Source: an uncultured Trichormus sp. (GTDB lineage Bacteria; Cyanobacteriota; Cyanobacteriia; Cyanobacteriales; Nostocaceae). Taken from it: a DNA stretch of 35,519 bases. The notes below the pieces were generated by a model. The model searched no databases, was not told the origin of the DNA, and saw only the letters and a program-made list of their open reading frames with translations. Location of the stretch: positions 1 to 35,519 of the forward strand of contig CAKZGI010000353.1 in the NCBI GenBank assembly GCA_936914905.1. The letters are read 5' to 3'. A program made the position numbers and the translations under genes. Positions 1 to 35,519 of this stretch are shown here, in pieces (positions within the stretch are counted from its first letter, which is position 1; each line of letters begins with the position of its first letter).

Positions 1-187
1 TCCATAATCTGATGCTGTCTAAATCTCTACTGACTTTGAGTTTCTCTATTTCTTTGTCCAGTTCTACTACTCTATTTGTTAGCTTCTCTATACTTTTCCC
101 CTCCTCAATCATGATTTCTACCAGTTGCTCTGTTGCAAACTGCTTCAATATCTCTCTGTCTAGTTTTGGTCGCAGGTTCTTTTTCAT
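1..187 (-). CDS. Transposase N-terminus, cut by the window edge
   Basis: Reading the minus strand from an ATG at 187 gives 62 residues starting MKKNLRPKLDREILKQFATE and continuing as a charged, heptad-like helix (ESIEKL, VVELDKEIEKLK) to the window edge. This short coiled-coil leader, ending in a DLDS motif, resembles the N-terminus of cyanobacterial IS66-type transposases, where it precedes an SKPPS-like segment. Here the last visible residues are DLDSIRLW, not SKPPS, so the copy may be divergent or broken. The catalytic domain lies outside the window, so the family is a guess. No terminal inverted repeat could be identified upstream of the start. Confidence 0.5.
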   Translation of the reverse strand, partial: MKKNLRPKLDREILKQFATEQLVEIMIEEGKSIEKLTNRVVELDKEIEKLKVSRDLDSIRLW

Positions 188-329
188 AACTGCTTGCTAT
201 ATTCTGCCTCACCTATCACACTGGTCAATACCCCACGACCTCAATCCTTACACATCGGGCAACTATGTCCTTTTGAAGATTGCAATATTTACAATATGTT
301 AAAATCATGAAAAATAAGGAGATAAAATA

Positions 330-562
330 ATGACATCAGGACATTTAGCAATTGTTAAAGATGGGTCAATAGAATTACTAGATCCTGTATCTGTCCCAGA
401 AGGGCCAGAAGTATTTATTATTCCTATAATTTAATGCCAGGAAAAACAGAAGATTGGGAAAATTCCTCTTTAAATAACTTAAATCAATGTTATTCAGAAA
501 ATGAACCAGAATATACATTAGAATCAATTAAATAATATAACCCTGATTATGAAAGAAGGTAA
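330..562 (+). pseudogene. Broken antitoxin of a PemK/MazF-type toxin-antitoxin pair
   Basis: The reading frame starts MTSGHLAIVKDGSIELLDPV and carries the beta-strand pattern of small cyanobacterial antitoxins (substrate-like 'DGSIELLDPVSVPEG'). It breaks at a TAA at 432. A shifted frame starting at 435 continues MPGKTEDWENSSLNNL, hits a second stop (TAA at 531) where a Glu codon is expected, and then reads YNPDYERR before the final stop. The end overlaps the start of the downstream toxin remnant by 14 bases, the coupling normally seen in such operons. A good ribosome binding site (AAGGAGAT) sits upstream of the ATG. The function is inferred from the neighbour as much as from the sequence. 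Confidence 0.6.
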
Positions 563-880
563 TATTATATTACCTCATATTCCCCAAGCAAATGGAGAAA
601 TAAAAACCGTCTAGCTCGAATTTTCAGATAATTGCCAAAATACCAGGACTTCTCTGTATGTGGAATTAGTACACAATTAAAACAACATATTTCTGATTTT
701 GATGAAATGGTTTCACCTAGTGATTATGATTTTCAATCTATTGGTTTAGTTAGTCCATCTGTAATTAGACTGGGTTTCTTAACAGTTATTGCCCCTAACA
801 ATATAATTGGCTCAATTGCGACAGAAAGACACAAACAATTATTACATAATCTGAGTCAATATTTAATTCAATCAAGATAG
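549..880 (+). pseudogene. Broken PemK/MazF-family mRNA interferase toxin
   Basis: Starts MKEGNIILPHIPQANGEIK, the typical first beta strands of MazF/PemK toxins (which cut mRNA and are held in check by the cognate antitoxin). The frame is lost near 610, and after a stop around 629 it resumes as LPKYQDFSVCGISTQL and runs to the natural C-terminus (…GSIATERHKQLLHNLSQYL). The parts align end to end with one full-length protein of about 110 residues, so this is one gene with a frameshift and a nonsense change, not two genes. It directly follows the antitoxin remnant, so both halves of the module have been lost and no free toxin remains. Confidence 0.72.
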
Positions 881-898
881 GAACCAAGAAAAATCATA

Positions 899-1879
899 TC
901 ACCTTGCCTGAAAAATATTCTGCACCATCTTTTTATCAGACCTAGCAGCAGCATTATCCAACTCTGCAGCTTCACCATCACTCAAAAACCAACCCAATGC
1001 ACCAATATTCTCTTGTGCTTGTTCCAAACTTTTGGCACCAGGAATAGGAACTGTCCCTTTACAAATACACCAGTTAATAGCAACTTGAGACATAGTTTTG
1101 TTTCTTGTATTTGCTATTTCTCGTAAAGTCCCTAAAATACCTTGAATTCCTGGTAATATTTGCCTAAATAATATTCCTCTCACACCTTTAGGGAACTTGC
1201 CATTTTCGGAAAACTTACCTGTTAATAAACCCAAAGCTAAAGGACTATAAGCAATTAATTTTATTCCTAAATCATCACATAAATCCTTTACACCTAATTC
1301 CGTCACTGGATAGGTAGATAGTAATGAATACTGCACTTGCAAAGTTTGAATCGGTATTCCTCTTTCCTGAAATCTTTTATGTACCCATAAAAGTCGTTTT
1401 GTACCGTAATTAGATAATCCTACACCTTTAACTAATCCTTGTTCATATAAATCAGCTAAACCATCTAATAATCCTACTTCTTGCCAAGGTGCATAATTAG
1501 CTGTAGACCAGTGCATCTGAACTAAATCAACGTTTTTTCCTAATCTCTTCGCAGAAGCATGACAAGCAGAAATAATTGATTTTCTTGTCCATCTCCAAGG
1601 GTAAGCTGCTAACTTTGTAGCAATACAAATATGTTCTTTATTTAATCCTTGATATTCTCTAGCAAAGTTTCCTAAAAGTGACTCACTGCGTCCGTTTAAT
1701 CTACCTGTACCATAGGAATCTCCTGTATCAAACAGGGTGACACCATTACTCACACAGAGGTTAAATACCTGTTGCAGTTGGTCATCGATGCTTTCATTGT
1801 ATCCCCAAAGCAGTTGGTTTCCCCAAGCCCAAGTTCCACATCCCATTGTGGGTAAAGATACTGATTGACTGGTTTGCAT
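899..1879 (-). CDS. Aldo/keto reductase
   Basis: An intact 326-residue NADPH-dependent aldo/keto reductase, full length for the family. The catalytic tetrad is visible: Asp51 and Tyr56 in LFDTGDSYG, Lys89 in IATKLA, and His123 in VQMHWS. The GVSNYG-like strand (VGLSNYGTKRL), the SPLALGLLTGK loop and the C-terminal IPGAKSLEQAQEN motif that binds the NADP phosphate complete the TIM barrel. Substrate cannot be told from the sequence. The gene stands alone between pseudogenes, with more than 160 bases free of genes upstream, so it is probably its own transcription unit. A longer in-frame start is not seen; the ATG at 1879 is followed by MQTSQSVSLPTMGCGTWAWG, where the usual N-terminal beta hairpin begins. 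Confidence 0.9.
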   Translation of the reverse strand: MQTSQSVSLPTMGCGTWAWGNQLLWGYNESIDDQLQQVFNLCVSNGVTLFDTGDSYGTGRLNGRSESLLGNFAREYQGLNKEHICIATKLAAYPWRWTRKSIISACHASAKRLGKNVDLVQMHWSTANYAPWQEVGLLDGLADLYEQGLVKGVGLSNYGTKRLLWVHKRFQERGIPIQTLQVQYSLLSTYPVTELGVKDLCDDLGIKLIAYSPLALGLLTGKFSENGKFPKGVRGILFRQILPGIQGILGTLREIANTRNKTMSQVAINWCICKGTVPIPGAKSLEQAQENIGALGWFLSDGEAAELDNAAARSDKKMVQNIFQAR

Positions 1880-2047
1880 ATTGCTTTGCTAGAAAAAGTA
1901 AGTATGTTAGCAGTTTAGTATAGTTGGGCAGTTGAGCGATCGCGCAAAATAAAAAAGTTCCATGAAATACTGGTAACTTTAATGACACTGATGACTATTT
2001 AAATCTGAAAGACTTTATTGGTGCCAATACTTAGCTAGATGAGAAAA

Positions 2048-2437
2048 CTAAGCTGACTCTCTGGCATTAACAATATACAAGTTCTTACCAAGTTTGGGGA
2101 ATAAAACAAAGGGTTTGGGGAATAAAACAAAGGGTGTTTCCCATGCTGGTTGTTGTAAGTCAGGAGGTAGGAAGGTGAAGATGTCTTGGAAATTAACAGT
2201 AATCTTTTGAGATGTCTTGGAAATTAACAGTAATCTTTTGAGTAGCACCATTAACTAAGAAAGAAGTTACGTTTTTCTTTCCATCCTTATATTGGTCGTA
2301 AAGAGAATCAAGAACTTTCTTACGGAATTCCTTCACTGGAGAAACATAGATAAAATAGCCTTGTGTATCCAGTTCTTTAGCTTTCGCTGATGCTTTAGTT
2401 TCATCTGTAAAGAAAGCAATTTTTTGCAGTTAATGAC
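2048..2437 (-). pseudogene. Decayed gene remnant of unknown family with two tandem duplications
   Basis: On the minus strand a coherent protein can be read: KIAFFTDETKASAKAKEL, then GYFIYVSPVKEFRKKVLDSL, YDQYKDGKKNVTSFLVNGA, QKITVNFQDI, FTFLPPDLQQPAWETPFVLF and LGKNLYIVNARESA. The piece is interrupted by a 31-bp direct duplication (2180-2210 and 2211-2241), which shifts the frame; removing one copy joins the two halves. A second, in-frame 21-bp duplication (2093-2113 and 2114-2134) repeats the residues FVLFPKP. No start codon is seen and the N-terminus appears lost. I do not recognise the family; the text reads as a soluble mixed alpha/beta protein. Confidence 0.5.
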
Positions 2438-2797
2438 ATAATTTAGAGATGCTGATTTTAGGGATATAAAAACAACCTAGATCCAGTTTTCGTTAGTGAA
2501 TACTCAAATCATTTTGAGCATTCCTTTCTAAGTATTTATTCACAATAATATTTCTGCTTTTAGTAACCTGAATCGTTAATTTAGATCAGTAAAAATCAGA
2601 AATATGTATTCTTACATAGCTTATACTTATCTAATAAGTGAAATAAATAAGTGAAATATATTAATTAGACTGACTGAGGTTAACAGTCATCCGATTTAGA
2701 ATTTTAGATTTTGAATTTGAGATTGATTACACGGATAAAGCCGGAGGCTTGTAGCATCAAGGAATTATCGGTCAAAGTCACCTATTCCCTGCCTATC
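2438..2797. other. Intergenic stretch, no gene seen
   Basis: AT-rich DNA with stops in all frames. It holds short imperfect repeats such as AATAAGTGAAATA given twice around 2633-2656, and a stretch GGATAAAGCCGGAGGC near 2734. No promoter, RNA gene or insertion element could be supported. Confidence 0.4.
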
Positions 2798-3643
2798 ATG
2801 AATACTGAAGCTTTACCTCTGAACGTTTATATCTAAGGTTAAGGATTTCCCATTTTGGGTTTACACGGCCATTCTGGTGCGGGTCGCAGTCTTTCTGTTT
2901 TCAGAAAATCATTTATAGCGACGGTTTCAAACCTTTGCCCCAGATTTGCGCGGATACGGCAAAAGTCGCTGTAATGGCAATTTTTAATATGCAAGACCAT
3001 TTGGAGGACTCAGAAGCTCTCCTAGACCGTTTTGAGATTGAAAAGTGTCTGGTATTGGGATGGTCACTAGGTGGAATTTTGGCTATGGAATTGGTATGGA
3101 ATTGGCATTGCCCTTACCACAGCGAGTTACTGGGTTGATATTGGTGGTAACTTCAGCTAGACCTTGGGGTAATCATCCTCCTATTTCTTGGCAGGATAAT
3201 GTTTATACTTATGTGGCGGCGCTATTAAACTATATCAAACCTAGTTGGTCTTGGAATATTGAAACTTTTCGCAAGTGATCGCTCTTTCGCTATCTCATTC
3301 AATAACATACACCCACAGCTTACGGTTACATTGCCAGGGAAGCTATACCAGCTTATTTACAAACTTCTCCATACTCTACTCACGCCCTCTATAGCGCCAT
3401 CAAAGCAGGGTACAACTGACTTCCTGACCTAGAAAAATACAATGTCCTAGTTTGGTGCTTGCTGGTTCTCAAGACCGCCATATTACTGCGGATTCTAGCT
3501 TGGAGACAAGACGAAATCTCAAGAATTCTCAGTGGCAATGTTACCCCAATACTGCCCATCTTTTTCCCTGGGAAATACCTCAACAGTTGCTCTTCGATAT
3601 TGACCAATGGTTAGAAACACACTCAATAATTACTAATTCGTAA
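2798..3643 (+). pseudogene. Broken alpha/beta hydrolase
   Basis: Fragments in three frames line up as one alpha/beta-hydrolase of about 280 residues: LGLHGHSGAGRSLSVF (oxyanion-hole region), NMQDHLEDSEALLDRFEIEK, the nucleophile elbow GWSLGG with its Ser, LILVVTSARPWGNHPPISWQ, a lid region, then LAGSQDRHI (the acid Asp) and NTAHLFPWE (the catalytic His). Two nonsense codons follow the start (TAA at 2834 and TAA at 2840), a frameshift lies between 2900 and 2935, and an 11-bp tandem duplication (3084-3094 and 3095-3105) shifts the frame right after the elbow; removing one copy restores AMELALPLPQRVTGL. Further breaks follow near 3277 and 3418. All three catalytic residues are still readable, so inactivation looks recent. 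Confidence 0.8.
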
Positions 3644-3706
3644 TTCGTAATTAAGAGGGTACAAACCCCCACTAATTGCAATTACGAATTATTCTGACAT
3701 CTAGTT

Positions 3707-5116
3707 TCAATCTTTCTCAACACCTGTATGCACAGTTTTCACCCATTTTAGACGTTTGGGACGTACTGACATCCGGGCGGTAGTGCTACTCATAACTACC
3801 AACCAATGCAACATATAAATACTGCCGCGAATGGTTTGTAGAAGTAACACAAAATAGTTAGATGTTTTCTGATCTTGGTGTGTCCGCCTTAAACCAGCAA
3901 ACATCCCCACAAAAGACATCGTAACTGACAGACCAGTTACAGAAGCTAATACTGGTGGACGATGGCGAATTACAGACATTAATAAATCTGGTATTGCTGC
4001 TGTCGGTAGGATATACATAATCAGCAGAAAAATCAGCAAATCCAAGGTTTTCCGCGTCCCCATGCGGTTTTGAAGGATCAGATCCCAGTAATCTAAATAA
4101 CGCTGATAACCACCTTCAGCCCAACGGTTACGTTGATGCCAAAGAGCGATCGCATTTGTGACTCCTTCTTCTTGCACTGGGGGATAGAACATACATTCAA
4201 TATCCCATTTATCCAGATTCAGGCGAATTGTCAAATCCAAATCATCGGTGATGGTTTCCTCATTCCAGCCACCGCAGCCATCCAAAGCTTGACGACGGAC
4301 AAATTGACCATTACCCCGCAGTTCACCAAGACCACCAATAGTAGTCCGTTGTTGTTGAAACCAAGTATCAACAGCCATTTCTGCCATTTGTCCCTTAGTC
4401 CAAAAATTCTCCTTAGCGTTGGTGATCGCTTTTCGCACCTGCACCGCCCCCACCTGTTCTTTTTGGAACAAAGGCACTACCTGTAATAGTAAATCTGGGT
4501 TAACTTGGGCATCAGCATCAAATACCACAATAATATCTCCCTTTGTCATTGGTAGGACTTGATTCAAAGCTCCTGACTTACCACCAGTATCCTCAGCGGA
4601 ACGTCTGAGTACCTTGAGTTGCTTGTATTCCTGCTTCAGTTCTGCCAATAAATGCGGCGTATTATCCGTACTATTATCGTCAATAATCCAGACTTCATAT
4701 TCGCCATTGGCATATTCAAGACTACAAAGACTCTTGACTAATCTACCAATAACTGCTTCTTCATTTTTTGCGGCCACCAACAAAGATACAGAAGGCAAAT
4801 CTCCATGTATTTCTTTGTGATGGTGGCGGGGTCTGGCAAAAATAATACCCAAGGCGTGAATACCAAGGATAGTTGTCAGTCCGAGAATGAAAATATAACC
4901 CCAGGAAACTAAATGCAAAGCGATCGTCCCACTCCAGACAATAGTCAAGACCAGGGCGGCTTTGGGTCTACGTCGTTTAAACCGGTGTGAAAGTAAATAC
5001 ACAGCATTCGCCTCTTCCACTGACTCTTGTTGTGCTGATAGGTCAGACACTAGGGAGTTAAGAGGAGCAGAGGTTCCGTTATCAGAGTCGTTTTCCGGCC
5101 AGGAATTCGCTGGCAT
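3707..5116 (-). CDS. mgdA: Beta-monoglucosyldiacylglycerol synthase (GT2 glycosyltransferase)
   Basis: A 469-residue membrane glycosyltransferase that, in cyanobacteria, moves glucose from UDP-glucose to diacylglycerol, the first step towards the galactolipids of thylakoid membranes. Family-2 motifs are all present: IIDDNST (Asp146-Asp147), FDADAQ (Asp200 and Asp202), ITDDLDL (Asp291-Asp292, the base region) and QRNRW (328-332). Hydrophobic segments lie at about 54-95 before the catalytic domain and at about 358-380, 389-408 and 421-442 after it. The N-terminus MPANSWPENDS and the C-terminus RPKRLKWVKTVHTG match my memory of the Anabaena enzyme. The gene is divergent from the ebsA-like gene and has a 40-bp perfect palindrome in its upstream region. 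A cellulose-synthase-like GT2 is the alternative but less likely. Confidence 0.85.
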   Translation of the reverse strand: MPANSWPENDSDNGTSAPLNSLVSDLSAQQESVEEANAVYLLSHRFKRRRPKAALVLTIVWSGTIALHLVSWGYIFILGLTTILGIHALGIIFARPRHHHKEIHGDLPSVSLLVAAKNEEAVIGRLVKSLCSLEYANGEYEVWIIDDNSTDNTPHLLAELKQEYKQLKVLRRSAEDTGGKSGALNQVLPMTKGDIIVVFDADAQVNPDLLLQVVPLFQKEQVGAVQVRKAITNAKENFWTKGQMAEMAVDTWFQQQRTTIGGLGELRGNGQFVRRQALDGCGGWNEETITDDLDLTIRLNLDKWDIECMFYPPVQEEGVTNAIALWHQRNRWAEGGYQRYLDYWDLILQNRMGTRKTLDLLIFLLIMYILPTAAIPDLLMSVIRHRPPVLASVTGLSVTMSFVGMFAGLRRTHQDQKTSNYFVLLLQTIRGSIYMLHWLVVMSSTTARMSVRPKRLKWVKTVHTGVEKD

Positions 5117-5165
5117 AGTTAATTTAAGTAAAAACCAGTATCTGTTTAAAGTTTACAATTCCCCT

Positions 5166-5205
5166 GTGAAAGTTAGCAAAATTCTAGAATTTTGCTAACT
5201 TTCAC
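5166..5205. repeat. Perfect 40-bp palindrome between divergent genes
   Basis: Two 20-base arms (GTGAAAGTTAGCAAAATTCT and its exact reverse complement) meet with no spacer. It lies 50 bases upstream of mgdA and 320 bases upstream of the ebsA-like gene, so it is not at the 3' end of either gene and is an unlikely terminator. It could be an operator, a transcribed leader hairpin or a relic of a mobile hairpin repeat. Confidence 0.85.
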
Positions 5206-5253
5206 AACCGCTTTTCTTGACCTTGGGGAGCATCGCAAAACGTAAGAATTCAC

Positions 5254-5274
5254 GAGTCAGGAGTCAGGAGTCAG
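5254..5274. repeat. Heptanucleotide repeat GAGTCAG x3
   Basis: Three exact head-to-tail copies of a 7-base unit, the short tandemly repeated repetitive (STRR) type typical of Nostocales intergenic DNA. A CTGACTCGTG segment at about 5333-5342 is complementary to the first unit with its flank, so the 90 bases in between could fold into a long stem-loop. Confidence 0.8.
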
Positions 5275-5526
5275 AATGTTTGAGAAATTGGTTAATTATC
5301 AAATATGTCTTTTTGGCGTTAGCCTGAAAAATCTGACTCGTGATGGGTGAATGCTTACCCCAAAACTTACCTGAACTTATAACGAATAACGATCTGTATA
5401 ATACTCAGTATTTTTCATAAATTACAAATATTTTTTTTAGTCTGTGTGAATACACATAGTTGTGGGAATACTATTGATGAAAACTCAATATCCCCGGTTA
5501 TTAGCCAACTTGAGGAATCTTAAACG

Positions 5527-5901
5527 ATGTCTATCGACCAACTCCAGCCTGTAAGCCAGCAACAAGCTACGGTATATCTACCGTACATCCAGCAAAGCAA
5601 ACGGAATTTCTTACCCTATGCCATCAGTCTTTATCAAAAAGGCTTTGTGGAAGGACACCGCAAAATAGAACGCAGTAAAAATATTCCTTTTATTGCTACC
5701 TGGAACGTTGCCACCCTTCCCTCAGACCTGACCCGCTGCCGAATCCAGTTTAATGGCAATGCTGAATTAAGTTATGAGGTCAGGATGGCCAGTTTTGAGT
5801 TTATTAATTTTTTAATTGAACTAATGGAAAATTATAAGCGCCAAAAACTTAGTGATTTTTCCACAACTTTTTACCGCAAACTACTGAGTATAGAAGATTG
5901 A
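5527..5901 (+). CDS. ebsA: EbsA-like type IV pilus biogenesis protein
   Basis: A 124-residue soluble protein conserved in cyanobacteria. It starts MSIDQLQPVSQQQATVYLPY, has the central FIATWNVATLPSDLTRCRIQ core and ends in a helical SFEFINFLIELMENYKRQKL region with YRKLL. No signal peptide or membrane segment is visible. This pattern matches what I remember of EbsA, a protein needed for type IV pilus assembly and biofilm self-suppression in Synechococcus; the name rests on memory of the family, not on a motif. It overlaps by four bases with a possible long reading frame of the next gene and is probably co-transcribed with it. The start ATG follows CTTAAACG without a clear Shine-Dalgarno sequence. 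Confidence 0.65.
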   Translation: MSIDQLQPVSQQQATVYLPYIQQSKRNFLPYAISLYQKGFVEGHRKIERSKNIPFIATWNVATLPSDLTRCRIQFNGNAELSYEVRMASFEFINFLIELMENYKRQKLSDFSTTFYRKLLSIED

Positions 5902-5950
5902 ATCAGAAGGCAGAAGGAGCAGGGGGCAGGGTCAGTAATATATCCCCCCC

Positions 5951-5980
5951 AGTCCCTAGTCCCCAATCCCCAATCCCCAC
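5951..5980. repeat. C-rich heptamer-like repeat (AGTCCCC / AATCCCC)
   Basis: Consecutive degenerate 7-base units between ebsA and the next gene. The run is in frame with the downstream gene and translates as PPVPSPQSPIPT, which argues that the apparent N-terminal extension of that gene is non-coding repeat rather than protein. Confidence 0.65.
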
Positions 5981-6062
5981 AGAAGCGATTTCTGCTGCTT
6001 CAGCTAAAATTAGGAAACACCTAGCTGGGTTCAACAGACTTTTGAAATTAGGAGTGCATGGC

Positions 6063-7178
6063 GTGCCAACATCTTTTAAATATTTGCTGATTGGATCAAT
6101 AGAGACTTACAGTGGTAAATCCGCAACAGTTCTAGGTTTGTCTCATCAGCTAAAGCAGAAAGGACTGGATATAGCCTACGGTAAACCACTGGGAACTTGT
6201 TTGCACAATGCTGATGGGACTGTAGTCGAAGAAGATGTCCAGTTCATTACTCAAAACCTAAAACTGTCGGAAAACCACGTGGCACCGACTTTGTTGGCGT
6301 TGGATGAGGTCAGAGTCCAAAAACGGTTGCGAGGAGAAGATCAAACTAATTATCAGCAGTCACTAATACAGCATTATTTACAAATACCAAGAGGTGATTT
6401 GATGCTGTTAGAGGGGGCCGGTAATTTAGCAGAAGGTAATTTGTTTGGCTTGTCTTTGCTGCAAGTTGCTCAAGTCTTAGATACAGCTGTGCTGTTGGTA
6501 CATCGCTATCAGTCATTACTCTCAGTTGAGGTGCTGTTATCTGCAAAAAAACAGATAGACGATGGCTGTGGGAGGCAACGCCAACGCTTGATTGGTGTTG
6601 TGATCAATGAAGTTCCCGCCGAACAATTAGAAGCTGGTAATAGTCTATTACGTCCATTTTTGGAACAACAGGGTATTCCTGTACTAGCAATGCTACCTAA
6701 AAGTGACTTACTCCGCAGCGTTAGTGTGGAAGAACTGGTAAAACAGTTAGGTGCAGAAGTTTTGTGTAGGAGTGATCGCTTAGATTTATTGGTGGAAAGT
6801 CTAGCTATTGGGGCGATGAATGTAAATGCGGCGGTCAAATATTTCCGCAAACGCCGCAATAAGGCAGTAGTTACAGGAGGCGATCGCGTAGAAATTCAGC
6901 AAGCAGCTTTAGAAACCTCTACCCAGTGCCTGATCCTGACCGGACAATTACCACCTCCTGCCTTTATTCTCAATCGTGCTGAAGAATTAGAAATCCCGAT
7001 TTTGTCTGTTGACCTCGACACCTTGACCACCGTAGAGATTGTTCATCGCACTTTCGGACAAGTCCGTGTCCACGAACCTCTAAAAGTAGAGTGCATCCGC
7101 CAATTAATGTCCGAATATTTTGACATTAACCGTTTGTTATCTCAACTAGGATTAAACCCAGCAGCAGCTGTATCTTAG
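6063..7178 (+). CDS. Phosphotransacetylase-family P-loop protein with DRTGG domain
   Basis: A conserved cyanobacterial protein with two parts: a BioD/CobB-like P-loop domain (YLLIGSIETYSGKSATVLGL, then LLEGAGNLAEGN and VLLVHRYQS) and a C-terminal DRTGG-type domain (KAVVTGGDRVEIQQAALET, CLILTGQLPP). The same pair of domains precedes the transferase domain in some phosphate acetyltransferases, but the catalytic acetyltransferase part is missing, so a sensor or regulatory ATPase role is more likely. I start it at the GTG at 6063 (VPTSFKYLLIG) because AGGAG lies eight bases upstream and homologs begin here; an upstream ATG at 5898 would add 55 residues that read through a non-coding repeat. Product is 371 residues. 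Likely co-transcribed with ebsA. Confidence 0.75.
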   Translation: MPTSFKYLLIGSIETYSGKSATVLGLSHQLKQKGLDIAYGKPLGTCLHNADGTVVEEDVQFITQNLKLSENHVAPTLLALDEVRVQKRLRGEDQTNYQQSLIQHYLQIPRGDLMLLEGAGNLAEGNLFGLSLLQVAQVLDTAVLLVHRYQSLLSVEVLLSAKKQIDDGCGRQRQRLIGVVINEVPAEQLEAGNSLLRPFLEQQGIPVLAMLPKSDLLRSVSVEELVKQLGAEVLCRSDRLDLLVESLAIGAMNVNAAVKYFRKRRNKAVVTGGDRVEIQQAALETSTQCLILTGQLPPPAFILNRAEELEIPILSVDLDTLTTVEIVHRTFGQVRVHEPLKVECIRQLMSEYFDINRLLSQLGLNPAAAVS

Positions 7179-7449
7179 TATTATTACTGACCCAAATTAC
7201 CAGTTAATCGCCAGCATAAATTCTACATCTGAGTTGATTTGTGAGATTATATGCACAATCAACTTAAGTTACTTACAAATAATTGTTCAACATTTATACT
7301 AAGGACTTGGTGAAACGTTTCCATCAATAAACTTTTTGTTACTTAACGTTTCAATCTAGAAAACATAGCAATATGTAACTCTAGTTGGCTTCTCAACTAC
7401 ACGCTGTTTGATAGAATATCTAGGTCGTTTAATCTGATCACCTCCATCT

Positions 7450-7953
7450 TTGAGCCAGTCAATAGACCTCATCAACCTTGATATATTAGCGCAAGAACTG
7501 GCAACAATCCAGCAAACAGGTTCTAAACGAATTGCCTTGTTGGGTTCGCGTCACGTGCCAATTACTCATCAAAATCTAATTGAAATGATGACTTATGCCC
7601 TAGTTTTATCGGGCAATCGTGTCATCACTTCTGGTGCTACAGGTACTAATTCAGCTGCTATCAGGGGAGCCACACGGGCTGACCCAAATTTGCTGACAGT
7701 AATATTACCTCAGAGCTTGGAATGCCAGCCATCTGAATCACGCCAGCAGCTAGAGCAGGTCATGCATCTAGTCGAAAATCCCAGTAATGATAATCTGTCT
7801 TTAGCTGAGGCTAGCTACCTGTGCAATAAGGAGATTGTTTCCCGTTGTCAGCAACTTATCTGCTTTGCTTTTCACGATAGCCGCACCCTGCTGCAAACTT
7901 GTGGCGACGCAGAAGAACAAAGAAAAGTGGTGACACTGTTCTACTTTGACTAA
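7450..7953 (+). CDS. DprA-like Rossmann-fold protein, conserved in cyanobacteria
   Basis: A 167-residue protein resembling the nucleotide-binding core of the DNA-processing protein DprA/Smf and of LOG-type lysine decarboxylases: IALLGSRHVPITHQNLIE, VITSGATGTNSAAIRGA (the glycine-rich turn) and TVILPQSLE. Family members are often annotated as DNA recombination mediator A-like, but they lack the C-terminal domain of DprA, so a role in DNA uptake is unproven. The start is a TTG at 7450 (SQSIDLINLD) with only a weak upstream ribosome site; an ATG may have been lost by mutation. The stop codon is embedded in the loop of a large hairpin. Confidence 0.75.
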   Translation: MSQSIDLINLDILAQELATIQQTGSKRIALLGSRHVPITHQNLIEMMTYALVLSGNRVITSGATGTNSAAIRGATRADPNLLTVILPQSLECQPSESRQQLEQVMHLVENPSNDNLSLAEASYLCNKEIVSRCQQLICFAFHDSRTLLQTCGDAEEQRKVVTLFYFD

Positions 7954-7972
7954 AGTAGAACAGTGTCACCAC
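7927..7972 (+). terminator. Perfect 21-bp stem, 4-base loop, overlapping the stop codon
   Basis: Arms 7927-7947 and 7952-7972 are exact reverse complements, with the loop GACT; the TAA stop of the DprA-like gene begins in the loop. The stem encodes the last seven residues of the protein. There is no T-run on either side, so it is a strong RNA hairpin but not a classic intrinsic terminator; protection of the 3' end is as likely. Confidence 0.7.
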
Positions 7973-8124
7973 ATAGCTAATGATAGAGATGGGAAATTAC
8001 CATTGGGTATTGGGTAATGATTTTTCTAAATTACTCAGTACCCCTTCACAGCTAGAAATATTTGACTATATTTTTAGTAACTATAAACGCTTCCAAAATT
8101 CAACATTTCATATCTAAAATTTCT

Positions 8125-8616
8125 ATGGCTTCTACTTTTTCTTTTGACATTGTGAGCGACTTTGACCACCAAGAATTAGTTAATGCTATTGATCAAGTAG
8201 TACGAGACATCAAAAGCCGTTACGATCTCAAAGATACACAAACTACTGTCGAATTAGGCGAAAAAACTATTACTATCAGCACCGATAGTGATATGACCTT
8301 ACAGGCTGTACACAGTATACTGCGAGAAAAAGTAGCCAAACGTAACCTCTCCCAAAAAATCTTTGATTTTGGCAAAGTTGAATCTGCCAGCGGCAACCGC
8401 GTCCGTCAAGAAATTACCCTCAAAAAAGGCATCAGCCAAGAAATTGCCAAACAAATTTCTAAATTAATTCGTGAGGAATTCAAAAAGGTGCAAGCTTCAA
8501 TTCAAGGTGATGCTGTGCGGGTAACTGCCAAAGCTAAAGATGATCTACAAACTGTGATTCAGCGGCTGAAGCAAGAAGATTTTCCTGTCGCTTTACAGTT
8601 TACAAACTATCGTTAG
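8125..8616 (+). CDS. yajQ: YajQ family nucleotide-binding protein
   Basis: A 163-residue YajQ protein (the family's usual length). Members bind nucleotides, and some bind cyclic di-GMP and act in signalling. The N-terminus [20 protein letters not shown], the [19 protein letters not shown] stretch, the [12 protein letters not shown] segment and the C-terminal [20 protein letters not shown] with QFTNYR are diagnostic. The frame is open 21 codons further upstream, but [11 protein letters not shown] is the family start, so I begin at the ATG at 8125. It is transcribed alone, after the hairpin of the previous gene. Confidence 0.92.
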
Positions 8617-8706
8617 AGACTGGACTGGCGACTGGGGAGGACAATATAGTTCTTGAGCATGGTCAGTTATCAGGATATCTGGTGAAGTTTAGAGTGAATA
8701 GCCTCT

Positions 8707-9353
8707 CTATTTTCCCTCAAACTCACAATTTTTACCTTGACATACCACTAGTTCAGTGAAGATCGCATAGCTAACATCCAAGGCTTCGGCAATATGTTAC
8801 ACCAAGGCGGGAAAAAGTCATCTCCAGTCACTGTGGCTGTTCCTGCTACCAATTTTTTCAGTGTTAATTCAGCCCGTTAGTGTTCTCTTAGTTCTTACTG
8901 TAATTTTTGGTGGGTGGTAGCTTCCTGAAGAGCGATCGCCAATTGTATTGTTAACAGTTGCAATAGTTCAATTTCTGATTCTTATGAGTAAGGAGGATGC
9001 TGGCTTTGGGTGACGTTGAGAAAGCTCCACAGTTCATCACTACACAGAAGCGGCATCAAAATCTTGGCACGGATCTGGAGGCTAATCAACATATCGCAGT
9101 GACAGTCTGACATTTCAGTTGTGTAAATATCTGATACAACACGAATCTTTCCTTGGCAATACATCTGAACTAGCTGTTGCCGAAAACATTGGTCTTGAAT
9201 TTGTTGTCCTAGCAGAGACAGAGCGGAGTTTGTGGACTCAGCTACAGTGATTACTTTCCCATTAGCATCTAATTGCCAAATAGTGACGCGATCACAATTC
9301 AACAATGGGCGTATCTCTTCCACAGTCGTGTCTAGAATCGTTTGCAAACTCAA
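8707..9353 (-). pseudogene. Decayed GAF-domain sensor protein
   Basis: Reads SLQTILDTTVEEIRPLLNCD, RVTIWQLDANGKVITVAEST and so on, a phytochrome-type GAF domain as in cyanobacterial hybrid sensor kinases. Upstream in frame is a stop codon directly before IRSSLSLQ, so the N-terminal part is gone. After QSQHPPYS there is a TAA, then the frame continues ESEIELLQLLTIQLAIALQE, with further stops, into a PAS/GAF linker (RAELTLKKLVAGTATVTG) and, after a frameshift near 8810, LDVSYAIFTELV. The kinase domain is not seen, so what is left is a mid-piece of a multi-domain sensor. Ligand or chromophore binding cannot be assigned. Confidence 0.75.
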
Positions 9354-9668
9354 GGATGATCGAATTTAGATAGTAACTACTCAATACCTTTGCCAAAAAA
9401 AGAGTATGAAGAGAGGGCTGGCTCTGGCATTGTTGATCTTAAGGCTTACTTTCGTGCGTGGTTTTCGATATGTTTGTGAAATGTTAAAAATTCTTCCGGA
9501 ATAACCAGAGCCTATTTTATTAGGCCAGATTTTTGCCAAGCTTACCTCTCTTGTTGGTATTCACAATGTTTCTACATCCGTTGAACCCTCGTAAATTCGC
9601 GAAGGTATTGAGCGAATAACCGGGAAAAGTTTGTATACTCTGATTTGTTAATCTTTAGTTCTGGCCTG
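9354..9668. other. Intergenic stretch, no gene seen
   Basis: About 315 bases with stops in all frames. Some text (around 9500-9560) looks like degraded coding sequence, but no family could be recognised and no repeat or RNA gene was found. Confidence 0.35.
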
Positions 9669-10907
9669 CTAGATTGACCAAATTTCTTCATCATCATCTA
9701 ATAAATTTTGTGCTGCTTCTAACATAGATGTGGCAAGGTCTTTTAAGTCTTCCCGATTATTTAAATAGGTTTTTAAGGCTTCCATGGGGTCAATACTGCT
9801 GCTGGCACTTAATTCCGGAATGCGTGGTTTAGCCAACTGACTAACTAATTCTGGTTGAATAGTATATGTATGCGCTGCACTTAAAGCACTATGGACAGAG
9901 GAATTGTCAATTAAATTTAACTGTTCCGATCCCAGTTTGTAAATCAGTCTAACTACGGTATCTTGCAGATCGTGTTTTGCAATCACCTTAAATAATACTG
10001 CTTGAGGATCATTACTCTTAGATAAATCTACCTCAATAGTGCGAAAAATCCGAACAGGTAACGAGCAAAATTCCCACTCTACACTTCCCCGTTCTAATTC
10101 CACAATTACATAACCCTTATCTTCTGTCTCTTCACTAAAATCCACCCGTTCAATACTACCCGGATAAATCACCGGCGGGTCATTCGATTTATTTAAATTC
10201 TGGTGTCGGTGAACATGACCCAAAGCTACATAATCAAAACAAGGGCGTGTCAGCAAAGATAGAGGTAAAGTAAAACCCTTACCCACAGCCAACAAACGTT
10301 CCGCACCTAAAGTTGCATTATCGGCCATCAAATGCCCCAACAGTACCGTAGGTACATTTGGGTCAAGTCTGCGAATCTCCCCTTCTAAAACCACTTGTAA
10401 CCGTTCCATTAACATTTGATTAACATCAGCCATAGATAGACCCGTAGTTTCCTTGCGAGTCATCAAAGCAGAACGAGTTAACCAAGGAAGTGTAATTACT
10501 TGCACCATTCCGCTACGGGTTTGGATGTGGTGAGTTGTCAACTTATCACCGACCACAAACCCTGGTACACACAAAGTCCGGTAAATATTTAAACTTGCAC
10601 CTCCCACACCTTGGGAATGTAAGTCATGATTACCAACCAGCAGCACCGTCGGAATATCAGCATCTACCAAACGGCGAAATTGACTAGCAAAAGCCTCTTG
10701 CACATAAGGTGGTGGTGTAGCATCAGGAAAAGCATCACCGCCAAATATCACCATATCCACATTATCTGTTAAAGCTCGGTCAATACACAAAGATAAAGTA
10801 TTAACAAAATCTTCTAATCGGGTATTCAAACCCGTCACCGGATTGATGCGTCCGTGGGAAAAACCGCTTCCTATATGGATATCTGAAAGGTGGAGAATTT
10901 TAATCAT
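9669..10907 (-). CDS. sbcD: SbcD-like metallophosphoesterase (DNA exonuclease subunit)
   Basis: A 412-residue Mre11/SbcD-type nuclease subunit; SbcD with SbcC trims hairpins and DNA ends. All five metal-binding phosphoesterase motifs are visible: LSDIH (Asp9, His11), GGDAFPD (Asp58), GNHD (93-95), LLGHLM (His192) and GHVHRHQ (His231, His233). A beta-rich capping domain (YVIVELERGSVEWEF) follows, and an acidic tail ends the protein. No sbcC gene is next to it in this window, which is unlike many bacteria but common in cyanobacteria. The start ATG at 10907 leads straight into the first motif, as expected. Flanked on both sides by decayed genes, so it is transcribed alone. Confidence 0.85.
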   Translation of the reverse strand: MIKILHLSDIHIGSGFSHGRINPVTGLNTRLEDFVNTLSLCIDRALTDNVDMVIFGGDAFPDATPPPYVQEAFASQFRRLVDADIPTVLLVGNHDLHSQGVGGASLNIYRTLCVPGFVVGDKLTTHHIQTRSGMVQVITLPWLTRSALMTRKETTGLSMADVNQMLMERLQVVLEGEIRRLDPNVPTVLLGHLMADNATLGAERLLAVGKGFTLPLSLLTRPCFDYVALGHVHRHQNLNKSNDPPVIYPGSIERVDFSEETEDKGYVIVELERGSVEWEFCSLPVRIFRTIEVDLSKSNDPQAVLFKVIAKHDLQDTVVRLIYKLGSEQLNLIDNSSVHSALSAAHTYTIQPELVSQLAKPRIPELSASSSIDPMEALKTYLNNREDLKDLATSMLEAAQNLLDDDEEIWSI

Positions 10908-10946
10908 AATTAGTCAGTGGTTATTAGCGATTAGTTATTAGTCATT

Positions 10947-11112
10947 AGACCTCTTACATAATTAATTTTATGTTAAAATAGGGGTTATCTTTGTTTTAGC
11001 CAAAAGTTAGAGTTACACAGTTATGTTTGAATTAGCGAGCGCAAAGAACACTAAAAGTACATAAAATCTAAGACTCTCTATCATACCAGAGACACAATTT
11101 TGCAAGAGGTCT
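10947..11112. mobile_element. MITE-like element, 166 bp
   Basis: The ends are inverted repeats (AGACCTCTTACA at 10947-10958; TGCAAGAGGTCT at 11101-11112, which reads AGACCTCTTGCA when reversed), 11 of 12 matching. Both ends are flanked by ATT (10944-10946 and 11113-11115), a possible 3-bp target duplication. There is no open reading frame inside. Such ends are known from cyanobacterial insertion sequences, so this is probably a non-autonomous derivative. Confidence 0.6.
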
Positions 11113-11191
11113 ATTGGTTTAGAATTAACCACAATTTTCAATCACCCGGTTTCGTTACAATTACGGACATATTTAATCATACATCTTTACT

Positions 11192-11332
11192 ATGTTACAG
11201 CCAGGAAAGCCTTTAAAACAAGGTCCGCAATATGTAATAGAAGAAGAAATTGGTCCTGGGGGTTTTGGTGTTAACTATAAAGCAAAACATAAAGATTAGA
11301 ATTTTACCCTTGTGATTAAAGTCGTAATGTAA
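11192..11332 (+). pseudogene. Serine/threonine protein kinase stub
   Basis: The ATG at 11192 opens MLQPGKPLKQGPQYVIEEEI and continues GPGGFGVNYKAKHKD, the glycine-rich ATP loop at the start of cyanobacterial Hanks-type kinases, then a TAG (11297) and NFTLVIKVV, which holds the strand with the catalytic Lys, then TAA (11330). Nothing of the remaining kinase fold can be found in the next 200 bases, so all but the first strands has been deleted or moved. This is a dead fragment. Confidence 0.75.
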
Positions 11333-11385
11333 CAGTAATACCCAATTAATATAAGGCTGCATAGAATAGAATTTCAATAAAAATT

Positions 11386-11418
11386 GACCGCAGATGAACG
11401 CAGATCAACACAGATAAA
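11386..11418. repeat. Dispersed intergenic repeat (ACCGCAGATGAACGCAGAT type)
   Basis: The text ACCGCAGATGAACGCAGATC and its continuation is a very common intergenic repeat in Nostocales genomes. Nearby, GGCTGCATAGAATAGAAT (11355-11372) is echoed by a near copy at 12393-12410 on the far side of cysH, and a GCATTACGCTGTCGCTAACACA type repeat lies at 11519-11540. Confidence 0.5.
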
Positions 11419-11566
11419 GATGGACAATCAAAATTCAAAACATGATACTTTCAAACAACATCCTGTCAATCCTCAAATCCTGGACATCCTGATTCCGACA
11501 AAATACATAGATTAAGGTGCATTACGCTGTCGCTAACACACCCTACTCTGATTTAATGACCAATAA

Positions 11567-12271
11567 CTAAATGTGAATTCCACACTCAGTTTTAGCAGTT
11601 CCCCTCCAACGTCCAGCGCGTTCGTCTTCACCATCAGCTACTTTGGTGGTAATGGGTTCATCGCCAATACTAGGATAACCTTGGTCATGGAGAGGATTGT
11701 AAATTACTCCATGTTCAGCTACATAAGCCCAGCTATCCTTGCGTGTCGAAGCAGCTATGGGATTTACTTTCAATCTTCCGAGATTATCTAATTCAAATAT
11801 AGGCATATTCGCACGGGTAACAGCTTGGTCACGGCGACGGCCTGTAATCCAAGCTGTGGTGTTGAGTTCTTGTAGACCCCGTAGCAGTGGTTCAATTTTT
11901 GTAACTTGGTGGAATTCTGTAATATCTTTATCCCAAAGTGCTTCGCCATACTTAGCGGCAAAGGCTTCGCGGGAGTCTAAATCGGGAGTTTTATAAGTTT
12001 GCAAATCTAGGTTATAGATTTCTTTAGCTTTAGCAACAAGTTCCAAGGTTTGGGGAAAGTGATATAAGGTATCGAGAAAGATTACAGGAACTGGATGTTT
12101 CAGTTCAGTATAGAGAATGTGAGTAATGACCAAGTCATCGACGTTAAAGGCGCTGGTTTGTACCAGTCCTGTGGGGACGTTTTCAATAGACCAAGCTAGT
12201 ATTTTTTTGGGTGTTGCGGTTTCAAATTGTTGATTTAAGCGATCTAAGTCAAAAGCTATGGAAACTGTCAT
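11567..12271 (-). CDS. cysH: Phosphoadenylyl-sulfate reductase (thioredoxin)
   Basis: A 234-residue enzyme that reduces PAPS to sulfite in assimilatory sulfate reduction, using thioredoxin. The substrate-binding region reads SAFNVDDLVITHIL and PVIFLDTLYHFPQTLE, followed by the TGRRRDQ motif and the C-terminal catalytic Cys230 in TECGIH. The paired cysteines that hold an iron-sulfur cluster in APS reductases (CC...CxxC) are absent, which supports PAPS rather than APS as substrate. The protein is full length and starts MTVSIAFDLDRLNQQFE. No other sulfur genes are adjacent. Confidence 0.92.
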   Translation of the reverse strand: MTVSIAFDLDRLNQQFETATPKKILAWSIENVPTGLVQTSAFNVDDLVITHILYTELKHPVPVIFLDTLYHFPQTLELVAKAKEIYNLDLQTYKTPDLDSREAFAAKYGEALWDKDITEFHQVTKIEPLLRGLQELNTTAWITGRRRDQAVTRANMPIFELDNLGRLKVNPIAASTRKDSWAYVAEHGVIYNPLHDQGYPSIGDEPITTKVADGEDERAGRWRGTAKTECGIHI

Positions 12272-12422
12272 GATGATTCCCTAGAAAAGATATTTTTACC
12301 TTAATTAAGCTTTATTTTACCCTATAAAGGCACGTATCCCTGTCGATAATAGGGTATTTATTCTGTACGGATATCATAATTATTTGAAATAAAGCTGCAT
12401 AGAATCGGATATAAAAAATAAT

Positions 12423-12679
12423 TAGGGTTTGCTGAAAAAGTCTTTTCGTAAGGGCTAGGAGTCAGGAGTCAGGAGGGAGAATTAGAAGGGGGTAAGAATA
12501 GTCTCTCTCGAATCTGGGAAAGTGATTGGCTTCCCTAGTGGCGCAGGCAATCGGTTTTTGATGGTTTCAAGGCTTATTTCTTGCACCTTATTGACCTTTT
12601 TAACCCCTTAAACTCCTGATTTATAAGGTTTTTCTGTTTATAGAGCTTAATGCCACGCTACGCTATCAGCAAGCCCTGA
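12423..12679. mobile_element. MITE-like element, about 255 bp
   Basis: The left end TTAGGGTTTGCTGA and the right end TCAGCAAGCCCTGA (read as TCAGGGCTTGCTGA when reversed) form imperfect terminal inverted repeats. The interior has no gene but has further transposon-like text (AGTCAGGAGTCAGGAGGGAG, CCCTTAAACTCCTGATTTAT). The exact target duplication is not clear. The rest of 12272-12938 is AT-rich with nothing else recognised. Confidence 0.5.
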
Positions 12680-12938
12680 TTACTCGTATACATATACAGA
12701 TAAATGCGTTTAACATAATAGAAATGATAGAAATTATAACAAATCAACCAATATTAGTACAATTATGAATACTAAGTGCTGATACGGTTTTAATTTCATG
12801 AATAAAAAATGAATATATACTAAGTTCTCTTAAGTAACTTTAAGTTTTACTTTATTTTGCATAGACTTTATATATTCCTTTATACAAATCCTGTTAATCT
12901 TAACCTAAGCCTTAACATAATAAGGATTTTACTGAGAA

Positions 12939-13043
12939 ATGAATAATACAAAATTACCAAATAGCTTGGGTCAATCTATAGTCATGGGTTTTTTAATCGT
13001 TTTGATCAGTGCAGGGATCATCACAGTCATGAGCGTTTTTTAG
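12939..13043 (+). CDS. Small single-helix membrane protein
   Basis: A 34-residue reading frame: MNNTKLPNSLGQSIVMGFLI, then a continuing hydrophobic run (IVLISAGIITVMSV). The last 20 or so residues form one transmembrane helix; the first 12 are polar. AAGGA lies about ten bases upstream. It looks like the small membrane subunits common in thylakoid complexes, but I could not match it to a named photosystem, cytochrome or NDH subunit. Expression evidence would be needed to be sure it is real. Confidence 0.5.
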   Translation: MNNTKLPNSLGQSIVMGFLIVLISAGIITVMSVF

Positions 13044-13175
13044 TAAAAAAACACGATCTACAAGTAGAAGGCAAAAGGCTCAAAGGCAAACAATTAGGTA
13101 ATAGGAGCGTGGGTAGATGGAGAAAATAACCTATTTATTGCCTATTGCCTTTTCCTAGTGATAACTGATAAACTG

Positions 13176-13835
13176 TTAACTGTTAACGGAAACTCCCACG
13201 GGACAAGCCACATTAGTACCACCTAAACCACAATATCCACCGGGATTTTTGGCTAAATATTGCTGATGGTAGTCTTCAGCATAGTAAAATTCAGGTGTAT
13301 CTAAAATCTCCGTGGTAATTTTGCCATAACCAGCACCATTAAGTGCTTGTTGATAAGCGTCCCGTGATGCTTCTGCTTTTTGCTTTTGAGTTTGGGAATA
13401 AACGTAAATACCCGAACGGTATTGAGTACCACTGTCATTACCTTGACGCATACCTTGGGTGGGATTATGACTTTCCCAGAAAACTTTTAACAGTTGGGAA
13501 TAACTAATTACTTTAGGGTCAAAAACTACAAGCACTGCTTCATTATGACCAGTTAAACCTGTGCATACTTCTCTGTAGGTTGGGTTGGGTGTGTAGCCAG
13601 CAGCATAACCAACCGCAGTGCTGTAAACTCCTGGTTGTTGCCAGAATTTACGTTCTGCACCCCAAAAACAGCCTAAACCAAACATTGCTGTTTCCATCCC
13701 TTCCGGAAAAGGCGGTTTGAGAGGATTGCTGTTAACATAGTGTTTTGCCGGTACTGCCATCTTGTCTGTGCGTCCTGGTAAGGCTTGTTCAGGTGAAATC
13801 ATAGCCAGTTTTTTACCTAATCCGAATATTCCCAT
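13176..13835 (-). CDS. msrA: Peptide-methionine (S)-S-oxide reductase
   Basis: A 219-residue MsrA, which repairs oxidised methionine (S-form) in proteins using thioredoxin. The catalytic GCFWGAE motif has Cys56; [24 protein letters not shown] and the C-terminal [10 protein letters not shown] (Cys202) and Cys211 are as in multi-cysteine MsrA proteins that recycle through disulfides. An N-terminal extension of about 45 residues ([20 protein letters not shown]) precedes the core; it has no clear signal peptide and is typical of the cyanobacterial version. The gene stands alone; downstream lies a run of TGATAACTG/GTTAACTG-like repeats. Confidence 0.92.
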
Positions 13836-13977
13836 TGATCTTGATGAATGTTATGAATGATTGCGTTTCTTTTTTATTTTAGAACTTTATTGAGTTGCGC
13901 TAAAAATCCTACCGCACTAAGGCTGATGGGTGATAGTAATAACTACATAAGGCATATGTCTGAATATATACAGGAGA

Positions 13978-14190
13978 TTATCCTCCTCCGACAATAGTAA
14001 CTACTTCCAAGCAATCACCATTTTCGATTTTAGTTCCTGACCAAAATTGACGGTGTAAAATTTCACCATTATATTCCACCGCCACCAAATGAGGATTAAA
14101 ACCCAACTGCTGAAGTAATTGAGGTAAAGACGTTTGGGATACACAACTCTGTATTTCCCCATTGACTTGTAAACTAATTTGAGAATTCAT
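13978..14190 (-). CDS. thiS: Sulfur carrier protein ThiS
   Basis: A 70-residue ubiquitin-fold protein, full length for ThiS, ending EVVTIVGGG. The C-terminal Gly-Gly is adenylated and turned into a thiocarboxylate that gives sulfur to the thiazole ring of thiamine. It follows thiE by 73 bases on the same strand and is probably in the same transcript. thiG is not in the window. Confidence 0.9.
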   Translation of the reverse strand: MNSQISLQVNGEIQSCVSQTSLPQLLQQLGFNPHLVAVEYNGEILHRQFWSGTKIENGDCLEVVTIVGGG

Positions 14191-14263
14191 AATAAATCAA
14201 TTCAAAATTCAAAAGTTGATTAATTTTTCCTATCTTCCCAGTCCTCAGTCCCCAGTCCCCTAC

Positions 14264-15307
14264 CTACTTCCGATAAAGCTGAGAAATAAAATACTGTGTG
14301 ACTAATGTAGGTTGTTCAGCTTGCATGAGCGATCGTACTACAGCTACTCTTTGACCTCCAGCATCAATCACATCATTAATATTACTCGCATCGATTCCCC
14401 CAATTGCAAACCAAGGAATTGGACAATTTTTGGACGCATACCTGACATATTCCAAACCTGCTGCGGCTTTACCTGCTTTAGTTGGTGTTTCATAAACTGG
14501 ACCCACACCAATATAATCTGCACCTTCCGCAATTGCCCCTTGCATTTCTTGGGGATTTGTGGTAGATAGCCCGATTAACCGTTGTGAACCCAATAATTGC
14601 CTAGCAACTGCGATCGGCATATCTTGTTGTCCTAAATGCACTCCATCTGCACCCACAGCCAGCGCCAAATCTACCCTGTCATTGATGATAAACAAAGCAC
14701 CATAATCGTGACATAATTGCTGGAGTTTCCTGGCTCTTTCCAGATGAATCAGATCATCAGATGTCTTTTCACGATACTGTAGCAGCATTAGTCCGCCTTT
14801 GAGAGCTGCTTCCACAGTCTCCAAACAATTATCTACTGGCGATGTTACCAAATATAGACGCGATTGCCCCAGTAATTGATGACGTTGATAACCCATCAAA
14901 GTGCTTTCTAGAGTATAAACCTGATAACGCATCTGCTTAAAAGCACTCCCCATATTTGGGTCATACAGTTTGCCATATTCCTCCAAAACCCTCAGTGCTT
15001 CTTGGACACGACAAAAATTAGCTTGTAACAAAGATGTGATATCAGCCCGTTGTTCCTCTTGAGGATGAGTTAAATCCGTACCAGGATCACCAAGTGTATC
15101 TCGTGCGGCCCTCATTTGTGCCGTATGCCACCGACCAACCTCTTGACGTAAGTCCTTACAAGCTTCAGCTAACGAGGCATCATTTAATCCAAAGCGACAC
15201 CATTCTTCAATAATACGCAACCCTTCACGAGCGCGATCCAAATTAGCATCCAGAATGCGGTATACCACTTGTTGTGTTTCTTGTCCTTGATGATGGGCTG
15301 TAACCAT
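14264..15307 (-). CDS. thiE: Thiamine-phosphate synthase with N-terminal extension
   Basis: A 347-residue protein. Residues about 147-347 are a complete ThiE TIM barrel, which joins the thiazole and pyrimidine halves of thiamine: QYREK (177-181), INDRVDLAL (208-216), HLGQQD (224-229), GVGPVYETPTK (267-277) and IGGID (302-306). Residues 1-140 are an extra helical domain (YRILDANLDRAREGLRIIEE) found fused to ThiE in cyanobacteria and also seen as a free protein elsewhere; its job is not established. The gene precedes thiS. A TPP riboswitch was looked for upstream and not found. Confidence 0.92.
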   Translation of the reverse strand: MVTAHHQGQETQQVVYRILDANLDRAREGLRIIEEWCRFGLNDASLAEACKDLRQEVGRWHTAQMRAARDTLGDPGTDLTHPQEEQRADITSLLQANFCRVQEALRVLEEYGKLYDPNMGSAFKQMRYQVYTLESTLMGYQRHQLLGQSRLYLVTSPVDNCLETVEAALKGGLMLLQYREKTSDDLIHLERARKLQQLCHDYGALFIINDRVDLALAVGADGVHLGQQDMPIAVARQLLGSQRLIGLSTTNPQEMQGAIAEGADYIGVGPVYETPTKAGKAAAGLEYVRYASKNCPIPWFAIGGIDASNINDVIDAGGQRVAVVRSLMQAEQPTLVTQYFISQLYRK

Positions 15308-15579
15308 TAAAACAACCCCATTATGAGTTTAATTAAAATTGACATATAGCAATCCGATTTAATTTGTTATTTTACTTATGTTGTCTGGATATTAGCCATT
15401 GGGCATTGGAAATTGAGTTTATTCACGTTACATTGAGGATTGCTACACTTAAAATTTACTAATTTATTTGTAGAAAAATAGCCACTTGGTCGGCTTTACT
15501 GGTAATATAATTGACATATTCAGGTCTGGAAGTCTGAGAACATTACTGATTAGTGTGTTACCGGAGTTGTATATAGTTT

Positions 15580-17173
15580 ATGCCTCTTCTTAATTTTATT
15601 CCTAGCCGTAAAGCAGAGATGCTGTTTCAAAAACTCATTTTCTCAGAATTTAACAGACTTTCAGTTACACCTTTCCCAATTGTATGTTGGACCTTGGGTT
15701 TGGCGGTAGTAATTCCAGCCTTATGGAGTAACAACATTAGCAGTGCAATCGCTAAAATTCCCACAACATCAACAAAAGTAGTCCAGAGTGAGAGAAAAAT
15801 TTCTCAGGTTAACATCCTCTTTGTCAACCCAAGTATCGACAATAACTAAGAAAGTAACGCTAGTGAAATCGCTCCCTTAAAGACAATTACCAAAGCCTTG
15901 CAACTAGCACAACCAAATACTCTCATTATCCTTGCTCCAGGTACATAGAGCCCTAAAACAGGTAAAGTATTCCCCATCATCCTCAAACAGAATGTAGCTG
16001 TTCAAGGAGATATTCGCAACCAAGGCAGAACCGTCAAAATTATCGGTAGTGGTGAATACCTCAGTCGCAGCTTTGTCCGTCAAAACGTCGCTATTGCCGG
16101 TGGTAACCTAGCCAGTTTAAGCGGAGTCACAGTCACCAACAACACCAACAGCCGTGGTTATGGTTTATGGATCGAATCGGCTAATCTCTTGATTCAGGAA
16201 AATACATTTACTGGCAATACCCAAGATGGCATTTCTACCATTGGTAGAAATGCCACTCCTATCAATTAGCAAAAATTATTTTTATCAAAATGGTGCCAAT
16301 GGCATTACCGTTTCTGCTGATTCCCGTCCTGAAGTTTGGGAAAATGTCTTTCAAAACAAAGGTTTTGCGATTAACGTCGCTCAAAATGCTTCTACTATAC
16401 TTCTACTATAATTGTTGGTAATCAAATTTCCAACAACAGATCGGGAATTGTGGTTCAAGCAAATACCAGCCCGATTTTACGAAAAAATATCATTCAAAGC
16501 AGTAAAGAGGATGACTTGGTCAATGATAACCAAGTTATACCATATTTAGGCAATTCCAGTGAGCCAGGTGGCAACCAATTTAGGAATAATACCCGCTATG
16601 ATATTAACGCCAAAGCTGCCAAGCAGGTAATTTTCGCTGGTGGAAATAACATATCTAATCTAAAAATTGCATCATTGGCAATGTAGATATTAACGCTACA
16701 AAAGCAACAATTTTTAGAAATTCTGCAACTAATTCTGTCTCTGGACAGCAAATATCCATAGGAGGAGAGATAGTTTTTGCAGAACCCAATATCCCCAGAG
16801 CTTTCAAAAATAATCCCACCCCTAAAATAGCCCCAACTAATCTACAAAATTCTGTTCCAAAAACTAATTCTCAAAGCAATACACCGCTATTAAATTATGT
16901 GTGAGTTGAACCCAGAGTTATTGAACAGGGTCTAATTGAATCAGAAGTAATGGAATCAGGAATAATTGAATTTATTGCTCCTCAAGCATCCAATTCCACA
17001 ACAACCAACAACGGGAAACAGTGCTTTCTGTAGTCCCTGATGCTTTTGCTAAAGTCTCACAAGGTCGCACAGTCATGCAAGTACAAGTTTTTAGCACTCA
17101 AAATAAAGCTAGCGACATGGTTCAAATTCTCAATAGCAGGGGTTTGAGAGCCATCATCGAGCTATTGAATTAA
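15580..17173 (+). pseudogene. Broken DUF1565 beta-helix protein with SPOR-like tail
   Basis: An N-terminal membrane anchor or signal (RLSVTPFPIVCWTLGLAVVI) is followed by a DUF1565/right-handed beta-helix: ILFVNPSIDNN, APLKTITKALQLAQPNTLII, GSGEYLSRSFVRQNVAIAGG, and so on, the type of exported surface protein common in cyanobacteria. In-frame stops lie at 15847 and 15946, a break lies near 16258-16267, and an 11-bp tandem duplication (16389-16399 and 16400-16410) shifts the frame; removing one copy restores ASTIIVGNQISNNR. More stops follow, and the C-terminus ends in a SPOR-like piece (VMQVQVFSTQNKASDMVQIL). The paralogue at 18208-20314 is also dead. Confidence 0.8.
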
Positions 17174-17271
17174 TTTGTAATTGGATTAGGACGAAGAAAG
17201 GGGTGTAAGGGTGTGGGGGTGTAGGGGAGGAAAATAAATTCATACTGCTGCCTTTTGCCTCCTCTCTCCCA

Positions 17272-18006
17272 TCACACAGCAAATTCAGCTTCTTCAGCAG
17301 TCATGGCTTTTAGTTTGGATGTGAATGACTCAGTGTGATCGCTCCTGTGAGGAGTGAACTGGCCAATTGGCGGATTATTAGCATTTCCTAGCAGCAGTTT
17401 TGGTATTTGAGCAGGAACCAGGCTTTTTTGAGCAATCAGCTTTTGACTGACGGTTGCTGCTAACTGTCGCTTGCTAACATCTGTTACCACTTTAAATGAA
17501 GGAGATGTTAAAACACGGCCGTCCGGTTCTCCATTGGCCAGAGTTCGGGATGCAATGTGACTCTCTCGGTAATTATTACCTCCTTGAGCAGGCAGTAATT
17601 GAAGATTTTTCGGTTGCTCAATTGGCTGCGCTTGCGGTATTGGTGGTAAAACAGGGGGAGATATTTTGGTTAAATTGGCTGGAAACTTACTGCAAATTAG
17701 GCGTTCAAATTCCATGTTGAAATGATAAATCACCTCACCTCGCCGTAGCCAAAAGTTTAATATTTGTTGTACTGATATCGCTTTATAGCGTCCTTGATAC
17801 AGTGCCTCAATAACTGCTAGATTTAGCCAATTAATTGGGTAATCATATCGCCAACGGTTAATTAACTCACTGGCACTGTACCCATTGAGGTCAAAACTAT
17901 AGTGGACTAATAAGTTGACGGCCAATTGGGCGGAGGTATCTGGGGGTGTTGTTAGCATGGGGCTTTTAGTTCCAGGCAATAGGTATAAATGTGTCACCCA
18001 TCGCAT
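17272..18006 (-). CDS. Conserved cyanobacterial protein of unknown function
   Basis: A 244-residue protein with no stops. The first half is a folded helical domain (SAQLAVNLLVHYSFDLNGY, INRWRYDYPINWLNLAVIEA, QILNFWLRRGEVIYHFN, MEFERLICSKFP), the second a low-complexity Pro/Gln-rich linker and tail. I remember this pattern as a conserved cyanobacterial hypothetical but know no function. The natural start may be the internal Met at residue 17 (17958), giving MLTTPPDTSAQLAVN. It lies between the two dead DUF1565 genes and is the only intact gene in 15.5-24.8 kb. Confidence 0.7.
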   Translation of the reverse strand: MRWVTHLYLLPGTKSPMLTTPPDTSAQLAVNLLVHYSFDLNGYSASELINRWRYDYPINWLNLAVIEALYQGRYKAISVQQILNFWLRRGEVIYHFNMEFERLICSKFPANLTKISPPVLPPIPQAQPIEQPKNLQLLPAQGGNNYRESHIASRTLANGEPDGRVLTSPSFKVVTDVSKRQLAATVSQKLIAQKSLVPAQIPKLLLGNANNPPIGQFTPHRSDHTESFTSKLKAMTAEEAEFAV

Positions 18007-18207
18007 CTAGCCTAACGTCTTTTTAGCTACATGAATGTTTGTTCAGAAGCTGCAAATTTTATAGGTAGTGTTTTTTATTCTACTTGTCAATCGCTAATAT
18101 GCAAAATAATATGGTATAACTTAAGCACTTGACAAATGTACTTTTGTATGGAATTTAAGGTAAACCAAGAGAGCAGGGCCGTAGGAGAAAATAACCACTG
18201 ATAACTG

Positions 18208-20314
18208 TTAACTGATAACTATGTTCATGGGTTTGACCCGCTGGAGAGCGACTACTGCCTGATAAATCATAGCTGCAAGCTAGCCGCGTGTGAAATCTCG
18301 TTTTGGTGCAAGTAGTTTGGAGTCTGGATAATTAATGATCATTTTATATTGTGTGGCAGTAGTGATTGCTGTGCGAGCATATTCAGGAATAGACTTTCTA
18401 TTACTATAGATATTTAATAAGTCGGTGCTAGCTGTTGGTAATCCCAGTCCGTTGACAAGAGAAACTATGACCTGTAGGCCTTCTTCTGATGAAGAAGAAG
18501 TGTGCGATCACTAAGAGCGCCCACAAAACCCCCAATAGCAGACTGTTGAATCGCCTTAGCAGCCCAAAAATTTGACGGTACATCAGTAAATTCTGTGGCT
18601 TGACATTTGGACACAGGGTTAAAAGCAGCAGCTATGAAAGCTGCATATTGAGCGCGAGTCATAGGTTTATCTGGTTGGTAACTATCATCAGCAAAACCTT
18701 GAGTTAAATTCATGCTTACCAAAGCCCGAATAAAAGGTTCTGCCCAATGTCCCACTAAATCAGAAAATGAGGGAATATCTGTATCTGGTTTCACCATATA
18801 AGCAGAAGGTGTGGCTTCTATTTCACCTTTAGCCACCAATGCCTGATAAACTAAAGCAGCTACCTCCGCTATTTCACCTTTAGCCACCAATGCCTGATAA
18901 ACTAAAGCAGCTACCTCCGCACGGGTGATTTCTCGTAATGGTTATAAAAGTTCTAATTGTGGATAATTAACCACCAGCAGCTTTTGGGTAGCAATTGTGA
19001 CTGCATTGCTAGGATAACTGGGAATTTGCGCCCGGTCTTAGTACACTCTTAACCCATTGGGATTACTGCCAGAACATTTCAAACCATTGACAATATATAC
19101 TATGGCCTGAACCTTGGTTAAATTTCGTCCTGGTGGAAAAGTCCCATCAGGGAAACCACCCAAAAACCCCCCATTAGCAGCATTTACAATAGCACCAGCA
19201 GCCCAAAAATCAGTTCTCACATCCTTAAACTTATTTAAATAATTGCTATCAGGGAGTTGAAAAGTGTTGGTAATTAAGGCAGCAGATTGAGCGCTAGTAA
19301 TTGTTGTGGATGGTTGAAAAGTACCATCAGGAAAGCCACTAATAAAACCTCTATTCACCAAAACTTGAACAAAAGCAGCAGCCCAATGTCCATCTAAATT
19401 AGAAAAACTGCTACTAATTCCCACTTGACTGGGAGTGTCAACTGTAGCCGCAATAAATTCTACCAACCCCTTCACCTGAGTAGGACTCAACTGATTACGC
19501 ACAGAGATTAACTCTTGGGAAGATAAATTTTAGACATCAAATTCACCTTGGTTGCGAAAAATATTATCAGCCTGGTCTTGTTCTTTACCCAAGTCAGGAT
19601 TTACATTACCATTTACCAACAAACCACCTTAAATATTTTTGCTCATCAGATTGTGTCGCAGTACAGGACTAGCATCACGAGACAATGCGATCGCTATTCG
19701 GTTATTTGTGAGTTTATTATTAGCTACCAGAGGAGGTGCAAAATCAATAACAGCTATCCCCAGAGGGTTATTTTCAAATACATTCCGCAATACTTCCCCT
19801 TTGCTATAACGTGCCATCATTAACCCACTGGCTACATTCTGCACAAACAGATTATCCAAAATCGCAAGTTTAGCGTTACCAGTTGCAAATATCCCTTATC
19901 TCCCACATTTACTGAAAGTATTATTTGCTAAAGTCGGATTTGTGGATTCAATCCAAATCCCCGTACCCCTAGCAATAGGATTACTTACAGTCACACCCAA
20001 CAAACTTGCATCACCTAGCAGCAATAATGTAATATTTTGTAGACCAAAAGTAGGACTTTGATACTCACCACTTCCAGTAATCACAGTTAACTGACCGTTA
20101 TTAGCTTCATTACCCACCACTAATATCCCCCACCAACAATCAGGGGAAACACCTCACCACTAGCAGTGCTGTAAGTCCGCGCTGCTAACTGAATAATTGC
20201 CGATGATTGAGTCGCCTTTAAAGCACCAATGATAGTTCTGAAAAAACTCAGGCGAGAACGAGTATTAGCATCATTGCCTGTAATAGGATTTACATAGATT
20301 ATGGAGACGACCAT
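18208..20314 (-). pseudogene. Broken DUF1565 beta-helix protein with SLH domains
   Basis: Pieces in several frames form one surface protein. The N-terminus is a DUF1565 beta-helix (IIYVNPITGNDANTRSR, GIWIESTNPTLANNTF, VLRNVFENNPLGIAVIDF). Then come three S-layer homology domains: GHWAAAFVQVLVNRGFISGF with PDGTFQPSTTI, GHWAEPFIRALVSMNLTQGF, and a third, with breaks, ending near VIYQAVVA. Stops occur near 19630, 19532, 19036 and 18942, with frameshifts near 20125 and 18480. A 51-bp in-frame tandem duplication (18818-18868, 18869-18919) repeats 17 residues (EVAALVYQALVAKGEIA). SLH domains normally tether proteins to the peptidoglycan/outer membrane, so this was a cell-surface protein. Confidence 0.82.
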
Positions 20315-20705
20315 AATTTATAATCTATAATTCTTAATTAATAATTTATACTCTATACTTTAAATCTGTAAAAATTAAAAGCTCCCCAACTCATTTAAGA
20401 AGTGGGGGATATTGCACGCGAATAGTCTGGTTAAGTTCTGATGAGGTGATTAGGTTTTGTATTGAGAATATTCGAATATATCTTTATTTATATAAATAAA
20501 AAATGTCAGAATCTGGATTTCCAGGTTTAAAGGATTTATGGCTAACGCCACCCCACACGAACAGGATGTTTCTTGATGCAATATAGTTTTTTGGAAATGA
20601 TAGAGAATCTTTTTTAAAAAATCATGAAGTATTGAATAGAGTCGATAAATCAGAATCCTCTACATCGTTAATTTTTATGAATTTTTATCCTTGTGAAACT
20701 TATCC
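20315..20705. other. Intergenic stretch with a decayed hairpin repeat
   Basis: No gene is supported. At 20379-20410 the text AGCTCCCCAACTCATTTAAG and then AAGTGGGGGAT form an imperfect hairpin of a kind common between Nostocales genes. A GAATCTGGATTTCCAGGTTT repeat-like segment follows near 20510. The frame with MNFYPCETYPYK at 20679 and after is a shadow of the Uma2 gene on the other strand. Confidence 0.4.
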
Positions 20706-21289
20706 TTATAAAACCTTAGTCACAGTTAACTTCATATCAGGAAATAAAGGAGAACAAATCACTTGATCACCTGTAAAAACCTCGTCCTCATAAAAACCTT
20801 AAACCCACTCCAAAACCGTCACTTTTTGCTCACTCGGATCTACAATTTGCTGAGTCGGATCTACAATCCAATACTCAGCAATTCCCCGCACTGCATACTC
20901 AGAACGCTTGTAACGATAATCCCGATTATCCTGATTGGGACTTACCACCTCAAGCACTAACAAACCTGGCGGGATATCCATTAAAATTAGAGAGCATGTA
21001 GCACCTGTCATCACCTGAGCTAATTCTTCAGAAAACACCACCAAATCAGGAACACACACCTCACCTGCCGAATATATACAGCCATTTGTATTTTCATACT
21101 CAAGCGGTAAAATGGGATACCTAATTTCAGAAAATAGGCAACTAAAAACATCGCTACTCGACGATTTAGCTCACTTTCTAAAGGCACAATAATTAATTCT
21201 CCGTTCTCCAACTCATATAAATTATCCGTACCGTCTTCAAATTGAAGAAATTCCTCAAAAGTCATCTTTTTAGCAGTTATAACTGTCAT
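20706..21289 (-). pseudogene. Broken Uma2-family (DUF820) restriction-like nuclease
   Basis: The start is MTVITAKKMTFEEFLQFEDG at 21289, then NLYELENGELIIVPLES, a PD-(D/E)XK-like fold typical of this large cyanobacterial family. A one-base indel in the TATATATT run near 21075 shifts the frame; the second half reads VCVPDLVVFSEELAQVM, LVLEVVSPNQDNRDY and RYKRSEYAVRGIAEYWIVDP, which includes the acidic and Lys motif residues. An in-frame 21-bp near-duplication (20826-20846 and 20847-20867) repeats IVDP. A TAA after LEWV then interrupts the last 31 residues (GFYEDEVFTGDQVICSP), which extend to 20706. So there are two inactivating lesions. Confidence 0.82.
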
Positions 21290-21482
21290 GGCTATTTCTC
21301 CCATAAAAATATACAAATTACAGTCCTGTATATCCTTAAATCCTGGGGATACTGATCCTAACAACCAAAAAAAATTCTACTTTACTGCTGGTAATTTCTG
21401 ATTAACGTTATAATTAAAATGCAACCAAAAATGTGCGTATATTATAATTTTACCCCTTAAAAATTCTTATCCTCAATCTTCC

Positions 21483-21826
21483 GTGAAAATTGCAATTAAA
21501 TCAACTTATGACCTATTGATTAAAAATCAAACAGATTGAACTGTGAAAGCGACATTATTAAGTTTACCAGAATGTCAAGGTATAGGAAATACAGAGACGG
21601 AAGCAATAGAAGCATTAGATCAAATTTTGCAGGCGCGTTTAGTAAAAGCTAGGATTGTGACTTTAGAAATTGAAGCACTGAAAACAGAAAATCTTTGGAT
21701 ACAGAAAATCCTTGGATGAAGTTTGCAGGAATCCTTGAGGATGATCCACATTTTGATAAAGTGCAGCAATATATAGCAGAATATCGTCGTGAATTATATG
21801 CAGCAATGGAGGAAGATTACCAATGA
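21483..21826 (+). pseudogene. Broken HicB-like antitoxin
   Basis: Read from the GTG at 21483: KIAIKSTYDLLIKNQTD, stop (TGA at 21537), then KATLLSLPECQGIGNTETEA and IEALDQILQARL, the pattern of a HicB-like antitoxin. A 17-bp near-exact tandem duplication (21684-21700 and 21701-21717) shifts the frame; removing one copy gives ENPWMKFAGILEDDPHFDKV and QQYIAEYRRELYAAMEEDYQ. The stop is at 21824, 24 bases before the PIN toxin remnant. Confidence 0.72.
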
Positions 21827-21850
21827 ATTGAAAGTGAGGAGATATAGATA

Positions 21851-22277
21851 ATGAGCTTATGAATACTTGATACAGATCATTTTTATCTCTTTCAACATAG
21901 ACATCCATTTGTGGTAGAGTGTGTTAATAAAGTCAATTTTGAAGAAATTGCTATAACTATAATTAATTACTACTGAAGAACAATTGCGTGGTAGGTTTAA
22001 TGTAATTAAAAATGCCTCATCATCGGATCAGCTAGTATTAGCTTATGCAAATTCCCGGGCTAATTTAGAGTTTTTACAAACTGTTAGTTTACTGTAACTT
22101 AGCGAAGCTACTGGGAATATTTACACTGAATTAGTCAAGCAAAATATCCGCGTTAGTACTCAGGATTTACGTATTACTGCTATTACGTTATCAGTTCATG
22201 GTATTTTAGTTACTAGTAATTGGAAGGATTTTAAAAAAGTACCTAATTTGCGTCTAGAAGATTGGAGTTTAAGCTAA
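21851..22277 (+). pseudogene. Broken VapC-like PIN-domain toxin
   Basis: Starts MSL, stop, then ILDTDHFYLFQHRHPFVVEC (the first acidic strand of PIN nucleases, DTDH), continues with a frameshift near 21960 to NYY*EEQLRGRFNVIKNASS and LVLAYANSRANLEFLQTVSL, then, after a stop, IRVSTQDLRITAITLSVHGI and LVTSNWKDFKKVPNLRLEDW. The acidic catalytic residues (D in DTDH, D in STQDLRI, N and D in TSNWKDF) are still readable. Together with the preceding antitoxin remnant this was a VapBC-type pair. PIN toxins cut RNA; both partners are dead. Confidence 0.8.
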
Positions 22278-22283
22278 AAATCA

Positions 22284-22736
22284 TCACGTTGATACACTTT
22301 CTTTCATTTGCAATTTATTCATAATACTTTCTTCCAAAAAAGGATAGAGAAAATGAGGAGAGTTTAAATTAGCTGAATAGAATAGGTTTTGATAAGATTG
22401 ACAAGGTGATTCATCATTTAAAATTCGGTTATGAATAATTCTTGTTTATTTAGGTGCAGTTATCATTAATTGGGGAATAACATGAATAAATGCGGCAATT
22501 TGGTTTTCTATCTCAAAAGATTCCAGGAAATGAATTAACCCAAACAAATATCACTTATGGCTGTTGACATTGATCATCTGACATTGATCATCTAAAATCA
22601 GATGATATGCAGATAAATTATTTTCATCAGAAGCTTTAGCTATTGCAGTTAAAGCATGTTCAAAATTTGTAGCTTTTTCTTCTGTTTGCATTAACCAACT
22701 TTCTGTTAAGATTGTCATGAAATTATTTTGATTCAT
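22284..22736 (-). pseudogene. Broken candidate immunity gene next to a toxin domain
   Basis: The ATG at 22736 opens MNQNNFMTILTESWLMQTEE, then KATNFEHALTAIAKASDENN and LSAYHLILDD. It runs into a 14-bp tandem duplication (22565-22578, 22579-22592) and a TGA, after which the same frame continues FGLIHFLESFEIENQIAAFI and HVIPQLMITAPK, a TAA, and more text to the stop at 22284. The start lies 11 bases after the stop of the toxin-domain remnant, with GAGG as ribosome site, the arrangement expected for a toxin-immunity operon. I do not recognise the family, so the immunity role rests on position alone. Confidence 0.55.
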
Positions 22737-22747
22737 GGTTTTTTACC

Positions 22748-23131
22748 TCATTTAACAAAAATAGATTGCCAAGTTACCTTATTCAGTCTGATTAATGCTT
22801 GTAAACTTTCTCTGATTTTTCTATTAAACAAACCTTGAGAAAGATAAATAGAACGGACATCACAAATTTCTTGTCCTCATGCTTCTATAGGTGATAAGTT
22901 TAAATTAGGACGTTTACCATAAGAAATAGTTTGCCGATGGCGACCTCCTCTTCCTGGTGATAAATGTCGCATCATGATGGCAAATCCTTGATCTGTTGTA
23001 TAACCTAGAACTTCATCTTTCATAAAAGCATCCGCAGGTATATGATGAGCTGTCAGGTTATCACCTCTACATACCTTTTTTAGTAAGTCTCCATAAGTTC
23101 CTACAGTTCCTTCTACTGGTATTAGTTGCGG
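22748..23131 (-). pseudogene. Toxin C-terminal domain (AHH/HNH-like), truncated and broken
   Basis: The 128 codons read QLIPVEGTVGTYGDLLKKV, RGDNLTAHHIPADAFMKDEV, GFAIMMRHLSPGRGGRHRQT, ISYGKRPNLNLSPIEA, stop (TGA at 22877), then GQEICDVRSIYLSQGLFNRK and IRESLQALIRLNKVTWQSIF. The AHH dyad followed by the GGRHRQT segment is like the HNH/Endo VII nuclease tips of polymorphic toxins, usually the C-terminus of long secreted RHS-type or similar proteins. Here the stretch upstream of QLIPVEG contains stops, so the long delivery part is missing. The fragment ends right before the candidate immunity gene. Family naming is from memory of the motif. Confidence 0.65.
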
Positions 23132-23241
23132 TTAATTATTAGTAATTTATTTACTCCTGTTTGGTTATTTATACTGATTCATATTTGAATTATGAAGGAA
23201 GAAAGGGAATAATTAAAGTAAGGATTCATAAAGTAAGGATT

Positions 23242-23306
23242 CAGGATTTACAGGATTACAGGATTTACAGGATTACAGGATTTACAGGACTAGAGGATTT
23301 ACAGGA
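23242..23306. repeat. Short tandem repeat (about 17-base unit, CAGGATTTACAGGATTA)
   Basis: Four or so imperfect units of CAGGATTTACAGGATTA, in a gene-free stretch between the toxin remnant and the barstar remnant (23132-23460). A related motif, GGACATCCTGATTCAGACA, follows at about 23400 and recurs near 11483. The rest of the stretch shows no gene. Confidence 0.75.
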
Positions 23307-23460
23307 TGTTTTGTGATGGACTTTTGTTGTTTAAAAAAACTCATCATTAAATATTCACAAACAATCTATAAATAACAATCCTTTACATCCTTAAATCCAG
23401 GACATCCTGATTCAGACAACCACAACAAACGATTTACAAATAGCGCAACAGTGATTTTAC

Positions 23461-23845
23461 CTATTGCTTTATCGGTAAAAACTTTATGGAAATATTATTA
23501 GCTGCCTAGTATTATTTCGCTGAGTTTAAAATATCCAAAGCTATTTGGTACTGGATTAGGTTCAGCTTGAGCAAAGATATCAGCATAATCATATAATATG
23601 ACATATCTTTGAGCCGGACACTATGTTAAATTGGTGATAAGTTTATCAAAAGTATCCCAGTTATTGCCGAAGTATTGAAGAAATTCCATTGCTTCAGCAG
23701 CTTGTTTTAAACATCTTTCTTTGCTATTGATTTTTTTACCATCAAGCTCAAAAACTTTTGTTCCTGGTTCTGCGGCCATTTGTTAGACTGCTTGGCGGAT
23801 GTTTGATTTAATATCTGTTGATAAAACATTGAAGAAATTATTCAT
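23461..23845 (-). pseudogene. Broken barstar-family ribonuclease inhibitor
   Basis: The ATG at 23845 opens MNNFFNVLSTDIKSNIRQAV, stop (TAA), then KVFELDGKKINSKERCLKQA and AEAMEFLQYFGNNWDTFDKL, the barstar signature (ELDGKKI, then FxxYFGNNWDxFxxxL). A TAG follows at NLT, then CPAQRYVILYDYADIFAQAE, a frameshift, and YQIALDILNSAK in the other frame to a stop at 23461. The inhibitory Asp/Tyr surface of barstar around NWD is readable. It starts 24 bases after the stop of the barnase-like gene upstream and shared its transcript. In living systems it binds and blocks the RNase inside the cell. Confidence 0.85.
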
Positions 23846-23869
23846 AATATTCCTTACTTATTACAACTA

Positions 23870-24156
23870 CTAGATGACTTCTTGAAAGTTATTGTAGTGA
23901 TCAACCGTATAGTAAATTTCGCCATTTTGTCGAGTAATGAGGCGACGACTACCTCTCTTGCCCCGGGAGTAGGTACTGTGTATTCTTTATAATATACTCG
24001 CGGTTGTGGTGGCAATAATCCTTCAAGGTTTTTAAACACAATGCCATATTTACTATGAGGGTAGAGACCGCCTATGGAAATAAGATTGATAGTAGTTTGA
24101 ACTTCTGGAGGTAATTGATTAATGTGATTAATGTCAACTCGCAGTATTCCATTCAT
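23870..24156 (-). pseudogene. Broken barnase-type guanyl-specific ribonuclease
   Basis: The text reads VDINHINQLPPEVQTTINLI, VFKNLEGLLPPQPRVYYKEY, TVPTPGA, then a one-base frameshift in the run of C/G near 23964, after which the other frame gives RGSRRLITRQNGEIYYTVDH and YNNFQEVI. The general base Glu45 (in LEGLLP), Arg53 (QPRVYY) and the catalytic His (TVDHYNNF) are all readable, as in the N1/T1-type ribonuclease domain. Substitutions such as LEG for REG and PRV for PRG suggest relaxed selection. There is no signal peptide or delivery domain in front of the ATG at 24156. Directly followed by the barstar remnant. Confidence 0.85.
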
Positions 24157-24163
24157 TATAAAT

Positions 24164-24291
24164 AAGTAGGTGGGCGGAAAAATTTATAACTATGTCATGG
24201 CGAATGCAGCAAAGCTGAATCAAGCAGTCCCAAGGGTTTCAAGTAATTTACATTTTGTTAGATAGTTATGTTTATTTGTGTTTACCTACTT
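24164..24291. mobile_element. MITE-like element, 128 bp
   Basis: Terminal inverted repeats of about 30 bases, imperfect inside: the left end AAGTAGGTGGGCGGAAAAAT continues to TATAACTATG; the right end reversed is AAGTAGGTAAACACAAATAA then ACATAACTAT. Both ends are flanked by AAT (24161-24163; 24292-24294), a possible target duplication. It has no coding capacity and sits directly upstream of the barnase-like gene, starting 7 bases before its ATG, where it may have separated the gene from an earlier N-terminus or promoter. Confidence 0.7.
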
Positions 24292-24426
24292 AATTTCTCT
24301 GATTTTATCTACCCCTAGCTGAATGTATATAAGTACAGGAGCTTTTTCTTGCATGTTGTTTTTGTCATGTTAATACAATTGATGGATATAATAAATACTT
24401 AGTTAGATTAGATACATTTTTTCACG

Positions 24427-24669
24427 TCATCGTATCCGCCAAATCTTGATAGTCCCGTCATAACTACCACTAGCAAGAGTTTGACCATTTGGTCTGAATA
24501 CTATGGAACTAACCGAGTTAAAAGAATATCGTGGTAGGGTCTGTATTTCCCTTCGTGTATTTAACTCCTGTATAGGTTGCCCTGACATTGAACCAGAAGT
24601 ATCCAACAGAAGAATTACAGGACAACGATTTTCAGGGTTGTCCACAAACTCAGGTAGTCCTACTGGCAT
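24427..24669 (-). pseudogene. Chimera of a vWA-domain N-terminus and a WD40 C-terminus
   Basis: An open frame of 80 codons reads [37 protein letters not shown], then without a break [20 protein letters not shown] and KIWRIR. The first half is the start of a von Willebrand A domain with its metal-site motif DTSGS, as in TerY-like proteins; the second is the last blade of a WD40 propeller ([13 protein letters not shown]). The two families do not join in this way, so an internal deletion that fused the ends of two genes, or of a two-domain gene, is the likely cause. It is in one frame but too short to fold as either domain, so I call it a remnant. Confidence 0.7.
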
Positions 24670-24892
24670 GATTAATGCTCCTGGTTAATCAAAATCGGAT
24701 GCTAAATATTTAATTTAGATACTACTCGTTAATACATAACGTAACATAGTCGCTTTTACGTAACCAATAAATACATCTGTGTACAAGAAGTATTTAAAGT
24801 AAACCACTACAAATGTAGAGAATTTATATGGTCAATCTTTGCCCTAATTCCCCCCATCCGCTAAACTCAAAAATGCTGCGTTAATCTTTAAC

Positions 24893-26080
24893 ATGTCCGA
24901 GTCCCAAGTAAGTGCTGCTGTTGCGAAATTCTACGACACCTATCCATTCCCCCCAGAACCCATCCTTGATGAACCACCACCAGGATATAATTGGCGTTGG
25001 AATTGGTTAGCCGCATACAACTTCTGCACAGGTAGAAAACCACAAAAACAAGATGTCCGCATCTTAGACGCTGGTTGTGGTTCAGGAGTCGCAACAGAAT
25101 ATTTAGTACATCTCAACCCCCACGCACAGATAGTCGGAATTGATTTAAGTGCTGGTACGTTAGAAGTAGCAAAAAAACGTTGTCAAAGTTCTGGTGCTGA
25201 CCGTGTAGAATTTCATCACCTGAGTATATATGATGTTGAACAGATACCAGGTGAATTTGATTTAATTAACTGCGTTGGTGTATTGCATCACTTAGCTGAC
25301 CCCATACGTGGTATCCAAGCATTAGCTAAAAAGTTAGCTACTGATGGACTAATGCACATTTTTGTGTATGGAGAATTGGGACGCTGGGAAATTCAACTTA
25401 TGCAAAAAGCGATTGCACTCCTCCAAGGTAACATAAAAGGCGACTATAACGATGGTGTCCAAGTCGGTAGAAAAATATTCGCTTCACTACCAGAAAACAA
25501 CCGCATTCTCAAACGAGAAAAAGAACGTTGGGCATTAGAAAACCAGCATGATGAATCTTTTGCTGATATGTACCTGCATCCCCAGGAAACAGATTACAAT
25601 ATTGATACATTATTTCAATTAATTGATGCTTCCGGGTTAGAGTTTATTGGTTTCTCCAATCCTGGATTTTGGCAATTAGAAACACTCTTAGCTAAAGCAC
25701 CGGAATTAATAGAACGAGCCGGAGAATTGAGCGAAAGAGAACGTTATCGACTGATAGAATTACTAAATCCAGAAGTCAGCCATTACGAATTTTTTCTCGG
25801 TCGTCCCCCCATTACCAAAACCGACTGGTCAGACGATAACAGCTTATTAGGAGCAATACCCGAACTTAACCCCTGCATAGATGGATTTCCCAGTCAATGT
25901 TTATTTAACTATGATTACCAAATAGTTAACCTATCACCAGCCGAATTTGAGTTTATGCAAAAATGTAATGGTTCTGCCACATTGGCCAACATTTTAGCCC
26001 AAGTCGAGCTAGACTTAAACGGAGTAAAAAACCTCCTCAAACAACAACTACTCTTATTAACACCTAGCGAGAGGGTGTAG
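24893..26080 (+). CDS. Class I SAM-dependent methyltransferase
   Basis: A 395-residue protein with an N-terminal Rossmann methyltransferase domain: motif I ILDAGCGSG (57-65), motif II VGIDLSAGTLE (81-91), the acidic strand around HHLSIYDVEQ and the post-strand motif GVLHHLADP. The N-terminus VAKFYDTYPFPPEPILDEPP is typical for a cyanobacterial family, and a C-terminal half of about 200 residues has no known domain. Substrate is unknown. It is intact and lies directly before the ATP synthase cluster, about 120 bases away, but is probably a separate unit. The start at 24893 (ATG) fits the family. Confidence 0.85.
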   Translation: MSESQVSAAVAKFYDTYPFPPEPILDEPPPGYNWRWNWLAAYNFCTGRKPQKQDVRILDAGCGSGVATEYLVHLNPHAQIVGIDLSAGTLEVAKKRCQSSGADRVEFHHLSIYDVEQIPGEFDLINCVGVLHHLADPIRGIQALAKKLATDGLMHIFVYGELGRWEIQLMQKAIALLQGNIKGDYNDGVQVGRKIFASLPENNRILKREKERWALENQHDESFADMYLHPQETDYNIDTLFQLIDASGLEFIGFSNPGFWQLETLLAKAPELIERAGELSERERYRLIELLNPEVSHYEFFLGRPPITKTDWSDDNSLLGAIPELNPCIDGFPSQCLFNYDYQIVNLSPAEFEFMQKCNGSATLANILAQVELDLNGVKNLLKQQLLLLTPSERV

Positions 26081-26198
26081 GGGAAGCAGAGGAAGCAGAG
26101 GAGAAATTTCTTTACCAATGACCAATGACCAAAAATAAGTTAATTGTTTTTTCCTAAAGTATTGTTACCGGATCGTGATATGATTCAGCTGACTGAAT

Positions 26199-26681
26199 GT
26201 GCAGTCACCATATTTAGCTGTACTTGTTTCAAGTCCTGTGAGCTTGTCAGACGAATCAATTGCGCCCAATCAGACAACACAACAAGATGCCCAGCCTGGT
26301 TTTGAAGATACAGAACCAGAGCAGACATCTATGCAAGAGTTCTATCAACTCTATCAGAAGTTGTTAGTAATCACACTTGTGTTGACGGGGATTATTTTTA
26401 TCTCTGTGTGGATTTTTCATTCCTTAAACATTGCCCTCAATTATTTTATTGGGGCTTGTACAGGTGTGGTTTACTTAAAAATGCTGGCTAAAGATGTTGA
26501 GAGGCTTGGTGGCGAAAAACAAAGTCTGAGCAAAAATCGTTTTGCTCTGATAATTATACCGATAATATTGGCAAGTCAATGGCATCAGCTACATATTTTG
26601 CCTATATTCTTGGGGTTTCTCACCTACAAAGTTACCCTCCTCATCTATATGGTGCAAACTGCATTCATTCCTGAAACTTAA
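26199..26681 (+). CDS. atpI: ATP synthase subunit I (assembly protein)
   Basis: A 160-residue small membrane protein, first gene of the atp1 cluster. Hydrophobic segments lie around residues 53-72, 79-96, 114-125 and 132-152. The start is a GTG ([14 protein letters not shown]) and the polar N-terminal 50 residues look unstructured. Such proteins help assemble the c-ring and are weakly conserved, so the assignment rests on gene order plus topology. It is 60 bases before atpB. Confidence 0.8.
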
Positions 26682-26741
26682 AACTCAGGCTCACTCCAGA
26701 CAATCCTCCAATCCTCGATTTTTGGGGAAAAATCTTGAAGA

Positions 26742-27503
26742 ATGCCCATGCTTAGTGTCTTAAACGCCTTTAATACTTTTCCCCTCGCCGAATTGGAAGT
26801 AGGTCAACACTTCTTGTGGCAACTGGGTAGTCTCAAAATACATGGGCAAGTTTTTCTCACCTCATGGTTTGTGATTGGTATCCTAGTAATAGCCTCACTA
26901 GCAGCCACTAGAAACGTCCAAAAAATTCCCAGCGGCATCCAAAATTTCATGGAATATGCCCTAGAATTTATTCGGGATCTAGCGAAAAACCAACTCGGAG
27001 AGAAAGAGTATCGTCCCTGGGTACCATTTATTGGTACGCTATTCTTGTTTATCTTCGTATCAAATTGGTCAGGTGCGCTCATACCCTGGAAGTTAATCAA
27101 ACTGCCAGCAGGTGAACTAGCAGCCCCCACCAACGACATCAATACAACAGTGGCATTGGCATTGCTAACCTCTTTAGCGTATTTTTACGCGGGATTTAGC
27201 AAAAAAGGTTTAGGCTACTTTAAGAAATATATAGAGCCAACGCCCATACTATTGCCAATCGCAATTCTCGAAGATTTCACCAAGCCGCTCTCCCTAAGCT
27301 TCCGTTTATTTGGAAATATATTAGCGGATGAATTGGTAGTGGCGGTCCTGGTTCTACTCGTGCCTCTCTTTGTGCCTTTGCCTGTTATGGCTTTGGGTTT
27401 ATTTACTAGCGCCATTCAAGCCCTGGTATTTGCTACCCTAGCAGGGGCTTATATTCATGAGGCACTAGAGGGACACGGCGAAGAAGGACATGAGGAGCAT
27501 TAA
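26742..27503 (+). CDS. atpB: ATP synthase subunit a
   Basis: A 253-residue membrane protein forming the proton channel next to the c-ring. The essential Arg is at 188 in [14 protein letters not shown], with Pro-rich and polar helices ([12 protein letters not shown]). Five or so transmembrane helices can be seen (about 37-55, 95-115, 136-152, 195-215, 220-240). The tail is rich in His and Glu (HGEEGHEEH). A second Met at residue 3 is an equally good start. It is followed by atpE after 146 bases. Confidence 0.94.
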
Positions 27504-27601
27504 CGCCCTCAGTTGATCGCACAGTTCAGACGAGCAAACTTGCTCCAAACATCGCCTCAGCGATTTGAGAACCTAGTGCAGTGTGAAAAACACACATCTA
27601 G

Positions 27602-27895
<294 letters not shown>

Positions 27896-27916
27896 GACCT
27901 AAAAAGTTTTGTTAGT

Positions 27917-27971
27917 GTAGAGACGTGAGATATGTTTAGCTAGAATTTGCTAGAGATAATCACGCCTCTAC
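27917..27971. repeat. Inverted repeat in the atpE-atpF' gap
   Basis: GTAGAGACGTGA at 27917-27928 is mirrored, with one mismatch, by TCACGCCTCTAC at 27960-27971. It matches the widespread cyanobacterial type of 'TGTAGAGACGCG' hairpin repeat. It lies inside the operon, so any hairpin in the mRNA would be near the 3' end of atpE, whose message is needed in far greater amount than its neighbours. Confidence 0.65.
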
Positions 27972-28156
27972 AACTGACGATTTCTTGAGAATTTACAGCT
28001 AGCGGCTAGAAAAATCACTGCTACCTGTGGACTGGATAGTGTTGATACTGCCAGAATTAAGCAGGAAAAAATGTGAGCAATTGTGAGCATTTTTTGGAGT
28101 TGCTGGATGATGTTACTAGCCTTTGAGAATTACTATCCCAGCCCCAGAGGAGAGAA

Positions 28157-28588
28157 ATGTTTGATTTCGATGCTACCTTGCCATTAATGGCATTGCAGTT
28201 TCTATTGCTGGCAGCTTTGTTGAATGTAATTTTCTACAAGCCTATGACCAAGGTATTGGATGATCGTGATAATTATGTCCGTACCAATAACCTTGATGCT
28301 CGTGAACGCTTGGCCAAAGCTGAACGCTTAACCCAAGAGTATGAGCAAGAACTAGCATCAGCCCGTAGACAGTCGCAACTGACAATGGAAACTGCTCAGG
28401 CTGAAGCTAAGAAAATTACGGCACAGAAAATAGCCCAAGCTCAACAAGAAGCACAAGCTCAACGAGAACAAGCTGCTAAAGAAATAGAGCAGCAAAAGCA
28501 AGCAGCTATGGCTACCTTAGAGCAGCAAGTTGATGCCCTCAGCAGCCAGATTCTAGAAAAACTATTAGGGCCAGCATTGGTGAAATAG
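28157..28588 (+). CDS. atpF2: ATP synthase subunit b'
   Basis: A 143-residue protein: one N-terminal membrane helix (about 7-26, [20 protein letters not shown]) and a long alpha-helical coiled coil rich in Ala, Gln and Glu, ending in [14 protein letters not shown]. It is the second, plant-type b subunit of photosynthetic ATP synthases (called atpG in older cyanobacterial naming). It forms the peripheral stalk with AtpF. The start is the ATG preceded by GAGGAGAG. Confidence 0.93.
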
Positions 28589-28736
28589 GTAATACCATAT
28601 CGCCAAATTGGTGCTATCAAAGCATAAACACATAAGGGTATTAGTCCCAGCGTGCTGAAATTAAGTGTCCGAAAAAGGCACTTTTTTCCCGATCGGGAGA
28701 AATCAACGAATTGTCAAGCGAGCAGCGCACTTGTAG

Positions 28737-29279
28737 ATGGGTAACATGGGCAACTTTTTATTACTTGCCACAGAATATTCTGAAATGGCAGAAGGTGGTT
28801 TCGGTCTAAACCTAGACATCCTAGAAACCAATCTCATTAACTTATTGCTTCTGATTGGCATACTATTCTACTTTGGACGTAAAGTTTTAACTAACATCTT
28901 GAATGAGCGACGCTCAAATATTGAAAGCGTTATTCAAGATGCAGAATGCCGATTGAAGGAAGCACAAACTGCTTTGGCACAAGTACAGGAGCAGTTGACT
29001 CAGGCTCAGGCAGAAGCAAAAAGAATCACCCAAGTAGCTGAAGAAAAGGCTCAAGCTGCTAGAGAGGGAATTCTAGCACGGGCGACTCTGGATGTAGAAC
29101 GTTTGAAAGAAACTGCGGCAGCTGATTTAAATGCCGAAACAGAGCGAGCGATCTCTCAACTCCGTCAACAAGTGGTAGCTATGGCACTCAAAAAGGCAGA
29201 GGCACAACTGCAAACAGGCATTGCCGACTATGCTCAACAAATTTTAATTGAACGTAGCATCGCACAACTGGGAGCTTGA
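28737..29279 (+). CDS. atpF: ATP synthase subunit b
   Basis: A 180-residue protein with an N-terminal membrane helix (about 28-50, [20 protein letters not shown]) and then a charged, Ala/Glu-rich helix reaching the C-terminus SIAQLGA. It pairs with AtpF2 in the peripheral stalk. The stop codon TGA is two bases before the atpH start, so translation is likely coupled. Confidence 0.94.
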
Positions 29280-29281
29280 CC

Positions 29282-29836
29282 ATGAAAAGTAATGCAGCCA
29301 CAGCCGAAGTAGCCCAGCCTTACGCACAGGCTTTATTATCCATCGCCCAATCACACAATCTGACAGAAGAGTTTGGGACAGATGCTAGAACATTGATGAA
29401 CTTGCTCTCAGGCTCTCAAGAACTCCAAAACTTTTTGGATAATCCTTTTATCGAGTCTGACAACAAGAAGAATCTGCTCAAACAAATAGTAGCGGAAGGA
29501 GCAAGTCCTTATCTACGTGATTTCTTACTGTTTTTGGTCGATAGACGACGCATAGCCTTCTTAGAAGCAATTCTAGATCAGTATTTAGCTTTGTTAAGGC
29601 AACTAAATCAAACCGTCTTAGCTGAAGTTACATCTGCTGTTGCTTTGACAGAAGCACAACTGGAAGCAGTGAAAACAAAGGTTGTTGCTATCACCAAAGC
29701 ACAGGAAGTAGAAATCTCTACGAACATAGACTCCGATTTAATTGGTGGTGTCATCATCAAAGTTGGTTCTCAAGTGATAGATGCTAGTTTGCGCGGTCAA
29801 CTCCGTCGTCTTTCCTTGCGCTTAAGCAGTAACTAG
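29282..29836 (+). CDS. atpH: ATP synthase subunit delta
   Basis: A 184-residue protein that links the peripheral stalk to the top of F1. The sequence AATAEVAQPYAQALLSIAQS, then LDNPFIESDNKKNLLKQIVA and SDLIGGVIIKVGSQVIDASL plus RGQLRRLSLRLSSN are family hallmarks. I take the ATG at 29282; a TTG two codons earlier overlaps the stop of atpF and is a less likely start. Confidence 0.94.
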   Translation: MKSNAATAEVAQPYAQALLSIAQSHNLTEEFGTDARTLMNLLSGSQELQNFLDNPFIESDNKKNLLKQIVAEGASPYLRDFLLFLVDRRRIAFLEAILDQYLALLRQLNQTVLAEVTSAVALTEAQLEAVKTKVVAITKAQEVEISTNIDSDLIGGVIIKVGSQVIDASLRGQLRRLSLRLSSN

Positions 29837-29841
29837 GAATT

Positions 29842-29863
29842 GGGGACTGGGGACTGGGGGCTG
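29842..29863. repeat. G-rich heptamer repeat (GGGGACT) between atpH and atpA
   Basis: Two exact and one decayed unit of GGGGACT right after the atpH stop, followed by ACCAATTACCAATCACCAAT-type repeats. This is STRR-type DNA inside a highly expressed operon. Confidence 0.7.
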
Positions 29864-29954
29864 GGTAAGATTTTTACCAATTACCAATCACCAATCACCA
29901 ATTACTAATCATCATTAACTTCTTCCGTCTCGACAGAAAATTACAGATAGTCAC

Positions 29955-31475
29955 ATGAGCATTTCCATTAGACCTGACGAAATCAGCAACATTATCCAAC
30001 AGCAAATCGAGCAATACGACCAAGAGGTTAAAGTTGCTAATGTTGGTACTGTGCTACAAGTAGGTGACGGTATTGCCCGGATATATGGTCTAGAAAAGGC
30101 TATGGCTGGGGAACTCCTAGAATTTGAAGATGGTACGATTGGTATCGCCCAAAACTTAGAAGAAGATAACGTGGGCGCGGTACTGATGGGTGAAGGTAGA
30201 AACATTCAAGAAGGTAGCTCCGTAACTGCTACTGGTAGAATTGCTCAAGTAGGCGTAGGCGAAGTCCTCATTGGTCGTGTTGTTGATGCTTTGGGTCGCC
30301 CCATTGATGGTAAAGGTGATCCTAAGACTACTGAAACTCGGTTAATTGAATCCCCTGCACCTGGTATTATTGCCCGTCGGTCTGTACACGAACCGATGCA
30401 AACAGGTATCACCGCGATTGACTCCATGATTCCCATCGGCCGTGGTCAACGGGAATTAATCATTGGAGACCGTCAAACTGGTAAAACTGCGATAGCAATT
30501 GACACTATCATCAACCAAAAAGGTGAAGATGTAGTTTGCGTTTACGTGGCGATCGGTCAAAAAGCTTCCACAGTTGCTAACGTAGTCCAAACCTTACAAG
30601 AAAAAGGCGCAATGGACTACACCGTAGTTGTAGCAGCTAACGCCAGTGACCCAGCAACCTTACAATTCCTCGCACCCTACACAGGCGCTACCATTGCTGA
30701 ATACTTCATGTATAAAGGCAAAGCGACCTTAGTAATTTACGATGACCTTTCTAAGCAGGCACAGGCATATCGGCAAATGTCCTTGCTACTACGTCGTCCA
30801 CCCGGACGGGAAGCGTATCCTGGAGACGTATTCTACATTCACTCCCGCTTGTTGGAACGTGCTGCTAAACTCAGCGACGAACTAGGTAAAGGTAGTATGA
30901 CTGCCCTACCCATCATCGAAACCCAAGCTGGTGACGTATCTGCATACATTCCTACCAACGTAATTTCCATCACAGACGGTCAGATTTTCTTGTCTTCCGA
31001 CTTGTTTAACTCTGGTATCCGTCCCGCTGTAAACCCCGGTATCTCCGTATCCCGTGTAGGTTCTGCGGCACAAACCAAGGCAATGAAAAAAGTTGCTGGT
31101 AAGATTAAGTTGGAATTGGCACAGTTTGATGACCTTCAAGCTTTCGCACAATTTGCTTCTGACTTAGATAAAGCCACCCAAGACCAGTTAGCACGTGGTG
31201 TCCGCTTACGGGAACTCTTGAAGCAGCCCCAAAATGCCCCCCTTTCCGTAGCTGAACAAGTGGCAGTTCTTTACGCTGGTATTAACGGTTATTTGGATGA
31301 CATTGCTGTAAATAAAGTAACCAGCTTTGTTAAAGGTCTACGCGACTACTTAAAGACAGGTAATACAGCTTATTACCAAGCAGTACAAGGTAGTAAACTC
31401 CTTGGTGATCCAGAAGAAGCAGCATTGAAAGCAGCTATCTTTGAGTTCAAAAAGACCTTCCAAGCAGCAGAGTAA
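29955..31475 (+). CDS. atpA: ATP synthase subunit alpha
   Basis: A 506-residue nucleotide-binding subunit of F1, full length. The P-loop is GDRQTGKT (171-178); [17 protein letters not shown] holds the Arg finger; the N-terminal helix [18 protein letters not shown] is typical of the alpha chain. A noncatalytic site partner of beta, whose gene (atpD) with epsilon is elsewhere in cyanobacteria, in agreement with its absence here. Confidence 0.97.
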
Positions 31476-31513
31476 TTGGTCATTGGTCAGTGGTCAGGAG
31501 TCAGTAGCAACAG

Positions 31514-31555
31514 ACAACTGACAACTGACAACTGATAACTGACAACTGACAACTA
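31514..31555. repeat. Heptanucleotide repeat ACAACTG x6 between atpA and atpG
   Basis: Six units of 7 bases (ACAACTG, with ATAACTG as the fourth and a final partial ACAACTA). It fills almost the whole gap before the ribosome site of the next gene, so it must be transcribed as part of the atp message. A typical Nostocales STRR. Confidence 0.9.
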
Positions 31556-31564
31556 ATAAAAATT

Positions 31565-32512
31565 ATGGCTAATCTCAAAGCAATACGCGATCGCATTCAG
31601 TCGGTCAAAAACACCAAAAAAATCACAGAAGCCATGCGGTTGGTGGCAGCAGCGCGGGTACGTCGCGCCCAAGAACAGGTAATTGCCACCCGTCCCTTTG
31701 CTGACCGCTTGGCACAAGTATTGTATGGCTTGCAAACCCGGTTGGGGTTTGAAGATGTCAACTTACCACTACTAATAAAACGGGCAGTTAAATCAGTTGG
31801 TTTATTAGTAATTTCCGGCGACCGTGGTCTGTGTGGTGGTTACAATGGTAACGTGATCCGTCGCGCAGAAAACCGCGTCAAAGAACTGCAAGCAGAAGGT
31901 GTAGATACCAGTCTTGTAGTTGTTGGGCGCAAAGCTGCCCAATACTTCCAACGTCGCAACTATAAAATTGATGCGACCTACAGCGGTTTAGAACAAATCC
32001 CCACCGCAGCTGAAGCAACTAATATTGCTGATGAATTACTTTCTCTGTTCCTTTCAGAAAAAGTAGACAGAATCGAATTAGTTTATACCAAATTCGTTTC
32101 TTTAGTTAGTTCTCGTCCTGTAGTCCAAACCTTGTTACCTCTAGATACCCAAGGTTTAGAAGCAGCAGATGATGAAGTCTTCCGCTTAACTACCCGTGGT
32201 GGTCAGTTCCAAGTCGAACGGGAAAAAGTCATTAGTCAGGTAAAGGCTTTACCCCGTGACATGATTTTCGAGCAAGACCCAGTACAAATTCTCGATTCTT
32301 TATTACCCTTGTATCTGAGCAATCAGCTATTACGGGCATTACAAGAATCCGCAGCTAGTGAACTAGCAGCACGGATGACGGCGATGAGTAACGCCAGCGA
32401 GAACGCCGGGGAATTGATTAGTACCCTGACACTCTCTTACAATAAAGCCCGTCAAGCAGCAATTACCCAGGAACTCTTAGAGGTTGTGGGTGGTGCAGAA
32501 GCGTTGACTTAA
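31565..32512 (+). CDS. atpG: ATP synthase subunit gamma
   Basis: A 315-residue central-stalk subunit (also called atpC in chloroplast-style naming). N-terminal [20 protein letters not shown] and [15 protein letters not shown] form the coiled coil; the C-terminal [20 protein letters not shown] completes it. The cyanobacterial insert (about residues 195-230, [16 protein letters not shown]) is present but without the Cys pair that makes the chloroplast enzyme light-regulated through thioredoxin. It is the last gene of the cluster. Confidence 0.96.
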
Positions 32513-33283
32513 ACTGGTAATCGGTGATTGGTGATTGGTAAAATCAACCATAACCAATCATCAGTAGTTATTAAGTAAGTCGGAGCAATAAAACCGATGT
32601 ATGTTCAGTTTTGTAAAAACTATGGAGTAACCTATTTATAAGGTCTTTATTAAATTTCCATTTGTACTGTATTTTTATCAATAAATTTAATGATTATGGA
32701 ATAGTTCATGAATGTAAATATTTGTAATAGACATTAACCAAATTTAATAAGAGAATTCCACAAAAAGAAATACCCAATGTCATTCTGTTAGCACAGCGTG
32801 GGGTAAGCCATACGGAACGAATTGTAGTGAATAATCTTACGATATGCTTCGTTCAGCTTATTTTGTAAAAAAAATGAGCATCTTTCGGATTTTCTGGACT
32901 ATTTAGGGAGTTTGTAGAATAGGATTGTGATGGATTGTTTATATAGAAATTTACTAGGGATTTAACTTGGTTATTTTTTTGTTGTCTTTATAATCCAAAG
33001 AAGTAAATCTTAAGTCTAATTCTAATTGATCATGACTGAGATTATTAGTTTTCTTTTTTCTAGACATATTAAATCAGTAAATTTATGAAAACAACAAAGC
33101 TATAATCTTAATATTTCAGTTTCAGTGATCCTGAAAAACAACCTCCTATGCATTATAGCAAACCAAGTATTACTCTGAATTCACGACCTCTTCTATAGTA
33201 ATTACGTATCTTAAATCCTTAAAACCATAAATTTCATTAAAGTCGAGATAACACAGGGCTAATCATGGTGTGTTCTGATTTTT
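32513..33283. other. Gene-free stretch of about 770 bp
   Basis: AT-rich with stops in every frame. At 32774-32866 the text GTCATTCTGTTAGCACAGCG, GAATAATCTTACGATATGCT and TCGTTCAGCTTATTTTG resembles a decayed copy of the GTCATTCTGAGCGTAGCGAA type dispersed repeat. AACCAATCA/GGTGATTGGTGATTGG repeats lie just after atpG (32521-32561). No other gene, RNA or terminator could be supported. Confidence 0.45.
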
Positions 33284-33820
33284 TTAATTTTTAATAGGAA
33301 AAGCTAAACTTTCGTCAACTACTATATAGTTATCATCTTCTAAAAGATTAATAGTAAATACTATACCATCATATTGCCAAATTTCTGGTACACCCATTTC
33401 TGCATAAACTGTGAAACTATCCTTAGAATTGCTACTAATATCAATTTCCACAACTAAATCAGGTGGTGGATCTTCTTGTAAATTAATTCTAGTTTTACCT
33501 TGAATGAACTTGACGTTTTTGATGTAGAAAAATTCATCAGGTTCTCCACCAGATAGTTCTGGACGTTTGAAAGTGGTACATCCTAGAGGATCAATATCCA
33601 ATTCTAGTTCCTCGGCTAAAGTTTCGACAAATCGACCAACAATTTTTTCATAACGTTCGTGTTCTGGTGAAAGAACCATAATTTCTAGATTACCCCGGTA
33701 ATAGGTTAAGCGGAGATGACGATTGGTACTGAGTTAATTTAGCAAACTCTCATGGGTATGCCAACTTATACCTCATAAATGGATGATTTCTTCTGGTTGA
33801 ATCAGAGTTAGGCTGGTCAT
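33284..33820 (-). pseudogene. Broken Uma2-family (DUF820) nuclease
   Basis: Translation from the ATG at 33820 gives MTSLTLIQPEEIIHL, stop, GISWHTHESLLN, stop, LSTNRHLRLTYYRGNLEIMV, then an open run of 131 codons with SPEHERYEKIVGRFVETLAE, the DPPPDLVVEIDISSNS motif and MGVPEIWQYDG (the PD-(D/E)XK-like core). So two nonsense codons (TGA/TAA) inactivate an otherwise readable gene, and the C-terminus after AFPIKN also seems shortened against homologs. It is the second dead Uma2 gene in the window. Confidence 0.82.
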
Positions 33821-33896
33821 GGGGTATCCCTATACCTCTAAAATATCTATCCCTACCCTTAATTTAGTCCAAAAATTAAATAGCTATACCTTTTAT

Positions 33897-33926
33897 TTGT
33901 CAACTTGCAAAATCCCGTACTATAAT
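33897..33926 (+). promoter_or_regulatory. Sigma-70-type promoter of the tmRNA gene
   Basis: TTGTCA (33897-33902) and TATAAT (33921-33926), spaced by 18 bases, are five-of-six and six-of-six matches to the -35 and -10 consensus. The likely start of transcription is about 7-8 bases after the -10, leaving a short leader that is processed off. Confidence 0.75.
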
Positions 33927-33943
33927 AAAAATATGAAAGATAT

Positions 33944-34331
33944 GGGGCTTTAAAGGTTTCGACAGGTTGGCGAAAGCTGCTCTGTGATTCAGGTCGAGAG
34001 CGAGTCACCTCTCGGAAATCAAAGACTCGAAAGAAAAGTAAATGCGAACAATATCGTAAAATTTGCTCGTCGGGAAGCTCTAGTAGCTGCCTAAAATACC
34101 TCTTACAGGTTCGAGCGTCTTTGGTTTGACTCCGTTAAGGACTAAAGACCTAACCCCAACGGATGCTCCAGCAAGCGTTCTCTGGTTAGCTTGGTGGCTA
34201 AGATTAAATCAGAGTATCCTATGTTCGGGATAATGAACGATTCCCGCCTTGAGGGTCAGAAAGGCTAAACCTGTGAATGAGCGGGGGGTTAATACCCAAT
34301 TTGGACATGGGTTCAATTCCCATAAGCTCCA
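33944..34331 (+). ncRNA. ssrA: Transfer-messenger RNA (tmRNA)
   Basis: A one-piece tmRNA of about 388 bases. The 5' GGGGCTT pairs with the 3' AAGCTCC to form the acceptor stem, followed by the T-arm text GGGTTCAATTCCC. The tag reading frame starts with GCG at 34044 and reads ANNIVKFARREALVAA with TAA at 34092. It rescues stalled ribosomes and tags the unfinished protein for degradation. The Anabaena tag that I remember differs at two residues (RK/D where this has RR/E). CCA is not encoded and must be added after processing; the last base is set by the stem and could be off by one. Confidence 0.96.
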
Positions 34332-34346
34332 CTTTCAATAATTAAC

Positions 34347-34385
34347 AAATCCACTTAACACTTTTATGTGTGGGTGGGTTTTTTT
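34347..34385 (+). terminator. Candidate intrinsic terminator after ssrA
   Basis: An imperfect stem between AAATCCACTTAACAC and GTGTGGGTGGGTTT followed by a run of seven or more T (34379-34385). Placed 15 bases after the tmRNA end. The stem has mismatches, so strength is unsure. Confidence 0.45.
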
Positions 34386-34416
34386 CTAGGCGGGAAATAA
34401 AAAAATAAGTGGTGTT

Positions 34417-35519
34417 TTAACCAATTAAATTTAAATTCCCAAATTTAGGACTCCACCATCCTTTTGAGGTATTAAAATAAGCTACATCCTTATATTTATA
34501 ATCCTTATCGTTATATTTATAATCCTTCCACGAATCCTGACCAGAACACCGCAACATAGTTTTATTTTGTCCATCCTTAATATAGCTGTATTCCTCTAAA
34601 GGTTTCTTACATACCATACAGGGATATGAAGTCAGCTTTGCTTAAGGCTTGGGAGCATTTTCATCTGGAGATGTTTTAGTTTTAGGTGCTTCCCAAATTT
34701 TGTTAAAATCACTCCGAAATAGAACAATATTTTCACAACCAATCACACATTTAAGGAAGTATTTCTTCTTAACCTTACTGCTCGAAATTTTAGCTAAAAA
34801 GTTCTTACAGTCAGGACAACGAGTTTTAGAAGTTTCATATTTTCGCTCAGATAAACTATTACTTTTAGCTGTAGATGATGTATTAATAAATACACTTTTA
34901 GCTTTGGAAAGCGCAGGTACAAAATAATTTTGATTCCAAGTAGTTAGGTAATGTTGCCAAGAGTTCTTTCCTTCAGAGATTGTCTCTAGTGCATCTTCCA
35001 TGTTGGTAGTTTCTAATAAATCTGGCAATGCCTTTTGTAAGAACTCATAAACTTCTCATCCCAAGGCTGTAGGTTGGAGATTTTCTTTTTTCAACTCCAC
35101 ATAATTGCGTTTCTTTACGGTAGTAACCGTAGGAGCATAGGTACTAGGACGACTAATTCCTGTGCGTTCCATCAGTTGTACGAGTTTTGGTTCGCTGTAT
35201 CTTGGTCGTGGTTGGGTTTGTTTTTTTTTCATGTCCAGCATTCTCTAAAGTGAGTGCCTGTCGCTGTTGTAAAAGAGGTAAAACGGCATCTTTACCAAGA
35301 TCATCTTTAGCAAGATTAGGCCAAGACTTTGGATAACCGTAAAATTCTACAACCTATCCTCTGGCTTGCTATAAAAGACTTCCTGACTGAGTAAGGAAAG
35401 TGGATTAAATAAGGTAATATCTATACCCTAGAAGGGTAGATGGAGAACTGGTAGATGATGCCCTCTGACCCTGGTGAAATTGAAGTTAAAATGCAACGAT
35501 ACTATAAGTCGTTGTCACA
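34417..35519 (-). pseudogene. Decayed C-terminal half of a type IA DNA topoisomerase
   Basis: Fragments joined in order read WPNLAKDDLGKDAVLPLLQQ, YSEPKLVQLMERTGISRPST, YAPTVTTVKKRNYVELKKEN, LQPTALG, stop, EVYEFLQKALPDLLETTNME, SFINTSSTAKSNSL and zinc-ribbon text TRCPDCKNFLAKI and YPCMVCKKPL, ending in KGWWSPKFGNLNLIG. These are domain III/IV and the C-terminal zinc-binding repeats of TopA-like enzymes. Lesions: a shift in a run of nine A at 35221-35229, TGA near 35056, TAA at 34640. Near the right edge more stops follow. A 21-bp in-frame duplication (34490-34525) repeats DYKY. The active-site Tyr half lies outside the window, so it is unclear whether the front is also dead. Confidence 0.8.

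Follow-up and report, generated by a model that had tools for sequence, protein, structure and literature searches.

A ribonuclease gene and the gene of its barstar-type inhibitor lie side by side on a contig from an uncultured Trichormus sp., both of them broken, with a miniature transposable element (MITE) just ahead of the ribonuclease start codon. This locus raises the question of what the pair was before it decayed and of what the insertion did to it: whether the MITE cut off an N-terminal part of the enzyme, whether it acted on the leader, or whether it landed beside genes that were going to be lost in any case. We analysed the whole stretch of 35,519 nucleotides (the window) together with related genomes. 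The reading that we prefer, with a probability of about 0.7, is that of a pseudogenised, signal-less RNase-barstar pair in which an ancestral MITE insertion into the leader cost expression and separate lesions followed in each lineage.

The two pseudogenes

The pair occupies positions 23461-24156, limits that the sequence-only reading of this DNA had given exactly for the two genes:

23870..24156, minus strand: RNase Sa/barnase-type RNase pseudogene (PF00545), from Pfam matches and alignment to relatives
23461..23845, minus strand: barstar-type inhibitor pseudogene (PF01337), from a Pfam match and alignment to relatives

That reading had also called both partners recognisable and their frames broken, and we found both statements to be correct. 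The first part of the RNase scored above the Pfam cut-off for PF00545 (E 8.3e-09, 36.3 bits; cut-off 24), as did the middle part of the barstar for PF01337 (E 4e-10, 40 bits; cut-off 23.4). When the profiles were searched against the whole genome, the C-terminal part of the RNase was recovered as a further PF00545 match, in a different frame, and the barstar, with one TAG read through, scored 50.3 bits over positions 2-68 of its profile. No further copy of either gene was detected in the genome of the window (G000): the two PF00545 matches at E <= 0.001 were both pieces of the RNase relic, and the single PF01337 match at E <= 1 was the barstar relic itself. The two short leftover pieces gave no Pfam match when searched alone. 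NCBIfam returned nothing better than chance-level matches for the pieces in the window, and it has no family for either the intact RNase or the intact barstar. Compared with its relatives, the RNase gene carries a 4-nt deletion, which splits it into two frames, and an in-frame insertion of 9 nt. The barstar gene, which lies directly 3' of the RNase gene in the order toxin then inhibitor, is interrupted by in-frame stops, and towards the C-terminus its frame shifts by 1 nt.

The catalytic positions of the RNase and the inhibitory positions of the barstar were placed from alignments to PDB proteins; an intact RNase from a neighbouring genus matched RNase Sa3 (PDB 1mgr) at E 1.2e-29 and barnase (1b21) at E 8.3e-04. 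The Glu, Arg and His positions, which we take to be the catalytic residues, are invariant in all 10 intact standalone homologs, that is, those in which the RNase is a gene of its own. All three are still encoded in the window, and to this extent the earlier description of the catalytic residues as intact is accurate; however, they are spread over two reading frames, so that no single polypeptide carries all of them. We therefore count the RNase as a pseudogene of the microbial RNase family (PF00545), not as a working member. The inhibitor core, likewise described as intact, is so at one position out of two. Like barstar, the window's gene has a PF01337 match over the cut-off, a place next to the RNase and the acidic residue at the position of Asp35, which together with Asp39 we presume to be inhibitory. 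The Asp39 position, placed via a PDB barstar that an intact relative matches weakly (E 0.35, against the protein of B. amyloliquefaciens), is Glu in intact relatives and Lys in the window, so that the relatives are acidic at both positions (Asp, Glu) and the window's barstar, which also has the in-frame stops, is not (Asp, Lys). As a pair of pseudogenes from a known family, the relic is nothing out of the ordinary.

The MITE and the order of events

The element ahead of the RNase is as follows:

24163..24292, no strand assigned: MITE with inverted ends and a TA at each end, from a copy search, an alignment and empty sites

What had been noted from the letters as a MITE-like element of 128 bp adjoining the RNase start proved to be a genuine, multi-copy MITE, 130 bp long with both flanking TAs and 128 with one. 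With a 301-nt query around the RNase start we obtained 86 candidates in G000 and scored 40 of them, namely the site itself and 39 further copies. A longer query gave 41 matches, including the same site, in G001, the second of the two genomes of the genus that were searched. We aligned 22 rows, which represent 20 distinct copies of an element of about 130 bp. Every row has TA at the left end, and 21 have it at the right end as well; the row that lacks it there is the G001 copy at the RNase site. The element is thus short, ends in terminal inverted repeats, occurs in many copies and duplicates a TA that is single in the empty site. The same family was found on plasmids of Nostoc, Trichormus and Tolypothrix at 71-83% identity (5 of 72,556 plasmid records).

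Comparison with empty sites identified the target as a TA that precedes the RNase start codon by 8 nt. In G039, G177, G195, G202 and G209 the leader continues through a single, unoccupied TA into the ATG, which shows that the MITE interrupts the leader and not the coding sequence. An ATP-synthase neighbourhood and a methyltransferase gene are common to the window, G001, G039, G177, G195 and G209, and these sites are therefore orthologous; G202 falls outside this comparison, its contig being too short. A similar abundance of MITEs, some of them tied to pseudogenes, is described for the bloom-forming cyanobacterium Anabaena sp. 90, in which 15 of 147 MITEs lie inside disrupted ORFs (PMC3542288). 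In contrast to those, the MITE in the window lies in a leader, 8 nt before a start, and not inside an ORF.

The second genome of the genus, G001, has the MITE at the same site, and its RNase-barstar pair is likewise broken. From the identical site we infer one shared insertion event, and since the alignment shows no coding lesion that G000 and G001 have in common, the insertion probably came first. The two genomes do share a non-coding change, the absence of the GGAGG that precedes barstar in G177, G195, G202 and G209; this motif is also missing from G039, where the pair is intact, so its loss need not be disabling. Set against the consensus of the remaining 20 rows, the two copies of the MITE at this site show 5 and 3 differences in 130 positions; 8 positions separate the two copies, and no change is common to both. 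This divergence is compatible with one old insertion without proving one.

Substitutions between the two broken pairs fit neutral drift: over both genes, 32 of the 43 changes between G000 and G001 are nonsynonymous (neutral expectation 0.80; binomial p 0.45). The intact pair G039-G177 departs from neutrality (35 of 66; p 2e-6). The G000-G001 comparison was more nonsynonymous than each of nine intact comparisons, which share sequences among themselves (odds ratios 1.13-3.70); the difference reached p < 0.05 in five and p 0.10 in one, and the three comparisons among G177, G195 and G209 were not distinguishable from G000-G001 (p 1.0, 0.42 and 0.63). For the RNase alone, dN/dS between G177 and G209 was about 3, on one synonymous change.

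The history that we favour would begin with a signal-less ribonuclease of the RNase Sa/barnase type and a barstar-type inhibitor, presumably cytosolic. Judged by homology, this intact ancestor was most likely toxin-antitoxin-like, in that the RNase would cut its own cell's RNA unless barstar blocked the active site. In the common ancestor of both species, a MITE would have entered the TA ahead of the RNase start codon, so that this codon lost its native leader and came to stand directly behind one arm of the element's terminal inverted repeat. The RNase would probably have been expressed less or not at all, and the inhibitor likewise if the two were co-transcribed; both genes then drifted and, as the alignment shows, took on different disabling coding lesions in the two lineages. 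On this account the insertion silenced the pair. Against this, the insertion is one phylogenetic event, so that its link to decay has n = 1; furthermore, the MITE RNA is not unusually stable (stability z -0.99, on which the MITE as an unusually structured RNA was rejected), and none of the five nearest homologs has a strong Shine-Dalgarno sequence in its native RNase leader, which together leave the effect on expression unproven.

Three remnants beside the pair bear on whether the MITE mattered at all:

24427..24684, minus strand: remnant of upstream genes, a piece similar to a vWA gene start and then a single WD40 repeat, from similarity to the gene set in G195
22880-23131, minus strand: toxin-like fragment, broken, with no Pfam match
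22551-22736, minus strand: Imm30 gene, truncated (26.5 bits against a cut-off of 27)

The MITE could have been a bystander, although we consider this rather unlikely: the pair would have become dispensable for some other reason, such as loss of an upstream vWA-PP2C-kinase set or ordinary turnover, and would have decayed anyway. Such a course agrees with the decay of the whole neighbourhood, upstream (the vWA/WD40 remnant) as well as downstream (the toxin-like fragment and the truncated Imm30), and with the sparse distribution of the RNase, for which a census found a PF00545 match in 17 of 217 genomes of this cyanobacterial family. It is harder to reconcile with a MITE that is shared while the coding lesions are private to each species, with the open frames of all 10 MITE-free standalone pairs, and with G039, which keeps an intact pair and has no kinase gene in a 13-kb stretch. 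Read as a leader insertion followed by decay, the locus is a clean natural case: the insertion is shared, the coding lesions are private to each species, and five genomes have the empty site.

The intact relatives

The 17 family genomes with a PF00545 match comprise the two with broken copies (G000 and G001), 10 with a standalone gene and five in which the domain ends a longer frame. The window's RNase resembles RNase Sa and Sa3 of Streptomyces in having the same PF00545 domain over nearly its whole length, and differs from them in being broken; barnase is a more distant member of PF00545. RNase Sa is a secreted enzyme. Barnase is secreted as well (PMC8625414). In contrast to both, none of the 10 standalone intact homologs in the subgroup of the window's RNase has a signal peptide. 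Ahead of the domain, a hydrophobic segment was present in 81 of 85 homologs outside this subgroup and in 0 of 10 within it (95 homologs in total), by a crude measure whose threshold was also reached by 258 of 1720 shuffled upstream segments. The 10 signal-less homologs make up one side of a branch with an SH-aLRT of 97 in a tree built by a quick method from 91 columns, in which 51 of 92 inner branches are unresolved. The 95 homologs of the census and tree remained from 102 loci examined, after seven had been left out (L016, broken; L017, L026, L027, L028 and L029, fused and divergent; L088, frame-broken). Eighty of the 102 were the best 80 of 581 confirmed matches, which skews the comparison set; those best 80 include four cyanobacterial records and no Nostoc-like genus.

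In each of the 10 genomes the barstar frame starts near the point where the RNase frame ends, from 18 nt before it to 32 nt after it, and this two-gene layout, together with the missing signal, fits a type II toxin-antitoxin module. Judged from such features of the sequences, the intact parent type may be a cytosolic toxin-antitoxin module. Zhang et al. 2012 (PMC3482391) describe simple barnase-barstar pairs as widespread and list cyanobacteria for both domains, so that the pair as such is not new. The signal-less pair is mildly unusual and belongs to one clade; among the titles listed by a literature search none concerned the signal-less cytosolic form, which is weak evidence of absence. A broader scenario is tentative: in one clade of this family, a secreted enzyme of the RNase Sa type may, together with its barstar, have become a purely cytosolic toxin-antitoxin module by loss of the signal, a module that stands in some genomes behind a possibly controlling vWA-phosphatase-kinase set and that in this genus would have been switched off by a MITE in the leader. 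The intact homologs are the better subject for further work, as a signal-less RNase with an inhibitor has no obvious role except to act on its own cell or to serve as a cassette.

The second of these roles would make the ancestor an orphan toxin-tip and immunity cassette of a polymorphic toxin system and not a toxin-antitoxin module, a doubtful alternative that is itself compatible with the history of the relic. A toxin-like frame and Imm30 do lie just downstream of the pair in G177, with broken forms in the window and G001 and Imm30 in G039; the RNase domain stands behind an eCIS core domain in two other genomes of the family; and simple barnase-barstar pairs are presented as a possible incipient toxin-immunity order in Zhang et al. 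2012 (PMC3482391). The RNase, on the other hand, has its own conserved start and leader, and both genes are under purifying selection in the intact G039-G177 comparison. Nor did we find a parent toxin with such a tip: at E <= 0.001 the standalone gene is the lone PF00545 match in each of the 10 genomes, and none of the 10 homologs, all without an upstream domain, has the polymorphic-toxin layout of a C-terminal domain on a large trafficking protein. In other genomes of the family the RNase domain does end larger proteins, at loci L017, L026 and L029. The eCIS core domain of these proteins scores above the Pfam cut-off in L017 and L026 and below it in L029. All three genes are followed downstream by a barstar-type match, which is weak for L029.

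An ancestor without a signal is also what the start of the gene indicates. The sequence-only reading had suggested that the MITE had removed an N-terminal export or fusion part, and had named intact cyanobacterial homologs as the comparison to make; these homologs spoke against it, with the very result that it had set as a refutation, a start at the corresponding Met and no domain ahead of it. A Met aligned with the window's RNase Met is present in 10 of 10 standalone homologs, and an in-frame stop lies 1-11 codons upstream of it in nine of them and 34 codons upstream in G021. Neither a signal peptide nor a domain nor a hydrophobic segment was found ahead of this Met in any of the 10. Five (G021, G177, G195, G202 and G209) contain an alternative ATG, GTG or TTG within the upstream stretch and may have a few extra N-terminal residues; the stretch in G021 is not strongly hydrophobic, and those of the four others are at most 10 codons long. 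Cyanobacteria do possess forms with a hydrophobic N-terminus (G065, G090, G353, G374, G460 and G467) and forms in which a longer frame ends in the domain (G006, G108, G116, G140 and G192). Given the conserved Met and the empty sites, unbroken into the start codon in five genomes, we nevertheless rejected N-terminal truncation by the MITE, and it is extremely improbable that this RNase ever lost an export signal or fusion partner to the insertion.

No plasmid-borne cyanobacterial RNase was found: 17 of 72,556 plasmid records match, all from non-cyanobacterial genera and at <60% identity. Plasmids of Enterobacter, Citrobacter and E. coli (H16-H20) carry a stretch that is 52% identical to the RNase over 78 residues, for which the gene table, itself incomplete, lists no gene.

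Neighbouring genes

That the breaks are assembly errors in functional genes can be dismissed as highly implausible, for although G000 is a draft of 485 contigs, several independent breaks fall within a short stretch, the 3-contig assembly of G001 is also broken, elsewhere, and the adjacent genes are full length in both genomes, at equal or near-equal lengths (e.g. 253/253, 97/97, 186/186 and 395/397 aa), which argues against sequencing error. Among these neighbours in the window, Pfam identified the methyltransferase and two chains of ATP synthase, A and C; the others were identified by position.

Upstream, the vWA/WD40 remnant corresponds to a set of three genes in G195, encoding a vWA protein, a PP2C phosphatase and a kinase with WD40 repeats, that directly precedes the RNase gene. 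With PADLOC, the kinase had weak kinase-type matches and the other proteins (RNase, barstar, vWA and PP2C) had none; a literature search by name for the vWA-PP2C-kinase set found no paper. Downstream, positions 22551-23131 of the window hold the remains of a second toxin-immunity-like pair, and Imm30 is full length in G039 and G177. Just beyond the barstar relic, the raw sequence at 23240-23310 is a run of a short repeat unit resembling GGATTTACA.

Further along, two overlapping frames at 20799-21364 appear as a split Uma2-type gene (PF05685), one matching the end of the family profile and the other matching its start weakly, under the cut-off. The short frames 21543-21719 and 21984-22097 gave no Pfam match and appear to resemble HicB- and VapC-like neighbours in other genomes. 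Taken together, the locus has the look of an assortment of conflict genes, of which several are dead in the window's species. The sole Rfam match in the window lies well apart from them:

33944-34332, plus strand: tmRNA gene, from an Rfam match
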